The notes under the pieces: model-generated
Database searches by the model: none
The model's input: only the letters and a program-made list of their open reading frames with translations
What the model was told of the DNA's origin: nothing
Made by a program: the position numbers and the translations under genes
NCBI GenBank assembly: GCA_004293165.1
Contig: RDYL01000002.1
Span: forward strand, 744,001-808,000
Length of the DNA stretch: 64,000 bases
Direction of reading: 5' to 3'
DNA from: Flavobacteriia bacterium
Lineage (GTDB): Bacteria > Bacteroidota > Bacteroidia > Flavobacteriales > Flavobacteriaceae
Shown: in pieces, positions 1 to 64,000 of the stretch
Layout: each line of letters begins with the position of its first letter
Numbering within the stretch: position 1 is the first letter of the stretch

Positions 1-747
1 TAAGCTTTGATAATTGCTTACAATTTCGCCAGATATTTCACCATTTGATGCTTTTTTTAAAACAGTTGTTGCATAATACAACCAACTTTCAATCGATACA
101 AAAAATAAAGTAATTCCAATGAAAATAGAAGTAAATAGAAAAATAGAAAATATAGATTTCCAATCCTTTTTCATTATGAAATAAGGAATTAAAAAAACAG
201 GAAATACTTTTAAACAAATTGCCAGGCTTATTAAAAATCCAGCTTTGAAAGATTCCTTTTTTTCTAGTAAAATATAGGCTTCTATTAGTAAAACCAAAAT
301 TAAAAAATAGGTTTGTCCAAATAGGATATTGTTTTTAATCGGCAGCAAAAATAAAATAGGTAATAGGGCTAAATAGTGGTTATCGATATTTAAAAATCGG
401 AATAGTCGATACAAGCTTCTTCCAAATAAAATAAAAGACAGTAAACCGAAAATAAACTTTGAAATATCTAGGTCTAAAAATGAAAAAGGCAGATAAAAGA
501 GAGCTAAAAAGGGGGTATTTGGCGTGTAATTTAGATAATAGGTTTGTTTTGAAATTTCAACAATTTTTTCATTAAACCATTCTGGAAAATATATTTTTAA
601 ATCGAATTCATGATGCCACAGTATTTTTGCACCATAGTAGTAGTTTCCATAATCATGAATAGGTGATTTGATGGCTAGTAAAATGAAGTATATTCCAATA
701 AAAACATAGGGTAGTAAATAAAGATATTTTATAATATTCTTATTCAT
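1..747 (-). CDS. GT87-like (DUF2029) membrane glycosyltransferase, partial
   Basis: Open frame that starts at ATG 747 and runs off the left edge, so at least 249 residues with no stop in the window. It is strongly hydrophobic with several membrane segments. Near residues 140-200 it has the pattern typical of GT87 polyprenyl-phosphate-mannose-dependent transferases: a Gly-Gln-Thr segment after a short charged loop, then Ala-Gly-Phe-Leu-Ile-Ser-Leu-Ala and a Leu-Lys-Val-Phe-Pro motif. An early Asp-Tyr-Gly (residues 31-33) lies where this fold places a catalytic acid. It starts 3 bases after the stop of the GT2 gene, so it is almost certainly the next gene of the same operon. A GT2 that loads a lipid carrier beside a GT87 that uses it is a common pairing, but that link is inference. 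The C-terminus is not seen. Confidence 0.7.
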   Translation of the reverse strand, partial: MNKNIIKYLYLLPYVFIGIYFILLAIKSPIHDYGNYYYGAKILWHHEFDLKIYFPEWFNEKIVEISKQTYYLNYTPNTPFLALFYLPFSFLDLDISKFIFGLLSFILFGRSLYRLFRFLNIDNHYLALLPILFLLPIKNNILFGQTYFLILVLLIEAYILLEKKESFKAGFLISLAICLKVFPVFLIPYFIMKKDWKSIFSIFLFTSIFIGITLFFVSIESWLYYATTVLKKASNGEISGEIVSNYQSL

Positions 748-750
748 AAT

Positions 751-1491
751 TTATTCAAATAAATTGTTTTTTACTACACCTAATTGATGAAAAAAGTAAG
801 CTATCGAAACTCTTAAAACACCCAATCCATATATTATGCTTCTTTTAAAGTTGATTGAAGATGCTTCTTCAAAATACTTAGCTGGACAAGATATTTCTCC
901 TATTTTGGTTTTCTGGAAAATCAATTGGGCTAATAATTCATTATCAAATACAAAATCATCTGAATTTTTTTCGAAATTTATTTTTCTTAATACTTCTGCA
1001 TTGAAACAACGATAACCTGTGTGGTATTCAGATAGTTTTTGTTGTAATAAGATGTTTTGAATAAAAGTTAAAATGCGATTTGATATATATTTATACAAAG
1101 GCATACCACCTTGTAAAGCACCTTTTGATAAAATTCGTGAACCTAAAACAACATCAAAAGTTTGTTTGGTAATAAGTTCACACATGGCTGGAATTAACTT
1201 TGGAGTATATTGGTAATCAGGGTGAAGCATTATGATTATATCTGCCTCCAATTCTAGTGCTTTTTTATAGCACGTTTTTTGATTGGCTCCATATCCTTTG
1301 TTTTTTTGATGTTCAATAACATAGTCAATTCCAATTTTTTTTGCAATTTCAACGGTTTTGTCTTGACTGTAATCATCTGTTAAAATAACGGTATCCACAA
1401 TATGAAAAGGGATTTCTTCCACTGTTTTTTGAAGTGTTTTTTCTGCATTATAAGCAGGAAGAATAACTATTATTTTTCTATTATGGAGCAT
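751..1491 (-). CDS. GT2 family glycosyltransferase (dolichyl-phosphate-sugar synthase type)
   Basis: 246 residues. The N-terminal GT-A fold is clear: ILPAYNAEKTL at residues 10-20, TDDYSQD at 38-44 (nucleotide-binding acidic pair), HQKNKGYGAN around 61-70, and the HPDYQYTP segment near 90 that holds the metal-binding acid. This layout matches polyprenyl-phosphate mannosyl/glucosyl synthases and their relatives. The C-terminus has a hydrophobic stretch but no clear pair of membrane helices, so it probably acts at the inner face of the membrane. Its ATG overlaps the upstream TAA by one base (TAATG), which indicates translational coupling. The next gene downstream is GT87-like. The sugar and the lipid carrier cannot be read from the sequence. 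Confidence 0.85.
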   Translation of the reverse strand: MLHNRKIIVILPAYNAEKTLQKTVEEIPFHIVDTVILTDDYSQDKTVEIAKKIGIDYVIEHQKNKGYGANQKTCYKKALELEADIIIMLHPDYQYTPKLIPAMCELITKQTFDVVLGSRILSKGALQGGMPLYKYISNRILTFIQNILLQQKLSEYHTGYRCFNAEVLRKINFEKNSDDFVFDNELLAQLIFQKTKIGEISCPAKYFEEASSINFKRSIIYGLGVLRVSIAYFFHQLGVVKNNLFE

Positions 1492-2615
1492 TATTGTAAA
1501 TAATTGACTTCTTGATTGCTTTTTTCTCTAATATTTCCAGAAACTGGTATACTTTTTAGCGGAGCCAAATGTTCTTCATTTCTATGATACAATTCGCCTA
1601 AATAAACAAATTCATGATGCTGGTGTGTCTTGTAGTTTTTTAATTTAGTTTTGACTTGCATTTCAGACATGTTCCATTCTAAAGCTAATCGTTTAGCTGA
1701 TGGCTCCATAAAACTAGTATATAAAATTTCTGTAAACGTATGATCTTGGGTTTTTTTATAATTGATGTGATTTAATGTGTCTGTAACTTTTATTTTTAAA
1801 TCATTATTTATCTTTCTATAGGTTTCTAAAGTTTTTTGTAAGTCTTTTAATGATAAATACCCTTTTTTGTCTTTCTGGTCTGAAAACAAAGGTTGAATTG
1901 AAGATTCGTGGCACCAAATACATTTGGCAGGTTTTCCTGCATTTGAATGGTTGCTATCTGCGGCAATTTTTCGTTTTCCATTAGCATCGAAAATTCCAAA
2001 TCGAATTTGCCCATTTTTCATTAATTCAATGGTTTCGAATTCATAAACTTGACCCGTAATTGAATCAATTTCTTTTGAAATAAATAATTGATTAAATCTA
2101 TTTTGTTCTGAAAAACGAATGATACGATGCTCTTTTGAAACATCAGAATTGTTTATGTAAGCCTTCTCTGATTTTAAATTATAGTTTTTTGAAATGTCTT
2201 CTAATGACATAGGTGTTTCAGTTAACGCATAATAATGCTCTGATGATCCTAGTAGTAAAGAAATATATCTTCCAAGATCAATACTATGATTCGTTTTATA
2301 TTCTTCGGATTCTTTTATTTTTTGATGAATTTTTATAAGTGATTTTTCGGCATTTTTACTAAATCTCATTTTGGAAACATCAATGCGTAAATTTTCTTTA
2401 TCATTTTGTATGTTTTCTTTGTTTAAAATATTAGCTCCAACATATGATAAAGCCCATTTTAAGCCAATTATATTCTTCTCTATAGTATCTTTATTGTAAG
2501 CTTGGTTCCATTTTAAAAAAATGACACCTTCAGCCGAGTCTACCAAGAAAGAATTGTAACTATCTTTCCAGCTAATGAAGAGTAATAAAATCAATATAAA
2601 AATATTTTTTTTCAT
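1491..2615 (-). CDS. Exported protein with a single CxxCH heme-binding motif, unknown function
   Basis: 374 residues. A hydrophobic N-terminal stretch (residues about 4-16) looks like a signal peptide or membrane anchor. One CIWCH motif (Cys232, Cys235, His236) is a covalent heme c site and would need export to the periplasm. There is no second heme site and no recognisable peroxidase or classical cytochrome c fold, and the motif sits deep in the chain rather than near the N-terminus. I do not recognise the family. It is coupled to the GT2 gene by a TAATG overlap and lies 36 bases after a methyltransferase gene, so it belongs to the radical SAM/glycosyltransferase operon. A zinc or other metal role for CxxCH is possible. 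The function is open. Confidence 0.7.
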   Translation of the reverse strand: MKKNIFILILLLFISWKDSYNSFLVDSAEGVIFLKWNQAYNKDTIEKNIIGLKWALSYVGANILNKENIQNDKENLRIDVSKMRFSKNAEKSLIKIHQKIKESEEYKTNHSIDLGRYISLLLGSSEHYYALTETPMSLEDISKNYNLKSEKAYINNSDVSKEHRIIRFSEQNRFNQLFISKEIDSITGQVYEFETIELMKNGQIRFGIFDANGKRKIAADSNHSNAGKPAKCIWCHESSIQPLFSDQKDKKGYLSLKDLQKTLETYRKINNDLKIKVTDTLNHINYKKTQDHTFTEILYTSFMEPSAKRLALEWNMSEMQVKTKLKNYKTHQHHEFVYLGELYHRNEEHLAPLKSIPVSGNIREKSNQEVNYLQ

Positions 2616-2651
2616 TTCTGTTTTATAAATATACTAATTAAATTTAACTTG

Positions 2652-3449
2652 TTATTTTTTTAAAACTATAAGGTAACCAATTAAAAAATTACCTTTATTA
2701 GAAGTAATTTTCATTGCCTTTTTATATTTCACATTTTGTTTAATATATTCAAAATTCATTTTTGATGTAATGTATCCAATTAATGTAAAAAATTTTGATA
2801 ATTTTTGTTTGTATGATGTGTTTCTTATATGGTTTTTTGAAAAAGATAAAGTGTTAAGATTAATAGTCTTTTCAATAATGAAGCTTTTTTTTTTGAATAA
2901 TTGAATCCAATCGTTAATGTAAGGATATTTCTCATTTGATTGAATAATTCCAAAATTTGAAGTGCAAAAAATATTCATTTTTTTTATTTCATCAAGTGGA
3001 AAATTATCGCTCCAAATCCCTTCATTAATTATTAATTTTCCGTTTGGTTTTAATATTCGACATAGTTCTTCAATTTGTTTTTCCAAATCATCATTATCTT
3101 GTATAGCTAAAACTGATTCAATATATATTTTGTCAAAAAAATTTGTTTTAAATGGAAATGGAGCAGCCTTATTATTTAGTTGAAGTTCAACATTTTTTAT
3201 TTTACAAAATTTAAGCCTTTCCTTTGCTTTTTTAAGCATAAATGAATTACTGTCTAATCCAAAAAAATTTGTTTTTTCGTTTAAAGAACTAAAATACACC
3301 AATGTAGCTCCTGTTCCGAAACCAAATTCTAGAACATTTTCATTTTCTTTACATTCTAAATATTTTAATAATTCATTTGTTGCTTTTTTACCTTTTGGGT
3401 GAAGAAAAGCAGTGTTTGAATTACTGTAATGCTTTAATATACATTCCAT
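2652..3449 (-). CDS. Class I SAM-dependent methyltransferase
   Basis: 265 residues. Motif I is VLEFGFGTGATL (residues about 39-50). It is followed by an acidic post-I residue in FFGLDSNS and a KIYIESVLAIQD segment at the motif II position, which is the Rossmann methyltransferase order of the Methyltransf_11/25 type. The substrate is unknown. The ATG overlaps the stop of the upstream radical SAM gene by one base (TAATG), so the two are probably translated together. The C-terminal 90 residues are basic, rich in Lys and Phe, and carry no motif I recognise. It is the second methyltransferase of the operon and follows the second radical SAM enzyme, in the same order as the first pair. Confidence 0.85.
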   Translation of the reverse strand: MECILKHYSNSNTAFLHPKGKKATNELLKYLECKENENVLEFGFGTGATLVYFSSLNEKTNFFGLDSNSFMLKKAKERLKFCKIKNVELQLNNKAAPFPFKTNFFDKIYIESVLAIQDNDDLEKQIEELCRILKPNGKLIINEGIWSDNFPLDEIKKMNIFCTSNFGIIQSNEKYPYINDWIQLFKKKSFIIEKTINLNTLSFSKNHIRNTSYKQKLSKFFTLIGYITSKMNFEYIKQNVKYKKAMKITSNKGNFLIGYLIVLKK

Positions 3450-4813
3450 TAATTATACATTTTCATTAATCCACTAGCCGTAATTGACTTAATTTTATGT
3501 TTTATCTTATTTAGATAAGAATTGCTTCTACTCGCTTCAACTTCATTAACCAACTTACTAACGGCATATTTATAAAATTTTTTGGAGTAGGTTCGTTTAA
3601 AATCAATTTCTCTATCGGTTGATGATTCCCATTCGGGTTGAATTGTAATTTTATCTTCAATTTCATTATATAAACTTGTACCTTTTATTGGATATGCTAT
3701 AGTTATGGTATATTGTGTTGGCTTGGCCTCTTTTAAATATTGAATAGTTTTGTCAATGTCATCAATTGTTTCATCAGGATAGCCTAACATTACAAAAGTT
3801 CCAGTTTCGATACCGATAGCATTCGTGTTTTGAATCATTTTTTTAACGTGATTGATATCTACTCGTCTGTCCATCAAATCAATAATTTTTTGCGACCCAC
3901 TTTCGGCTCCAATCCAAATTCTAAAACAGCCTATTTCTTTTAAAAGTCGCAAAATTTCATCGTTTAAGCGTTCCGCTCTTGTAATGCATTCAAATGGAAT
4001 GATGGCATTTTGCTTTATTATTTCCGAATGAAATTCTGTTAACCATTTATGACTTATGGTAAAAACATCATCCACAAACCAAATAGCATCTGGATTATAT
4101 TTTTCTTTAAGCATTTTCATTTCTTCAACTACCAAATGAGTAGGTCTTCTTCTGTAACTTTGTCCATAAACCGCAGTACTACACCATTTACAAGTATAAG
4201 GACAACCACGTTGTGTAGAAATGGTCATGGAACTTTTTCCGTGATTATTTTTCCAAGTTTCCAAATACTTTTGCATGTAAATTGCCTCACGATTTGGCAA
4301 AGGCAATTCGTTTAATTCTTTAAATTTTGTTCTAGCTTCGGTTTGAATTACTTGATTGTTTTCTAAAAAAGCAATTCCGTAGATTTGATGAATATCTGAA
4401 TTATTAATTATAGCTTGATACAATTCAAAAGTTGTTTCCTCCCCTTCACCAATCACTAAAAAATCGGCTCCAGCTTTTAAATAATTTTCAACATTGTAGG
4501 TAACATCTGGACCGCCTAAAACTATTTTTGGAAAATTATACGTTTCAGTTTTTAGGATTTTCATCAATTTAATCACCTCTATTTTGGTCATTAAATTGGT
4601 ATAAATACATATTACTTTTGGTTTTTTTTCTAAGATAAACTCAAGTTGTGTGGTTTGATTAGAAAAAGTGGTGTCAAAAACATCATTACTAATATTTTTA
4701 CTTTTCAAATAACCAGAAACGTATAATAAACCCAATGGCGGATAGGGTTTCATTATCTTTTGTTCCTTAGGATCATCAGACAAATAATAAGCATGTGTAA
4801 AAAGAATACTCAT
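3449..4813 (-). CDS. Cobalamin-type radical SAM enzyme (second copy)
   Basis: 454 residues from ATG 4813. The frame is open to 4867, but 4813 is chosen because it gives an ATGA overlap with the upstream methyltransferase stop and the protein then begins MSILFTHAYYL like its neighbour. Residues 1-170 form the B12-binding-like Rossmann domain (PPLGLLYVSGYL, VLGGPD, VIGEGEET). The radical SAM core follows with GCPYTCKWC, the CxxxCxxC motif for the 4Fe-4S cluster, near residue 203, then the GAESGSQ and GYPDE motifs. I see no DxHxxG cobalt-ligand motif; many members of this class lack it. Such enzymes often methylate or rearrange unactivated carbon in lipids or natural products. It is a paralogue of the enzyme at 5570-7015. 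Confidence 0.87.
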   Translation of the reverse strand: MSILFTHAYYLSDDPKEQKIMKPYPPLGLLYVSGYLKSKNISNDVFDTTFSNQTTQLEFILEKKPKVICIYTNLMTKIEVIKLMKILKTETYNFPKIVLGGPDVTYNVENYLKAGADFLVIGEGEETTFELYQAIINNSDIHQIYGIAFLENNQVIQTEARTKFKELNELPLPNREAIYMQKYLETWKNNHGKSSMTISTQRGCPYTCKWCSTAVYGQSYRRRPTHLVVEEMKMLKEKYNPDAIWFVDDVFTISHKWLTEFHSEIIKQNAIIPFECITRAERLNDEILRLLKEIGCFRIWIGAESGSQKIIDLMDRRVDINHVKKMIQNTNAIGIETGTFVMLGYPDETIDDIDKTIQYLKEAKPTQYTITIAYPIKGTSLYNEIEDKITIQPEWESSTDREIDFKRTYSKKFYKYAVSKLVNEVEASRSNSYLNKIKHKIKSITASGLMKMYN

Positions 4814-5580
4814 TTTTTTTGTAAAGTTATGATGTAATGATCTGCAAATTTTGATAGAAATGACCAATTTTTAATTTTGTTTTCCAATACATATAAACTA
4901 TATAGAACTGACTTTTTGTTTTTGAAAAAAGGTTCTAAATAGGATGGTGGAATAAAAAATCCAATGGGTTTCGCATCAACTATTTCAAAATTTATTTGAC
5001 ATAAATGTACAATATCTTTTGGATTATAATAATAAGTAGCTACTTTTTCTCCCTCAACATTAGCGTAAACAACTTCTTTTTTTCTTCTAAATGCATTTTG
5101 AAAATCTAATTTCAATAGAAAGTAAAGTGGTTCCCAAAGGGTATTTTTAGGCATGATAACTAAACATATTTTCCCATTATCCGAAAGTACTTCTTTAGCC
5201 GAATTTAAAAAAAGTTCTAATTCAGATTTCGTCAAACAATTTAATCCGCCAAAATTTGAAAATATTGTATCAAATTTTTCTGATTCTTCCAAAATTTTAT
5301 TGATGTCTAGAACTTTAAAATTTGGGTTTTCTCCACTTGATTTTGTTTGAGCAACAGCAATCATTTCTTCAGAAATATCTGTAGCAGTAACCTCAAAACC
5401 TTGTTTTGCTAACCAAATCGCATCTTCACCAGTTCCACAATTAATTTCTAATAGTTTATTTAGGTTTTTTAACTTATTTTGGAGATTAGCATATACCATT
5501 TTACGTTGTAGTTTGCCAATTTCAGAATAAGTGAAATGGGTGTCGTAATTTTTGGCTGCTTGGTCGAAATCAGCTTTCAT
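4810..5580 (-). CDS. Class I SAM-dependent methyltransferase
   Basis: 256 residues. Motif I is LEINCGTGEDAIWLAKQG (residues about 43-60), the post-I acid lies in TATDISEEM, and motif II lies in FDTIFSNFGGLNC. This is a small-molecule methyltransferase architecture of the Methyltransf_25 type. Start 5580 overlaps the end of the upstream radical SAM gene by 11 bases, and its own stop overlaps the next radical SAM start as ATGA. Both overlaps show that it lies inside one tightly coupled operon. It differs clearly in sequence from the methyltransferase at 2652-3449, so the two are not a recent duplication. The substrate is unknown. Confidence 0.86.
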   Translation of the reverse strand: MKADFDQAAKNYDTHFTYSEIGKLQRKMVYANLQNKLKNLNKLLEINCGTGEDAIWLAKQGFEVTATDISEEMIAVAQTKSSGENPNFKVLDINKILEESEKFDTIFSNFGGLNCLTKSELELFLNSAKEVLSDNGKICLVIMPKNTLWEPLYFLLKLDFQNAFRRKKEVVYANVEGEKVATYYYNPKDIVHLCQINFEIVDAKPIGFFIPPSYLEPFFKNKKSVLYSLYVLENKIKNWSFLSKFADHYIITLQKK

Positions 5581-7015
5581 GTTGTAATTTTTTCAATAGC
5601 ATTTTATCAACAAAACTACTTGGAATGTAATAGCCCAATTTTAATATAGATTTAATTTTTTCTTTTGAGAAAGAAAAGTTTTTTAGATTTTCAATGCCTT
5701 GACTTATTCTGAATTCTTTGTGAACAAATCGTTGTAACTTTCTATAATAATTAGAACTGTAAGTTCCCTGAAACATCATGTCAAAATCGTCTGAATCGGT
5801 CCAATTGGCTTTTAATAATAAGTCGTCTTTTACTTTTTCATAAAATTTGGTTCCAGGTAATGGATAAGAAATAGAAATCCCAATATTGTCGGGCTTCAAT
5901 TCTTTAACCATAGCAATCGTTTTGTGGATATCTTCTTGATTTTCATCTAAATATCCAAATTGCAAAAAGAAAGCTACTTTAATTTTTTTAGATTTTAATA
6001 ATCGAGTCGCTTCATAAATTTCTTCCACTTTAGTGCCTTTATCCATAGCATCTAAAATTTTTTGTGAAGCACTTTCTGCACCCACCCAAACTTCTTCTAA
6101 ACCCGATGCTGCCAAAGCTTCAATGGTATCTTCTTTTAATAATAAATCAACACGACTTTGTATAAAATAGTTGATTTTTAGTTCTTTCTCTTTTAAAATA
6201 GAATTAAATTCTTGCACCCAATTGGGTTTTAAACCAAAAATATCGTCGCACATCCAAAAACGAGACACTCCAAATTTTTCCTTCAAAAATTTAATCTGAT
6301 TGACTATGTAGGTTGGTGAATGCGCATTATATCGGTTTCCATAGATAGGTTTAGCACACCAATTACATTTATACGGACAACCACGAGTTGTAGCAATATT
6401 TAAAGTGAAAGGTTGTTTACTTTGTTTCCAAATGTTTTTATAACTTTCCATATCCACTAAATCCCATGCTGGCTGAGGTAAATCATCTAAATTTTGTAGG
6501 ACAGCTCTGCTTGGGTTTTGAATAATTACACCTTCTTTTTTATAAATAATTCCAGGAATGTTAGCTGTTTCATTCCCGTTTTCAATAGTTGAAATTAATT
6601 CTAAGAGTGTGATTTCACCTTCACCTCGAATAACAAAATCAGCCCCTTTATTTAAATATTTTTCAAAATGATCTGAAGCGTCGGAACTACAAACAATAAC
6701 GATACAATTGTGATCTTTTCCTGTTTTCATCATTTCAAAACAGGCTTCACGCATATTGGTTAAGCACATTTTGGTTAGATAATTAAAGCCATCATCATAA
6801 ATAACTAAATATTTAGGGCTTTTATTTTTTAAAATTGGAAGAATCGCTTTCGTGTTATCTCTTAAATTTGTGTCAAATAAATCAACTTCAAATCCGTTTT
6901 CACGAATTAAAGCAGCAGCATATAAAGTGCCTAACGGTGGAAATGGCGTTTTGTTTTCCCACTGTTTGCGATCTAGTTTATAATAATACGAATGTGAAAA
7001 TAAAACCTTAGACAT
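5570..7015 (-). CDS. Cobalamin-type radical SAM enzyme (first copy)
   Basis: 481 residues. The N-terminal B12-binding-like domain (TPFPPLGTLYAAALI, then VCSSDASD and VIRGEGEI) is followed by the radical SAM barrel with GCPYKCNWC (CxxxCxxC, near residue 213). Further along are WVGAESASQKILDAMDKG and the GYLDE turn seen in this family. The paired enzyme at 3449-4813 has the same layout and length, so the two probably act on related substrates or in successive steps. The start overlaps the end of the nucleotidyltransferase gene by 8 bases. Known relatives catalyse C-methylation, ring formation or lipid-tail chemistry. No specific reaction can be assigned here. Confidence 0.87.
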   Translation of the reverse strand: MSKVLFSHSYYYKLDRKQWENKTPFPPLGTLYAAALIRENGFEVDLFDTNLRDNTKAILPILKNKSPKYLVIYDDGFNYLTKMCLTNMREACFEMMKTGKDHNCIVIVCSSDASDHFEKYLNKGADFVIRGEGEITLLELISTIENGNETANIPGIIYKKEGVIIQNPSRAVLQNLDDLPQPAWDLVDMESYKNIWKQSKQPFTLNIATTRGCPYKCNWCAKPIYGNRYNAHSPTYIVNQIKFLKEKFGVSRFWMCDDIFGLKPNWVQEFNSILKEKELKINYFIQSRVDLLLKEDTIEALAASGLEEVWVGAESASQKILDAMDKGTKVEEIYEATRLLKSKKIKVAFFLQFGYLDENQEDIHKTIAMVKELKPDNIGISISYPLPGTKFYEKVKDDLLLKANWTDSDDFDMMFQGTYSSNYYRKLQRFVHKEFRISQGIENLKNFSFSKEKIKSILKLGYYIPSSFVDKMLLKKLQHES

Positions 7016-7910
7016 TTTCTTTAGATAAAATGATGTTGAAATTAGTTTTTACTTCTTCAATTTTAGAATTTAAAGCCAAGATTACTTTTTTTTGAAAGTT
7101 GGAAGGATGATGCTTTGAGATATTTTGAGTTGATTTTAATGCGATATTAAAATCCTCATTATTCAAAAGATTGAATTTAGATTTCCATTTTTTTAAGGTA
7201 ATTTTTTTAAAAATATTATCTGTAATTTTTCCTAAACTAGTATTGAAAATTAATTCAATACTTTTTGATATAAAAGGTTTTTTTGTATTTGAAATGGTGT
7301 CTAAATTGGTTTCAAATTTTGAAAAATAGTTTTTAATCCAAAGATTATTTGCATAAAAAGCGCTAAAAATTTCTTTACCTTCCATGGGAATTAGCGTTTT
7401 TAGTTCGGTTGCAGTAAATCTATTTTTTTCTTCAATTTCTAACTGTTGGGATGAAATGAAATAATTAATACAGAAATATTTGCGAGAATTTAAGAGAAAT
7501 ATTTTTTTGTACGACATTAATAAGGTTCTACAAATCCATAATTTATTAGGTTTTGTAATCACAAAAAAATCTATATCACTTTCGTTATCATAATAACCCT
7601 TTGAAAGCGAGCCTGAAACTCCAACTGCCATAACAAAAGGAAATTTAGCAATGAATTTCGCTCTTTTTTTAGCAATATAAAAAGCATTTTGTGCTTGTAT
7701 GTTTCCTTTTAGCCTTTTGGTAACACTATCAAAATCTTTATTGTAAACATAAAATGTATCAATTTTACTAATAATATCATCTGATATTAAAGTTTCTAAT
7801 TCGTTAATTGTTTCATTTACAGACACATTATTTGTGTAACTATGAATTTCTTCAAGAGTTAGCGGATATCTAAAAATTGAAAAATATAATATGGTTTTTA
7901 AGGATTCCAA
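7008..7910 (-). CDS. Winged-helix plus Pol-beta-superfamily nucleotidyltransferase-like protein
   Basis: 300 residues, first gene of the operon. Residues 1-60 look like a winged helix (FRYPLTLEEIHSY, then a helix-rich stretch). Residues 95-120 carry the nucleotidyltransferase signature: Gly-Ser at 100-101 in GVSGSLSKGY, then Asp112 and Asp114 in ESDIDFFVI, the metal-binding acid pair. The C-terminal part is Lys-rich and has no motif I recognise. The only usable start is TTG at 7910, because a stop lies three codons upstream in frame and no ATG precedes the domain. No HEPN partner lies beside it, so a MNT/HEPN toxin-antitoxin reading is unlikely. It may adenylylate or otherwise tag a substrate or protein of the pathway; this is inference. 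Confidence 0.7.
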   Translation of the reverse strand: MESLKTILYFSIFRYPLTLEEIHSYTNNVSVNETINELETLISDDIISKIDTFYVYNKDFDSVTKRLKGNIQAQNAFYIAKKRAKFIAKFPFVMAVGVSGSLSKGYYDNESDIDFFVITKPNKLWICRTLLMSYKKIFLLNSRKYFCINYFISSQQLEIEEKNRFTATELKTLIPMEGKEIFSAFYANNLWIKNYFSKFETNLDTISNTKKPFISKSIELIFNTSLGKITDNIFKKITLKKWKSKFNLLNNEDFNIALKSTQNISKHHPSNFQKKVILALNSKIEEVKTNFNIILSKENV

Positions 7911-7932
7911 GTTTCTTTATAGCTATTTTTAT

Positions 7933-7940
7933 CAAAAATA
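7933..7940 (-). promoter_or_regulatory. Putative -7 element for the radical SAM operon
   Basis: On the minus strand the bases read TATTTTTG, a full match to the Bacteroidetes TAnnTTTG element. It lies 22 bases before the TTG start at 7910. No clear -33 TTG is seen at the usual distance. No B12 riboswitch-like leader fits in the short space to the gene. Confidence 0.4.
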
Positions 7941-8059
7941 CTAAATTGAAAGTTGAATATTGTAAGTAATTGTTAATTTTCTGAAAAATAGTTTTTAGAG
8001 TAATTAATTTAATTAGTATTAGGATATTATTTGAAATAGCTAAATGTTTTCAAAAAATA

Positions 8060-8089
8060 AACCCGATAGGTTTTGAAACGTATCGGGTT
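8060..8089 (-). terminator. Intrinsic terminator downstream of the broken gene
   Basis: Perfect 9-bp stem (AACCCGATA with TATCGGGTT). The 12-base loop can pair further inside (GTTT with AAAC). On the minus strand the stem is followed by a run of T with one A, as expected for termination of transcription coming from the broken gene at 8094-8635. Confidence 0.65.
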
Positions 8090-8093
8090 ATTC

Positions 8094-8635
8094 TTAATAG
8101 TCAATCCAATTTAAACAATATAATGTCTCTCCTCCAAAACAATTATTTATTCCTGTAATAATTCCAAAGTTAAAAAGCGCATGAGCATATTTTATTTTTT
8201 CAAGTTCATCTTCAGAATCAAAGCTCCATTTTTTTTCCTGAAAGATTTTTTAGATAGGTTTTCTATGTCTTTTTCAATAATAAATTCATTTAGACTTTCT
8301 TGTGAATAGTTTTATTGATTCAATCTTTCAAGCGCTTTTCCATTTGAGAATTCAAAGTATCTTTTTTTGTTTTTTTGTGCAAAATCAAAAGCGACTTTTT
8401 TTTCAGAAAAATCAAGTTTCATTTCGTTTCTAATTGCAAAAATTAAATCCGAAGATTCAATACAAACTTCTCTTTGAATATTGGTGTTTAAATCTTTAAA
8501 TGTAATTACAAGAAATGCAGGAGCAGTTGAATTACAAGTATTCAAAGCTGTTTTGTAATTTTCGTATAAGTCAATTTTATTTCTATTTTGTCCAAAAGAA
8601 ATTACACAAAAAAGCAGTAAAAATAAATGCTTCAT
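8094..8635 (-). pseudogene. Interrupted gene for a small secreted protein, unknown family
   Basis: Starts at ATG 8635 with a signal peptide (MKHLFLLLFCVISFGQ). The first reading frame stops at TAA 8312-8314 after about 107 residues. The same frame continues past that stop with ordinary coding sequence (NYSQESLNEFIIEKDIENL). At a run of six A (plus-strand T 8246-8251) the frame shifts. Adding one A restores a frame that reads KIFQEKKWSFDSEDE and ends LYCLNWIDY at the TAA 8094-8096. The repaired product would be about 180 residues, exported, with Cys near the C-terminus. A terminator follows directly. The upstream 66 bases that would extend the frame to 8701 look like intergenic repeat, so 8635 is the better start. 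I do not recognise the family. Two independent lesions favour decay over sequencing error. Confidence 0.6.
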
Positions 8636-8650
8636 AATGTCTAATTCTAA

Positions 8651-8726
8651 TATTATGAGATTTCTCCTCCGTCGAAATGACAAAACTAATCCAACTGCCA
8701 ACTGTTACTGTCTACTGAACACTTTC
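8651..8726. repeat. Possible dispersed intergenic repeat remnant
   Basis: The stretch between the broken gene and polA holds GAGATTTCTCCTCCGTCGAA, followed by CTG/ACTG-rich sequence ending CTACTGAACACTTTCC. From memory, segments of this style recur between genes in flavobacterial genomes. In this window only the short ACTGAACACTTT part recurs, inside the deacetylase gene near 13.6 kb. A genome-wide count would settle it. Confidence 0.3.
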
Positions 8727-11579
8727 CTAATGCGCTTCCAACCAATTCTTACCCAATCCAATTTCAACATCTAACGGAACTACCATTTTGAATGCGTTTT
8801 CCATTTCGTGTTTGATCATCGGTTGAATTTTTTCTAATTCGGAGTTGTGTACATCAAATACTAATTCGTCATGTACTTGTAACAACATTTTTGATTTCCA
8901 GTTTTCATAAGTCAGTTTTTTGTGGATGTTAATCATCGCAATTTTAATGATATCCGCAGCCGAACCTTGAATTGGCGCATTCACTGCATTTCGTTCCGCA
9001 CCGCCACGAACAATGGCGTTGGCTGAGTTGATGTCTTTTAAATAACGTCTTCTTCCTGAAATGGTTTCCACATAACCGTTTTCTCTGGCAAAATCTACTT
9101 GCGAAGTCATAAACGATTTCAATTTTGGATACGTTTGATAATATGCTTCAATTAATTCTGCACTTTCTTTTCGAGATAAGTTGGTTTGGTTGCTCAATCC
9201 AAAAGCCGAAACCCCATAAATAATTCCGAAGTTTACGGTTTTGGCGTGACTTCTTTGCTCTTTTGTTACTTCGTCTAAAGACACATTGAATACCTTTGCA
9301 GCTGTACTTTTGTGAATATCTTCGTGATTTTGAAACGCTTTAATCATGTTTTCTTCTCCACACAAAGCCGCAATAATGCGCAATTCAATTTGAGAATAAT
9401 CGGCAGAAAGTAGCGTGTAATTTTCATCACGCGCAATGAAGGCTTTTCTAATTTGTCTTCCTCTTTCAGTACGAATTGGAATGTTTTGTAAGTTTGGATT
9501 ATTCGAACTCAAACGACCCGTAGCGGCAACCGTTTGCATGTAATCGGTGTGAACTCTCCCCGTTTTTTTGTCGACTTGATTTGGCAAAGCATCAATATAA
9601 GTACTTTGCAATTTAACCATTTGTCGCCATTCTAAAATATCGCGCACAATTTGATGTTCGTTTGCCAAATAACTCAATACTTCTTCCCCAGTCGCATATT
9701 GACCGGTTTTGGTTTTCTTTTGTTTCGCACCGCCAATTTTTAGTTTGTCGAATAAAATATCACCTAACTGTTTTGGAGAAGCCAAATTGAATTTCTCACC
9801 AGCGGTTTCATAAATTTGTTGTTCAAAAGCATCGATTTCTTTTTGCATGTCAACCGACATACTTTTTAGAAATTCTACATCTAATCGAATTCCTTCTTTT
9901 TCCATATCCGCTAAAACAGGAACTAGCGGAATTTCGATTTTGTCAAACAATTTTTTCGTTCCTACTTTTTCTAAAATCGGTTGGAAATGTTCCTTCAATT
10001 GGAAAGTAATATCAGCATCTTCAGTCGCATATTCTTTAATGTCTTCCAATGGAACATCGCGCATTGTCAATTGATTTTTACCTTTTTTACCAATTAAAGT
10101 TTCAATCGATTTTGGCGCATATTTCAAATACGTTTCCGACAACACATCCATATTATGACGCATATCAGGATTAATCAGATAATGTGCAATCATGGTGTCG
10201 AATAATTTTCCTTTGACTTGCATGTTGTAATTCGAAAGAATTTTCAAGTCGTATTTTATGTTCTGACCGATTTTTTCGATATTTTCATTTTCGAAGAATG
10301 GTCGGAATTTTTCAATTAATGTTTGTGCTTCTTCCTGATTTTCGGGAAACGGAACATAAAATCCTTTTCCTTTTTCGAAAGAGAACGACATTCCTACTAA
10401 TTCTGCATTTAAAGCGTCAATTCCTGTAGTTTCAGTATCAAAACAAACAGAAGTTTGATTTAATAAATTTTGTAATAACAACTTCACAGGTAAATCACCT
10501 TGAATAATTTGGTAAAAATGCGTGGTATTTTCTAACGTTGCATAATAGGAATGATTCATTGTTGGTTCATCCGATTCGTCACTAAAACCGAACAAATCAA
10601 ATTGGTCTTCATTTGATTTTTTAGCTGGAGCTTTTTTAATGGGTTGCGGAATTTCAGAAGTATTTCCGTTGGCATCAATTTCGTCGTATTCTTTCCCAGA
10701 ACCAAATAATTTATCAAACTGCGCTTTCATTTGACGGAATTCTAATTCCTGAAACAAAGCATCAGTTTTTTCTACATCGGGTTTTGATAATTCGTAATCG
10801 TCAGCATCAAATGTCACGGGACAATCGAGTAGGATAGTGGCTAATTTTTTGGATAATATTCCTAACTCTTTATTTGCTTCGATTTTATCTTTCATTGCAC
10901 CTTTTAGTTGATGCGTGTTCGCCAATAAATTTTCTAGTGTGCCATATTCGGCTAAGAATTTCTTCGCTGTTTTTTCTCCCACACCCGGTAATCCCGGAAT
11001 ATTATCGGCAGAATCGCCCATCATTCCTAAGAAATCAATCACTTGATCAGGACGTTCAATTTCAAATTTTGCTAAGACTTCAGGAATTCCCCAAATCTCA
11101 ATATCATTCCCCATTCGGGCAGGTTTGTACATGAAAATATTTTCAGAAACTAATTGGGCAAAATCTTTATCTGGCGTCACCATGAACACTTGAAAACCTT
11201 CTTTTTCGGCTTGTTTCGCTAATGTTCCAATTAAATCATCTGCTTCAAAACCTGCTTTTTCAATAATTGGAATGTGCATAGCGCGCAACAATTCCTGAAT
11301 ATAAGGAACCGCAATTTTAATCGCTTCTGGTGTTTCGTCACGGTGTGCTTTGTATTCTTGATACATTTCAAAACGATAATCGCTTCCACCTTTATCAAAA
11401 GCCACCGCTAAGTGATCTGGTTTTTCTCGTTTAATGACATCCATTAAAGAATTCATGAATCCCATAATAGCGGAAGTATCCATTCCTTTTGAATTGATAC
11501 GAGGATTTTTTATAAAAGCATAATACCCACGAAAAATAAGCGCGTAAGCATCAAGAAGGAAAAGACGTTTTTGTGACAT
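8727..11579 (-). CDS. polA: DNA polymerase I
   Basis: 950 residues, full length. The N-terminal 5'-3' exonuclease (FLLDAYALIFRGYYAF, FDKGGSDYR, EADDLIGTLA, GMMGDSADNIPGLPGVG) spans about residues 1-300. An intact proofreading domain follows, with the DEDD acids in CFDTETTGIDAL near residue 380, GQNIKYDLKIL and YATEDADITFQL. The polymerase domain carries DYSQIELRI (about residue 726) and QVHDELVFDV (about 904). It replaces RNA primers and fills repair gaps in the cytoplasm. An insert rich in Lys, Pro and acidic residues (about 300-345) links the first two domains. It is transcribed alone, divergently from the metallophosphoesterase. Confidence 0.98.
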   Translation of the reverse strand: MSQKRLFLLDAYALIFRGYYAFIKNPRINSKGMDTSAIMGFMNSLMDVIKREKPDHLAVAFDKGGSDYRFEMYQEYKAHRDETPEAIKIAVPYIQELLRAMHIPIIEKAGFEADDLIGTLAKQAEKEGFQVFMVTPDKDFAQLVSENIFMYKPARMGNDIEIWGIPEVLAKFEIERPDQVIDFLGMMGDSADNIPGLPGVGEKTAKKFLAEYGTLENLLANTHQLKGAMKDKIEANKELGILSKKLATILLDCPVTFDADDYELSKPDVEKTDALFQELEFRQMKAQFDKLFGSGKEYDEIDANGNTSEIPQPIKKAPAKKSNEDQFDLFGFSDESDEPTMNHSYYATLENTTHFYQIIQGDLPVKLLLQNLLNQTSVCFDTETTGIDALNAELVGMSFSFEKGKGFYVPFPENQEEAQTLIEKFRPFFENENIEKIGQNIKYDLKILSNYNMQVKGKLFDTMIAHYLINPDMRHNMDVLSETYLKYAPKSIETLIGKKGKNQLTMRDVPLEDIKEYATEDADITFQLKEHFQPILEKVGTKKLFDKIEIPLVPVLADMEKEGIRLDVEFLKSMSVDMQKEIDAFEQQIYETAGEKFNLASPKQLGDILFDKLKIGGAKQKKTKTGQYATGEEVLSYLANEHQIVRDILEWRQMVKLQSTYIDALPNQVDKKTGRVHTDYMQTVAATGRLSSNNPNLQNIPIRTERGRQIRKAFIARDENYTLLSADYSQIELRIIAALCGEENMIKAFQNHEDIHKSTAAKVFNVSLDEVTKEQRSHAKTVNFGIIYGVSAFGLSNQTNLSRKESAELIEAYYQTYPKLKSFMTSQVDFARENGYVETISGRRRYLKDINSANAIVRGGAERNAVNAPIQGSAADIIKIAMINIHKKLTYENWKSKMLLQVHDELVFDVHNSELEKIQPMIKHEMENAFKMVVPLDVEIGLGKNWLEAH

Positions 11580-11703
11580 TGTATAGAAATTTCATTAAAA
11601 GTGTAAAAGTACAATTCTTTGCTTAAAAAAACTTTGTTAAAATTCATTTAATACAGCATCAATTTGTCAAACTTGTTACTTACTTTGCAAAAAAAAAGAG
11701 CTA

Positions 11704-12921
11704 ATGATTCGTTGGATTGTTTTTTTAGTATTTGTTGTCATTCTTGAAATCTATGCTTTTCAGGCGTTTAAAACGTTGATTAAATCGAAGTGGTTCTTCA
11801 TTTTTTATTATGTTACTTCGGCTATAGCATTAGCTTATATCATTTATCAATTATATCATTTTGATAGAAGTGTAGGGCAAACGCCAAAAACTATGATGAC
11901 GATGGGATTATTGCTAATGCTCTATGTTCCCAAATTATTATTAACTATTATTTTATTTGGAGAAGATATTATTCGCTTTTTTTCTGGATTATTTTCATTG
12001 GTAATTAAAAGTGGACCTGAAAGTTTCTTACCAGAACGAAGACGTTTTGTAAGCCAAATTGCCCTTGGAGTTGCTGCGATTCCATTTGCCTCATTTTTGT
12101 ATGGAATTACTATTGGAAAATACAATTTTAAAGTAATCAAACAAACGTTGTTTTTTCCAGATTTACCAGATGCTTTTGATGGAACTACTATCACACACAT
12201 TTCTGATATTCATAGTGGAAGTTTTGATGATGCCGAGAAAATTCAATATGCGATTGACTTGATTAACGAGCAAAATTCAGACATGGTTTTATTTACAGGC
12301 GATATTGTGAACACACACGCAACTGAAATGGATCCTTGGATTGATACGTTTAAAGGTATTCATAATACAAAATTCGGAAAGTTCTCCATTTTAGGAAATC
12401 ATGATTATGGCGAATATTTAGATTGGAAATCGCAAGCAGAAAAGAAGGAAAATTTTGAAGAAATAAAAGCGATTCATGATAAAATAGATTTCAAGTTGTT
12501 GTTGAATGAACATGTGAAAATCAAAAAAGACAATCAGGAATTAGCAATCGTAGGTGTTGAAAACTGGGGAAGAAAATTCGGTGAACGCGGCGATTTGAAT
12601 TTAGCTGCTCTAGGTTTAAATAAAGAAGATTTTAAAATTGTACTGAGTCACGATCCAAGTCATTGGGATGAGAAAATTCAGCATGATGATAATCATTATC
12701 ATTTAACGCTTTCGGGTCATACGCATGGGTTTCAATTTGGGATAGAAATTCCGGGTTGGATCAAATGGAGTCCAGTGCAATATGTTTATAAACAATGGGC
12801 AGGATTGTATGAAAATGCAGGAAGATATATTTATGTAAATCGTGGTTTTGGTTTCCATGCTTACCCTGGTAGAGTAGGAATTATGCCCGAAATAACGGTT
12901 ATTGAACTAAAAAAAGGATAA
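11704..12921 (+). CDS. Membrane-anchored metallophosphoesterase
   Basis: 405 residues. Three to four hydrophobic helices lie in residues 1-135. A calcineurin-type phosphoesterase domain follows, with all metal-binding motifs: SDIHSG (about 165), FTGDIVN, LGNHDYG, LSHDPSHWD and SGHTHGFQFG. The layout is that of the YaeI/YkuE-like family, whose substrates include phospholipid or UDP-diacylglucosamine-like phosphoesters. The exact substrate cannot be inferred here. The catalytic domain should sit at the membrane surface. It is a single gene; the 124-base divergent region with polA has an imperfect promoter-like TTACTTTG 17 bases before the start. Confidence 0.85.
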   Translation: MIRWIVFLVFVVILEIYAFQAFKTLIKSKWFFIFYYVTSAIALAYIIYQLYHFDRSVGQTPKTMMTMGLLLMLYVPKLLLTIILFGEDIIRFFSGLFSLVIKSGPESFLPERRRFVSQIALGVAAIPFASFLYGITIGKYNFKVIKQTLFFPDLPDAFDGTTITHISDIHSGSFDDAEKIQYAIDLINEQNSDMVLFTGDIVNTHATEMDPWIDTFKGIHNTKFGKFSILGNHDYGEYLDWKSQAEKKENFEEIKAIHDKIDFKLLLNEHVKIKKDNQELAIVGVENWGRKFGERGDLNLAALGLNKEDFKIVLSHDPSHWDEKIQHDDNHYHLTLSGHTHGFQFGIEIPGWIKWSPVQYVYKQWAGLYENAGRYIYVNRGFGFHAYPGRVGIMPEITVIELKKG

Positions 12922-12947
12922 AATGTAGCGTAATTCAGTAAAAATGC

Positions 12948-12955
12948 TACATTTG
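12948..12955 (+). promoter_or_regulatory. Putative -7 element for the thioredoxin-fold gene
   Basis: TACATTTG, a full match to TAnnTTTG, 53 bases before ATG 13008. No good -33 TTG is seen about 19 bases upstream. Confidence 0.4.
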
Positions 12956-13007
12956 TATATTATTTTCGCGTGAAAAATAATTTTTTTGATACTAATAAAT
13001 TCAATTT

Positions 13008-13304
13008 ATGTCAAAATTTGGAGAACTTATCGATGCTCAAGTCCCTGTACTTATCGATTTTTTTACAGAGTGGAACGAACCTTCAGTAGCAATGAACGAA
13101 GTAATTCGTCATGTAGCAGCGGCTTTAGGAGATAAAGCGCGTGTAATTAAAATTGATGTGGATAAAAATCAGGAATTAGCCGATGCACTTCGTATTAAAG
13201 GGTTACCTACTTTAATGATTTATAAAGAAGGTCAAATGGTATGGAGACAAAGCGGTGAACTTGATGCAAATACGTTGATTTCGTTAGTGCAAGAACAAGC
13301 CTAA
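13008..13304 (+). CDS. Thioredoxin-fold protein without the CxxC active site
   Basis: 98 residues, the length of a thioredoxin domain. The fold is recognisable from LIDFFTEWNEPS at the active-site position, VIKIDVDKNQELADAL, and the cis-proline segment GLPTLMIYKEG. The usual WCGPC is replaced by WNEPS and the protein has no cysteine at all, so it cannot be a dithiol reductase. Related Cys-free thioredoxin-fold proteins act as scaffolds or chaperones; that role is inference. There is no signal peptide, so it is cytoplasmic. The 3' end overlaps the convergent deacetylase gene by 4 bases, and no terminator lies between them. Confidence 0.8.
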   Translation: MSKFGELIDAQVPVLIDFFTEWNEPSVAMNEVIRHVAAALGDKARVIKIDVDKNQELADALRIKGLPTLMIYKEGQMVWRQSGELDANTLISLVQEQA

Positions 13305-13939
13305 GAAATTACATCAAAAACAAACCCCCTATTTTTTAAAATTTGTATTGCTTTTGGTAACGCAAATTTCATTTTTTTTTCTGCTTTTAAGCTATCGTGA
13401 AATACGATAATGCTTCCTTGTACCGTATTTGAAATTACATTTTCCAGACATTTTTCTGCCGTAAGGGTTGAATCAAAATCATAACTCAAAACATCCCACA
13501 TGATTATTTTGTAACCGAACGCTCTAATTGCTTTCGATTGACTAGGCTTTATTTTTCCATAAGGAGGACGAAATAAAAAAAAGTGTTCAGTGTTCAGTTT
13601 TAAGTGTTCAGTTTCGCACAACTTGAAATTATTAATGTATTGATTAGTTTGGGTTTTCCAGCCGTTTAAATGATTGAAAGTGTGATTTCCTGTTTGATGT
13701 CCTTCAGACAAAATTCTTTTATAAACTTCAGGATGTTTTTTGATATTATCTCCAATACAGAAGAAAGTCGCTTTAATTCCCTCCGATTTTAAAAGATCTA
13801 AAACCCATTCAGTTACTTCAGGAATTGGGCCGTCATCAAACGTTAAATAGATTTTTTTATCTGAATTTGGAATATCCCAAACCAAATCAGTGAAAACCTT
13901 TTTTATAAAACTATTTGTTTTTACCCAATTGAAGTTCAT
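13301..13939 (-). CDS. Polysaccharide deacetylase (NodB/CDA1 family)
   Basis: 212 residues covering one NodB domain. Motif 1 is YLTFDDGP (catalytic and metal Asp), motif 2 is TGNHTFNH (the HxxxH-type metal ligands), motif 3 is FRPPYGK, motif 4 lies in MWDVLSYDF and motif 5 is IIVFHDS. The enzyme hydrolyses N-acetyl groups of peptidoglycan, chitin-like or other cell-surface sugars. No signal peptide is evident; the first residues are basic and aromatic. Just before motif 3 the protein carries a run encoded by a repeat-like DNA segment (13581-13613), probably a tolerated insertion. Its end overlaps the thioredoxin-fold gene by 4 bases. Confidence 0.88.
   Translation of the reverse strand: MNFNWVKTNSFIKKVFTDLVWDIPNSDKKIYLTFDDGPIPEVTEWVLDLLKSEGIKATFFCIGDNIKKHPEVYKRILSEGHQTGNHTFNHLNGWKTQTNQYINNFKLCETEHLKLNTEHFFLFRPPYGKIKPSQSKAIRAFGYKIIMWDVLSYDFDSTLTAEKCLENVISNTVQGSIIVFHDSLKAEKKMKFALPKAIQILKNRGFVFDVIS
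13581..13613. repeat. TGTTCAGT tandem-like repeat inside the deacetylase gene
   Basis: Three imperfect copies of AAGTGTTCAG in 33 bases. On the minus strand they read CTGAACACTT and encode a run around TEHLKLNTEHF just before the RPPYGK motif. The same ACTGAACACTTT string stands upstream of polA's 3' end near 8714. This looks like an intergenic repeat unit caught in a coding frame. Confidence 0.5.
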
Positions 13940-13959
13940 TGTGTAAAATTAGCATAAAA

Positions 13960-13999
13960 AAAATGTTCCAAACGAAATTTCTTTCACTTGGAACATTTT
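13960..13999 (-). terminator. Intrinsic terminator of the DUF2723 gene
   Basis: Perfect 12-bp stem (AAAATGTTCCAA with TTGGAACATTTT), 16-base loop, then a T run on the minus strand. It begins 16 bases after the DUF2723 stop codon. Confidence 0.7.
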
Positions 14000-14014
14000 A
14001 AATCTATAAATTAG

Positions 14015-17000
14015 TTATTCCATTTTTCTGCCAAAACGGTCAAACATTTTATTAAAGGTATTAAATTTTGCTTTTTCTTTATTGTAAAATTCTAAATCAT
14101 CAGCAGCTTCTGCTACTTGTAGCAAGCTTCTATAATATTCAATATCACTTACAATATCAATAGCGCCAAAGTTTTGTTCACTAGGTTTCCAGCTATTATA
14201 AAAAGTCAGATTTTCTTGGTATTTTTTAATTACTTCCGAAATAATTGCTCTTGCTTTTTCTTTTTTGCCTACTTCGTAATATCCAATTACAAATGGTTCA
14301 AGCATTGAATAATATTCAAAATATTTAACCGGCATTTTTTCCATAGCTAAATCAATTACTTTTTCTGCTTTTTCTAATTTACCTTCTGTAATTAAAGTTT
14401 CTGCTAAACGCGCTAGATTAGTTCTGTATGTGATGCTGTTTTTTCGAGTTTCAACATCGTGATATATAATAGATTTTCCACTATTACCCCAATCCCATTT
14501 CATTACAATATTATACATTTTTTCAGAGTCAATTAAGCCCATTTTCATTGGACTTGGAGATTCTGCAGGTGTTTTTATTGGAACTAATTTGAAACACATT
14601 CCATCTAATTGTAGATAATCTTTCATCCAAATGTAGTCATCTTCACCAAAACTTCCGCCAGTAAAATAAATAGGACGTTTCCAATTATTTTGATTTACAA
14701 TGTCAAGCATCATTAATCGATTTTTGTAAAGTGCGTCATCTTTTATTTCAAATTCAATAGCAGGAACAATTGAGTCATAGAATTTTTCTGAAACTACTTT
14801 GTTTTTTATTATTGTTGCTTTGTCTATTGGGAAAATTACTTTCTTAGATGGGAAATAATTTACCTTTCTACCGTTGTTTAATTCAATTTTAGCACGTTCA
14901 TCGTCAAGAGCAATGAATTTAAGCATTTCGTCTAGTAATAAAGGATCTTTCGTGCGTTCCACATATAAACTGTAATCTCTATGACTTCCCTTATATTGTT
15001 CTCTGTTAAAAGAGCTTGGAATAGGTTCAGAATTATGAGTTTTCATTTTCATTTGATCAATATACCAATCCGTCATAAATAGACTTGTATTTACTATTCG
15101 TATATCAGTACGATATCCTTCAATTTCTTGCATATACCAAAGTGGGAAAGTGTCATTATCACCAATAGTAAATAAAATTGCATTAGGCTCACATGAATCT
15201 AAATAGGCTTTTGCCATTGTATAAGCAGTGTCTTTGTTTGAACGATCGTGGTCGTCCCAATTTTGAGCTGCTAAAACAACTGGTGAAGCTAATAACGAGG
15301 TTACTAAAACGATTGCTAATGCTGCTTTTGGTTGAATGTATTTTTTCAAAGTGTCGAAAATAGCAAAAATTCCATAGCCAATCCACATAGCAAAAACGTA
15401 GAAGGAGCCTACAAGCGCATAATCTCTTTCTCTTGGTTCAAAAGGTCTTTCGTTTAAGTAAATTTTTAAGGCAAGACCTGTGAATAGGAACAAGACTAAA
15501 AGGACATAGAAACTTTTTTTATCTCTCATGGCATGAAAAACAAATCCAATGAGTGCTAAAAGTAAAGGAATACCATAATAAATGTTTCTTCCTTTGTTGT
15601 TTTGCATATCCGATGGAAGATTTTTTTGAGTTCCAGTAAAAATTTCATCTATAAAATTAATTCCACTAAGCCAATTACCATTAGTATTGTCATATTTTCC
15701 TTGTACATCATTTTGTCTTCCTACAAAATTCCAAAGTAAATAGCGCAAGTACATGTATCCGAATTGATATTGTACCATGAATTTCATGTTATTGACAAAT
15801 GTAGGTTTATCAACTATTAAATACTCACCATATCCTTTTAAGAATTTGTCATAATCCTTTTCGTCTAATTCTCCTGCGGCATATGCTTTTCTAAATTGTG
15901 TTACAATTTGAACTAATTCGTCTTCATGAGCATATTCTGGGTTGATTCTAAATTCTAAAGGCTCTGTGAAAATCATATAATTTTCATTGTGCTCATTGCT
16001 CCACATTCTAGGTAATAATCCTTTATGAGTGTCGTCAGTATTCTGTTTTGCGTTGATGTAATCGTTAGTGATGATGTATTTTTTTGTTTTATAATCACGT
16101 TCGTAGTTTGGCTTATCATCTAAATAAGGTGTAACAGGGTCTAAGCCAGAATAGGTGTCCGAAAATTGAGGTCCGTAGAATAATTTTTGTTCGCCATATT
16201 GTTCACGATTGTAGTAAGCTAAAACCTCTGCAGCATCCGATGGTTTGTTTTCATTAATTGGTGTGTTGGCATTGGCACGAATAGGTAACATCATCCATGT
16301 AGAAAAACCAATTAAAATAAAAAGAGTAGCTAAAATTAAAGTATTGTAAAAAACATGTCCTTTTTTCTTGGTATAATTTAATCCGAAATAGAACGCAGCA
16401 ACTATTAAAATAAAAGCAAAGATAGTTCCAGAGTTAAAGGGCATTCCAAGGCTGTTGACCATGAAGATTTCAGTTTTACCAAAGAATGCTAAGGTATATG
16501 GAAGTAAAAGTTTAAAGATAAAAAGCAAAATAGCGACTATAACTACATTAGCAATCAAAAAACTTTTCAAGGTAACATTGTTGTATTTTTTGAAAAAATA
16601 TAAAAATCCAATAGCTGGAAATGCTAAAAGAGCCATAAAGTGAACTCCAAATGAAAGGCCTATGACTAAAGAAATCAGTAAAAGCCATTTATTACCTCTT
16701 GGTGTGTTTATTTCTTGTTCCCAGCGTAATCCTAACCAAAATAACAAAGAGATTAGAAAAGTTGCCATTGCGTATACTTCAGCTTCTACTGCGTTGTACC
16801 AAAAACTGTCGGTAAAAGTAAAAGACAAAGTAGCAACAGCTGCACTGCCTAAAATTAGAATGGCATTAATTGTTGAAAGTTCAGTTTCTTTAGTGATTAA
16901 TTTTTTTAATAAAATGGTTAACGACCAAAACATAAAAAGTACAGTAAAAGCACTTGAAAATACAGAAAGGTAATTAACCATCAGTGCAATTTTGTCTGCA

Positions 17001-17215
17001 CTTAAGGCAAACATTGCAAAGAATGCTCCTAACATTTGAAACAAAGGCGCTCCTGGTGGATGGCCAACTTCTAAATTAGCTGCCGTTGCGATGTATTCCC
17101 CACAATCCCAAAAACTCATGGTGGGCTCTACGGTTAATGAATAAGTAATTAATGCTACTATAAAAGTAGACCAACCAATTATAGTGTTCCACTTTTTAAA
17201 GTTGAATGAATTCAT
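14015..17215 (-). CDS. DUF2723 (TMEM260-like) multi-pass membrane protein, possible O-mannosyltransferase
   Basis: 1066 residues. The N-terminus has the family signature: a helix, then TMSFWDCGEYIATAANLEVG and HPPGAPLFQMLG, with Asp and Glu on the first outer loop as in GT-C transferases. About 10-12 membrane helices fill residues 1-660. A long soluble C-terminal part holds WDDHDRSNKDTA, a GDNDTFPLWY segment and helical repeats resembling TPRs near residues 950-1030. The eukaryotic relative TMEM260 is a protein O-mannosyltransferase, and Bacteroidetes O-glycosylate many exported proteins. A role in glycosylation is therefore plausible but not shown. It is a single gene with its own terminator at 13960-13999. 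Confidence 0.82.
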   Translation of the reverse strand: MNSFNFKKWNTIIGWSTFIVALITYSLTVEPTMSFWDCGEYIATAANLEVGHPPGAPLFQMLGAFFAMFALSADKIALMVNYLSVFSSAFTVLFMFWSLTILLKKLITKETELSTINAILILGSAAVATLSFTFTDSFWYNAVEAEVYAMATFLISLLFWLGLRWEQEINTPRGNKWLLLISLVIGLSFGVHFMALLAFPAIGFLYFFKKYNNVTLKSFLIANVVIVAILLFIFKLLLPYTLAFFGKTEIFMVNSLGMPFNSGTIFAFILIVAAFYFGLNYTKKKGHVFYNTLILATLFILIGFSTWMMLPIRANANTPINENKPSDAAEVLAYYNREQYGEQKLFYGPQFSDTYSGLDPVTPYLDDKPNYERDYKTKKYIITNDYINAKQNTDDTHKGLLPRMWSNEHNENYMIFTEPLEFRINPEYAHEDELVQIVTQFRKAYAAGELDEKDYDKFLKGYGEYLIVDKPTFVNNMKFMVQYQFGYMYLRYLLWNFVGRQNDVQGKYDNTNGNWLSGINFIDEIFTGTQKNLPSDMQNNKGRNIYYGIPLLLALIGFVFHAMRDKKSFYVLLVLFLFTGLALKIYLNERPFEPRERDYALVGSFYVFAMWIGYGIFAIFDTLKKYIQPKAALAIVLVTSLLASPVVLAAQNWDDHDRSNKDTAYTMAKAYLDSCEPNAILFTIGDNDTFPLWYMQEIEGYRTDIRIVNTSLFMTDWYIDQMKMKTHNSEPIPSSFNREQYKGSHRDYSLYVERTKDPLLLDEMLKFIALDDERAKIELNNGRKVNYFPSKKVIFPIDKATIIKNKVVSEKFYDSIVPAIEFEIKDDALYKNRLMMLDIVNQNNWKRPIYFTGGSFGEDDYIWMKDYLQLDGMCFKLVPIKTPAESPSPMKMGLIDSEKMYNIVMKWDWGNSGKSIIYHDVETRKNSITYRTNLARLAETLITEGKLEKAEKVIDLAMEKMPVKYFEYYSMLEPFVIGYYEVGKKEKARAIISEVIKKYQENLTFYNSWKPSEQNFGAIDIVSDIEYYRSLLQVAEAADDLEFYNKEKAKFNTFNKMFDRFGRKME

Positions 17216-17312
17216 ATTGTTTTTTTGTTTTTTCTATATTCTACTACAAAGAAACTATTTTTTTGTTTATTAAAAAGGTTTAATAAATATTTTAATATTT
17301 TTTTTAGAAAAA

Positions 17313-17343
17313 TTTGCAGAATAGAAATTATGTATTACATTTG
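17313..17343 (+). promoter_or_regulatory. Promoter of tRNA-Gln
   Basis: TTTG (17313-17316), a 19-base spacer, then TACATTTG (17336-17343). This is the best full match to the Bacteroidetes -33/-7 promoter in the window. The tRNA begins 29 bases downstream. Confidence 0.75.
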
Positions 17344-17372
17344 CACTCGCAATCGAAAAGGTTGTTAGGTAT

Positions 17373-17443
17373 TGGCCCATGGTGTAATGGTAACACTCCG
17401 GTTTTTGGTACCGTCATTCAAGGTTCGAGTCCTTGTGGGCCAA
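17373..17443 (+). tRNA. tRNA-Gln (anticodon TTG)
   Basis: A cloverleaf can be drawn. The 7-bp acceptor stem is TGGCCCA with TGGGCCA. The D stem is GTGT with ACAC. The anticodon loop TTTTGGT gives anticodon TTG, which reads CAA/CAG. The T arm is CAAGG-TTCGAGT-CCTTG. One C-T mismatch lies at the outer end of the anticodon stem. CCA is not encoded: the discriminator A is followed by CAA. A strong promoter and a strong terminator flank it, so it is a one-gene unit. Confidence 0.93.
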
Positions 17444-17446
17444 CAA

Positions 17447-17480
17447 AACTCCACTTATAAATAAGTGGAGTTTTTTATTT
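17447..17480 (+). terminator. Intrinsic terminator of tRNA-Gln
   Basis: Perfect 12-bp stem (AACTCCACTTAT with ATAAGTGGAGTT) around a 2-base gap, then a T-rich tail. It starts 4 bases after the tRNA. Confidence 0.8.
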
Positions 17481-17508
17481 TTATAAAACGTTGATGGCGT
17501 ACTAGTTG

Positions 17509-17544
17509 GCATAAAAAAGACTGCTTTTGCAGTCTTTTTTATGC
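17509..17544. terminator. Bidirectional terminator between tRNA-Gln and the stress protein gene
   Basis: Perfect 16-bp inverted repeat (GCATAAAAAAGACTGC and its complement) around a TTTT loop. A-runs and T-runs lie inside the stem, so it can work on both strands. On the minus strand it lies 18 bases after the universal stress protein stop. Confidence 0.75.
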
Positions 17545-17561
17545 GATTAAAATTTTAAAAT

Positions 17562-18386
17562 CTAGATTTTAAAAGTAATAACTGGACGTTTAGCGTGATT
17601 TACTAAGTCTTCACTGATGCTTCCGTTGAAGAAGTGTGATAAGCCTTTTCTTCCATGTGTACTCATTCCAATTATATCAGCATTGATGCCTTTTGCAAAA
17701 TGTAAAATACCTTTTTCTACATTAACGTCGTTGTAAATATGAGTTGAACAATTATTGATTTTAAATTCAGCAACAAATTCATCCATAGCTTTTTGTGCTA
17801 CTCTTGTTGATTTAAAATTGTTAGGAGTGTTAACGGTTACTAAATGTAAATGAGAATTAAATTTATCTGCAAATTCAACAACTTTTTCAAAAGGTTTTTT
17901 TATTTCTTCGGAAAAGTCAGAAGCAAATACAAAGTTATTAGCATTAAAATCGCTTTCTTCTCTTTTGATTACTAATACAGGTACATCTGAGTTTCTAACT
18001 ACTTTCTCTGTATTAGATCCAATAAACATTTCTTGAAAACCACTCGCTCCGTGAGATCCCATTACTATTAAGTCTACATTGTGAGCTTTGCCATTTTTAA
18101 TGATCCCGTCAAAAGCCATTTCGAATTGAATAATTTTAGAAATATTAACACCACTAAGATATTCAGCACTCATAATAGTATCTAATTTATTAATTGCAGC
18201 GTTTTTAAATAGCATTAATTCGGGTATTTCATGTGCTGTAGACATGGCGTCATTTCCTGATGTTGGTAATTCAAGCATGTGTACTAAAAATATCTCTCCA
18301 CCACTTTTTTTGGCTATCTGGGCTGCAACTTTTAATGCGTATTCTGCGTGTTTTGAAAAATCGGTAGGTACTAAAATTCGTTTCAT
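17562..18386 (-). CDS. Tandem universal stress protein (UspA family)
   Basis: 274 residues with two Usp domains. The first opens with ILVPTDFSKHAEYALKVAA and ends with the ATP-binding loop GSHGASGFQEMFIGSNTEKV. The second, from about residue 150, ends with STHGRKGLSHFFNGSISEDL. Both keep the GxxG-x9-G(S/T) nucleotide pattern. Such proteins bind ATP and help cells through starvation or redox stress; the target here is unknown. It is cytoplasmic and a single gene, divergent from rimP, with a terminator 18 bases downstream. Confidence 0.92.
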   Translation of the reverse strand: MKRILVPTDFSKHAEYALKVAAQIAKKSGGEIFLVHMLELPTSGNDAMSTAHEIPELMLFKNAAINKLDTIMSAEYLSGVNISKIIQFEMAFDGIIKNGKAHNVDLIVMGSHGASGFQEMFIGSNTEKVVRNSDVPVLVIKREESDFNANNFVFASDFSEEIKKPFEKVVEFADKFNSHLHLVTVNTPNNFKSTRVAQKAMDEFVAEFKINNCSTHIYNDVNVEKGILHFAKGINADIIGMSTHGRKGLSHFFNGSISEDLVNHAKRPVITFKI

Positions 18387-18488
18387 AATTTTGTTTTAGG
18401 TTATGTTATATAGTGTAAAATAAATTACACCATAAAAGTACAAAAAATATCCAAATTGACAATCTTTTTTTTAATTCAAAAAAAATTG

Positions 18489-18496
18489 TATATTTG
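18489..18496 (+). promoter_or_regulatory. Putative -7 element of the rimP-nusA-infB operon
   Basis: TATATTTG, a full match to TAnnTTTG, 69 bases before the chosen rimP start and 28 bases before the leader hairpin. No good -33 TTG is found at the usual 19-base spacing. Confidence 0.55.
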
Positions 18497-18523
18497 TGGC
18501 GTTATTAAAGGACAGAGGATTAT

Positions 18524-18551
18524 GAGGCACGCAAAGCGTGCCTCTTTTTAT
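18524..18551 (+). promoter_or_regulatory. Attenuator-like hairpin in the rimP-nusA-infB leader
   Basis: GAGGCACGC, loop AAA, GCGTGCCTC: a perfect GC-rich 9-bp stem followed by TTTTTAT. It lies between the promoter element and the rimP start with no gene upstream on this strand, so it is well placed to end transcription early. AGAGG at 18514-18518 could pair instead with CCTCT at 18541-18545 and open the stem. An in-frame ATG at 18522 overlaps the 5' side, so a translational effect is also possible. Feedback by NusA is an attractive but untested idea. Confidence 0.6.
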
Positions 18552-18557
18552 AAAAGT

Positions 18558-19025
18558 ATGACATTTAAAAATAAAGTTCAAGAAGCATTAGATGTAGCAT
18601 TGTTGGAGCGTGAGCATCTTTTTTTGATAGATTTTACTATCAATGACGCTAATAAAATTAGTGTAGTTTTAGATGGTGATTTTGGTGTAAATTTACAAGA
18701 TTGTATCGATGTAAGTAGAGCTGTTGAGGGTAATTTAGATAGAGAAGAGCAAGATTTTTCTTTAGAAGTTGCTTCAGCAGGAGTTTCAAGTCCGCTAAAA
18801 TTAGTAAGACAATACAAAAAAAATATAGGTAGAACTATAAAAGTTAAGACCATTTCATCGGAAGAAATTGAAGCAAAATTAATTACAGCTGATGATGAAA
18901 AAATAACTTTAGAATGGCAGGCTCGTGAGCCAAAAAAAATAGGAAAAGGAAAAGAAACAGTTGATAAAAAACTGGAACTTTCTTATGGAAATATAAAAGA
19001 AGCAGTTGTTATAATATCATTTTAA
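18558..19025 (+). CDS. rimP: Ribosome maturation factor RimP
   Basis: 155 residues from ATG 18558, the usual RimP length. The frame is open further upstream, but that part encodes the promoter and hairpin region, so 18558 is preferred; ATG 18522 is the alternative. The N-terminal alpha/beta domain contains [27 protein letters not shown] and [18 protein letters not shown], the conserved RimP core, followed by an SH3-like C-terminal domain. RimP helps assemble the 30S ribosomal subunit. It is the first gene of the classical rimP-nusA-infB operon; nusA starts 14 bases later. Confidence 0.93.
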
Positions 19026-19039
19026 AATAAAGAGTTGAC

Positions 19040-20281
19040 ATGGAGAATATTGCATTAATAGAATCGTTTTCAGAATTTAAAGACGACAAACTCATCGATA
19101 GAGTTACACTAATGGCAATTTTAGAGGATGTATTTAGAAATGCATTAAAAAAGAAATATGGTTCTGACGATAATTTTGATATCATTATTAATCCTGATAA
19201 AGGAGATATGGAGATATGGAGAAATCGTGTTGTCGTAGAAGATGGCGAAGTAGAAGATCCAAATTCTGAAATTTCATTAACTGAAGCAAGAAGAATTGAG
19301 CCTGATTTTGAAGTAGGCGAAGATGTTTCTGAAGAAGTAAAGTTGATTCAATTAGGAAGAAGAGCAATTTTGTCTTTACGTCAAAACTTAATTTCTAAGA
19401 TTCACGAACACGATAATACAAATCTTTATAAACAATTTAAAGACTTAATTGGAGATATTTATACAGCGGAAGTACACCATGTTCGGCCAAAAGCTGTAAT
19501 TTTGATGGATGATGAAGGAAATGAAATTGTTTTACCAAAAGAAAAACAAATTCCAAATGATTATTTCAAAAAAGGAGATAATGTTAGAGGTGTAATCGAA
19601 AATGTTGAATTGAAAGGTAACAAACCACAAATCATCATGTCTAGAACTGCTCCAGAATTCCTTGAGAAATTATTCGAACAAGAAATTCCTGAAGTGTTTG
19701 ATGGTTTAATTACAATCAAAAAAGTAGTTCGTATTCCTGGTGAAAAAGCAAAAGTAGCGGTAGATTCTTATGATGATAGAATTGATCCTGTTGGAGCTTG
19801 TGTAGGTATGAAAGGTTCCCGTATTCATGGAATTGTTCGTGAATTAGGCAACGAAAACATTGATGTTATTAATTATACAACCAATGCTCAATTGTATATT
19901 ACAAGAGCTTTAAGTCCTGCAAAAGTTTCTACAGTTAAAATTAATGAAGAGGCTAAAACGGCAGAAGTATTTTTGAAAATAGAAGAGGTGTCTAAAGCTA
20001 TTGGTAGAGGTGGGAATAACATTAAATTAGCTAGTTTATTAACAGGTTATGAAATTGATGTAATTAGAGAAGGCGCAATACAGGAGGAAGATGATGTTGA
20101 GTTAAGAGAATTCTCTGACGAAATTGAAGCTTGGGTTATTGAAGAATTTGAAAAAATCGGTTTAGATACAGCTAGAAGCGTATTAAATCAAGATGTTGAT
20201 GATTTGGTAAGAAGAACCGATCTTGAAGAGGAAACAATTTTAGATGTAATGAATATATTAAAAGAAGAATTAGAAGGATAA
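19040..20281 (+). CDS. nusA: Transcription termination/antitermination factor NusA
   Basis: 413 residues. The N-terminal RNA-polymerase-binding domain opens with LIESFSEFKDDKLIDRVTL, an S1 domain follows (DIYTAEVHHVRPKAVILM), then two KH domains, with GACVGMKGSRIHGIVREL and AIGRGGNNIKLASLLTGYEI. The end is a short acidic helical tail (DVDDLVRRTDLEEETI) and no pair of AR repeats as in E. coli, as usual for Bacteroidetes. It controls RNA polymerase pausing and termination. It lies between rimP and infB, and the leader hairpin upstream of rimP makes autoregulation plausible. Confidence 0.96.
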   Translation: MENIALIESFSEFKDDKLIDRVTLMAILEDVFRNALKKKYGSDDNFDIIINPDKGDMEIWRNRVVVEDGEVEDPNSEISLTEARRIEPDFEVGEDVSEEVKLIQLGRRAILSLRQNLISKIHEHDNTNLYKQFKDLIGDIYTAEVHHVRPKAVILMDDEGNEIVLPKEKQIPNDYFKKGDNVRGVIENVELKGNKPQIIMSRTAPEFLEKLFEQEIPEVFDGLITIKKVVRIPGEKAKVAVDSYDDRIDPVGACVGMKGSRIHGIVRELGNENIDVINYTTNAQLYITRALSPAKVSTVKINEEAKTAEVFLKIEEVSKAIGRGGNNIKLASLLTGYEIDVIREGAIQEEDDVELREFSDEIEAWVIEEFEKIGLDTARSVLNQDVDDLVRRTDLEEETILDVMNILKEELEG

Positions 20282-20329
20282 TTCTTTAACCAAACAGCAC
20301 ACAACATAAAAGAATTTTAAAAAGGTTAT

Positions 20330-23149
20330 ATGTCTGAAGAAAGAGTAATAAGAATAAACAAAATTTTAAGGGAGTTAAATATTTCTCTTGATAGAGCTGT
20401 GGATTTTCTAAAAGAAAAGGGTCATGAAATAGAGGCTAGTCCTAATGCTAAAATATCACAAGAGGAATACAAAGTCTTATGCGGTCAATTTTCTGCTGAC
20501 AAAGGGAATAAGGTTGCCTCTCTTGAAGTGAGTGAAGAAAAGAAAAAAGAGAAAGAGGCACTTAAACGTGAACTTGAAAAAGAACAAGAAGTTAAGCGTT
20601 TGCAAGAAGAAGAGCGTCAAAGGCAAGAGATTATCAAAGCTAAAGCAGTTTTATCTGGTCCTAAAGCTGTTGGTAAAATCAATCTAGATCCTAAAAAACA
20701 AGAAGTTAAGTCTGATAAACCAGTTTCTGAAGAAAAACCTTTTCTTAAAGTTGAAGAAAAACCTGTTGTTTCTGAATATAAACCTGTTGAAATAGTTAAT
20801 AAAGAGGTGGTTGAACAATTGGTTGAAGTTAAAAAAGGGGAAGTTGTTAAGCCAGTTAAGGAAGTTGAAGAAAAAGCTGAGACTACAATTGATGAAGCAG
20901 GGGAAGTAAAAATAGAAACACAATACCAAAAATTATCTGGAGCTACTTTTACGGGTCAAAAAATTGATTTATCACAATTTGAAAAACCTAAAAAGAAAAA
21001 AGAAGATCCTAAAAAAGATATTAAAAAGCCAGGAACTCCTCAAGCTCAAAATGCTGGAGGTGCAAATGCTGCAAATAATAAAAACAAACGCAAACGAATT
21101 ATCAAACCTGGTGGACCAGGTGCTCCTGGAACTCCTGGAGCTAATAATGTTGTAGGTGGACCAAAAAGAGAATTTGTCAAAGGCGGAGGATCTGCAGGTG
21201 GATTTAATAAAGGTAAAAAACCAATCATTCAAAAGGTAGAACCTTCGGAAGAGGATGTTAAAAACCAAATTAAAGAAACGCTTGAAAGGTTACAAGGAAA
21301 AGGAAATAAATCAAAATCGGCGAAATACCGTAGAGATAAAAGAGATTCTCACCGTCAACGTGTAGATGATGAATTGCAAGCTCAAGAAGAAGGTAGTAAA
21401 ACTTTAAAAGTTACAGAATTTGTAACTGTTGGTGAAATAGCTTCTTTAATGGATGTGCCTATTACAAAAGTAATCGGAACGTGTATGTCGCTTGGAATCA
21501 TGGTAACAATGAACCAACGTTTAGATGCTGAAACATTATCTATTGTAGCTGATGAGTTTGGATTTGAATTAGAGTTCATTACTACAGATATTGAAGAGGC
21601 AACTGTTGTTGTGGATGATAATCCAGAAGATTTAGTACACAGAGCGCCAATTGTTACTGTAATGGGTCACGTTGACCATGGTAAAACCTCTTTATTAGAT
21701 TACATTCGTAAAGCAAATGTTATTGCGGGTGAATCAGGAGGAATTACACAACATATTGGAGCATATGGAGTAATTTTAGAAAATGGCGAAAAAATCACTT
21801 TCTTAGATACACCAGGTCACGAGGCGTTTACTGCGATGCGCGCACGTGGGGCTCAGGTCACAGATATTGCTATTATCGTAATTGCAGCGGATGATGATAT
21901 TATGCCACAAACAAAAGAAGCAATTAGTCATGCTCAAGCGGCTGGTGTTCCAATGATTTTTGCTATTAATAAGGTAGATAAGCCAGCGGCTAATCCAGAA
22001 AAAATTAAAGAGCAATTAGCAGGGATGAACTTATTAGTTGAAGATTGGGGTGGAAAATATCAATCTCATGACATTTCAGCTAAACAAGGAACCGGTGTTT
22101 CTGAATTACTTGAAAAGGTATTGTTAGAAGCAGAAGTACTTGAGCTTACAGCAAATCCTAAAAAACCTGCGCTTGGAACAGTTGTTGAAGCACAGTTAGA
22201 TAAAGGTAAAGGATATGTTTCTACTATTTTAGTTCAAGCAGGAACACTTCGTATTGGTGATTATGTCTTAGCTGGAAAAAACCATGGTAAAATTAGAGCC
22301 ATGTTTGATGAAAGAGGACACCAAATCAAAGAAGCGGGTCCATCTACTCCAGTATCAGTATTAGGTTTAGACGGTGCGCCAACTGCGGGAGATAAATTTA
22401 ATGTTTACGAAGACGAAAGAGAAGCAAAACAAATTGCATCAAAACGTACACAATTGCAACGTGAACAATCGGTTCGTACACAAAAACATATTACTCTTGC
22501 CGAAATTGGTCGTCGTATTGCATTAGGACAATTTAAAGAATTGAATATTATCCTTAAAGGAGACGTGGATGGTTCTGTTGAAGCATTATCGGATTCATTC
22601 TCTAAATTATCTACTGAAGAAATTCAAATCAACATTATTCATAAAGGAGTTGGAGCAATTACTGAATCTGATGTATTGTTAGCTTCTGCTTCTGATGCAA
22701 TTATTATCGGATTTAACGTTCGTCCACAAGGAAATGCAAAACAATTAGCAGAAAAAGAAGAAATCGATATCCGTAACTATTCAATTATTTACGATGCTAT
22801 TGATGACTTGAAAGATGCAATGGAAGGAATGTTGTCTCCAGAGATGAAAGAAGAAATTACAGGTACTGCCGAAATTAGAGAAATTTTCAAAGTATCTAAA
22901 GTAGGAACTATCGCAGGATGTATGGTTACCGATGGTAAAATCTTCAGAAATTCTAAAATACGTTTAATTAGAGAAGGAGTTGTAATTTACACTGGTGAAT
23001 TAGCTACTTTAAAACGTTTCAAAGACGACGTTAAAGAAGTTTCTAAAGGATATGATTGTGGTATGCAGATTAAAAATTACAACGACATTCGTGAGTATGA
23101 TTTAATTGAAGGATTCCACGAAGTTGAAGTGAAGAAAAAATTGAAATAA
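20330..23149 (+). CDS. infB: Translation initiation factor IF-2
   Basis: 939 residues. The IF2_N helical domain is at the start ([20 protein letters not shown]). A long low-complexity linker follows (about 60-340), first Lys/Glu/Val-rich, then a Gly-Pro-rich collagen-like patch near 255-285. The second IF2_N-like region leads into the GTPase with G1 GHVDHGKT (about residue 445), G3 DTPGHEAF and G4 NKVDKP. Domains II, III and the fMet-tRNA-binding C-terminal beta barrel end at [12 protein letters not shown]. It brings initiator tRNA to the 30S subunit. It is the last gene of the operon; a strong hairpin terminator follows. Confidence 0.98.
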
Positions 23150-23165
23150 GATATTTTTAATCATA

Positions 23166-23196
23166 AAAAAAGCCATTCGTTTTGAATGGCTTTTTT
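23166..23196. terminator. Bidirectional terminator between infB and the SPOR gene
   Basis: AAAAAAGCCATTC, loop GTTTT, GAATGGCTTTTTT: a 13-bp perfect stem with flanking A and T runs. It serves infB on the plus strand and the SPOR gene on the minus strand. Confidence 0.8.
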
Positions 23197-23213
23197 GTTT
23201 TATTAGGATGTTA

Positions 23214-23603
23214 CTAATTTGAGGGTTTAATTATTAAAGCAGCTGGGTACTTTTTTTTGACTTCAAGAAACAAACGTTCTACTTCTATTCTCGATTTAAA
23301 ATTACCAATCCAAACTTTGTAGTTGGGACTATTAAATATTAAGGTGCCATCTAAGTCTTTAAAATCTCTTTTAAATTCCTGAAGTTTCTTTTTCGAATCT
23401 TCACTATTTCCATAAAAAATTTGAATTTTATAGGCTTCATTTAAAAATAAACCTGTATTTAGTTTTCTTTTTTCTTTTAATAATTGGTCAATTTTTGGGT
23501 CTACTGAAACATTTGTTTTTACGTCCTGAGCCCTTGATGATAAACAGAAAAATGAAGATAGAATAAAGAAGTACAATAAGTTATGTTTTGATATATTTTT
23601 CAT
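23214..23603 (-). CDS. Secreted SPOR-domain protein
   Basis: 129 residues. A signal peptide ends near residue 25 (SRAQD). A SPOR domain fills the last 70 residues: YKIQIFYGNSEDSKKKL, then KVWIGNFKSRIEVERLFLEV and YPAALIIKP. SPOR domains bind denuded glycan strands of peptidoglycan, often at the division site. No lytic or amidase domain is attached. It is a single gene, convergent with infB and sharing its terminator. No full TAnnTTTG promoter match lies just upstream on its strand. Confidence 0.82.
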   Translation of the reverse strand: MKNISKHNLLYFFILSSFFCLSSRAQDVKTNVSVDPKIDQLLKEKRKLNTGLFLNEAYKIQIFYGNSEDSKKKLQEFKRDFKDLDGTLIFNSPNYKVWIGNFKSRIEVERLFLEVKKKYPAALIIKPSN

Positions 23604-23727
23604 ATGCTTTTGAATTTAATACAAAAATACAATTTAAGAAGATATTTGAATGCTTAAAAATTATTTAGAACAAATATAAATTACATTTTAAGATAAAATT
23701 AAGGTTTTAATAATAGTTCGAATATTG

Positions 23728-23735
23728 TATTTTTG
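23728..23735 (+). promoter_or_regulatory. Putative -7 element of the act-cox operon
   Basis: TATTTTTG, a full match to TAnnTTTG, 85 bases before the actA start at 23820. A GTTTTA at the -33 distance is an imperfect upstream box. The leader between it and actA shows no strong hairpin. Confidence 0.5.
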
Positions 23736-23819
23736 TCGGAGTTTTGAAAAAATAACGTGTTGTTTTTAGATAAGGTATATCTAAAAGTATACCAAATTAA
23801 GTCGATAATCATTTTAAAT

Positions 23820-25094
23820 ATGAAAAAGGTGGGTAACCATAAATCGTTTTCAAAGATTTTCTTCAGTTTAGCATTCGTGCTAGTAACTTCTTTATCTGCG
23901 TTCGCTCAGGATGCAGCAAAGGGTAAAGAATTATTTAATACCAATTGTGCCGCATGTCATAAATTAGATGCAAAAGCTACGGGTCCTGCACTTCGTGACG
24001 TTGCTGCTAAGTACGACAAAGAATGGTTGTATAAATGGGTAAAGAATAGTGGAGAATTAATCAAGTCAGGAGATGCACAAGCAGTAAAAGTGTTTGAAGA
24101 GAACAATAAAGTTCCAATGACTGCATTTCCACAATTGTCAAATGAAGATATTGACAATATTTTAGCTTATACTTCTGAGCCAGCTCCGGCTGCTCCTGCA
24201 GTTGTACCTGGTGCTCCTGTTGCTGGAGAAGCAAATGCTGATAATTCGGGTGTTTCTAATAATGTTATATTAGGAGTGCTATCATTAGTAATGATAATGT
24301 TAGTTGTTATGTTGTTCCTAGTGAATAATATGTTAACTAAAATTGCTAATGCTAAAGGATTAGAGGTTGTTCAAAAAGATCGTTCATTAATGAATGTTTT
24401 TAGAGCTTATGCTAAAAATCAGTTTTTAGTATTGGTTTCTGCAATCTTGTTATTATTGGTTTCTGCTTATTTTGCATACGGATGGATGATGCAAATTGGT
24501 GTTGATCAAGGGTATGAGCCAGTGCAACCAATTCATTATTCACACAGAATTCATGCTGGTGAAAACGGAATTGATTGTAAATACTGTCACTCGGCTGCAA
24601 GAGTTGGTAAACATTCTAACATTCCTTCGTTGAATGTTTGTATGAACTGTCATAAAAACATCAGTGAAGTTGCTGAAACTACAGCTACTGAAGAGCATTC
24701 AAAAGCGTTTTACGATGGTGAAATCGCTAAATTATACGATGCTGTTGGATGGGACAAATCGTTACAAAAATATACAGGAAAAACTAAACCAGTTAAATGG
24801 GTTAGAATTCATAATTTACCAGATCACGTTTATTTCAATCACTCTCAACACGTAACTGTTGCAGGAGTTGAGTGTCAAACTTGTCACGGTCCAGTTGAAG
24901 AAATGGAAATCATGAAACAACATGCTCCATTAACAATGGGATGGTGTATAAATTGTCACAGAGAAACAAATGTGAAAGTAGAAGATAATGCTTACTACAA
25001 AAAAATCCATGAAGAACTTTCTAAAAAATACGGAGTATCTCAGTTAACTGCGGCTCAAATGGGAGGTTTAGAATGTGGTAAATGTCACTATTAA
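23820..25094 (+). CDS. actA: Alternative complex III subunit A, cytochrome c with six heme sites
   Basis: 424 residues from ATG 23820; the frame is open to 23757, but only 23820 places a proper signal peptide (KIFFSLAFVLVTSLSAFAQ) at the N-terminus. Residues about 30-115 form a small class I cytochrome c domain with CAACH at 43 and a later Met. Two membrane helices follow (about 145-170 and 195-220). The periplasmic C-terminal half carries CKYCH (253), CMNCH (274), CQTCH (352), CINCH (376) and CGKCH (419), the pentaheme core of ActA. ActA carries electrons out of the quinol-oxidising complex. The extra N-terminal heme domain on a flexible linker may pass electrons to the oxidase; this is inference. 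First gene of the act-cox operon. Confidence 0.93.
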   Translation: MKKVGNHKSFSKIFFSLAFVLVTSLSAFAQDAAKGKELFNTNCAACHKLDAKATGPALRDVAAKYDKEWLYKWVKNSGELIKSGDAQAVKVFEENNKVPMTAFPQLSNEDIDNILAYTSEPAPAAPAVVPGAPVAGEANADNSGVSNNVILGVLSLVMIMLVVMLFLVNNMLTKIANAKGLEVVQKDRSLMNVFRAYAKNQFLVLVSAILLLLVSAYFAYGWMMQIGVDQGYEPVQPIHYSHRIHAGENGIDCKYCHSAARVGKHSNIPSLNVCMNCHKNISEVAETTATEEHSKAFYDGEIAKLYDAVGWDKSLQKYTGKTKPVKWVRIHNLPDHVYFNHSQHVTVAGVECQTCHGPVEEMEIMKQHAPLTMGWCINCHRETNVKVEDNAYYKKIHEELSKKYGVSQLTAAQMGGLECGKCHY

Positions 25095-25126
25095 TAAAAT
25101 AATTTAAGAAGCTAATATACTATACA

Positions 25127-28100
25127 ATGGCATCAAACAAAAAATACTGGAAAAGTGTTGAAGAACTAAACGAAAATAGTTCTATTGTTGAGACGCTAAG
25201 AAACAACGAGTTTGTGGAACCAATTCCGGTTGACCAGTTTTTAGGAGATAAGGAAACTTTATCTGCTTCGTCAACTACTCGTCGTGACTTTTTGAAATAT
25301 GTTGGATTTAGCACGGCTGCCGCTTCATTAGCAGCTTGTGAAGGTCCTGTTGTAAAGTCAATTCCTTACGTAGTTCAACCAGAAGAAATTATTCCTGGTG
25401 TTGCTGATTATTATGCAACAACAATGGCTGATGGATTTGATTTTGCTAATATTTTAATCAAAACTCGTGAGGGTCGTCCTATTAAAGTTGAGAACAATAA
25501 TTTAGAAGGAGCAAAAACTGGAGCAAATGCAAGAGTTCATGCTTCTGTTCTTTCATTATATGATAGTTTACGTTTAAAACAACCTAAAATTGCTGGTAAA
25601 GATGCAACTTGGGCTGACGTAAATACTAAAGTTAAAGCTAGTTTAGAAGACGCTAAAGCAAAAGGTGGAAATGTAGTGGTGTTAACAAACACTATGGCAA
25701 GTCCTTCAACAGATGCTTTAATTGCTTCTTTAGTTGCTAAATATCCAACAACTAAACATGTTGTTTATGATGCAGTTTCTGAATCAAACGCTTTAGATGC
25801 TTTTCAAGCGGTTTATGGTGTAAGAGCTTTAGCTAATTACGATTTTTCAAAAGCTAATACAATTGTTTCTGTTGGTGCAGATTTCTTAGGAGATTGGCAA
25901 GGTGGAGGTTTTGATGCTGGATATGCTCAAGGTCGTATTCCAAAAAACGGAATGATGTCTAAACATATTCAAATTGAAGCTAATATGTCTTTAGCAGGTG
26001 CTAATGCAGATGTTAGAATTCCATTGAATGTTGCAGCTCAAAAACAAGCATTAGTTAAAATTTATAATATCGTTACTGGTGGTGCTGTAAGTACATCAAA
26101 GATTGATAAATATGAAGAGGCTGTTGTAAAAGCGGCTAATCAATTAAAAGCAGCTGGTTCAAAAGGTGTTTTTGTAACTGGTTTAGACGATGTAAACGCT
26201 CAATTATTAGCATTAGCTATTAATAATGCATTACAATCTACAGCTTTTAATCCTTCTGATGCTATTCTTACAAGAAAAGGAGATGCAAAAGCGGTGGCTC
26301 AATTAGTAGCTGATATGAAAGCTGGAAAAGTTCATACATTAATTATGAGCGGTGTTAATCCAGCATATACTTTAGCAGATTCAAAAGAGTTTGTTGCGGC
26401 TTTAAAATCAGTTAAACTTTCTGTTTCTTTCTCTATGAAAGAAGATGAAACGTCAACATTAACTACAATTGCTGCTGCGGCTCCACATTATTTAGAGTCT
26501 TGGGGAGATGTTGCTATTACTAGAGGTAATTACAGCATTATGCAACCAACGATTCGTCCTTTATTCAATACAAAACAGTTCCAAGAAGCTTTATTAACTT
26601 GGACAGACAATACGGTTGCTTATTATGATTTCTTAAAATCTTTTTCTGCTACTTATTTAGCTGGAAAATCTTGGAATCAAGCAGTGCATGATGGTTTTGT
26701 TGCTTCTGTAGCAAGTCCATTAAGTGGAGCTTCTGCTGATTATGCTTCGGCAGCTTCAGCTTTAGCGCAAGCAAAATCTTCTAATTTTGATTTAGTTTTA
26801 TATTCTAAAGTTGGAATGGGAGATGGGCAACAAGCAAACAACCCATGGTTACAAGAATTTCCTGATCCTATCACAAGAGTATCTTGGGATAACTATGTAA
26901 CTATGTCTAAAGCAGATGCTGAAGCTAAAGGTTTTAAAAACTGGAATGTAGCTAACGGAGGTTTAAACGGAAGTTATGCAACTATTAAAGTAGGAAATGC
27001 TACTTTAGAAAACGTACCAGTTATTATTCAACCAGGTCAAGCAAAAGGAACTTTAGGTTTAGCTTTTGGATATGGTAAAAAATTAGGATTAAAAGAAGAG
27101 ATGCAAGTAGGTGTTAATGCTTATGCTTTATACGCTAACTTAAACTCTAATCAATCGGCTACTATTACTGTTGCTGAAGGAGAGCATGAATTTGCTTGTG
27201 TTCAGTTGCAAAAAACATTAATGGGTAGAGGTGATATTATTAAAGAAACTACATTAGAAGTTTTTAATACTAAAGACGCTAAAGTTTGGAATCCAATTCC
27301 AATGGTGTCATTAGATCACAAACCAACAGCTGCTACAGAGGTTGATTTATGGGATTCTTTTGACAGAAGTGTTGGTCACCATTTTAATTTATCGATCGAC
27401 TTAAATGCTTGTACAGGATGTGGAGCGTGTGTTATCGCATGTCACGCAGAAAACAATGTACCAGTAGTTGGTAAAGATGAGATTAGAAGAAGTAGAGATA
27501 TGCACTGGTTGCGTATTGACAGATATTATTCACATGAGGAGACTTTCAGTGGTGATGTTGAAATGAAAGAAGGTTTAAGTGGATTAGGATTAACTAATTA
27601 CGTTTTCGGAGACGGTCAATCTAATGAAAGTGTTCCTGGATTGAGACGTTTAGAAAGTCCTTCTGACAACCCTCAAGTTGCTTTCCAGCCTGTAATGTGT
27701 CAGCACTGTAATCACGCTCCTTGTGAGACGGTTTGTCCTGTAGCTGCTACATCTCATGGTAGAGAAGGTCAAAATCACATGGCATATAACAGATGTGTTG
27801 GTACGCGTTACTGCGCTAACAACTGTCCATATAAAGTAAGACGTTTCAACTGGTTCTTATATAACAAAAACAGCGAATTTGATTATCATATGAATGATGA
27901 TTTAGGTCGTATGGTTATCAATCCAGATGTAAATGTACGTTCTCGTGGAGTTATGGAAAAATGTTCTATGTGTATCCAAATGACGCAAGCTGTTAAATTA
28001 AAAGCTAAACGTGAAGGTAGAGCCGCTGGTAAGGATGAATTCCAAACTGCTTGTTCTGCTGCATGTTCTAGTGGTGCTATGAAATTTGGTGATATTAATG

Positions 28101-28216
28101 ATTCAGAATCAGATGTTGCTAAATTAGTAGAATCAGACAGAATGTATCATTTATTAGAGCACATCGGAACAAAACCAAACGTGATGTACCACGTGAAAGT
28201 TAGAAACGATAAATAA
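25127..28216 (+). CDS. actB: Alternative complex III subunit B, molybdopterin-like and iron-sulfur protein
   Basis: 1029 residues. A twin-arginine signal (TTRRDFLKYVGFSTAAA) runs into a lipobox-like Cys near residue 71, matching the lipid-anchored ActB known in F. johnsoniae. Residues about 80-720 resemble the catalytic subunit of molybdopterin oxidoreductases, a fold known to lack the cofactor in ActB. The C-terminal ferredoxin part has four Cys clusters: CTGCGACVIACH (from about 761), CQHCNHAPCETVCP (about 858), CVGTRYCANNCP and CSMCIQMTQ with CSAACSSGA. These hold one 4Fe-4S and one 3Fe-4S cluster in the known complex. It passes electrons from the quinol site to the hemes of ActA. Confidence 0.95.
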   Translation: MASNKKYWKSVEELNENSSIVETLRNNEFVEPIPVDQFLGDKETLSASSTTRRDFLKYVGFSTAAASLAACEGPVVKSIPYVVQPEEIIPGVADYYATTMADGFDFANILIKTREGRPIKVENNNLEGAKTGANARVHASVLSLYDSLRLKQPKIAGKDATWADVNTKVKASLEDAKAKGGNVVVLTNTMASPSTDALIASLVAKYPTTKHVVYDAVSESNALDAFQAVYGVRALANYDFSKANTIVSVGADFLGDWQGGGFDAGYAQGRIPKNGMMSKHIQIEANMSLAGANADVRIPLNVAAQKQALVKIYNIVTGGAVSTSKIDKYEEAVVKAANQLKAAGSKGVFVTGLDDVNAQLLALAINNALQSTAFNPSDAILTRKGDAKAVAQLVADMKAGKVHTLIMSGVNPAYTLADSKEFVAALKSVKLSVSFSMKEDETSTLTTIAAAAPHYLESWGDVAITRGNYSIMQPTIRPLFNTKQFQEALLTWTDNTVAYYDFLKSFSATYLAGKSWNQAVHDGFVASVASPLSGASADYASAASALAQAKSSNFDLVLYSKVGMGDGQQANNPWLQEFPDPITRVSWDNYVTMSKADAEAKGFKNWNVANGGLNGSYATIKVGNATLENVPVIIQPGQAKGTLGLAFGYGKKLGLKEEMQVGVNAYALYANLNSNQSATITVAEGEHEFACVQLQKTLMGRGDIIKETTLEVFNTKDAKVWNPIPMVSLDHKPTAATEVDLWDSFDRSVGHHFNLSIDLNACTGCGACVIACHAENNVPVVGKDEIRRSRDMHWLRIDRYYSHEETFSGDVEMKEGLSGLGLTNYVFGDGQSNESVPGLRRLESPSDNPQVAFQPVMCQHCNHAPCETVCPVAATSHGREGQNHMAYNRCVGTRYCANNCPYKVRRFNWFLYNKNSEFDYHMNDDLGRMVINPDVNVRSRGVMEKCSMCIQMTQAVKLKAKREGRAAGKDEFQTACSAACSSGAMKFGDINDSESDVAKLVESDRMYHLLEHIGTKPNVMYHVKVRNDK

Positions 28217-28247
28217 GTATTAATTAATAGAAACAATATAAAGGATT

Positions 28248-29657
28248 ATGTCGTCTCATTACGAAGCACCCATTAGAAAACCTTTAGTAGTAGGAAGTAA
28301 ATCTTACCACGATGTAACGGTAGATGTGGCTAGACCTGTAGAAGGTAGAGCAAACAAACAATGGTGGACAGTATTTTCAATCGCATTAGCCGCTTTCCTA
28401 TGGGGATTAGGTTGTATGATTTATACGGTAACCACTGGTATTGGAACATGGGGATTAAATAAAACAGTAGGTTGGGCTTGGGATATCACCAATTTCGTTT
28501 GGTGGGTAGGTATCGGTCACGCCGGAACTCTTATCTCTGCAGTATTATTATTATTCCGTCAAAAATGGAGAATGGCTATTAACCGTTCTGCAGAAGCAAT
28601 GACGATTTTCTCGGTAATGCAAGCAGGTTTATTCCCAATTATCCACATGGGTCGTCCATGGTTAGGTTACTGGGTATTACCAATTCCAAATCAATTTGGA
28701 TCATTATGGGTGAATTTTAACTCACCATTATTATGGGACGTATTTGCAATTTCTACGTATTTATCAGTATCATTAGTTTTCTGGTGGACTGGTTTATTAC
28801 CTGACTTTGCTATGTTACGTGATAGAGCGGTAACTCCTTTTACTAAAAGAGTTTATTCTATCCTTTCTTTTGGATGGTCTGGTAGAGCTAAAGACTGGCA
28901 ACGTTTTGAAGAGGTTTCTCTTGTATTAGCTGGTTTAGCAACTCCTCTTGTACTTTCTGTACACACTATTGTATCCTTTGACTTTGCTACTTCTGTAATT
29001 CCAGGATGGCATACTACAATCTTACCTCCATACTTCGTTGCTGGAGCGATTTTCTCTGGATTCGCAATGGTAAATACTCTTCTTATTATCATGAGAAAAG
29101 TATCTAACTTAGAAGATTATATTACTGTACAACATATCGAATTAATGAACATCGTAATCATGATTACTGGTTCTATCGTAGGTTGTGCTTATATTACGGA
29201 GTTATTCGTAGCTTGGTATTCTGGAGTTGAATACGAACAATATGCATTCTTAAACAGAGCAACTGGTCCTTACTGGTGGTCATACTGGTTAATGATGACT
29301 TGTAACGTAATTTCTCCACAAGTTATGTGGTCTAAGAAAATTAGAACCAACATTATGGCCTCTTTCATTATCTCTATCGTTGTAAACGTAGGTATGTGGT
29401 TTGAGCGTTTCGTAATTATCGTAACTTCATTACATAGAGATTATTTACCATCTTCATGGACAATGTTCCAACCAACTTTTGTTGATGCTGGTATTTATAT
29501 TGGAACTATCGGATTCTTCTTTGTATTATTCTTATTATATTCTAGAAGTTTCCCTGTAATTGCTCAGGCAGAGGTTAAAACAATCTTAAAAGCTTCTGGA
29601 GATAATTACAAGAAAGAAAGAGAACAACACGGTCATAATCATTCAGATAATCATTAA
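28248..29657 (+). CDS. actC: Alternative complex III subunit C, NrfD-like quinol-binding membrane protein
   Basis: 469 residues with about ten membrane helices of the NrfD/PsrC type. It starts with EAPIRKPLVVGSKSYHDVT and holds the conserved WWVGIGHAGTLISA and the HMGRPWLGYWVLP segment. In the known complex ActC, with ActF, forms the membrane core; ActC oxidises quinol and may move protons. The last residues are His-rich (EQHGHNHSDNH). It lies 31 bases after actB and 4 bases before actD. Confidence 0.95.
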   Translation: MSSHYEAPIRKPLVVGSKSYHDVTVDVARPVEGRANKQWWTVFSIALAAFLWGLGCMIYTVTTGIGTWGLNKTVGWAWDITNFVWWVGIGHAGTLISAVLLLFRQKWRMAINRSAEAMTIFSVMQAGLFPIIHMGRPWLGYWVLPIPNQFGSLWVNFNSPLLWDVFAISTYLSVSLVFWWTGLLPDFAMLRDRAVTPFTKRVYSILSFGWSGRAKDWQRFEEVSLVLAGLATPLVLSVHTIVSFDFATSVIPGWHTTILPPYFVAGAIFSGFAMVNTLLIIMRKVSNLEDYITVQHIELMNIVIMITGSIVGCAYITELFVAWYSGVEYEQYAFLNRATGPYWWSYWLMMTCNVISPQVMWSKKIRTNIMASFIISIVVNVGMWFERFVIIVTSLHRDYLPSSWTMFQPTFVDAGIYIGTIGFFFVLFLLYSRSFPVIAQAEVKTILKASGDNYKKEREQHGHNHSDNH

Positions 29658-29661
29658 TATC

Positions 29662-30186
29662 ATGAGTAATAAAGTCATACACGCTATATATAATGATGAT
29701 GATGTTTTAATGGATGCTGTTAAACAAACAAGAGCAGCTCATCATCATATCGAAGAAATTTATACGCCTTTTCCAGTTCACGGATTGGATAAAGCAATGG
29801 GATTAGCTCCAACAAGAATTGCTATTTGTGCTTTTATTTATGGAATTATTGGTTTATCTGTTGCTACAACATTGATGAATTTTATTATGATTCAAGATTG
29901 GCCACAAGATATTGGAGGTAAACCAAGTTTTAGTTATATTGATAACATGCCAGCTTTCGTTCCAATTATGTTCGAATTAACGGTTTTCTTTGCAGCTCAC
30001 TTAATGGTTATTACCTTTTACATGAGAAGTAAATTATGGCCTTTTAAACAAGCTGAAAATCCAGATGTAAGAACTACTGACGACCATTTCTTAATGGAAG
30101 TGGGTATTCATGGTAATGAGGAAGAATTAGTTTCTTTCTTTACTAGTACTGGAGCGGTTGAAGTTAAAGTTGTAGAAAAGCATTAA
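29662..30186 (+). CDS. actD: Alternative complex III subunit D (DUF3341)
   Basis: 174 residues. A cytoplasmic N-terminal domain (VIHAIYNDDDVLMDAVKQTR, IEEIYTPFPVHGLDKAMGL) is followed by two membrane helices (about 55-80 and 95-120) and a short C-terminal domain. This is the DUF3341 layout of ActD. It stabilises the membrane part of the complex and has no cofactor. It starts 4 bases after actC; actE follows 9 bases later. Confidence 0.92.
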   Translation: MSNKVIHAIYNDDDVLMDAVKQTRAAHHHIEEIYTPFPVHGLDKAMGLAPTRIAICAFIYGIIGLSVATTLMNFIMIQDWPQDIGGKPSFSYIDNMPAFVPIMFELTVFFAAHLMVITFYMRSKLWPFKQAENPDVRTTDDHFLMEVGIHGNEEELVSFFTSTGAVEVKVVEKH

Positions 30187-30195
30187 TAGATAGTT

Positions 30196-30741
30196 ATGAA
30201 AAGTTTATATAAAATAGTAGCAGTAGTAGGTTTGTCTTTCATGGCAACTTCATGTTTCGATAAAGCAAAACCTAACTATCAGTTTTTTCCTAATATGTAC
30301 GAAGCGGTTTCTTATGAAACGTATTCGGAGCATGATGTATTTAAAGGTGGAGTTGAAGCTCAAGTGCCTGCAAAAGGATCAATTAAAAGAGGTTTTGTTC
30401 CTTACGAAATTCCAAATACACCAGAAGGATATGCTTTAGCAAAAGCAACATTAAAATCTCCTTTAAACCCAACAACAATTAATCAAGATAAGGCTAAAGA
30501 CTTATATACAGTTTATTGTGCAATTTGCCACGGAGAAAAAGGTGACGGAAAAGGAAATTTAGTTGTTAAAGAAAAATTCCTTGGAGTACCAAATTATAAA
30601 GATAGAGAAATTACAGACGGAAGTATTTTTCACGTAATTACTTATGGATTAAACTCTATGGGTTCTCACGCTAATCAATTATCTCAAGAAGAGAGATGGA
30701 TGGTAGCTGATTACGTTTTAAAATTAAAAGCTGGATTATAA
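30196..30741 (+). CDS. actE: Alternative complex III subunit E, monoheme cytochrome c lipoprotein
   Basis: 181 residues. The N-terminal lipoprotein signal ends at a Cys (VGLSFMATSC), which agrees with the triacylated ActE of F. johnsoniae. One heme motif, CAICH, lies near residue 112 in YTVYCAICHGEKGDGKGNL, and a later Met (NSMGSHANQLS) can be the axial ligand. The heme accepts electrons from ActA. It lies between actD and actF with short spacers. Confidence 0.93.
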   Translation: MKSLYKIVAVVGLSFMATSCFDKAKPNYQFFPNMYEAVSYETYSEHDVFKGGVEAQVPAKGSIKRGFVPYEIPNTPEGYALAKATLKSPLNPTTINQDKAKDLYTVYCAICHGEKGDGKGNLVVKEKFLGVPNYKDREITDGSIFHVITYGLNSMGSHANQLSQEERWMVADYVLKLKAGL

Positions 30742-30768
30742 TAGTAAAACTTTTTGAAAATAATAGAT

Positions 30769-32277
30769 ATGTACACGTTTTCAAGTAAATTAAAAACTTT
30801 TTCATTCGTCCTAATGATTTTAGGTGCAATTGGTATTGGAATTGGTTTCATGGCCGCTCCTAAAACAATTGAGGATGTAGAAAAATTATTAGCAGATAAT
30901 CATCATGGTCATGAAGCTGCTCATGTAGAGAAAGTTGCTCCACATAGTACAGATACTCATGTTGTAGCTGATACTGTAAAAGTTGCTGAGGCTCATGCTG
31001 CAGATTCAACACATGCCCAAGCTCACACTACTACAGTTGATTCCACTTCACACGCTGAAGATACTACCGCTGTTGTAGCTGTTGCTGAAGCTCCTGCTCA
31101 TGCAGACAATCACGATACTCATGCTAAAGCTGACGCTCATTCTCACGATGAACATAAAGAACATTTAGAACATGTATTACACCAATTACAAAACAAACCT
31201 TGGGCTGCTTTGTATGTTGCTTGTATTTTCTTTATGTTAATCTCTGTTGGTGTTTTAGCTTTTTATGCTATTCAATATGCGGCTCAAGCAGGTTGGTCTC
31301 CAATCTTATTTAGAGTAATGGAAGGTATTACTGCGTATTTATTACCTGGTTCTATTATTTTCTTCGTATTGTTAGTTTTAGCTGGAATGCATTTCAATCA
31401 TTTATTTGTTTGGATGGATCCTGAAGTGGTTAACCCAGAATCTGTTAAATTTGACAAACTTATTTTCCTTAAAAAAGGTTGGTTAAGTGTTGGTAGATTT
31501 TTAGCTACTGCAGCTATTATTTTAGTAGTATGGAACTTTGTTCGTTTCAAATTTAGAAAAAACTCTATCGCTCAAGATAGTGCAGAAGATAATACACCTT
31601 ACAAGAAAAACTTCAAATTAGCTGCTTTCTTCCTAGTATTCTTCATCGTTTCTGAGTCAATTATGTCTTGGGACTGGATTATGTCTGTTGACCCACACTG
31701 GTATAGTACTTTATTTGGATGGTATGTATTTGCAAGTTTCTTCGTAAGTGGAATTACTGTAATTGCAATGATTACATTATACTTAAAATCTAAAGGATAT
31801 TTAGAACATGTTAATACAAGTCACATTCACGATTTAGCTAAATTTATGTTTGGTATCAGTATTTTCTGGACATATTTATGGTTCTCTCAATTTATGTTGA
31901 TTTGGTATTCTAATATCCCAGAAGAGGTTACTTATTTCGTAACTCGTATCGAACACTACAAATTACCTTTCTTCGGAATGTTAGCTTTAAACTTCATTTT
32001 TCCATTGTTAATCTTAATCAATACAGATTTCAAACGTTTAACTTGGATTGTAGTTATGGCAGGTATCGTAATATTATTTGGACATTATGTTGATTTCTTC
32101 AATATGATTATGCCTGCAACAGTTGGTGATCAATGGTTTATTGGTATTCCTGAAATTGGAGCTTTAATGTTCTTCTTAGGTTTATTTATCTTCGTTGTTT
32201 TTACAGCTTTAACTAAGGCTCCATTAGTTCCAAAAGGAAATCCTTTTATTGAGGAAAGTAAGCATTTTCATTATTAA
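30769..32277 (+). CDS. actF: Alternative complex III subunit F, NrfD-like membrane protein with His-rich insert
   Basis: 502 residues from ATG 30769; a TTG 15 bases upstream is open but less likely. It has about ten membrane helices related to ActC. Between helix 1 (about 10-30) and helix 2 (from about 145) lies a long insert of roughly 100 residues rich in His, Ala and Asp, with about 19 histidines, such as DNHHGHEAAH and AHSHDEHKEHLEHVLH. The insert may bind metal or be a flexible loop; this is inference. ActF pairs with ActC in the membrane core. oxidase subunit II follows 19 bases later. Confidence 0.93.
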   Translation: MYTFSSKLKTFSFVLMILGAIGIGIGFMAAPKTIEDVEKLLADNHHGHEAAHVEKVAPHSTDTHVVADTVKVAEAHAADSTHAQAHTTTVDSTSHAEDTTAVVAVAEAPAHADNHDTHAKADAHSHDEHKEHLEHVLHQLQNKPWAALYVACIFFMLISVGVLAFYAIQYAAQAGWSPILFRVMEGITAYLLPGSIIFFVLLVLAGMHFNHLFVWMDPEVVNPESVKFDKLIFLKKGWLSVGRFLATAAIILVVWNFVRFKFRKNSIAQDSAEDNTPYKKNFKLAAFFLVFFIVSESIMSWDWIMSVDPHWYSTLFGWYVFASFFVSGITVIAMITLYLKSKGYLEHVNTSHIHDLAKFMFGISIFWTYLWFSQFMLIWYSNIPEEVTYFVTRIEHYKLPFFGMLALNFIFPLLILINTDFKRLTWIVVMAGIVILFGHYVDFFNMIMPATVGDQWFIGIPEIGALMFFLGLFIFVVFTALTKAPLVPKGNPFIEESKHFHY

Positions 32278-32296
32278 TAGTTAAAAAGAAATAAAA

Positions 32297-33454
32297 ATGA
32301 CAAGTTTCTTGGTATTTATAATTTTAGTTTTAGTTGGTATTGCGGTTTGGCAATTAACTAAGATATTTGATTTAACCCAAATAGGCGGTTCTTCAGATAA
32401 TGACGAAATTGCTAATGATAAAGATAATAGTGTTAATGGTTATTTAATGTTTGCCTTTGTAGGATTCATTTATGTATTCACTATTTATTCATTATATGCT
32501 TGGGGTGATTTAGTATTAGGTACTCCTGGTTCTGAACATGGTAAAGATGTTGACAATTTGATGGCTATTTCTATGGCATTAATTTTCTTCGTTCAAACTA
32601 TTACTCAGTTCTTATTGCACTACTTTGCTTTTAAATATAGAGGTAAAGAAGGTCAAAAAGCATTATATTTTGCAGATAACAACAAGTTAGAAGCTATTTG
32701 GACTATTATTCCAGTTATTGTTTTAGCAGGTTTAATTATGTATGGTTTATATACTTGGAACGATATTATGTTTGTTGATAAAGAAGACGAACAAGATGCT
32801 ATTGTTATCGAATTATATGCTAAACAATTTGGTTGGGAAGCTCGTTATGCTGGTGATGATAAAACATTAGGAAAAGCAAACGTTCGATTAATTGAAGGTA
32901 TTAATACTTTAGGTGTTGATTTAGCTGATCCAGCTGCTCAAGATGATAAAGTGGTTAATGAATTACATATCCCAAAAGGCAAAAGAGTAATTTTTAAAAT
33001 GCGTTCACAAGACGTTTTACACTCTGCTTATATGCCTCATTTTAGAGCGCAAATGAACTGTGTTCCTGGTATGGTTACTCAGTTCTCTTTTATCCCAACA
33101 GTTACAACTGCTGACATGAGAAATGATGAAGCAATTGTTGCTAAAGTTGATAAAATTAATAAAATCAGAACGAAAAACAGCAAGAAAATTGTTGCTGAAG
33201 GTGGTGTAGCTTTAGACCCTTATACATTTGATTATTTATTATTATGTAATAAAATTTGTGGTGCATCTCACTACAATATGCAAATGAAAATTGTTGTTGA
33301 TACACCTGCTGATTTTAAAGCATGGTTAGCTGAAAAACCTACATTAGCACAACAATGGAAAGAAGCTAATGCTCCTGCACCAGCAGCAGCGCCAGCTGAA
33401 GCTACCGCAGTAGCTGTTGATTCAACAAAAGTTGTAGCACAAGTTATTAAATAA
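32297..33454 (+). CDS. coxB: Cytochrome c oxidase subunit II
   Basis: 385 residues. An extra N-terminal helix precedes the two usual helices (LVFIILVLVGIAVWQL, GFIYVFTIYSLYAW, then the YFAFKYRG and WTIIPVIVLAGL regions). The CuA cupredoxin domain holds QFGWEARYAG, the first His in DVLHSAYMPHF, and CNKICGASHYNMQM near residue 317, so all CuA ligands are present. An insert rich in Lys (KINKIRTKNSKK) and a C-terminal Ala-Pro tail are extra to the family. It receives electrons and feeds the heme a centre. It is in the same operon as ACIII, in line with their physical supercomplex in F. johnsoniae. Confidence 0.95.
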   Translation: MTSFLVFIILVLVGIAVWQLTKIFDLTQIGGSSDNDEIANDKDNSVNGYLMFAFVGFIYVFTIYSLYAWGDLVLGTPGSEHGKDVDNLMAISMALIFFVQTITQFLLHYFAFKYRGKEGQKALYFADNNKLEAIWTIIPVIVLAGLIMYGLYTWNDIMFVDKEDEQDAIVIELYAKQFGWEARYAGDDKTLGKANVRLIEGINTLGVDLADPAAQDDKVVNELHIPKGKRVIFKMRSQDVLHSAYMPHFRAQMNCVPGMVTQFSFIPTVTTADMRNDEAIVAKVDKINKIRTKNSKKIVAEGGVALDPYTFDYLLLCNKICGASHYNMQMKIVVDTPADFKAWLAEKPTLAQQWKEANAPAPAAAPAEATAVAVDSTKVVAQVIK

Positions 33455-33485
33455 GTTATTTTATATTAAATATAATAGAATTAGT

Positions 33486-35252
33486 ATGTCACACGATCAC
33501 GGTCATCATAAAGAAACTTTCATAACTAAATATATTTTTAGTTTGGATCACAAAATGATAGCGAAGCAATACCTTATTTCAGGTTTATTGATGGGTATTG
33601 TTGGAGTTGTTTTATCTTTATTCTTCCGTATGCAAATTGCATGGCCAGAAGAATCTTTCGAAATTTTCAAAGTATTCTTAGGAGATAATTTCGCGCCAGA
33701 TGGAGTAATGCGTAACGATATTTACCTTGCTTTGGTAACTATTCACGGAACAATCATGGTATTCTTTGTACTTACTGCTGGTTTGAGTGGTACTTTTAGT
33801 AACTTGTTAATTCCATTACAAATTGGAGCACGTGACATGGCTTCAGGATTTATGAACATGCTTTCTTTTTGGATGTTCTTTATTTCTTGTATTATCATGA
33901 TTGCTTCTTTATTTGTTGAATCTGGACCAGCGTCTGCAGGTTGGACAATTTATCCTCCTTTAAGTGCTTTGCCTCAAGCTATTCCTGGATCAGGTTTAGG
34001 TATGACTTTATGGTTGGCTTCAATGGCTATTTTCATCGCATCTTCTTTAATGGGATCTTTGAATTACGTAGTTACAGTTATCAACTTAAGAACTAAAGGT
34101 ATGACGATGACAAGATTGCCTTTGACAGTTTGGGCTTTCTTCGTAACTGCTATTATTGGTATTGTTTCTTTCCCAGTATTATTTTCTGCGGCATTATTAT
34201 TAATTTTCGATAGAAGTTTTGGAACATCATTCTTCTTATCAGATATTTTTATTCAAGGTGAAGTTTTACATTACCAAGGTGGTTCTCCGGTATTATTCGA
34301 GCACTTATTCTGGTTCTTAGGTCACCCTGAAGTTTACATCGTTTTATTACCAGCTTTAGGTATTACTTCTGAAATTATTGCTACAAACTCTAGAAAACCA
34401 ATTTTTGGTTACCGTGCAATGATTGCTTCTATTTTAGCAATTGCATTCTTATCAACTATTGTTTGGGGTCACCACATGTTTATTTCAGGTATGAATCCTT
34501 TCTTAGGTTCAGTATTTACCTTTACAACATTATTAATTGCAATTCCATCGGCTGTAAAAGCATTCAATTACATTACAACATTATGGAAAGGTAACTTACA
34601 ATTAAATCCTGCAATGTTATTCTCTATCGGATTAGTATCTACTTTCATCACTGGAGGTTTAACAGGTATTATTCTTGGAGATTCAACTTTAGATATTAAC
34701 GTTCACGATACATATTTCGTAGTAGCTCACTTCCACTTAGTAATGGGTATCTCTGCACTTTACGGATTCTTTGCTGGTGTTTACCACTGGTTCCCTAAAA
34801 TGTTTGGTAGAATGATGAACAAAAACTTAGGTTACGTTCACTTCTGGGTAACTGCTGTTTGTGCTTACGGAGTTTTCTTCCCAATGCACTTTATTGGAAT
34901 GGCTGGTTTACCAAGACGTTACTATACTAACTCAGCTTTCCCATTATTCGACGAATTAGCTGATGTGAATGTTTTAATTACAATTTTTGCAATCGTTGGA
35001 GCTGCATTCCAAATCGTTTTCTTCTGGAACTTCTTCTATAGTATTTTCTATGGTAAGAAAGCAACTCAAAACCCATGGAGATCTAATACTTTAGAATGGA
35101 CTACACCAGTTGAACATATTCATGGAAACTGGCCTGGAGAAATTCCTGATGTACACAGATGGCCTTATGATTATAGTAAACCAGGTCATGATGAAGACTT
35201 TGTTACGCAAATCACACCAATGAAACAAGGAGAAGAAGTTTTACATCACTAA
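33486..35252 (+). CDS. coxA: Cytochrome c oxidase subunit I (aa3 type)
   Basis: 588 residues with about twelve membrane helices. The heme a ligand is in [10 protein letters not shown]. The CuB centre has the GHPEVYI His-Tyr pair and WGHHMF. The active-site heme and second ligand lie in [15 protein letters not shown]. The Glu in GHPEVYIV and the Pro-Glu order fit an A-type proton-pumping oxidase. A His-rich start (SHDHGHHKE) is unusual. It reduces oxygen to water in the cytoplasmic membrane. It is the last gene of the act-cox operon, with a strong hairpin terminator 19 bases after its stop. Confidence 0.97.
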
Positions 35253-35271
35253 GATTTTTTCCACAATATAC

Positions 35272-35302
35272 AAACCTCTCCAATCGGAGAGGTTTTTGTT
35301 TT
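35272..35302 (+). terminator. Terminator of the act-cox operon
   Basis: AAACCTCTCC, loop AATC, GGAGAGGTTT: perfect 10-bp stem, then TTGTTTT. It ends the eight-gene respiratory operon. Confidence 0.8.
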
Positions 35303-35313
35303 ATAACTTTACT

Positions 35314-35321
35314 TATCTTTG
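35314..35321 (+). promoter_or_regulatory. Promoter of ruvB, possibly leaderless
   Basis: TATCTTTG, a full match to TAnnTTTG, only 5 bases before the ATG at 35327. A TTTG stands 15 bases upstream, shorter than the usual 19. Transcription would begin at or next to the start codon. Confidence 0.55.
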
Positions 35322-35326
35322 CTTTT

Positions 35327-36349
35327 ATGAACGATAATTTGAATCCCAATAAAGAATCCTATACTCCGCAAGATATTGATATTGAAAAGGCATTGCGCCC
35401 ACTCAGTTTTGATGATTTTGCTGGTCAAGAGCAAGTATTAGAAAATCTAATTGTTTTTGTACAAGCGGCAAATTTGCGAAATGAAGCTTTAGATCATACC
35501 TTGTTTCACGGACCTCCAGGTTTGGGTAAAACTACGTTGGCAAATATCTTGGCAAACGAATTAGGAGTAGGAATCAAAATCACTTCAGGACCGGTTTTAG
35601 ATAAGCCGGGTGATTTAGCTGGATTATTGACCAATCTAGAAGAAAGAGATGTTTTATTTATTGATGAAATCCATCGTTTAAGCCCGATTGTGGAAGAATA
35701 TTTATATTCTGCAATGGAAGATTTCAAGATTGATATCATGATTGAATCGGGTCCAAATGCAAGAACGGTTCAAATCAATTTAAATCCATTTACTTTAGTT
35801 GGTGCAACTACTCGTTCTGGATTATTGACGGCTCCAATGCGTGCTCGTTTCGGAATTCAAAGTAGATTACAATATTACAATACCGAATTATTAACCACGA
35901 TTGTCCAACGTAGTTCTTCTATTTTAAAAATGCCAATAACAATGGAAGCTGCTATTGAAATCGCTGGCAGAAGTAGAGGAACACCTCGAATCGCCAATGC
36001 TTTGTTGCGTCGTGTTAGAGATTTTGCTCAAATCAAAGGAAACGGGAAAATCGATATAGAAATCGCAAAATTCGCCTTGAAAGCATTAAATGTGGATGCG
36101 CACGGATTAGATGAAATGGACAATAAAATTCTATTAACCATAATCGAAAAATTCAAAGGCGGACCAGTTGGATTATCAACATTAGCAACAGCAGTTTCCG
36201 AAAGTGGTGAAACCATTGAAGAAGTCTACGAGCCTTTCTTAATACAAGAAGGCTTTATCATGAGAACTCCAAGAGGAAGAGAAGTGACAGAAAAAGCCTA
36301 TAAGCATTTAGGGAAAATTAAAAATAACATTCAAGGAGGACTTTTTTAG
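35327..36349 (+). CDS. ruvB: Holliday junction branch migration ATPase RuvB
   Basis: 340 residues, full length. The AAA+ domain carries Walker [15 protein letters not shown] (about residue 62), Walker B LFIDEIHR, sensor 1 in [11 protein letters not shown], and the arginine finger region TAPMRARFG. The C-terminal winged helix ends [17 protein letters not shown]. It drives branch migration of recombination junctions with RuvA, which is encoded 5.5 kb downstream at 41904, so ruvA and ruvB are not adjacent. A repeat-flanked gene begins directly after its stop codon. Confidence 0.98.
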
Positions 36350-36356
36350 TGATGGG

Positions 36357-36797
36357 TGATGGATGTTTGATGATGGATGTTTCAAATTTTAAGAATAAAA
36401 TATATGAGTTTTAAGTTTGAAAAATTAATTATTTGGCAATTAGCAATGGATTTTGGGGAAGAAATTAATACTATAGCGAATTCTTTTCCTCAAATTGAAC
36501 GTTATAATTTATCTTCTCAAATTTTAAGAGCTGTTGATTCAATTGCATTAAACATTTCTGAAGGTTCCGTTGAACAAACTATACCTGAATTCAAGCGATT
36601 TCTAAATTATTCAATTCGTTCAATAGCTGAAGTTGTAACGTGTTTGCATAAAGCAAAAAGGAGAAATTACATAACTCAAGAGCAATTTGATTACTTGTAT
36701 GCTAAGTCATTCGAATTGATGAATAGAACTTTGGCTTTCAAAACGCAATTAAAATAAGTGATTCAGTCATCCATCATCCATCATCAGACATCCATCA
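36357..36797. mobile_element. Repeat-bounded unit with a four-helix-bundle gene
   Basis: Inverted repeats of 23 bases with one mismatch bound the unit: TGATGGATGTTTGATGATGG and three more bases at 36357-36379, and its complement at 36775-36797. The unit holds one gene (36404-36757) and sits exactly between the ruvB stop and the queG coding part. No transposase and no clear target-site duplication are seen. It looks like a cassette that depends on outside machinery, or a remnant. Confidence 0.5.
36404..36757 (+). CDS. Four-helix-bundle protein (S23/IVP-like)
   Basis: 117 residues from ATG 36404. The family pattern is plain: FEKLIIWQLAMDFGEEIN at the start, YNLSSQILRAVDSIALNISEG in the middle, FKRFLNYSIRSIAEVVTCL and a C-terminal helix. 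Such proteins are encoded in intervening sequences of some 23S rRNA genes and, in Bacteroidetes, in scattered intergenic sites; related Avd proteins assist diversity-generating retroelements. No reverse transcriptase or rRNA is nearby. It is bounded by inverted repeats and is likely the cargo of a mobile unit. The molecular role is unknown. Confidence 0.83.
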   Translation: MSFKFEKLIIWQLAMDFGEEINTIANSFPQIERYNLSSQILRAVDSIALNISEGSVEQTIPEFKRFLNYSIRSIAEVVTCLHKAKRRNYITQEQFDYLYAKSFELMNRTLAFKTQLK

Positions 36798-37690
36798 TAA
36801 AACAAGAAGCCCAACGCCTCGGCTTTTTGTCTTGTGGTATTTCCAAAGCTGGTTTTCTTGAAGAAGAAGCGCCTCGATTAGAAAATTGGTTAAACAATCA
36901 AATGAACGGTCAAATGAGTTATATGGAAAACCATTTTGACAAACGTTTAAATCCAACGCTTTTGGTAGATGATGCTAAAAGTGTGATTTCGTTATTATTG
37001 AATTATTATCCTTCCGAACTTCAAAATGAAGATTCGTATAAGATTTCCAAATACGCTTACGGACAAGATTACCATCATGTCATAAAAGAGAAATTAAAGG
37101 AATTGCTAAATTTCATTCAAACCGAAATTGGCGAAGTTTCTGGAAGAGCGTTTGTAGATTCGGCACCGGTTTTAGACAAAGCTTGGGCAGAAAAAAGTGG
37201 CTTGGGTTGGATTGGAAAAAATAGTAATCTTATCACCCAAAAAGTCGGTTCGTTCTATTTTATTGCAGAATTAATTATTGATTTGGAATTAGATTACGAT
37301 ACACCAACAACCGACCATTGTGGTTCTTGCACTGCTTGTTTGGATGCTTGTCCGACGGAAGCTATTGTGGCTCCGTATGTTGTAGATGGAAGCAAATGTA
37401 TTTCATATTTCACGATTGAATTGAAAGATAATTTACCACAAGAAATGAAAGGTAAATTTGATGATTGGATGTTTGGTTGCGATGTGTGCCAAGATGTTTG
37501 TCCGTGGAATCGTTTCTCAAAACCTCATAATGAACCGCTTTTTCAAGTGAATTCAGACATTTTAAATTTCTCAAAATCGGATTGGGAAGAAATTACGGTG
37601 GATACTTTTCAAAAAGTATTTAAAAATTCTGCTGTGAAACGAACCAAATATGAAGGCTTACTTCGTAACATTAATTTTTTAAAGAAATAA
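36758..37690 (+). CDS. queG: Epoxyqueuosine reductase QueG
   Basis: 310 residues if read from GTG 36758. Family motifs are [46 protein letters not shown], and the ferredoxin part [16 protein letters not shown] (from about residue 188) with [11 protein letters not shown]. It is a cobalamin-dependent iron-sulfur enzyme that makes queuosine in tRNA from epoxyqueuosine. The first 13 or so residues are encoded by the inverted repeat of the neighbouring unit, and no ATG precedes the conserved part. GTG 36758, which directly abuts the previous stop codon, is thus an acquired or uncertain start. Confidence 0.93.
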
Positions 37691-37744
37691 GAATTCGATG
37701 CATTTTTTCACACAAAAAATATTTTCCAAAAGAAAACTTTGCCG

Positions 37745-37752
37745 TAGTTTTG
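37745..37752 (+). promoter_or_regulatory. Putative -7 element of the DUF808 gene
   Basis: TAGTTTTG, a full match to TAnnTTTG, 34 bases before ATG 37787. Confidence 0.5.
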
Positions 37753-37786
37753 AGGGTTATTAAAAAGAAAAATTAAATTAAAAATT

Positions 37787-38674
37787 ATGGCTTCAGGATT
37801 TTTCGCAATCTTAGACGATATCGCTGCATTGATGGACGATGTAGCAATGACTAGTAAATTAGCAACCAAAAAAACAGCAGGAATTTTAGGAGATGACTTG
37901 GCGGTAAATGCCGAAAAAGCAACTGGATTTTTAGCTTCAAGAGAAATTCCAGTGCTTTGGGCGATTACAAAAGGCTCTTTTATCAATAAATTGATTATTT
38001 TGCCGGTAGTTTTTGTTTTGAATTGGTTATATCCGCCAGCTATTAAAGCCGCTTTAATTATTGGAGGAGTTTACTTAGCCTACGAAGGTGTGGAGAAAAT
38101 TATTGAATACTTTTTTCATCGTGCTAAAAAAGGCGAAGAAGTTATCAAAGAAAGTAAGCTTGAGGAAGATAACGAAAATTCTGAAAAAGCAAAAGTAAGT
38201 TCGGCTATTAAAACCGATTTTATTCTTTCGCTTGAAATTGTCATTATCGCATTAGGAACAGCAATGGAAAAAGAACATCCACTTATTACCCAAATTATAA
38301 GCGTGACTTTAGTAGCTATTATTGCTACAATAGGAGTTTACGGAATTGTAGCTTTAATTGTACGTATGGACGATGCGGGCTTTTATTTGATGAGAAAAGG
38401 TAACGATAAAGGATTTTTGTATTCTTTAGGTGGTATTTTGATTAAAGCATTACCACTTGTTATTAAATTCCTTGCTGTCGTAGGAACTATCGCTCTTATC
38501 TTAGTTTCAGGAGGTATTTTTCTTCATAATATCGAATATATTCATCATTTAATTCCACACAGTATTCCATCAACACTAGCTGAATTTGGTGTAGGAATCG
38601 CTTTTGGATTGGTAGCCGTTTTGTTGATGACGGGTTTTAAGAAGGTGAAGGGTTTAATGAAAAAGGATTGTTAG
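37787..38674 (+). CDS. DUF808 (YedI-like) inner-membrane protein
   Basis: 295 residues. The N-terminus has the DUF808 signature ASGFFAILDDIAALMDDVA followed by TKKTAGILGDDLAVNAEKA. About six membrane helices follow, with VLWAITKGSFINKLIILP and a Glu/Lys-rich loop (about 105-140). The family is widespread but has no proven function. A transport or membrane-stress role is only a guess. It has its own promoter element and stands alone. The end is near KKVKGLMKKDC. Confidence 0.85.
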   Translation: MASGFFAILDDIAALMDDVAMTSKLATKKTAGILGDDLAVNAEKATGFLASREIPVLWAITKGSFINKLIILPVVFVLNWLYPPAIKAALIIGGVYLAYEGVEKIIEYFFHRAKKGEEVIKESKLEEDNENSEKAKVSSAIKTDFILSLEIVIIALGTAMEKEHPLITQIISVTLVAIIATIGVYGIVALIVRMDDAGFYLMRKGNDKGFLYSLGGILIKALPLVIKFLAVVGTIALILVSGGIFLHNIEYIHHLIPHSIPSTLAEFGVGIAFGLVAVLLMTGFKKVKGLMKKDC

Positions 38675-38714
38675 ATGGTGTTTGTGTTTTTCAGTATTTT
38701 AAAATATAAAACTA

Positions 38715-38730
38715 CGCGAAAGGATTCGCG
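38715..38730. repeat. CGCGAA/TTCGCG hairpin in the intergenic space
   Basis: CGCGAA, loop AGGA, TTCGCG: 6-bp GC-rich stem followed by CATGAGCAGGG in an otherwise AT-rich gap. It has no T tail, so it is not a standard terminator. It may be part of a dispersed repeat; only a genome search can tell. Confidence 0.35.
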
Positions 38731-38754
38731 CATGAGCAGGGAATTTTTATAATT

Positions 38755-39384
38755 ATGGCAAATATTAAAATCTTATTATTATCATTATTTTTATCTTTAA
38801 ATGTTTTTTCTCAAAATGAACATAAAATCGATTATGAACATATTTTTAAAAATTGGATATATATTGAAAAAACATCGGGATATCTAATTACAGAGGAAAG
38901 TGTGAGTTCGATTTCAATTAAAAATGATTCAGTTTTTAATTTATTTAAAGATAATATTAAATTAAAAATATCTGATTTAAATAATAATTTGCCCAATAAA
39001 TATGTAGTTAAATATTTATTATTAAATAATGAAAATGTTATTAATACAAATCAAGATTTAACACCATATAATTTTGATGTAAATAGTTTTTTTTATAACA
39101 ACCAATGTGATGGCAAATTAGTTTTAGTTTTTGATATTGAAAAAGGAACGTCATATAGAATAGCTGGTTTTAACGGAAATGATTTAATGAGTTTATTGTT
39201 TAACATACAGGAATATTACTATAAAAATTATAAAAACATAAGTTTCAAGTCTATTTTAAAGAGATATCACATTAAAGATGTTGACTTGTTATGCATGTAT
39301 AAAGGTTTAAAATCTGAGAGATTAATTGATTATAAGGAATATCCATGTTTAAAATCTTGTTTTGATGAATTTGTTGTTTTTTAG
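38755..39384 (+). CDS. Secreted protein of unknown family
   Basis: 209 residues. A signal peptide is clear (KILLLSLFLSLNVFSQ, cut near residue 20). The mature part is rich in Asn, Lys, Tyr and Ile and has six cysteines or so, including CDG, CMYKG and CLKSC near the C-terminus. I see no known domain. The DNA is more AT-rich than its neighbours and the gene stands alone between the DUF808 and maeB genes, which suggests late acquisition or fast evolution. Start 38755 is the only one that gives a signal peptide. Confidence 0.6.
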   Translation: MANIKILLLSLFLSLNVFSQNEHKIDYEHIFKNWIYIEKTSGYLITEESVSSISIKNDSVFNLFKDNIKLKISDLNNNLPNKYVVKYLLLNNENVINTNQDLTPYNFDVNSFFYNNQCDGKLVLVFDIEKGTSYRIAGFNGNDLMSLLFNIQEYYYKNYKNISFKSILKRYHIKDVDLLCMYKGLKSERLIDYKEYPCLKSCFDEFVVF

Positions 39385-39581
39385 ATAATGTTATTAAATT
39401 TTTAGAAATAGTTGCAGTTACTTTATGTTTTTTCAAAAGTCTAAAAATGCTAGTTCGTAAAGACCTAGCTCCTAATGTTACATTACTTAGATATATACTC
39501 CTCCACAAGGAAATGTAAAAATAATCCATTTATTTTTTCAAAAGAATGCCAAAATAATTTCTCATTTTATGCGTATACCCT

Positions 39582-39589
39582 TATATTTG
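39582..39589 (+). promoter_or_regulatory. Putative -7 element of maeB
   Basis: TATATTTG, a full match to TAnnTTTG, 22 bases before ATG 39612. Confidence 0.55.
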
Positions 39590-39611
39590 TAAGTTAGTAA
39601 AATATAAAACC

Positions 39612-41894
39612 ATGCATAAAGATAGTAAACGTAGAGAAGCCTTATTATATCACGCAAAACCAACTCCCGGAAAAATTCAGGTAGTTCCCACAAAAAAATA
39701 TGCAACACAAAGAGATTTAGCTTTAGCGTATTCTCCAGGTGTAGCAGAACCTTGTTTAGAAATTGAAAAAGACGTTAACAACGTTTATAAATATACCGCA
39801 AAAGGAAATTTAGTAGCTGTAATATCAAACGGAACGGCAGTTTTAGGTTTAGGAGATATTGGCCCAGAAGCTTCAAAGCCAGTAATGGAAGGTAAAGGCT
39901 TGTTGTTCAAAATCTTCGCAGATATTGATGTTTTTGACATTGAAGTTGGAACAAAAGACATCGAAGAATTCATTGCAACAGTAAAAAATATTTCTCCAAC
40001 TTTCGGAGGAATTAACCTGGAAGACATCAAAGCACCAGAATCTTTCGAAATTGAAAGACGTTTGGTTGAGGAATTAAATATTCCAGTAATGCACGATGAC
40101 CAACACGGAACTGCTATTATTTCTTCAGCTGCTTTATTGAACGCAGTAGAATTAGCTGGTAAGAAAATGGAAGAAGTTACGATAGTGATTTCTGGAGCAG
40201 GTTCGGCAGCCATTGCTTGTGCCAATTTGTATGTTTCTTTTGGGGTTAAACCAGAAAACGTAGTAATGTTCAATAGTAAAGGGGCATTGCGTAAAGACGA
40301 TCCAAAAATTTCTGACATGCAACGTGTCTATGCAACAGATAAACATTTTGACGATTTAGCACATGCTATGAAAGGCGCTGATGTTTTTGTAGGATTGTCA
40401 ACGGGTGATATTGTTACACCCGAAATGTTGTTAGGAATGGCCGACAATCCAATTGTGTTTGCTATGGCAAATCCTACTCCTGAGATTAATTATGATTTAG
40501 CAATCGCTACAAGAAAAGATATTATTATGGCAACGGGTCGTTCAGACCATCCTAATCAGGTAAATAATGTACTTGGTTTTCCATTTATTTTTAGAGGTGC
40601 TTTAGATGTTAGAGCGACTAAAATTAATGAGGACATGAAAAAAGCGGCTGTTGTTGCCTTAGCTAATTTGGCAAAAGCATCAGTTCCAGAACAAGTAAAT
40701 ATTGCGTATGGCGAAACTAAATTAACGTTTGGTCGCGATTATATTATTCCAAAACCATTTGATCCAAGATTGATTGCCGAAGTTCCGCCAGCAGTAGCAA
40801 AAGCTGCGATGGAATCAGGAGTAGCTTTAGCGCCAATTACGGATTGGGATAAATATAAAGATGAATTATTAGAACGAATGGGTTCTGATAACAAAATGAT
40901 TCGCTTGTTAACCAACAGAGCAAGAACAAATCCAAAACGTATTATTTTTGCTGAAGCTGATCAAATTGATGTGTTAAAAGCAGCCCAAATTGTTCATGAA
41001 GAAGGTATTGGTTTTCCAATTTTATTAGGAAACAAAGAAATAATCATGGAATTAAAAGAAGAAATTGGTTTCGATGTGGAAGTGCCAATTTTTGATCCAA
41101 AAACAAAAGAATCTGAAGCAAAACGATTAGAGTACGCAAAGCATTTTTGGGATACCAGAAAACGTAAAGGCGTTACATTGTACGAAGCTGAAAAATGGAT
41201 GCGTGAACGTAACTATTTTGGGTTAATGATGGTAAACACAGGCGAAGCAGATGCTTTGGTAACTGGATATTCAAGAAGTTATCCTTCAACGATTAAACCT
41301 GTTATGCAATTAATAGATAAAGCTCTAGGAGTTTCTAAAATTGCAACGACCAATATGATGATGACGGCTAGAGGACCAATCTTCTTGTCAGATACTGCAA
41401 TTAATCCAAATCCGTCAGCGGATGATTTGGCAAGAATAGCATTAATGACCGCTAAAACGGTTAAGATGTTTGGAATGGAACCGGTTATTGCCATGATTTC
41501 CTATTCAAACTTTGGTTCTTCTCAAAATGAAGGACCTAATAAAGTAAGACAAGCAGTTGCTTATTTACATGAAAATTTCCCTGATTTAATTGTGGATGGT
41601 GAAATTCAAACCGACTTTGCTTTGAACCCTGACATGTTAAAAAGTAAGTTCCCATTTTCTAAATTGGTAAATAAAAAAGTTAATACACTTATTTTTCCTA
41701 ATTTAGACGCAGCTAATATTACCTATAAATTATTAAAAGAATTAAATAAGGCTGAATCTATCGGGCCTATAATTCTTGGATTAGACAAGCCTGTTCACGT
41801 GTTTCAGTTAGGCGCAAGCGTTGAAGAAATGGTGAATATGGCAGCGGTTGCAGTAGTAGATGCACAGGAAAAAGGAAAAAAGTTAATGAAATAA
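39612..41894 (+). CDS. maeB: NADP-dependent malic enzyme with phosphotransacetylase-like C-terminus
   Basis: 760 residues. Residues 1-430 form the malic enzyme: AYSPGVAEPC, the catalytic Lys/Asp region in VMHDDQHGTAII, and the nucleotide site VISGAGSAAIACANLY. Residues 430-760 resemble phosphate acetyltransferase (RIIFAEADQIDVLKAAQI, SYSNFGSSQNEGPNKVR) and are normally non-catalytic, sensing acetyl-CoA. It converts malate to pyruvate, CO2 and NADPH in the cytoplasm. ruvA follows after 9 bases, so the two are probably co-transcribed with sprA. Confidence 0.95.
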   Translation: MHKDSKRREALLYHAKPTPGKIQVVPTKKYATQRDLALAYSPGVAEPCLEIEKDVNNVYKYTAKGNLVAVISNGTAVLGLGDIGPEASKPVMEGKGLLFKIFADIDVFDIEVGTKDIEEFIATVKNISPTFGGINLEDIKAPESFEIERRLVEELNIPVMHDDQHGTAIISSAALLNAVELAGKKMEEVTIVISGAGSAAIACANLYVSFGVKPENVVMFNSKGALRKDDPKISDMQRVYATDKHFDDLAHAMKGADVFVGLSTGDIVTPEMLLGMADNPIVFAMANPTPEINYDLAIATRKDIIMATGRSDHPNQVNNVLGFPFIFRGALDVRATKINEDMKKAAVVALANLAKASVPEQVNIAYGETKLTFGRDYIIPKPFDPRLIAEVPPAVAKAAMESGVALAPITDWDKYKDELLERMGSDNKMIRLLTNRARTNPKRIIFAEADQIDVLKAAQIVHEEGIGFPILLGNKEIIMELKEEIGFDVEVPIFDPKTKESEAKRLEYAKHFWDTRKRKGVTLYEAEKWMRERNYFGLMMVNTGEADALVTGYSRSYPSTIKPVMQLIDKALGVSKIATTNMMMTARGPIFLSDTAINPNPSADDLARIALMTAKTVKMFGMEPVIAMISYSNFGSSQNEGPNKVRQAVAYLHENFPDLIVDGEIQTDFALNPDMLKSKFPFSKLVNKKVNTLIFPNLDAANITYKLLKELNKAESIGPIILGLDKPVHVFQLGASVEEMVNMAAVAVVDAQEKGKKLMK

Positions 41895-41903
41895 AAAGGT
41901 AAT

Positions 41904-42485
41904 ATGATAGCACACATTCAAGGAAGATTAGTTGAAAAAACACCAACCGAAGTAATCATAGATTGCAATGGTGTGGGCTATCATATTAATATTTCATTGC
42001 ATACGTATTCTTTATTATCTGATTCTGAAAGTTTAAAATTATTTACTTTTTTACAAATTAGAGAAGATGCGCATACTTTATATGGGTTTGTAGAAAAACA
42101 AGAACGTGAATTATTCAAATTGTTACTTTCCGTTTCTGGAGTGGGAGCAAGTACTGCTAGAACTATGTTGTCTTCGCTGGCACCAAGTCAAATTATACAA
42201 GCCATTGCTTCAAATGATTTGGGAACGATGCAATCTATGAAAGGAATTGGAGCAAAAACTGCTCAAAGAATTATTTTAGATTTAAAAGAAAAAGTGTTAA
42301 AAGTGTATAATTTAGATGAAGTTTCTGTTGTGGAAAGCAATACAAATAAAGATGAAGCGTTATCTGCTTTAGAAGTTTTAGGTTTTGCGAGAAAAGCTGC
42401 CGAAAAAGTAATTGATAAAATTGTTAGAGAAACCCCAAATTCCTCTGTAGAAAACTTAATAAAACAAGCTTTAAAAAATTTATAA
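41904..42485 (+). CDS. ruvA: Holliday junction DNA-binding protein RuvA
   Basis: 193 residues. The N-terminal OB fold starts MIAHIQGRLVEKTPTEVIID. Two helix-hairpin-helix motifs follow: LLSVSGVGASTARTML and MQSMKGIGAKTAQRIILDLKEK. The C-terminal domain (about 145-193) that binds RuvB is present. It forms the tetramer that holds the four-way junction. It ends 3 bases before the sprA start codon, an arrangement that couples a repair gene with a secretion gene. Confidence 0.97.
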   Translation: MIAHIQGRLVEKTPTEVIIDCNGVGYHINISLHTYSLLSDSESLKLFTFLQIREDAHTLYGFVEKQERELFKLLLSVSGVGASTARTMLSSLAPSQIIQAIASNDLGTMQSMKGIGAKTAQRIILDLKEKVLKVYNLDEVSVVESNTNKDEALSALEVLGFARKAAEKVIDKIVRETPNSSVENLIKQALKNL

Positions 42486-42488
42486 AAC

Positions 42489-45400
42489 TTGGAAAAAACG
42501 GCAATAAAAGTAATAGGTAATATAAAATATAGTTTTGCATTCGTAGTAATGTTGTTTTCTTTTTCACTTCAAGCTCAAGTAGATGAAGAGGAAAAAGATA
42601 CTGTAAAAACAGGTGTTGATTTAGGAAAATTAAACATGCCAAATCCTTTGAGTATTTTGGATAAATACACCTATGATGCGGCTTCTGATCGTTATATTTA
42701 CACCAGTTCTGTTGACGGGTTTAATATTAAATATCCTATGATACTTACCCCAAAACAATATGAAGAGCTTGTTTTGAGAGAACAAATGCGTAAGTATTAT
42801 CAAGAAAAATCTGCTGCAATTGATGGTAAAAAAGAGGGCTCTGAAGCGGCTAAAAAAGATTTATTACCCAGATATTATGTGAATTCTAAATTTTTTGAAT
42901 CTATATTTGGAAGTAATACTATAGATGTAAAACCTACCGGTTCTGTTGAATTAGATTTAGGGATACGTTTTACCAAACAAGATAATCCTTCATTTTCTCC
43001 AAGAAATAGAAAAACAACAAGTTTTGATTTTGATCAAAGAATTAGTGTTGGTTTACAAGGTAAGGTGGGAACTCGATTAAATGTAAATGTGAATTATGAT
43101 ACCCAATCAACTTTTGCGTTTCAAAATTTAATAAAATTAGAATATACGCCAACGGAGGATGACATTATCAAGAAAATAGAAGTAGGAAATGTTAGTTTTC
43201 CATTATCAAATTCATTGGTGAGAGGTGCTCAAAGTTTATTTGGTGTAAAGGCACAATTACAATTTGGTAAAACTACGTTTACAGGAGTTTTTTCAGAACA
43301 AAAATCGCAAACTAAATCGGTTACCTCACAAGGTGGTGGAACTCTTCAAGATTTCGAAATTTTTGCCTTGGATTATGATGCCGATCGCCATTATTTCTTG
43401 TCACAATATTTCAGAAATAATTATGATAAGGCTCTTGAAACTTTTCCATACGTAAATTCGCGTGTACAGATTAATAGAATTGAAGTTTGGATTACCAATA
43501 AGCAAAATAGAGTAAATTCAACAGAAAATAATCTTAGAAATATTGTTGCACTTCAAGATTTAGGTGAAGCCCCTCTAACGGGAGTTTTGCCTCAAGAAAC
43601 TGTTCATATCAACTTAGGTTCTAATCCTGCTTTTTATAATGTGGGAGCAAATACTCCTTCTAACAATGCGAACAATAAATATGATCCAAATGCCATCGGA
43701 AGTAATTTTTTAAACAGTTCAATTAGAGATGTTTCTTTGGCATCAAACGGTTTTATCCCTAGTGTGGTTGCTTCAGAAGGAATTGACTTTGCAAAACTTG
43801 AAAATGCCAGAAAATTAACTGCATCAGAATATACATATCATCCGCAACTAGGATATATTTCGTTAAATCAAAAATTAGCAAACGATGAAGTTTTAGCGGT
43901 TTCATATCAATACACAATAGGCGGTGATGTATATCAAGTAGGAGAATTTGGTACGGACGGAGTTGATGCTACCAATGTGAATTCTGGAATTCCAAATTCA
44001 CAAGCGTTGATACTAAAATTATTAAAAAGTAACTTAACCATTGATAAATACCAAGTTGCAAGTGTAGATTATACGATGCCTACTTGGAATTTAATGATGA
44101 AAAATATTTATCAAATCCCGGGCGGTTATCAATTGCAACAAGAAGATTTTAAGTTAAATATTCTTTATACCGATCCTTCGCCTTTAAATTACATAACACA
44201 ATCTGGAGTTGATCCTTTGCCTTCAAATGTTGAACAAACACCTTTGTTGAAAGTTTTTAATTTAGATCAATTGAATTATACTAACGACCCTCAAGAAGGT
44301 GGAGATGGTTTCTTTGATTTTTATCCAGGTTTAACAGTTGATACGCAACGCGGAAAAATTATTTTTACAAAAGTGGAACCTTTTGGAAAGCATTTATTTC
44401 AAAAATTAGATGTTCCGGCTTTGGTTGAAAATTATGATGATCCATTAACATACAATAGTAATCAAGCTAAATATGTATTTAGAAGTTTGTACAAAACAAC
44501 TCAAGCAGCAGCTTTACAAGAAAGTGCAAAAAATAAATTCCAATTAAAAGGTCGTTTTAAATCAATGGGTGGAGACGGAATTTCAATTGGGGCTTTCAAT
44601 GTACCACAAGGTTCTGTTGTAGTTACTGCTGGTGGTAGAGTTTTGGTAGAAGGAGTTGATTATACTGTGAATTATCAAATGGGTAAAGTACAAATTTTAG
44701 ATCCTTCATTACAAGCATCAAATACTCCAATTGAGGTTTCTGTGGAAAACAACTCGGTTTTCGGACAACAAACCAGAAGATTTTGGGGATTAAATGTGGA
44801 GCACAAATTTAACGACAAGTTTTTAATGGGAGCTACTATTTTAAACATGTCTGAAAGACCCTTTACAACCAAATCAAATTACGGACAAGAATCTGTAAAT
44901 AATACTATTTTCGGATTCAATACAAACTATTCTACGGAAGTTCCATTTTTTACACGATTAGTAAATAAGTTGCCAAACATTGATACTGATGTGCCGTCAA
45001 ACTTATCTTTTAGAGGTGAAATTGCTTATCTAAAACCAGGAGCATCCAAAGCAGATCAATTTAATGGAGAAGCAACAACTTACATAGATGATTTTGAAGG
45101 TTCGCAAACCACCATTGACATGCGTTCACCTCAAGCTTGGACCTTGTCAAGTGTTCCTTTAGAGGATAATTATGATGGAGTTCCGTCTACTGCTGAACCA
45201 CTTACTGATAATTTAAGGGTAGGTGATAAAAGAAGTAAGTTGGCTTGGTATTCAATAGATCCTGTTTTTTATACGCAAACTCCTTCTGGAATTGATGATG
45301 ATGATTTGTCATTCAATAAAACAAGACGTGTATTTAGCCGTGAATTGTATCCTGTAACGGATATTGCTCAGGGACAGTCTACGGTAATTAATACCTTAGA

Positions 45401-48400
45401 TTTAACCTATTTTCCTAAAGATAGAGGCCCTTATAATTTTAATCCAAACTTGAGTGTTACCAATCAGTTTACAGATGTAGAAGCTCCTGAAACATGGGCT
45501 GGTATAACTAGAGCTATCAATTCAACAAATTTTGAGCAATCAAATGTAGAATATATTCAGTTTTGGGTAATGGATCCGTATTATGGGAATACTGGTGATA
45601 AAGCGGATCCAACAAATACAGGAAAATTAGTTTTTAATCTTGGAGAAATATCTGAGGATGTTTTAAGAGATGGAAGAAAATTATATGAAAATGGATTACC
45701 AGAAGTAGGTTCAACTCAACCAACAATTAGTACAGCTTGGGGGCAAGTACCAGCTTCTCAATCATTAATTTATGCGTTTGACACGAATGAAGCAAATAGA
45801 GCGGTTCAGGATGCTGGATTTGATGGACTAACGGATGTTAATGAGGCTGTAAAATATACTGATTTTGCTGCTTTCCCTGACCCTGCTGCGGACAATTACC
45901 GTTTTTATTTAGAAACTTCGGGTGATGTAGTGACACGTTATAAAAATTATAATGGAGTTCAAGGAAATTCACCTGTAAATGTTACAAACGATAATAGAGG
46001 AAACACAACATTCCCAGATGTAGAAGATGTAAATCGTGATAATACGATGAATACCATCAATGCTTACTTTAAATTCGAAGTGCCTTTTCAAGCATACGGG
46101 GATAATGATGCTGATGTACCTGTTGGACAAAACTATATTGCCGATTTTAGAAAGGATGATAATGTTGATTTACCTAATGGACAGGTTGGAAAAGCTAGAT
46201 GGATTTTATATAAAATACCAATTTTAGAGGTAATTGATGCGAATAAAGTTGGGCCAATTACCGATTTCCGTTCAATCCGATTCATGAGAATGTATATGAG
46301 CGGATTTAAAGATGAAGTAACCTTGCGTTTTGGTGCTTTAGATTTAGTTAGAGGAGAATGGAGAAGATATACAGGTACATTTGATGAATTAGATACCGAT
46401 CCAAATGACGAGAATACAGGTTTTGATGTAGTGGCTTTGAATATTCAAGAAAATGGACAAAGAAGCCCAATTAAATATGTAACTCCTCCAGGTGTAGTTA
46501 GAGAACAACTTTATAACAATAATACTATTATAAATCAAAATGAACAATCGCTTTCGTTACGCGTTTATGATAAATTAGTTGGTACTACTAATGGATTGGA
46601 AAATGACGATGCTAGAGCAGTATTTAAAAATGTTAATGTTGACATGCGTCAGTTTAAAAAACTACGAATGTTTTTACACGCAGAGGCGGTACAGGATGGT
46701 GATTTACAAGATGATGAACTAATTGCGTTTATTCGTTTTGGAAATGACTTTACGGATAATTTCTATCAAGTTGAAATGCCTTTAAAAGTTACAGCTTTTG
46801 GTGCTTCTACTCCTGAAGAGGTATGGCCGTCCGAAAATGAAATGGAAATTCCTTTAGATTTTTTAACTAAACTAAAAATTTTAAATCTTCAGAATGATCC
46901 CGCTATTGATTATAGTGATCCTAGTGGTATTGGTTTTATTGAGGAGGAAGATGCTAAAATTGGCTCTTCAAATAGCAGACTGACTTTAGGAATTAAAGGA
47001 AACCCAAATTTTGGTTTGGTTCGAACCTTAATGATTGGTATCAAAAATAAATCAGGCGATATTCAACGTGGTGAAGTTTGGTTTAATGAACTTCGTATGT
47101 CAGATATGGATAACAAAGGAGGGTATGCAGCAGTTGCTAACTTAGATACTAATTTTGCTGATTTTGCGAATATTTCAGCTACAACTAGAGTAGGAACTAT
47201 TGGTTTTGGTGCGTTAGAACAAGGTCCAAATGAAAGAAGTAGAGAGGATGTTTTTCAATATGATATTGTAACAAATGTAAATTTAGGAAAATTATTGCCA
47301 AAAAAATGGGGAATCAATTTGCCGTTTAATTATGCTGTTGGCGAAGAAACAATTACTCCAAAATTTGACCCTTTTTATCAAGATATTGAATTAAATCAAT
47401 TATTAGATATAACTTCGGATGCTAATGAACGTTCAAATATTGAACAAAGAGCTATTGATTACACAAAAAGAACAAGTTTCAATTTAATTGGAGTTAAAAA
47501 AGAGAAAGCGCCTGAAAAAACAGCAAATTTCTACGATGTAGAAAATCTAACCCTATCGTATTCATTAAACGAAACAGAACACCACGATTATGAAATTGAA
47601 AATTTAATTGATAAGCAAAATAGAACTACAGTTGATTATGCTTTCACTTTTAAACCTAAAACCGTTGAGCCATTTAAGAATAGTAAATTCTTAAATAAAA
47701 ATGGATATTATAAAATGTTAAGCGATTTTAATTTCAATTATTTGCCATCAAATGTTTCGTTTAGTTCTAATATAATTCGCCAATTCAATAAACAACGTTT
47801 TAGATTAGTTGATGTGCAAGGTATCGGTTTAGGTGATTTGTATAGAAGAAACTATTTTTTCAATTATACGTATGGGTTTAATTATAATTTAACCAAATCG
47901 CTCCGATTAAATTATACCGCCTCATCAAACAATATTGTACGTAATTATTTGGATGAAAATAATTTACCAATTGATGGATTAGATATTTGGGATGATTATT
48001 GGAATATTGGGGAATCTAATCAACACAATCAACAATTGGTTTTAAATTATGATTTGCCAATTAATAAAATTCCGGTGTTAAGTTTTGTAAAATCAACTTA
48101 TACTTATACTGGAGATTACAACTGGCAACGCTCTTCTGATGCTTTTTCATCGGTAACAGGTGAAGATGGAAATATTTACGCTTTAGGAAATTCGATTCAA
48201 AATGCAAATTCTCATAAGTTGAACACTACTTTAAATATGGATTTGTTTTACAAGTATATAGGATTGACTAAAACGAAAAGCAACAAGAAAAAGCCAGTTT
48301 CTGAAAAAGATAAAAAAGTTGCACCAAAACCAGGAGAACAAGTTAAAGCACCAAAAGGAAATGTTACTTTAGAAAGAAGTGCTTTCATGAGCGGTTTAAT

Positions 48401-49715
48401 AGGAGTAATTACGAGTGTAAAAAATATTCAAATTAATTATACTGAAAATAACGGAACAGTTTTACCAGGTTATTTACCAGGTTTAGGGTTCTTTGGTTCA
48501 TCAAAACCAACACTAGGATTTGTTTTTGGAAGCCAATCCGACGTTCGATATGAAGCAGCAAAAAATGGCTGGCTAACAAATTATCCTGAGTTTAATCAAA
48601 ATTTTACACAGGTTGAAAACAAAAAAATAAGTTTTACAGCTCAAATGGAATTGTTCCCTGATTTAAAAATTGATTTTACGGCGGATAGAACGTATGCTTA
48701 TAATTTTTCAGAACAGTTTGATGTTTCTGGTGGGCAATATAATTCTCGTGCACCGTATGATTTTGGGAATTTTAATGTTTCAACTATTTTAATTAAAACC
48801 GCATTTGCGCAAAGCGATGTAAACGTTTCTCAAACTTTTCAAGATTTTAGAGACAATAGGTTAGTGGTAGCAAATCGATTAGCAGAAGGATATTATGGAG
48901 GAAACTCATTTCCAAGAGATGCTGATGGTTATCCAATTGGATATGGAAAAAATAGTCAACAAGTTTTATTGCCTTCATTTTTAGCGGCTTATTCTGGACA
49001 AGAAGCAGAAAAGGTTTCTACGGGTGTTTTTAGAAATGTGCCTTTGCCAAACTGGACTATCAAATATACAGGTTTAATGCGATACAAATGGTTTAAAGAT
49101 AATTTCAAAAGATTTTCTGTTCAACATGGGTATCGAGCTAGTTATAACGTAAATTCATTTCGTTCAAATTTAAATACAGCTCCTGTTGATGCTAATGGAA
49201 ATTTCTTTGCATCAAAAATTATCTCAAATGTTAATTTAGCAGAACAATTTAATCCATTAGTTAAAGTAGAATTTGAAATGAAAAATTCAATAAAAATTCT
49301 TGCCGAACTTAAAAAGGATAGAACTTTAAATATGAGTTTCGATAACAACTTACTTACAGAAGTTAGTGGAAATGAATATATAATAGGATTGGGTTACAGA
49401 ATTAAAGATGTTACGTTTAATTCTTCATTAGCAGATAATGTAAGTGGCGTAATTAAGAGTGATATTAACATTAAAGCCGATTTTTCATTACGAAAAAACA
49501 ATACAATTGTTCGTTATTTAGATTACGATAATAATCAATTGGGTGGAGGGCAAGATTTATGGTCTATCAAATTTACAGCAGATTATTCTTTCAGTAGAAA
49601 TTTAACAGCTATTTTATTCTACGATCATCAATTCTCTCAAGCTGTAATTTCAACTTCTTTTCCAACAACAAATATTAGAGGAGGATTTACTTTGCGCTAT
49701 AATTTCGGAAACTAG
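42489..49715 (+). CDS. sprA: Type IX secretion outer-membrane translocon SprA
   Basis: 2408 residues, almost the length of F. johnsoniae SprA. A signal peptide (YSFAFVVMLFSFSLQAQ) ends near residue 30. Most of the chain is alternating beta strands of the very large outer-membrane barrel, with the family segments PNPLSILDKYTYD, YYVNSKFFESIFGSNTIDV and the DDFEGSQTTIDMRSPQAW region. The C-terminus ends in an aromatic-rich strand (GGFTLRYNFGN). The start is TTG at 42489; the only other in-frame Met nearby (residue 21) would destroy the signal. SprA is the pore through which type IX cargo, including gliding adhesins, leaves the cell. gcvH and remB-like genes follow as in F. johnsoniae. Confidence 0.97.
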   Translation: MEKTAIKVIGNIKYSFAFVVMLFSFSLQAQVDEEEKDTVKTGVDLGKLNMPNPLSILDKYTYDAASDRYIYTSSVDGFNIKYPMILTPKQYEELVLREQMRKYYQEKSAAIDGKKEGSEAAKKDLLPRYYVNSKFFESIFGSNTIDVKPTGSVELDLGIRFTKQDNPSFSPRNRKTTSFDFDQRISVGLQGKVGTRLNVNVNYDTQSTFAFQNLIKLEYTPTEDDIIKKIEVGNVSFPLSNSLVRGAQSLFGVKAQLQFGKTTFTGVFSEQKSQTKSVTSQGGGTLQDFEIFALDYDADRHYFLSQYFRNNYDKALETFPYVNSRVQINRIEVWITNKQNRVNSTENNLRNIVALQDLGEAPLTGVLPQETVHINLGSNPAFYNVGANTPSNNANNKYDPNAIGSNFLNSSIRDVSLASNGFIPSVVASEGIDFAKLENARKLTASEYTYHPQLGYISLNQKLANDEVLAVSYQYTIGGDVYQVGEFGTDGVDATNVNSGIPNSQALILKLLKSNLTIDKYQVASVDYTMPTWNLMMKNIYQIPGGYQLQQEDFKLNILYTDPSPLNYITQSGVDPLPSNVEQTPLLKVFNLDQLNYTNDPQEGGDGFFDFYPGLTVDTQRGKIIFTKVEPFGKHLFQKLDVPALVENYDDPLTYNSNQAKYVFRSLYKTTQAAALQESAKNKFQLKGRFKSMGGDGISIGAFNVPQGSVVVTAGGRVLVEGVDYTVNYQMGKVQILDPSLQASNTPIEVSVENNSVFGQQTRRFWGLNVEHKFNDKFLMGATILNMSERPFTTKSNYGQESVNNTIFGFNTNYSTEVPFFTRLVNKLPNIDTDVPSNLSFRGEIAYLKPGASKADQFNGEATTYIDDFEGSQTTIDMRSPQAWTLSSVPLEDNYDGVPSTAEPLTDNLRVGDKRSKLAWYSIDPVFYTQTPSGIDDDDLSFNKTRRVFSRELYPVTDIAQGQSTVINTLDLTYFPKDRGPYNFNPNLSVTNQFTDVEAPETWAGITRAINSTNFEQSNVEYIQFWVMDPYYGNTGDKADPTNTGKLVFNLGEISEDVLRDGRKLYENGLPEVGSTQPTISTAWGQVPASQSLIYAFDTNEANRAVQDAGFDGLTDVNEAVKYTDFAAFPDPAADNYRFYLETSGDVVTRYKNYNGVQGNSPVNVTNDNRGNTTFPDVEDVNRDNTMNTINAYFKFEVPFQAYGDNDADVPVGQNYIADFRKDDNVDLPNGQVGKARWILYKIPILEVIDANKVGPITDFRSIRFMRMYMSGFKDEVTLRFGALDLVRGEWRRYTGTFDELDTDPNDENTGFDVVALNIQENGQRSPIKYVTPPGVVREQLYNNNTIINQNEQSLSLRVYDKLVGTTNGLENDDARAVFKNVNVDMRQFKKLRMFLHAEAVQDGDLQDDELIAFIRFGNDFTDNFYQVEMPLKVTAFGASTPEEVWPSENEMEIPLDFLTKLKILNLQNDPAIDYSDPSGIGFIEEEDAKIGSSNSRLTLGIKGNPNFGLVRTLMIGIKNKSGDIQRGEVWFNELRMSDMDNKGGYAAVANLDTNFADFANISATTRVGTIGFGALEQGPNERSREDVFQYDIVTNVNLGKLLPKKWGINLPFNYAVGEETITPKFDPFYQDIELNQLLDITSDANERSNIEQRAIDYTKRTSFNLIGVKKEKAPEKTANFYDVENLTLSYSLNETEHHDYEIENLIDKQNRTTVDYAFTFKPKTVEPFKNSKFLNKNGYYKMLSDFNFNYLPSNVSFSSNIIRQFNKQRFRLVDVQGIGLGDLYRRNYFFNYTYGFNYNLTKSLRLNYTASSNNIVRNYLDENNLPIDGLDIWDDYWNIGESNQHNQQLVLNYDLPINKIPVLSFVKSTYTYTGDYNWQRSSDAFSSVTGEDGNIYALGNSIQNANSHKLNTTLNMDLFYKYIGLTKTKSNKKKPVSEKDKKVAPKPGEQVKAPKGNVTLERSAFMSGLIGVITSVKNIQINYTENNGTVLPGYLPGLGFFGSSKPTLGFVFGSQSDVRYEAAKNGWLTNYPEFNQNFTQVENKKISFTAQMELFPDLKIDFTADRTYAYNFSEQFDVSGGQYNSRAPYDFGNFNVSTILIKTAFAQSDVNVSQTFQDFRDNRLVVANRLAEGYYGGNSFPRDADGYPIGYGKNSQQVLLPSFLAAYSGQEAEKVSTGVFRNVPLPNWTIKYTGLMRYKWFKDNFKRFSVQHGYRASYNVNSFRSNLNTAPVDANGNFFASKIISNVNLAEQFNPLVKVEFEMKNSIKILAELKKDRTLNMSFDNNLLTEVSGNEYIIGLGYRIKDVTFNSSLADNVSGVIKSDINIKADFSLRKNNTIVRYLDYDNNQLGGGQDLWSIKFTADYSFSRNLTAILFYDHQFSQAVISTSFPTTNIRGGFTLRYNFGN

Positions 49716-49739
49716 TTGAATTAAATAATGAATTTAAAA

Positions 49740-49775
49740 AACCTATCAAAATCAATTTTTTGGTAGGTTGTTTTA
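49740..49775 (+). terminator. Terminator of sprA
   Basis: AACCTATCAAAA with TTTTGGTAGGTT, a 12-bp stem with one G-T pair, followed by GTTTTATTT. It lies 24 bases after the sprA stop. Confidence 0.65.
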
Positions 49776-49824
49776 TTTGATAAAAAAATAACAAAAACCT
49801 TTTTTTCTATTCAATAAATACAAT

Positions 49825-49832
49825 TACATTTG
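49825..49832 (+). promoter_or_regulatory. Putative -7 element of gcvH
   Basis: TACATTTG, a full match to TAnnTTTG, 23 bases before ATG 49856. There is no room for a glycine riboswitch between it and the gene. Confidence 0.6.
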
Positions 49833-49855
49833 TACGTCAAAAATTTATAATCAAA

Positions 49856-50236
49856 ATGAATATACCAGCAAATTTAAAATACACTAAAGACCACGAGTGG
49901 GTTTCCATTGATGGCGATGTAGCAACAGTCGGGATTACAGATTTTGCTCAAAAAGAATTGGGTGATATTGTATATGTTGAAGTTGAAACTTTAGATCAAA
50001 CGTTAACTAAAGACGAAGTATTTGGAACAGTTGAGGCTGTAAAAACTGTTTCTGATTTGTTTTTACCATTGTCTGGAGAAATAATCGAATTCAACGATTC
50101 ATTAGAATCAGATCCTGAAAAAGTAAATACAGATCCTTATGGAGATGGATGGATGGTTAAAGTGAAATTTTCTGATGCTTCTGAAATAGAAACACTTTTA
50201 TCAAGTGAAGATTATAAAGCACTTATCGGAGCGTAA
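49856..50236 (+). CDS. gcvH: Glycine cleavage system H protein
   Basis: 126 residues. It opens [20 protein letters not shown] and keeps the lipoyl-attachment lysine, Lys63, in [13 protein letters not shown]. The lipoyl arm carries the aminomethyl group between the P and T proteins of glycine cleavage. Neither partner is encoded in this window. It has its own promoter. The start of the VanZ-like gene overlaps its last 32 bases. Confidence 0.96.
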
Positions 50237-50597
50237 TTTTTTATTTCTTGCTATAATTTGGGCACTTTTTATTGCTGTTTTAAGTTTAATAAGTTTTAAT
50301 AGTTTTCCCAAAGAATATGTATCGGGCAATGATAAAATAATACATTTTTTATTTTATGCCGTATTTGTTTTACTTTTATGTTTGGCAAAAAGAAAGTCTC
50401 ACTTAAAAATGAAACATAATTTGTTAATTGTTGTTTTTGTAATACTATATGGCATAGTTATTGAAGTGTTGCAATGCGTATTGACAAAAAGCAGAGAAGC
50501 TGATTTTCGTGATGCTTTAGCAAATTCGCTAGGAGCTATTGTAGGATTTATTTGCTTTTACTGTCTAAAAAATAAAATTTTTAATAAATATTTTTAA
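50205..50597 (+). CDS. VanZ-like small membrane protein
   Basis: 130 residues from GTG 50205. It has four membrane helices and the VanZ-family pattern: [20 protein letters not shown] with its His, then [30 protein letters not shown] with conserved Glu, Arg, Asp and Asn. VanZ relatives give low-level teicoplanin resistance in enterococci, but the cell function of bacteroidetal members is unknown. GTG at 50205 is the only start before the first helix and overlaps gcvH by 32 bases, so it is probably translated by coupling. Confidence 0.75.
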
Positions 50598-50640
50598 ACA
50601 TTTCTAATATTAACTATATTAGCACCTCAAAATTAGAATT

Positions 50641-51381
50641 ATGGAAGTAAAGAAAAATCCTAATGTAGATCCTAAGAGAAATAGCTCGCTATATTTTTTG
50701 GTTGGTCTTACAGCTGTTTTAATGTTAACTTATGTAAGTATAGAGTTAAAATCAGAAGATCCAAGAGTTGAAGTTGAAACATTGGATATAGCTGATAATA
50801 TGATGGGTGAGGAAGAAGAGGTTATTTTAACGATGCCTCCTGTTCAAAAATTACCACCACCACCACCGCCAGCTCCAGAAGTAATTCAAATTGTTGATAA
50901 CAAGCAAGTTATCGAAGATAAAAAAATTGAAACTACAGAGGTAGATGAAAATAAAGCTGTTGTTGTTGTTAATAATGCATCTGCTTATGGTAGCGAAGGA
51001 GGAACTTCAGATGAAATTGATGAAGAAGTGCCTTTTGCTGTAATTGAAGATGTGCCTGTTTTTCCAGGTTGTGAAAAAGTAGAGAAAAGCAAGCGTTTAG
51101 AGTGTTTTATGGAACAAATGGCAAAGCATATTAAGAAAAACCAACAATATCCTGAGAAAGCAATGGAAGACAATATTCAAGGTAGAGTTTCTGTCTTATT
51201 TGTTATCGATAAAGATGGTAGTATTTCAAATGTTCAAGTGAGAGGTCCTAAAGGAGGTGAGCTTTTAGAAAATGAAGCTAAAAGAGTAATAGAAAAATTA
51301 CCAAAATTTAAACCTGGTATGCAAAGAGGTAAACCAGTAAAAGTAAAATACAGTCAACCGATTACATTCAAACTACAATAA
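50641..51381 (+). CDS. TonB-like energy transducer
   Basis: 246 residues. One N-terminal membrane helix (SSLYFLVGLTAVLMLTYVSI) is followed by a Pro-rich linker (KLPPPPPPAPEVI). The C-terminal TonB domain begins about residue 145 with VFPGCEKVEKSKRLECFMEQ and contains QYPEKAMEDNIQGRVSVLFVIDKDG, ending KVKYSQPITFKLQ. It transmits proton-motive force from ExbBD to outer-membrane receptors. The Cys pair in the GCEKVEKSKRLEC segment recurs in the two proteins downstream. A terminator follows. Confidence 0.9.
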   Translation: MEVKKNPNVDPKRNSSLYFLVGLTAVLMLTYVSIELKSEDPRVEVETLDIADNMMGEEEEVILTMPPVQKLPPPPPPAPEVIQIVDNKQVIEDKKIETTEVDENKAVVVVNNASAYGSEGGTSDEIDEEVPFAVIEDVPVFPGCEKVEKSKRLECFMEQMAKHIKKNQQYPEKAMEDNIQGRVSVLFVIDKDGSISNVQVRGPKGGELLENEAKRVIEKLPKFKPGMQRGKPVKVKYSQPITFKLQ

Positions 51382-51386
51382 TATTT

Positions 51387-51415
51387 AATCCCAACTTAGG
51401 TTGGGATTTTTTTTT
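51387..51415 (+). terminator. Terminator after the first tonB-like gene
   Basis: AATCCCAAC, loop TTAG, GTTGGGATT: 9-bp stem plus eight or so T. It lies 6 bases after the stop codon. Confidence 0.75.
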
Positions 51416-51470
51416 GGCATGTAAATTGTATAGGTTAATTAACAAAGTGTTAACTAATAATCTATATATC

Positions 51471-52226
51471 ATGAAAGCAAATGTTGATTTCCCGAAAAGA
51501 GCCAAAAATAGTTTCATCTATTTTCAAGTTGGACTTATAGCAACAATGTTAGTTGTTCTTTTTATTTTAGAGTTTAATTTTAAAGATGGTTCTAAACCTT
51601 TGGTATTTGTGCCTCCAATAGAAATTAAATCTGAGCCTACATTTGTTTATAACCCAGCTCCGTTAACAAAAAAAACAGAAATAATAAAACCAGTTGTTGT
51701 TAAAGTGCCTAAAGTAACTCAATTTTTTAAACCCACTAAAGAGGAACCTATAAAAGAGACCGATGCGAATCCAATAGTTGCGCAAAATAATCCAAGTGAT
51801 AATCAAAACAATAATAATACAACAGCGGTTGATGTTCCTAAAGATAATGGTAATGGCGTTGTTGTAGCTCCAAATGTTTTTTCGGTAGAACAACTACCAA
51901 TGTTTGAAGCTTGTAAACGTTTGAGCAGAGCAGATCAAAAAGCTTGTTTTGATGCGCAATTAGCTAAAGCGGTTGCAAAACATTTAAATTATCCAGAAAG
52001 TGATATAGAAAATGGAAGACAAGGTGTTGCGCAAGTAGAATTTGTTATTGACGAAAATGGTGCTATTACTAATGTTAAAGCGTTGGATAACAAAAGAGCT
52101 ACTATTGAAATGCAACAAGCTGCTGAAAAAGCTGTAAAAAGAATTCCTAAATTAATCCCAGCAAAACAAGGGAATAAAGCAGTTAAAATTAAATATTCTA
52201 TACCTGTTGTGTTTAGAATGAAATAA
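51471..52226 (+). CDS. TonB-like energy transducer, second copy
   Basis: 251 residues from ATG 51471, chosen because it starts MKANVDFPKRAKNSFIYFQVG like its neighbour; the frame is open to 51414. One helix (about 17-37) is followed by a linker with PAPLTKKTEIIKPVVVKVPK and an Asn-rich stretch. The TonB domain begins about residue 140: PMFEACKRLSRADQKACFDA, then YPESDIENGRQGVAQVEFVID and VKIKYSIPVVFRMK. It resembles the protein at 50641-51381 but the linker is unlike it, so the two may serve different receptors. Confidence 0.88.
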   Translation: MKANVDFPKRAKNSFIYFQVGLIATMLVVLFILEFNFKDGSKPLVFVPPIEIKSEPTFVYNPAPLTKKTEIIKPVVVKVPKVTQFFKPTKEEPIKETDANPIVAQNNPSDNQNNNNTTAVDVPKDNGNGVVVAPNVFSVEQLPMFEACKRLSRADQKACFDAQLAKAVAKHLNYPESDIENGRQGVAQVEFVIDENGAITNVKALDNKRATIEMQQAAEKAVKRIPKLIPAKQGNKAVKIKYSIPVVFRMK

Positions 52227-52249
52227 AATAAATATAATCCAGTTAAAAC

Positions 52250-52275
52250 ATCCCATTTCGATGGGATTTTTTTAT
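52250..52275 (+). terminator. Terminator after the second tonB-like gene
   Basis: ATCCCAT, loop TTCG, ATGGGAT, then eight T. The stable TTCG loop supports it. Confidence 0.75.
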
Positions 52276-52302
52276 TTTTACACTTTCATAATTCAATGTA
52301 AA

Positions 52303-53046
52303 ATGAACATTAAGCACTATTTAGATTCAACTTATCTCAAAACGGCGGCTCAAGCCAATCTTTCAGAACAAGAAAATACCGAAGTGGTAAAAAAATGTAT
52401 TCAAGAAGCTATTGATTATGATTTTAAATTAATTATGATTCGCCCTGATCAAGTTGTTTTAGCTAAAAAAATGATTGAAGCAGCAAATTCAAAAGTTACA
52501 ATTGGAACTGTTATTGATTTTCCATTTGGCAACGGCACATTGGAAGAAAAATTAGCTGAAGCAAAACAAGCGATTGAAAATGGAGTAGATGATTTAGATT
52601 ATGTGTTAGATTATGTAGCCTTCAAAAGAGGAGAAATTGAAACAATAAAAGAGCAAGTTCTTCAAGGTACTAAATTAGGTTTGGCACATCATAAAATAGT
52701 AAAATGGATCATTGAAGTAGCTGCTTTAGATAATCATCAAATAGTACAATTATCAGCATTAATAAAAAACGTTGTAATTGCTAATTTTAGTGAAAAGGAA
52801 TATGATAAAGTGTTTGTAAAATCATCTACAGGATTTTACAAAACACCCGAAGGAGTTCCAAACGGAGCTACCGTTTCTACTGTAAAATTAATGTTAGAAA
52901 ATTCGTGTCCACTAGCTGTCAAAGCCGCGGGAGGTGTAAGAACGTATGAAGAAGCCGTTGAAATGATTCAATTGGGTGTCAAACGAATTGGAACTTCAGC
53001 AGCAAAAGCTATTTCAACGGGAGAAATTTCAAATAGTAATTATTAA
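52303..53046 (+). CDS. deoC: Deoxyribose-phosphate aldolase
   Basis: 247 residues from ATG 52303; the upstream frame runs through the terminator and is not used. Schiff-base Lys173 lies in VFVKSSTGFYKTPEG, and the second Lys207 in AVKAAGGVRTYEEA. The Asp that starts the proton relay is in DDLDYVLDYVAF. The enzyme splits 2-deoxyribose 5-phosphate into glyceraldehyde 3-phosphate and acetaldehyde. The next gene starts 10 bases later. Confidence 0.95.
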   Translation: MNIKHYLDSTYLKTAAQANLSEQENTEVVKKCIQEAIDYDFKLIMIRPDQVVLAKKMIEAANSKVTIGTVIDFPFGNGTLEEKLAEAKQAIENGVDDLDYVLDYVAFKRGEIETIKEQVLQGTKLGLAHHKIVKWIIEVAALDNHQIVQLSALIKNVVIANFSEKEYDKVFVKSSTGFYKTPEGVPNGATVSTVKLMLENSCPLAVKAAGGVRTYEEAVEMIQLGVKRIGTSAAKAISTGEISNSNY

Positions 53047-53056
53047 TAATTACCAG

Positions 53057-55162
53057 ATGAAAAAAGTATATAGTTTTCTGTTGTATATTTTAGGATTAAC
53101 AACTTTTGCTCAAAATTCTAATAATGAACAATTTCCATTATTCCATGATTGTGAGGGTTTGGTAGGAAAGCAACAAGAATCTTGTTTTTACAATACGATT
53201 CAAAACTATTTTTATACAAATTATAAAATACCACAAGAACTTCAAAATCAACAATACAAAGGAACTGTAATAGTCCTTTTTGAAGTGGATACTGTCGGAA
53301 ATTTCAAGGTTTTATATGCCGATGCGGCTCATGAATTACTAAAAAAAGAAGCAATACGAGTTTTCGAATCTTTGCCTAAAGTTGCTCCTGCTACTTATTC
53401 AGGAAAGGCAACCTATTCAAAATTTACAATTAAGATTAATATTCCTTTGGTTGCGCCAAATTCTATAGATGGAAACGAATCAACTAAGTATGCTAAAACA
53501 AATACGTTATTAATTGACAATAAAAAAGAATTGTCAGAATACGATAATATTCAATATAAACCTTTTGAAAATCCGCAATTTAAAAGTACCGGAATTGTTC
53601 AATTTTCGCATCAGAATTATGGAGTTTTTGATGCTTTGTTAAATCAAGTAGGAAGTAATAATCATACAGCATCTAAGCCCTATTCTTATGATGAAGTAGC
53701 AAAATATTATGATTTAGAAACGGCAAATCAATCATTCCTAAAGAAAAAAGACTCTTGGTGGGGAAGAAAATTGTGGAATGAAAATGTTGTAGCCATTCAA
53801 GGGGAAGAATATTGGTTTACTTTAAATCCAATTCTTGATTTTAGAGTTGGTAAAGACACAGAAAGTCAGGCGTCAAATACATTTGTAAATACTAGAGGAA
53901 TTATTGTAAATGGAGGTTTAGGCAAGCAATTGACGTTCACCACATCCATATACGAAAGTCAAGGAAGATTTGCAGATTATTATAATGCATATGCAGAAAG
54001 TATAAGACCTTCAGGAGGTAATCCAGCAATTATTCCAGGGATTGGTATTGCAAAACGTTTTAAAGAAGATGCTTATGATTTTCCTTTAGCAGAAGCCAAT
54101 ATTAAATACCAACCAAATAAGTTTATCAACCTTCAATTAGGGTATGGTAGAAATTTTTTAGGTGACGGATATCGTTCCTTATTACAAAGTGATGCGGCAA
54201 GTCCGTATCCGTATTTTAAAATCAATACAACTTTTTGGAAGATAAAATATACAAATACGTACATGTGGTTAAAAGATGTACGCGATGCGGTTACGATTGA
54301 TGGAACATACACTACAAAATACATGGCAAGTCATTATTTAAGTATGAATGTGACTAAGCGTTGGAATTTAGGTTTCTTTGAAAATGTTGTATGGACTAAT
54401 ACGAATGAAAGAGGTTTTGATTTCAATTTTGTTAATCCATTAATTTTTTATAGAACGGTTGAGTTTGGTTCGTCATCCAAAACAGGAAATGCGTTATTAG
54501 GATTGACTTCAAAATACAAATGGAATAATCAAATCAATTTTTACGGACAGTTTTTAATTGATGAATTTGCTATTAGCGATGTTAAAGAAAGTAATCAAAG
54601 TTGGAGAAATAAATTTGCTTATCAAATAGGAGCTAAATATTATGATGCATTTAAAGTTAAAAATTTATTACTTCAGGTAGAATACAATCAAGTGCGTCCT
54701 TATGTGTATTCGCACAGTAATCCTATTACAAATTATGGTCATAACAACCAAAGTATGGGGCATTTATGGGGTGCAAATTTTAGGGAGTTTGTTGCAATTG
54801 CTCGTTATTATAGAGGAAGATATTTTGCAGATGCCAAGTTGATTTACGGCCAACGCGGATTTGATTTCAATGATGGAACTAACAATTTTAATTACGGAGG
54901 AAATATCTATTTAGATTACGATGAAAATCGTCCTTATGATAATGGGGTTTCAATTGCACAAGGAAATAAAACAACCGTTATGATTGTTGATTTACAAGTA
55001 GGATATGTAGTAAATCCAGCATATAATCTGAAGGTTTTTGGAAATGTAATGCTAAGAAATTTTGACCCAACTGCAGAAACTGCTTCAACAGTACAATCAA
55101 ACACGACTTGGTTTTCAATTGGACTAAGAAGCGATTTATTTAACTGGTATTTCGATTATTAG
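53057..55162 (+). CDS. remB: RemB-like outer-membrane protein with an N-terminal TonB-like domain
   Basis: 701 residues from ATG 53057; the frame is open upstream inside deoC, but only 53057 gives a signal peptide (YSFLLYILGLTTFAQ). Residues 25-140 form a domain like the TonB C-terminus (FPLFHDCEGLVGKQQESCF, GTVIVLFEVDTVGNF). The rest is a beta-rich barrel with many aromatic strands (WWGRKLWNENVVAIQGEEYW and FNWYFDY at the end). The order sprA, gcvH, tonB, deoC, remB agrees with F. johnsoniae, where RemB is an outer-membrane protein needed for full gliding. The call is based on position and general character, not on an alignment. Confidence 0.7.
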   Translation: MKKVYSFLLYILGLTTFAQNSNNEQFPLFHDCEGLVGKQQESCFYNTIQNYFYTNYKIPQELQNQQYKGTVIVLFEVDTVGNFKVLYADAAHELLKKEAIRVFESLPKVAPATYSGKATYSKFTIKINIPLVAPNSIDGNESTKYAKTNTLLIDNKKELSEYDNIQYKPFENPQFKSTGIVQFSHQNYGVFDALLNQVGSNNHTASKPYSYDEVAKYYDLETANQSFLKKKDSWWGRKLWNENVVAIQGEEYWFTLNPILDFRVGKDTESQASNTFVNTRGIIVNGGLGKQLTFTTSIYESQGRFADYYNAYAESIRPSGGNPAIIPGIGIAKRFKEDAYDFPLAEANIKYQPNKFINLQLGYGRNFLGDGYRSLLQSDAASPYPYFKINTTFWKIKYTNTYMWLKDVRDAVTIDGTYTTKYMASHYLSMNVTKRWNLGFFENVVWTNTNERGFDFNFVNPLIFYRTVEFGSSSKTGNALLGLTSKYKWNNQINFYGQFLIDEFAISDVKESNQSWRNKFAYQIGAKYYDAFKVKNLLLQVEYNQVRPYVYSHSNPITNYGHNNQSMGHLWGANFREFVAIARYYRGRYFADAKLIYGQRGFDFNDGTNNFNYGGNIYLDYDENRPYDNGVSIAQGNKTTVMIVDLQVGYVVNPAYNLKVFGNVMLRNFDPTAETASTVQSNTTWFSIGLRSDLFNWYFDY

Positions 55163-55177
55163 TAGTTTTAACGAATT

Positions 55178-55204
55178 TTCTAAATTCTAAATTCTAAATT
55201 CTAA
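55178..55204. repeat. 7-base microsatellite TTCTAAA, about 3.9 copies
   Basis: Three full copies of TTCTAAA and a partial fourth. It ends 12 bases before the -7 element of the heme O synthase operon and covers the place where the -33 box would lie. Confidence 0.8.
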
Positions 55205-55215
55205 TTTTCATATTG

Positions 55216-55223
55216 TATCTTTG
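55216..55223 (+). promoter_or_regulatory. Putative -7 element of the ctaB operon
   Basis: TATCTTTG, a full match to TAnnTTTG, 14 bases before the GTG start at 55238. The -33 region is occupied by the TTCTAAA repeat. Confidence 0.55.
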
Positions 55224-55237
55224 CACGCAATTTTACA

Positions 55238-56155
55238 GTGAAAAACAATAAAGTGGACACGAATACGCAACCTCAAATAAAAAAATCGTTATACAAAGAC
55301 TTTGTAGAAATCACCAAGGCGCGCTTATCTATTAGCGTGGTGGTATCTACTATTGCAGGTTATTTGTTAGGATTTAATACTGATCAGCCTTTTCAGTGGA
55401 GTGTTTTGTTCTTGTTAGCAATAGGCGGTTACTGTATGGTGGGTGCTTCCAATGTTTTTAATCAAATTATCGAAATTCAATTAGATGCTCAAATGGACCG
55501 AACTAAAAATCGACCATTGCCATCCGGAAGAGTTTCAAAACAAAATGCGTTTATATTAGGAACAGTTTTAACTACGTTAGGTTTAATTATTTTGTATAAT
55601 GTAAATCCTAAAACCGCTATGTTTAGTGCTATTTCGATTTTCATGTACGTAAGTTTGTATACGCCCTTAAAAACTGTTACACCTTTGTCGGTTTTTGTAG
55701 GTGCATTTCCAGGAGCTATTCCTTTTATGTTGGGTTGGGTTGCTGCAACAGGTCATTTTGGTATTGAAGCAGGAACTTTATTTATTATACAGTTTTTTTG
55801 GCAATTTCCTCATTTTTGGGCCATCGGTTGGTTTTTGTATGAAGATTACAAAAAAGCTGGTTTTTTCTTATTACCCTCTGGAAAGCAAGATAAAAAAACC
55901 ACTTTGCAAATAGTATTATATTCCATTTGGACAATTATGGCTTCTGTAATTCCTGTTTTTGGGTTTACGGGTAATTTGATTTTGAGTAAATTTGCTGCAG
56001 TTATAGTAGTTTTGTTAGGTTTATGGATGTTGTTTTATGCTTTTAAATTACACAAAGAAATGAGTGTAAAAACTGCTAGAAAACTAATGTTGGTTAGTGT
56101 TTCTTACATATCTTTGTTGCAAATCATATATGTTATAGATAAATTTTTACGATAG
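55238..56155 (+). CDS. ctaB: Protoheme IX farnesyltransferase (heme O synthase)
   Basis: 305 residues from GTG 55238. Eight to nine membrane helices. The UbiA-family Asp-rich site is NQIIEIQLDAQMDRTKNRPLP, with DxxxD after the Asn, and a second site is in FLYEDYKKAGFFLLP. It adds farnesyl to heme b to give heme O, the precursor of heme A. It is the first gene of the set with oxidase subunits III and IV; the next gene starts 2 bases after the stop. Confidence 0.95.
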   Translation: MKNNKVDTNTQPQIKKSLYKDFVEITKARLSISVVVSTIAGYLLGFNTDQPFQWSVLFLLAIGGYCMVGASNVFNQIIEIQLDAQMDRTKNRPLPSGRVSKQNAFILGTVLTTLGLIILYNVNPKTAMFSAISIFMYVSLYTPLKTVTPLSVFVGAFPGAIPFMLGWVAATGHFGIEAGTLFIIQFFWQFPHFWAIGWFLYEDYKKAGFFLLPSGKQDKKTTLQIVLYSIWTIMASVIPVFGFTGNLILSKFAAVIVVLLGLWMLFYAFKLHKEMSVKTARKLMLVSVSYISLLQIIYVIDKFLR

Positions 56156-56157
56156 TT

Positions 56158-56745
56158 ATGGAAAATAGAATGACTTTGGAAGAAGAACAAGCACGTAAAG
56201 GCAAAACCTATAAAATGTTGTTATGGTTCGGAATGATTAGTATTTGTATGATTTTTGCCGGATTAACAAGTGCTTATGTTGTGAGTAAGTCAAGACCAGA
56301 TTGGTTGAAAGATTTTGTTTTACCTTCTGCCTTTGTAATTAGTACTGTGGCAATGTTAGTAAGTAGTTTTACTTTTTATTTAGCTTTACTAGCCACTAAA
56401 AAAAATAACAGAAATAATGCTACTGCTTTTTTATTGCTTACTTTAGCGCTTGGAATTGCGTTTATAGTATTGCAATTTAAAGGTTTTGGGCAAGTAATCG
56501 ATAATGGCTATTTTTTTACAGGAAGTGAAAGTAATGTAACTACTTCGTTTTTGTATATTGCTGTTTTGGTTCATATTGCGCACCTTTTAGGCGGAATAAT
56601 TTCACTTTTAGTAGTAATTTATAATCATTATAAACAAAAATACAATTCGGCTCAAACCCTTGGTATAGAGCTAAGTGCGATGTATTGGCACTTTATGGAT
56701 TTTATTTGGGTTTATTTGTTTTTGTTTTTCTATTTTTTCAAATAG
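56158..56745 (+). CDS. Cytochrome c oxidase subunit III, short form
   Basis: 195 residues with five membrane helices. It keeps the family pattern MLLWFGMISICMIFAGLTSAYV at the start and the end motif MYWHFMDFIWVYLFLFFYFF, where the conserved WHFxDxxW stands. It is likely an oxidase subunit that stabilises the D-channel side. A longer subunit III follows directly, so the oxidase may contain both or there are two forms. It starts 2 bases after ctaB. Confidence 0.9.
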   Translation: MENRMTLEEEQARKGKTYKMLLWFGMISICMIFAGLTSAYVVSKSRPDWLKDFVLPSAFVISTVAMLVSSFTFYLALLATKKNNRNNATAFLLLTLALGIAFIVLQFKGFGQVIDNGYFFTGSESNVTTSFLYIAVLVHIAHLLGGIISLLVVIYNHYKQKYNSAQTLGIELSAMYWHFMDFIWVYLFLFFYFFK

Positions 56746-56790
56746 AAAAAAAATAATAAATTTGGGAACTTTTTAACAATTAAAAAATTT

Positions 56791-57771
56791 ATGGGAGCGA
56801 CAGTTATTTCAGATGAACACGCTTTAGACGGAGGTCCAGGACCATTAGGAGCAACCTATGGTAAAATGATGATGTGGTTTTTCATCTTATCAGATGCATT
56901 AACATTTTCAGGTTTCTTAGCCGCGTACGGTTTTTCTAGGTTTAAATTTATTGAAACTTGGCCAATTGCCGATGAGGTTTTTAACCACTTTCCATTCTTA
57001 CACGGTGTAAATGCGCCTATGTATTATGTGGCTTTAATGACTTTTATCTTAATTTTCTCTTCAGTTACTATGGTTTTAGCGGTTGATGCTGGACATCACA
57101 TGAATAAAGCAAAAGTAGCTTTCTACATGTTTTTAACTATTATTGGAGGTTTTATCTTCTTAGGTTCTCAAGCTTGGGAGTGGAAAAATTTCATTAAAGG
57201 TGAATATGGTGCAGTAGAAACAAAAGGAGGTTCTATTCTTCAATTTGTCCAAAAACAAGCAGATGGAACATACAAAAGAGTAGCTCTTGCTGATTTTTCT
57301 GCAACGTTACCAGAAGCAAGAACGCAACATGAAAAAAGTAATGGTGTTTGGTTTGTGGATGAGGCTACTTTGCCTACTTATTCTGTAAACGAAGTGGTTG
57401 CTGGTTTTAAAGCAGATGAATCTATTTTAGTACGTTCAGAATTTTTAAATGCTGAAAAACACAAAACTGTTTTATCAAGAGAAGAGTCTTTAAAAAGATT
57501 AGCAGACGCTAAATATGTAGTTGAAGGGGCTAACTTAGTTAGAAACGAATACGGACATAAATTATTTGCTAACTTCTTCTTCTTTATAACTGGATTTCAC
57601 GGATTTCACGTATTTACAGGAGTATTAATTAATATCATCATTTTCTTTAATGTGTTATTAGGTACTTACGAGAAAAGAAAAAGCTACGAAATGGTTGAAA
57701 AAGTTGGATTATACTGGCACTTTGTCGACTTAGTGTGGGTATTCGTATTTACTTTCTTCTATTTAGTATAA
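56791..57771 (+). CDS. Cytochrome c oxidase subunit III, long form with soluble insert
   Basis: 326 residues. Helices of subunit III surround a soluble insert from about residue 132 to 255. It starts with GATYGKMMMWFFILSDALTFSGF and ends with GLYWHFVDLVWVFVFTFFYLV. The insert (EYGAVETKGGSILQF to GANLVRNEYGH) has no match to the short form and should face one side of the membrane. A contact with ACIII in the supercomplex is an inference from the known modified aa3 oxidase of F. johnsoniae. Confidence 0.92.
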   Translation: MGATVISDEHALDGGPGPLGATYGKMMMWFFILSDALTFSGFLAAYGFSRFKFIETWPIADEVFNHFPFLHGVNAPMYYVALMTFILIFSSVTMVLAVDAGHHMNKAKVAFYMFLTIIGGFIFLGSQAWEWKNFIKGEYGAVETKGGSILQFVQKQADGTYKRVALADFSATLPEARTQHEKSNGVWFVDEATLPTYSVNEVVAGFKADESILVRSEFLNAEKHKTVLSREESLKRLADAKYVVEGANLVRNEYGHKLFANFFFFITGFHGFHVFTGVLINIIIFFNVLLGTYEKRKSYEMVEKVGLYWHFVDLVWVFVFTFFYLV

Positions 57772-57791
57772 TTATATAATAAAAGTATATC

Positions 57792-58142
57792 ATGGCACAC
57801 GCACACGAATCAAATACAAAAAGAATTTGGGTAGTTTTTGGAATTCTTTCTATCATTACTATCGTAGAGGTTTTGTTTGGTATTTATAAACCAAAATCAT
57901 TATACTTCAATAATTTCTTAGGAATGAATTTGTTGAACTGGTTGTTCATCATTTTAACTATCGTTAAAGCATATTACATTACTTGGGCTTTCATGCACAT
58001 GGAAGGTGAAAAAAAATGGTTTAGAAGATCTATTGTTTGGACAGTTATATTCTTAATCCTTTATTTATGTTTTATTTTACTAGTTGAAGGTGATTACGTT
58101 TATGGTGTTTACAAAACAGGTCATTTAAAGTGGATATTTTAA
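57792..58142 (+). CDS. Cytochrome c oxidase subunit IV (prokaryotic type)
   Basis: 116 residues with three membrane helices (RIWVVFGILSIITIVEVLFG, MNLLNWLFIILTIVKAYYIT, SIVWTVIFLILYLCFILLVE), the layout of the COX4_pro family. The start MAHAHES is rich in His. It is the last gene of the ctaB set; a strong terminator follows. It is a small accessory subunit that aids assembly. Confidence 0.85.
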   Translation: MAHAHESNTKRIWVVFGILSIITIVEVLFGIYKPKSLYFNNFLGMNLLNWLFIILTIVKAYYITWAFMHMEGEKKWFRRSIVWTVIFLILYLCFILLVEGDYVYGVYKTGHLKWIF

Positions 58143-58160
58143 CACTTGTTTCTATAATAT

Positions 58161-58188
58161 AATCCCGATTTACATCGGGATTTTTTTT
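58161..58188 (+). terminator. Terminator of the ctaB-coxIII-coxIV set
   Basis: AATCCCGAT, loop TTAC, ATCGGGATT, then more T. It lies 18 bases after the subunit IV stop. Confidence 0.75.
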
Positions 58189-58195
58189 ACTTTTG
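58188..58195 (+). promoter_or_regulatory. Putative -7 element of the Sco gene set
   Basis: TACTTTTG, a full match to TAnnTTTG, at the end of the terminator T run and 24 bases before ATG 58220. The set 58220-60356 can thus be a separate transcript. Confidence 0.5.
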
Positions 58196-58219
58196 TATGA
58201 ACAAATTTAGTGTAACCTA

Positions 58220-58924
58220 ATGAAAAACAAATTAGTTCTAATATCCTTATTTATCTTGCCAATTGCCATTTATTTGGTTTTTTCAACGGCTTCACATAAT
58301 TCTCTTTTTTTACCTACTATTTCTAAAAGTAATCAAGATATTCCAACAGATTGGTCTAGTTTAGATGGTAATCCACTTTCAATGAAAAATAAAATTACCA
58401 TTCTTGGTTTTGTAGGTGATAATGTAATTGAGAACAGAGGTAATTTTTTTAATCTGAATCAAAAAATCTATAACAAATACAAAGGGTTTAAAGATTTTCA
58501 AATGATTATGGTTGTTCCTAAAGGCAATGAAAAAAAATGCCAACAGATAATTGATGAATTAGCTCCTATTACTGGAGAGATGACTGGATGGAAATTTGCA
58601 TTTTCAACCCCTGATAGCATTCAAGATTTTTATGATAGCTACAAGTTAATCGGGCAATTGGATGAAAATAAAGGGACTCCAGCTGTAATTATTGTGGACA
58701 AAGAGTTAAATCATCGTGGTAGAAAGGGTAAAAATAAAAAAGGAGAAGACGAGTTTAAAGAAAGTTATAACACCATTTCGGCTGCTGATTTGCATAACGA
58801 AATGACGGATGATGTAAAAATTATTTTACGCGAATACCGTTTAGCACTTAAAAAAAATCAAAATGAAAGAAAAGATGTTTTTAGAGATAACATCAAAGAA
58901 AATATTGAAAAACAAAATAAATAG
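58220..58924 (+). CDS. Membrane-anchored Sco/thioredoxin-like protein without the CxxxC site
   Basis: 234 residues. One N-terminal anchor helix (LVLISLFILPIAIYLVF). The rest follows a thioredoxin-like plan: a strand with ITILGFVGDNVIENRG where the redox Cys would be, helix NLNQKIYNKYKG, strand FQMIMVVPKG, and TPAVIIVDKELNHRG with a cis-Pro. The active-site cysteines are absent. The C-terminal helix is long and basic. It lies 2 bases before a genuine Sco gene, so it may assist copper delivery. The fold call is my reading and not a profile match. Confidence 0.6.
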   Translation: MKNKLVLISLFILPIAIYLVFSTASHNSLFLPTISKSNQDIPTDWSSLDGNPLSMKNKITILGFVGDNVIENRGNFFNLNQKIYNKYKGFKDFQMIMVVPKGNEKKCQQIIDELAPITGEMTGWKFAFSTPDSIQDFYDSYKLIGQLDENKGTPAVIIVDKELNHRGRKGKNKKGEDEFKESYNTISAADLHNEMTDDVKIILREYRLALKKNQNERKDVFRDNIKENIEKQNK

Positions 58925-58926
58925 GA

Positions 58927-59553
58927 ATGAAAAATAAATCATACATAGGAATATCATTTATCATTTTAATTTTTGGTATTTGGGCTGTGCCTAAGATTAT
59001 TGCTAAATTTCAAAAATCAGATTTAGTTGAAATTGGACCTGTTCCTGAGTTCAAGTTAACGAATCAAAAAAATAAAACTATCTCCAATAAAGATTATTTG
59101 GGTAAAGTATATGTAGTGGAGTTTTTCTTTGCAACCTGTCCTACGATTTGTCCTAAAATGAATCAAAGTATGCTACAATTACAAGATGAATTTTACGGAA
59201 ATCCTAGCTTTGGTTTAGTTTCAATCACCATCGACCCAAGTAATGATACACCTGATTTTTTAAATGAGCATGCGCGCCTTTTAGGGGTAAAACATTACAA
59301 TTGGAATTTTTTAACAGGAGATAAAGATTATATTTTTAACTTAGCAAATAAAGGATTTAATTTATACGCTGGTGAAAATAATAAAGCGGCAGGTGGTTTT
59401 GAGCATTCAGGATTATTTGCTTTAGTTGATAAAGAAGGTAAAATACGTTGTAGAAAAGATGCTCAAGGGAATCCTATTTTATACTACGACGGATTAGATC
59501 CTAAAGGAGTAGAAGCGATTAAAGAAGATATAAAAAAATTATTAGTTGAATAA
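58927..59553 (+). CDS. Sco1/SenC-type copper chaperone
   Basis: 208 residues. One N-terminal helix (SYIGISFIILIFGIWAVP). The Sco motif is FFATCPTICPKMNQ with Cys71 and Cys75, and the copper-binding His is in GGFEHSGLFALVD near residue 162. TIDPSNDTPDFLNEHA is the conserved central segment. It carries copper to the CuA site of subunit II. The setting, next to the oxidase genes, agrees. DUF420 gene starts 1 base after its stop. Confidence 0.93.
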   Translation: MKNKSYIGISFIILIFGIWAVPKIIAKFQKSDLVEIGPVPEFKLTNQKNKTISNKDYLGKVYVVEFFFATCPTICPKMNQSMLQLQDEFYGNPSFGLVSITIDPSNDTPDFLNEHARLLGVKHYNWNFLTGDKDYIFNLANKGFNLYAGENNKAAGGFEHSGLFALVDKEGKIRCRKDAQGNPILYYDGLDPKGVEAIKEDIKKLLVE

Positions 59554-59554
59554 A

Positions 59555-60094
59555 ATGGAAACAAATAAAGAAACAAAATTTAATAAATTAATTGTCGTAT
59601 TATCAATTGCTATCCCTTTGGTAGTAGCTTTGTTATTTGGTGTAAATCTTAGAAGATTGGGTTTTGATGTTCAACCTCTATATGTTTTACCTCCAATTTA
59701 TGCCTCAATTAATGGAGCAACTGCTTTTTTACTAGTAGCAGCTGTTGTTGCAATTAAAAACGGAAATAGAAAATTGCACGAAAATTTAATGAAATTAGCA
59801 ATTGCTTGTTCTGTTTCGTTTTTGGCAATGTATGTGGCGTATCATATGACATCAGATTCTACAAAATTTGGTGGTGAAGGGGTTATTAAGTATTTGTATT
59901 ATTTTATTTTAATCACCCACATTTTATGTTCTATTATAATCATCCCATTAGTTTTAACAACGTATGTTAAAGCATGGGCTGAAAAATTTGACAAGCATAA
60001 AAAATTAGCAAAAATTACATTTCCAATTTGGTTATATGTTGCCATTACGGGTGTTGTTGTATATATTATGATTTCTCCTTATTATGCACACTAA
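59555..60094 (+). CDS. DUF420 membrane protein
   Basis: 179 residues from ATG 59555. Five membrane helices with conserved His: LLVAAVVAIKNGNRKLHENLM, YHMTSDSTKFGGEG, LITHILCSIIIIPLVL, and TFPIWLYVAITGVVVYIMI. This is DUF420, usually encoded with heme-copper oxidase genes and thought to aid its assembly; it resembles CtaG-like helpers in context. The start is ATG 59555, 1 base after the Sco gene. Confidence 0.85.
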   Translation: METNKETKFNKLIVVLSIAIPLVVALLFGVNLRRLGFDVQPLYVLPPIYASINGATAFLLVAAVVAIKNGNRKLHENLMKLAIACSVSFLAMYVAYHMTSDSTKFGGEGVIKYLYYFILITHILCSIIIIPLVLTTYVKAWAEKFDKHKKLAKITFPIWLYVAITGVVVYIMISPYYAH

Positions 60095-60134
60095 AGAAAA
60101 TAGAACAAAGAAAATAGAACAAAGAGGTTGTAAG

Positions 60135-60356
60135 ATGAAAATATTTTTCTTTTTTCTTTTCTCTTTTTTCTTTTTTCTTTCGACTCAAGCCCAATGCGCC
60201 ATGTGTCGTGCCGCACTTGAAAGTGAAGGAGGTGGTGTAAAAGCCGAGGCTGTAAATGATGGGATTGTTTATTTAATGGCAATTCCTTACATTTTAGTTG
60301 GGGTTTTAGGTTATGCAATTTATCGTTTAAAATACGGAAAAAAGAAAGTAGAGTAA
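60135..60356 (+). CDS. Small exported membrane protein with a CxxC motif
   Basis: 73 residues from ATG 60135. A very hydrophobic, Phe-rich signal (FFFFLFSFFFFLSTQAQ) is followed by CAMCRAALES right after the cleavage site, then one helix (DGIVYLMAIPYILVGVLGYAIY) and a Lys-rich end. The CxxC near the membrane could bind copper or heme, or serve redox work. It is the last gene of the Sco set. I have seen similar small proteins beside oxidase genes in Bacteroidetes, but no function is known to me. Confidence 0.7.
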   Translation: MKIFFFFLFSFFFFLSTQAQCAMCRAALESEGGGVKAEAVNDGIVYLMAIPYILVGVLGYAIYRLKYGKKKVE

Positions 60357-60420
60357 TTTTTCTTTCGTGTAGATAAAATAAAACTATCGTCTAAAAATAG
60401 TTAGAATTTTAATTTGAAAA

Positions 60421-61812
60421 TTATTCCATTCCATCAACTGTAATATTCATTTTTCCTGAAGTAGTTATAAATGCAATAATTGCTTTGTCTGTTATTTCTA
60501 CTTTTTCAAATTCAAAATCATTTAAAGTTCCATTTACAAAAACACCTTTCATTGGGGAGTAATTGGATAAATAAGGATTCATGCTTTTTTTTCCTTCTTC
60601 TAAATTTCCTTGTATTGAATAGCGACAACTTTCTTGAATTTTTTTCAAAATGGTACCCTGCATTAACCAATTTGCCGATTTCATTAATATGTTTTTGGTG
60701 TTTAAAACATAATCCATTTGTTCAAAGTAAATTTCTTTAGTTATTGCATTGTAATTTGGAATTCCAGACAAGTATATGGTTCCATTTATGCTGCCAATAA
60801 TATCTAAAGCAATAATCATTTTTCCATCTTTATGCCATAAATCTACTTTTTGAACCACAATTTTTCTACTACCAGCGGCAAATTCTTGCCCTTGAAAGTT
60901 TTTGGTTACTATTTTGCTAGCACTTTCATAAGTAGATACCGCAACTACTGAAACCGTTGTTTTGTTTGGGATGGATGCTATTGGTTTTAAAATAATTTTA
61001 GCAGCATCAAAATTATTTTTTGGTTCTTGACCAACCATTGTTTGCATATTGCATTTTAATCCCATATTCATGGTGATTTTTGTTTTTCCTAGTTTAGCTT
61101 CTGTAACGTAAAGCTCAATCGGAACCATTTTAAACCAAGTTTCATATTGCTCGCTAGTTAAAAAAGGAGTGCTCAGTTTTTCTAAAACAGATAAAACTTG
61201 CGGTTTAAAATCACAAGTAGCATTAATTGCATCATCTATTTTTTTGGCAATTTTAGATTTAAAAATGCTTAAAGTGGGGTTGATTATGTATGTAATTGGC
61301 ACTTTTTTTCCAGCAACAAGGATGTTTGGACTTTCGCTCCATTCAAAATCTTCAATTTTTGAAGTAGTTGTTAATTTCCAGTTGGATAAATTAGTAACAC
61401 TATTTAGTGTAATTGTTCCGTTTAGATTTATCTCTCGGGTATCATTTAACCCTAAAAAATCAGTACCATATTTAAATTTTGCCCAAATTTTTAGTGGAAT
61501 AACTGAAACAATATTGCCGTTTTTTTCAGCGAGTTTTATGGGTGCCGTTTTCCAAATTTTCATTTCGGTTTTATCATCGCTTAAAATCGAATCGTTATAA
61601 ATTAAACCCGTTAAATTTTTATTTAGTTGGCTTTCAATTTCTTTTAAAGAAATTTCAATGGGCATTGCTACAAACGATATTTTGTTTTTATACACTACGG
61701 CAGCATTATTTGAAGGGGCAGGTTTTAAGGCTTCAATTTTATTAGTTGTTCCACAAGATACTGATATAAGTAGGGTGCAAGCAAGAAGTGCAAAAGCGAT
61801 AATTGTTTTCAT
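60421..61812 (-). CDS. DUF4403 lipoprotein
   Basis: 463 residues. The signal ends at a lipobox Cys (LLISVSC). The mature part holds ISFVAMPIEISLKEIESQLN and NKNLTGLIYND near its start, typical of DUF4403, then a long beta-rich chain with repeated I-x-L-N strands and a C-terminal half ending MNITVDGME. The fold may resemble lipid-binding tubular proteins; that is a guess. It stands alone on the minus strand, convergent with the Sco set and divergent from the TolC gene. Confidence 0.78.
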   Translation of the reverse strand: MKTIIAFALLACTLLISVSCGTTNKIEALKPAPSNNAAVVYKNKISFVAMPIEISLKEIESQLNKNLTGLIYNDSILSDDKTEMKIWKTAPIKLAEKNGNIVSVIPLKIWAKFKYGTDFLGLNDTREINLNGTITLNSVTNLSNWKLTTTSKIEDFEWSESPNILVAGKKVPITYIINPTLSIFKSKIAKKIDDAINATCDFKPQVLSVLEKLSTPFLTSEQYETWFKMVPIELYVTEAKLGKTKITMNMGLKCNMQTMVGQEPKNNFDAAKIILKPIASIPNKTTVSVVAVSTYESASKIVTKNFQGQEFAAGSRKIVVQKVDLWHKDGKMIIALDIIGSINGTIYLSGIPNYNAITKEIYFEQMDYVLNTKNILMKSANWLMQGTILKKIQESCRYSIQGNLEEGKKSMNPYLSNYSPMKGVFVNGTLNDFEFEKVEITDKAIIAFITTSGKMNITVDGME

Positions 61813-61923
61813 TGTGCAATATAAAGGTTCTTTTTTTTATTGTAAAAGTAAAATTTTAATTGATATCTGTAACAAAAATGTAAAATGAAGGTCTTATAAG
61901 AAATGAGAAGTAAAGTACATAAA

Positions 61924-63357
61924 ATGATAACAAAAAAAATAATTCTTTTTCTATTGCTAGTTGGCTTTCAACTTTCGGCACAAGATAAGAAATGGACTTT
62001 AGAAGAATGTGTAGATTATGCCATTCAAAATAATATATCCATTAAGCAGTCTGAATTGGATTTAAAAAATGCTAATATTAATCGAAAAGATGCAGTTGGC
62101 GCATTTTTACCTAGTATAAATGGTAATGCATCTCACTCTTGGAATATTGGTTTGAATCAAAATATCACAACGGGATTGTTAGAAAATCAAACTACGCAAT
62201 TTACCTCTGCTGGCTTAAATGTGGGTATTGATATTTATAATGGGTTAAGAAATCAATTGCAATTACGTAAATCAAATTTACAGATTATTGCAAATCAGTA
62301 TCAAATAACTAAAATGCAAGAAGATATTGCTTTAAATGTAGCGAATGCTTATTTGCAGATTTTGTTTAACAAAGAAAATTTAAAAGTTCAAGTTCAACAA
62401 AAAGCATACGATGTAAAACAGTTAGAAAGAACACAAGAATTAGTTGAAGCGGGTGTAGTTCCAAATGGTGATTTATTAGATATTAAAGCAACTGTTGCCT
62501 CTGATAACCAAAGAGTAATTGCTGCTGAAAATGCATTGTTAATATCAAAATTAAGTCTTGCTCAATTGTTAAGACTAGAAGATTTTGTTAATTTTGATAT
62601 AGATGATAATCAAATTCCATCTTTCAATTCAGAAATATTATTGCAATCGTCTCAAGATATTATGCAAAAAGCTAAAGAAACTAGAACAGAGATTAAAATT
62701 GCACAGTCAAATCTAGAATTAGCTCAAAAAGATGTATCAATCGCTAAGGGAGCATATCAACCTACAATTTCAGGTTTTTATAGTTTTAGTACAAGAGCGG
62801 CTTATAGTGATAAAATTGTTGGTTTTCAACCAAATATTAATAATCCAACATCTGTAATTGGTTATGTTGACGGAACAAATCAAGCTGTACTTCAACAAAA
62901 TTACTTGCCAATTTTAGGAAATCCAGATTCAATTATTGATCAATTTAGTAACAATAAAGGACAAAATTTTGGGTTACAATTAACTATTCCAATCTTTAAT
63001 GGATTTGCCACTAGAAACAATGTTCAAAGAAGTAAAGTAGCATTGGAAAGAGCTAAATTAAATTTAGAACAACAAAATTTAGATGTTGAAAGAACTGTTT
63101 TTACTGCTTACAGTGATGCAAGTTCAGCTAAAGAAAGTTATGAAGCAGCTGAAACAACATTATCAGCGAGAAAATTATCGTTTGAATATGCTAAAGCAAG
63201 ATATGAAGTTGGATTAATAAATGTTTTTGATTTCAATCAAGCGCAAACATTATATGTAAACGCTCAATCTGAAGTGTTAAGGACTAAATATGATTATATT
63301 TTTAGAACCAAAATTTTAGAATTTTATTTCGGAATACCATTAATTAAAAAACAATAA
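61924..63357 (+). CDS. TolC-family outer-membrane efflux protein
   Basis: 477 residues from ATG 61924; 61903 is an in-frame alternative that adds 7 residues. A signal peptide (IILFLLLVGFQLSAQ) is present. Two repeats of the OEP type are seen: WTLEECVDYAIQNNISIKQSE with FLPSINGNASHSWNIG, and SKVALERAKLNLEQQNLDVE with YEVGLINVFDFNQAQTLYVN. It forms the trimeric channel of a tripartite pump. The membrane-fusion gene starts 20 bases later; the pump proper should lie outside the window. Confidence 0.93.
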   Translation: MITKKIILFLLLVGFQLSAQDKKWTLEECVDYAIQNNISIKQSELDLKNANINRKDAVGAFLPSINGNASHSWNIGLNQNITTGLLENQTTQFTSAGLNVGIDIYNGLRNQLQLRKSNLQIIANQYQITKMQEDIALNVANAYLQILFNKENLKVQVQQKAYDVKQLERTQELVEAGVVPNGDLLDIKATVASDNQRVIAAENALLISKLSLAQLLRLEDFVNFDIDDNQIPSFNSEILLQSSQDIMQKAKETRTEIKIAQSNLELAQKDVSIAKGAYQPTISGFYSFSTRAAYSDKIVGFQPNINNPTSVIGYVDGTNQAVLQQNYLPILGNPDSIIDQFSNNKGQNFGLQLTIPIFNGFATRNNVQRSKVALERAKLNLEQQNLDVERTVFTAYSDASSAKESYEAAETTLSARKLSFEYAKARYEVGLINVFDFNQAQTLYVNAQSEVLRTKYDYIFRTKILEFYFGIPLIKKQ

Positions 63358-63377
63358 TAAAACATAAATACTAAGTC

Positions 63378-64000
63378 ATGTCAAAGAAAACCATATACAT
63401 TTTATTAGGAAGTGCCATCGGATTAATCTTACTATTAGTTGGACTAAAAAAAGGAGGTGTTGTCGGAAATAATGATGATTCTAAAATTGTAGAATTGTCA
63501 AAAGTGGCGCAAACTACAATTGTTGAAACGGTTTCAGCAACAGGTAAAATTCAGCCAGAAATCGAAGTGAAAATTTCGTCAGAAGTTTCTGGAGAAGTTA
63601 TCGCGTTACCTGTAAAAGAAGGTCAACAGGTTAAAAAAGGAGATTTATTGGTGCGTATAAATCCAGATTTATATGAATCAGGTGTAAATCGTTCGGTAGC
63701 ATCTATGTCAACTACAAAAGCAGGCTTAAGTCAAGCTGATGCCCAAGTAAAAGAAGCAAAAGCAAATTACGACAGAAATAAAAAATTATTTGAGAAAGGA
63801 ATTATTTCAAAATCAGAATGGGATAGATTGGTTTCTGCTTATGAAGTAGCTGTAGCGAACAAACAATCGGCTTATTATCAAGTACAAAGTGCTTCTGCAA
63901 CAGTAACTGAAGCTAAAGATAATTTAGGGAGAACTACTATTTATGCACCTGCTGATGGGACTATTTCTATGTTGAATATTGAATTAGGGGAACGTGTTTT
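63378..64000 (+). CDS. Membrane-fusion protein (HlyD/RND adaptor family), partial
   Basis: At least 207 residues from ATG 63378; cut by the window end. One N-terminal helix (IYILLGSAIGLILLLVGL). The lipoyl-like domain starts at ISSEVSGEVIALPVKEGQQV and returns at GRTTIYAPADGTISMLNIEL, with an alpha hairpin between (about 95-175). It connects an inner-membrane pump with the TolC channel encoded upstream. Whether the pump is of the ABC (MacB) or RND type is decided by genes beyond the edge. Confidence 0.9.
   Translation, partial: MSKKTIYILLGSAIGLILLLVGLKKGGVVGNNDDSKIVELSKVAQTTIVETVSATGKIQPEIEVKISSEVSGEVIALPVKEGQQVKKGDLLVRINPDLYESGVNRSVASMSTTKAGLSQADAQVKEAKANYDRNKKLFEKGIISKSEWDRLVSAYEVAVANKQSAYYQVQSASATVTEAKDNLGRTTIYAPADGTISMLNIELGERV

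Follow-up and report, generated by a model that had tools for sequence, protein, structure and literature searches.

In REP/BIME-RAYT systems, the gene for a Y1 (HUH) transposase is flanked by inverted short repeats, gene-less hairpins are found elsewhere, and the type of repeat matches the clade of the protein. Heptamer repeats are also present in cyanobacteria, where they are called STRR. The four-helix bundle of PF05635 has, to our knowledge, no catalytic function. Genes of this S23/IVP family are already known from the intervening sequences (IVS) of rRNA, for example those of Coxiella and Leptospira, in which the S23 gene is paired with inverted borders. One account of these elements reports that rRNA IVS are cut by RNase III, describes the S23/IVP proteins as being without known function and gives the solved S23 homologue as a homopentamer (PMC4990558). 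Two further papers report heptamer arrays in bacteria and name no maker for them (PMC4692102, PMC4679880). These are the GGGAATC arrays of Xanthomonas, with 186 arrays and 70 convergent pairs in Xanthomonas campestris and with 70 and 75 convergent pairs in two genomes (PMC4692102), and the TAACTGA arrays of Beggiatoaceae, for which a post-transcriptional role has been proposed (MacGregor 2015, PMC4679880). The latter source also cites a report that, among long simple repeats, heptamers are the most frequent kind in most genomes (Mrazek 2007, cited in PMC4679880). The term S23 is absent from both texts.

Here we analysed a window of 64,000 nucleotides (the whole stretch of DNA under study) from the genome of a Flavobacteriia bacterium, which contains an S23 gene between ruvB and queG. 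Like rRNA IVS, this element has its S23/IVP gene between complementary borders, lies on a host transcript and is without a transposase, and its heptamer arms are of the same kind as those of an IVS in Azospirillum. Unlike rRNA IVS, it occupies the intergenic gap of an mRNA operon (an Rfam scan of the window identified one tRNA only, and the element is not in an rRNA gene), its arms consist of heptamers whose type matches the S23 clade, and the same genomes also contain arrays without a gene. In common with REP-RAYT systems as generally defined, S23 genes are flanked by a repeat and accompanied by gene-less hairpins of the same type. However, PF05635, and not the Y1 (HUH) transposase, is the only Pfam match of the window protein, and the arms, unlike REP, are arrays of 7-nt units without a fixed sequence. 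The repeats of Xanthomonas, Beggiatoaceae and STRR are likewise 7-nt intergenic arrays, and the convergent orientation of the Xanthomonas GGGAATC pairs is also seen in the S23-heptamer arrays. Based on the evidence below, we lean towards reading the locus as one representative of a widespread kind of element that rides in operons without a transposase and consists of an S23 gene between convergent heptamer arms, with gene-less satellites.

Layout of the element

The element starts directly 3' of the stop codon of ruvB (35327–36349 of the window, forward strand; TIGR00635, 7.5e-137), an ORF that also served as the tblastn anchor in related loci. The left arm (36350–36379, forward strand) is an array of degenerate TGATGGA heptamers with a G-rich coding strand, and the right arm (36763–36798, reverse strand) is an inverted heptamer array complementary to it. 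The S23/IVP four-helix-bundle gene (36404–36757, forward strand) encodes 117 aa, or 126 aa from an alternative start at 36377, and ends with the stop codon at 36755–36757. It is followed by queG (36758–37690, forward strand; TIGR00276, 6.3e-103), which has a GTG start.

A preliminary description of this DNA had noted 23-base inverted repeats with one mismatch, and the arms are indeed complementary at 22 of 23 bases (96%; 36357–36379 and 36775–36797, 395 nt apart), with a longer pairing of 39 nt at 77% (36341–36379 and 36768–36806). The arms are, however, arrays of approximately 7-nt units (TGATGGA) and not simple 23-mers. Their inverted-repeat score is 41; scores of at least 40 were found in 0 of 740 shifted windows and 0 of 2580 dinucleotide-shuffled flank pairs. 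In the predicted fold of the element transcript the arms are paired and closed (−107.9 kcal/mol, z −3.58), and the complementary borders would thus form a stem as expected of an IVS.

The assignment of a single S23/IVP-like gene placed tightly between ruvB and queG agrees with the profile matches. The protein matched PF05635 with an E value of 1.4e-29 (102.9 bits, against a curated cut-off of 33.8), which places it in the S23/IVP family, as well as TIGR02436 (95.9 bits, cut-off 24) and the sequence of XCC0516 (PDB 2gsc; E 8.4e-13). The S23 ORF is alone between the arms, with no transposase or recombinase ORF there, as the description of a small unit without a transposase had stated. The same gene and arms occupy this site in the same-species genome G138, and a DNA search of E. 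coli genomes gave no match. A reading of the gene as a phage or defence gene was rejected: it had no match in the "phages" collection, its best E value against PHROGs was only 0.026, and 0 families of the PADLOC defence models matched up to an E value of 0.1.

The two arms (as period-7 arrays, 36349–36379 and 36763–36794) are among five period-7/8 arrays in the 64 kb, compared with an average of 0.4 in five runs of an order-3 Markov control. Another of the five is inside an ORF (19197–19231). An AGTGTTC-type heptamer array with no S23 gene nearby (13580–13614, no strand assigned) is situated in the polysaccharide deacetylase ORF 13301–13939 (reverse strand), inside the deacetylase domain, where the frame stays open; it is possibly a satellite of another S23 clade. 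For a period-7 TAAATTC array in an intergenic gap (55172–55214, no strand assigned) we found no inverted partner, and its membership of this class of arrays is uncertain. Elsewhere in the same genome, TGATGGA-type arrays without S23 are present at C1:148170 and C1:403963, two of the seven other stretches inspected among 35 genome-wide TGATGGATG places, five of which are in the element. Another S23 gene of this genome (L039, G000:C1:537908) has an internal stop codon, and its counterpart in G138 is open.

The ruvB-queG site and the start of queG

The open frame of queG begins with the GTG at 36758, which abuts the S23 stop codon with 0 nt between them, and queG codons 1–15 (36758–36802) derive from the right arm, which supports an N-terminus encoded in frame by the right repeat. 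The same arrangement, with GTG 0 nt after the S23 stop and the frame running through the locus's own right arm into queG, was identified in L149, L150 and L151. In L055 (G032) the queG frame opens at an ATG 1 nt after the S23 stop and in L143 (G031) at an ATG 2 nt after it, in both cases through the own right arm, and an in-frame queG start is thus supplied by the right arm at three junction types. The native queG start, read by eye as TTG-ATA-AAC-AAT or near, is lost in several loci. L081 retains it within its open frame, in L088 a TTG located past the array was read by eye as the start, and no obvious queG start was seen in G088. The earlier proposal that the unit captured the expression of queG is upheld for the start codon, captured likewise in two other genomes with other arms, and the reading frames suggest the expression part.

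Among 30 ruvB-queG loci, six carry an S23 gene in the gap (G000, G138, G032, G028, G101 and G088), the one in G088 being unrelated to the others there, and in ten ruvB is directly followed by queG, including G012 with a 98% identical QueG. Such empty sites, which the preliminary description had suggested looking for, indicate insertion; that the unit moved in, as proposed there, would follow from this distribution. The gap of G113 contains a lone heptamer array, and three named Flavobacterium records and G031 are further carriers at this site. At ruvB-queG the element takes the place of about 34 nt of host sequence. By eye, no target-site duplication was seen there or at the L042 site, and no precise excision was found. 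Two more repeat-like types (GGCATTCCCTTCGGG... and CTGCTATCCGCTGTAT...-like; by eye) were observed in the ruvB-queG gap of other species (L072–L074, L076, L077 and L079, L080, L087); it resembles a hot spot for insertions.

In L151, which has its S23 allele at 2810–3250, the left arm and the 5' end of the gene resemble G032 and the rest resembles the window. This locus looks like an allelic recombinant or a mixed assembly; unit-by-unit conversion of one arm was dropped as an explanation, as the G032-like part takes in the 5' end of the gene with the left arm.

One alternative is a single old insertion at ruvB-queG that was inherited vertically with many losses, the arm differences and the start capture being drift without current mobility. 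In the S23 tree (128 rows, proteins of 90–180 aa), eight of the nine queG-site genes group together in a clade of 11 rows, and their arms, of the GGA[AT]G type, look related by eye; this and the recombinant-like appearance of L151 speak for such an insertion. The same clade nevertheless includes three genes from other sites (L144, L152 and L153), an unrelated S23 gene sits at the same site in G088, and elsewhere S23 genes are present or absent between genomes of one species. We consider an old, immobile insertion unlikely.

Such a difference within a species was identified at the L041 site, where G138, with flanks 98% identical, has no S23 gene and carries instead a short convergent hairpin of another heptamer (by eye). 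At the same site, gene-less hairpins of a third heptamer type are found in G012, G090 and G023 and a one-sided array of a fourth type in G032 (both by eye). The L042 element is common to G138, G023 and G032; at its site an array-free gap is present in G090 and other sequence in G012.

The presence of different heptamers at one site in close relatives would also fit movement or rewriting of the arrays by a reverse transcriptase, like that of diversity-generating retroelements with Avd. PMC10053308 describes Avd as homologous to PF05635, with a homologous four-helix fold. Unlike these retroelements, the window genome G000 (99.98% complete) gave no match in an RVT_1 profile search, and by the same profile reverse transcriptases are absent from 63 of 121 genus genomes, including the array-rich G120, G091, G101 and G033. 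An RVT_1 reverse transcriptase as a requirement is excluded by G000, and a role of such an enzyme in moving the arrays appears highly improbable.

Distribution of S23 genes with inverted heptamer arms

S23 genes were present in 47 of 60 genomes, the genome of the window included. The survey set comprised 131 distinct S23 genes, mostly from Flavobacterium, and 129 of these had at least 100 nt on both flanks; they come mainly from high-scoring places, with queG-site loci and 15 named loci added, and are not a random sample. To score the arms, we aligned each left flank locally to the reverse-complemented right flank (2 for a match, −3 for a mismatch, −6/−3 for gaps) and set a threshold of 26. 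Inverted arms scoring at least 26 were identified at 97 of the 129 genes, compared with 0.8% of 740 shifted windows from these loci and 1.4% of 2580 dinucleotide-shuffled flank pairs. The best unit was 7 nt alone in 63 of the 97 and 8 nt alone in 21, and a period of 7 at 17 or more of 24 matches was found for 56 of the 97 genes versus 3.8% of 498 control places. Among the 32 genes below the arm threshold, 18 are flanked by a period-7 array on one or both sides. In 9 of the 97 the left arm is C-richer. Exceptions to convergence are L175, with arrays in the same direction, L168, which also has direct arrays (both by eye), and the S23 gene of G065, with both flanking pattern-B matches (defined below) on one strand.

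The arms are not restricted to this genus. In a Bacteroidota-wide sample that included a few Flavobacterium genomes, 12 of 29 loci passed the strict threshold, versus 1.7% of 116 controls, and 23 of 29 did so if a one-sided period-7/8 array was counted, a looser count with no control of its own. Of 19 plasmid loci, which comprise 17 cyanobacterial ones (plasmid loci being all of the cyanobacterial S23 evidence here), one from Azospirillum and one from Gemmatimonadota and include two near-duplicate pairs, 13 passed. None of the five Clostridium, Ignavibacteria and WOR-3 loci, all within the 129, passed the threshold. The Azospirillum S23 gene is located within a 23S rRNA (RF02541 at 1283–4481, S23 match at 2501–2779) and has heptamer arms with a score of 47, which links these elements to the rRNA intervening sequences. 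S23 genes with heptamer arms thus recur in several phyla. The preliminary description had suggested looking for the repeats and gene at other sites. S23 genes with inverted arms of their own occupy many sites; TGATGGA arms together with S23 did not recur among the fetched loci. The gene is accordingly neither universal at one site in relatives nor confined to it, and the repeats are linked to it.

In three plasmid loci (L164, L168 and L173) the S23 gene lies inside a CRISPR operon and has inverted 7- or 8-nt arrays. The sites are between cas6 and cas4 in two type I-D operons and between cas10 and a cmr3-family gene in a type III-B operon. These S23 genes may be insertions and not CRISPR components.

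Both neighbours are on the S23 strand at 114 of the 129 genes (124 with both neighbours called), compared with 141 of 211 control triples (Fisher 6e-8); these controls were drawn from 20 S23 loci as well as the window, and some of them contain an S23 gene. The median gaps between S23 and its neighbours are 73 and 46 nt. From this sense placement inside operons, we infer that the S23 gene has no promoter of its own. The dN/dS values of S23 range from 0.024 to 0.10 in 17 pairs, one of 18 being saturated, and by this measure the protein is under strong purifying selection. Residues Q39, S46, N50, E53 and E76 (window numbering) are common to 97–100% of the 128 S23 rows of the tree.

Arm sequence follows the S23 clade

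Arm sharing was analysed among the 97 genes with arm scores of at least 26, using pairs from different genomes without homologous flanks and a score of at least 24 for shared arms. At S23 protein identities of 70% or more, arms were shared in 37 of 51 pairs; this fell to 15% of 73 pairs at 55–70% identity, 3.5% of 452 pairs at 45–55% and 0.7% of 3765 pairs below 45%, counts that are not independent since the pairs are related by descent. Within the same genome, arms were shared in 0 of 88 pairs with less than 45% identity. Based on these rates, the arm type follows the S23 protein and not the host or the site. For example, the heptamer type is AGTGTTC in L048 and TTAGACTTC in L014. Over all pairs, arm similarity correlates weakly with protein similarity (Spearman 0.12; the highest of 500 permutations reached 0.106), as the arm match is confined to close relatives. 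The arms of distant S23 proteins differ, and the element therefore does not have the family-constant terminal repeats of a transposon. An ordinary transposon was excluded on these grounds together with the lack of a transposase ORF. The distribution of gene and arms gives good support for their travelling together.

Gene-less arrays in the genus

The abundance of heptamer arrays was analysed in 121 genus genomes for two S23 clades, the two that were tested, using TTAGACTTCTTAGA as pattern A (clade A) and AGTGNTCAGTGNTCAG as pattern B (clade B). Clade memberships were read from match tables at an identity of approximately 60% or more and include some partial matches and one with stops. Pattern A was found in 54 of the 121 genomes and pattern B in 75; reversed-pattern controls gave 0 or 1 per genome, with the exceptions, for pattern B, of G060 (14) and G120 (36). 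Among the 29 genomes carrying a clade-A S23 gene, 25 contained pattern A (mean 11.5), versus 29 among the 92 others (mean 1.7; p 6.8e-10); pattern B was found in 37 of 43 genomes with clade B (mean 16.4) versus 38 of 78 lacking it (mean 2.9; p 3.7e-8), these and the following p-values ignoring the relatedness of the genomes. Against the presence of the other clade, the values were 0.18 for pattern A and 0.24 for pattern B. Because the raw counts include the arms of the S23 genes themselves, we also subtracted a fixed number of matches for each cognate S23 copy; among the matches listed, S23-bearing clusters have mostly two to four pattern matches and one has eight. The p-values for A and B became 6.4e-6 and 1.8e-4 after subtraction of three matches per copy, 1.9e-4 and 1.1e-3 after four, and 0.003 and 0.19 after eight. 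Genomes without the cognate clade can also be rich in arrays, with 38 copies of pattern A in G004 and 60 of pattern B in G063. With 121 matches to the clade-B heptamer dimer, G120 has the most of all genomes, alongside its 36 matches to the reversed control; it may hold a recent array expansion.

Among the matches listed, opposite-strand neighbours within 700 nt were convergent in 32 cases and divergent in 0, a tally that left out four single-hit pattern-B rows. Also among the matches listed, 25 of the 32 convergent pairs are not near a listed S23 gene, the B clusters counted here being those with more than one strand or an S23 gene nearby. We fetched 40 gene-less arrays, which are partly the same places as the 32 convergent pairs. 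None of the 40 lies within 1 kb of an S23 gene; 14 are accompanied by a convergent partner and 0 by a divergent one at a partner score of at least 26, and 4 lie inside ORFs.

That the arrays are ordinary simple repeats arising by slippage, in gaps that S23 genes tolerate or prefer, would account for the many period-7 arrays without S23 in these genomes, and it fits the cited prevalence of heptamers among the long simple repeats of most genomes (Mrazek 2007, cited in PMC4679880). Slippage, however, predicts neither the inverted pairing of both arms nor convergence without divergence, and it is disfavoured by arms that go with the S23 protein clade. We regard this explanation as very unlikely.

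Gene-less arrays hug stop and start codons, and those with both neighbours called lie between co-oriented genes in 30 of 35 cases, compared with 141 of 211 controls (p 0.028). Of these 30, 16 are in sense and 14 in antisense orientation, and the ratio is 7:12 without the arrays that have a convergent partner. An orientation-specific mRNA site was rejected as their role given the 16 to 14 split.

These positions are relevant to a further alternative, in which S23 is an RNA- or DNA-binding regulator, its arms are autoregulatory and the gene-less arrays are its regulon, the two co-evolving without mobility. The pairing of S23 clade and heptamer, the association of array abundance with the cognate clade and the placement next to stop and start codons are all consistent with such a regulator, as is the post-transcriptional role proposed for the TAACTGA arrays (MacGregor 2015, PMC4679880). 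On the other hand, the near-equal sense and antisense counts, the arrays inside ORFs, the accompaniment of the gene by its arms to unrelated sites and the different heptamer types at one site in close relatives speak against it, and a regulator without mobility appears rather unlikely to us.

Discussion

In the reading that we lean towards, that of a transposase-less element that rides in operons with its own convergent heptamer arms, S23 would act on its own heptamer. We hypothesise that the S23 gene would depend on a host promoter and that, in the transcript, the arms would pair to form a long stem like that of rRNA IVS, and RNase III may cut this stem, as it reportedly does in those sequences. 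The S23 protein would recognise its own heptamer array, either as RNA or as folded DNA, and would promote the spread or maintenance of this array as RAYT proteins do for REP hairpins, with strand transfer possibly provided by host replication or repair functions.

A more general proposal, which we put forward tentatively as a possibility, is that S23 proteins, acting with sequence specificity, generate, copy or move their own heptamer arrays and represent a new class of elements without a transposase, recombinase or reverse transcriptase of their own. Many of the unexplained heptamers of Bacteroidota and Cyanobacteria, and perhaps those of Xanthomonas and Beggiatoaceae, would then be gene-less satellites, and rRNA IVS would be the lineage of these elements that became established in rRNA. 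The solved S23 protein XCC0516 (PDB 2gsc) comes from Xanthomonas campestris, the same species as the GGGAATC arrays. In a plasmid search with a piece of XCC0516, no Xanthomonas was among the matches listed.

In the open-licence literature we found no description of heptamer arms of IVS and no paper linking S23 genes to heptamer arrays, which does not prove that none exists. Within that literature, the matched system of S23 clade and heptamer appears to be undescribed.

If each S23 clade owns a heptamer, orphan S23 proteins and orphan heptamer arrays would explain each other, and S23-heptamer elements would be a possible source of the heptamer repeats of bacteria. The S23 genes inside CRISPR operons would then also have another reading. 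The element in the window provides a concrete case in which a repeat array supplies the start of a housekeeping protein.
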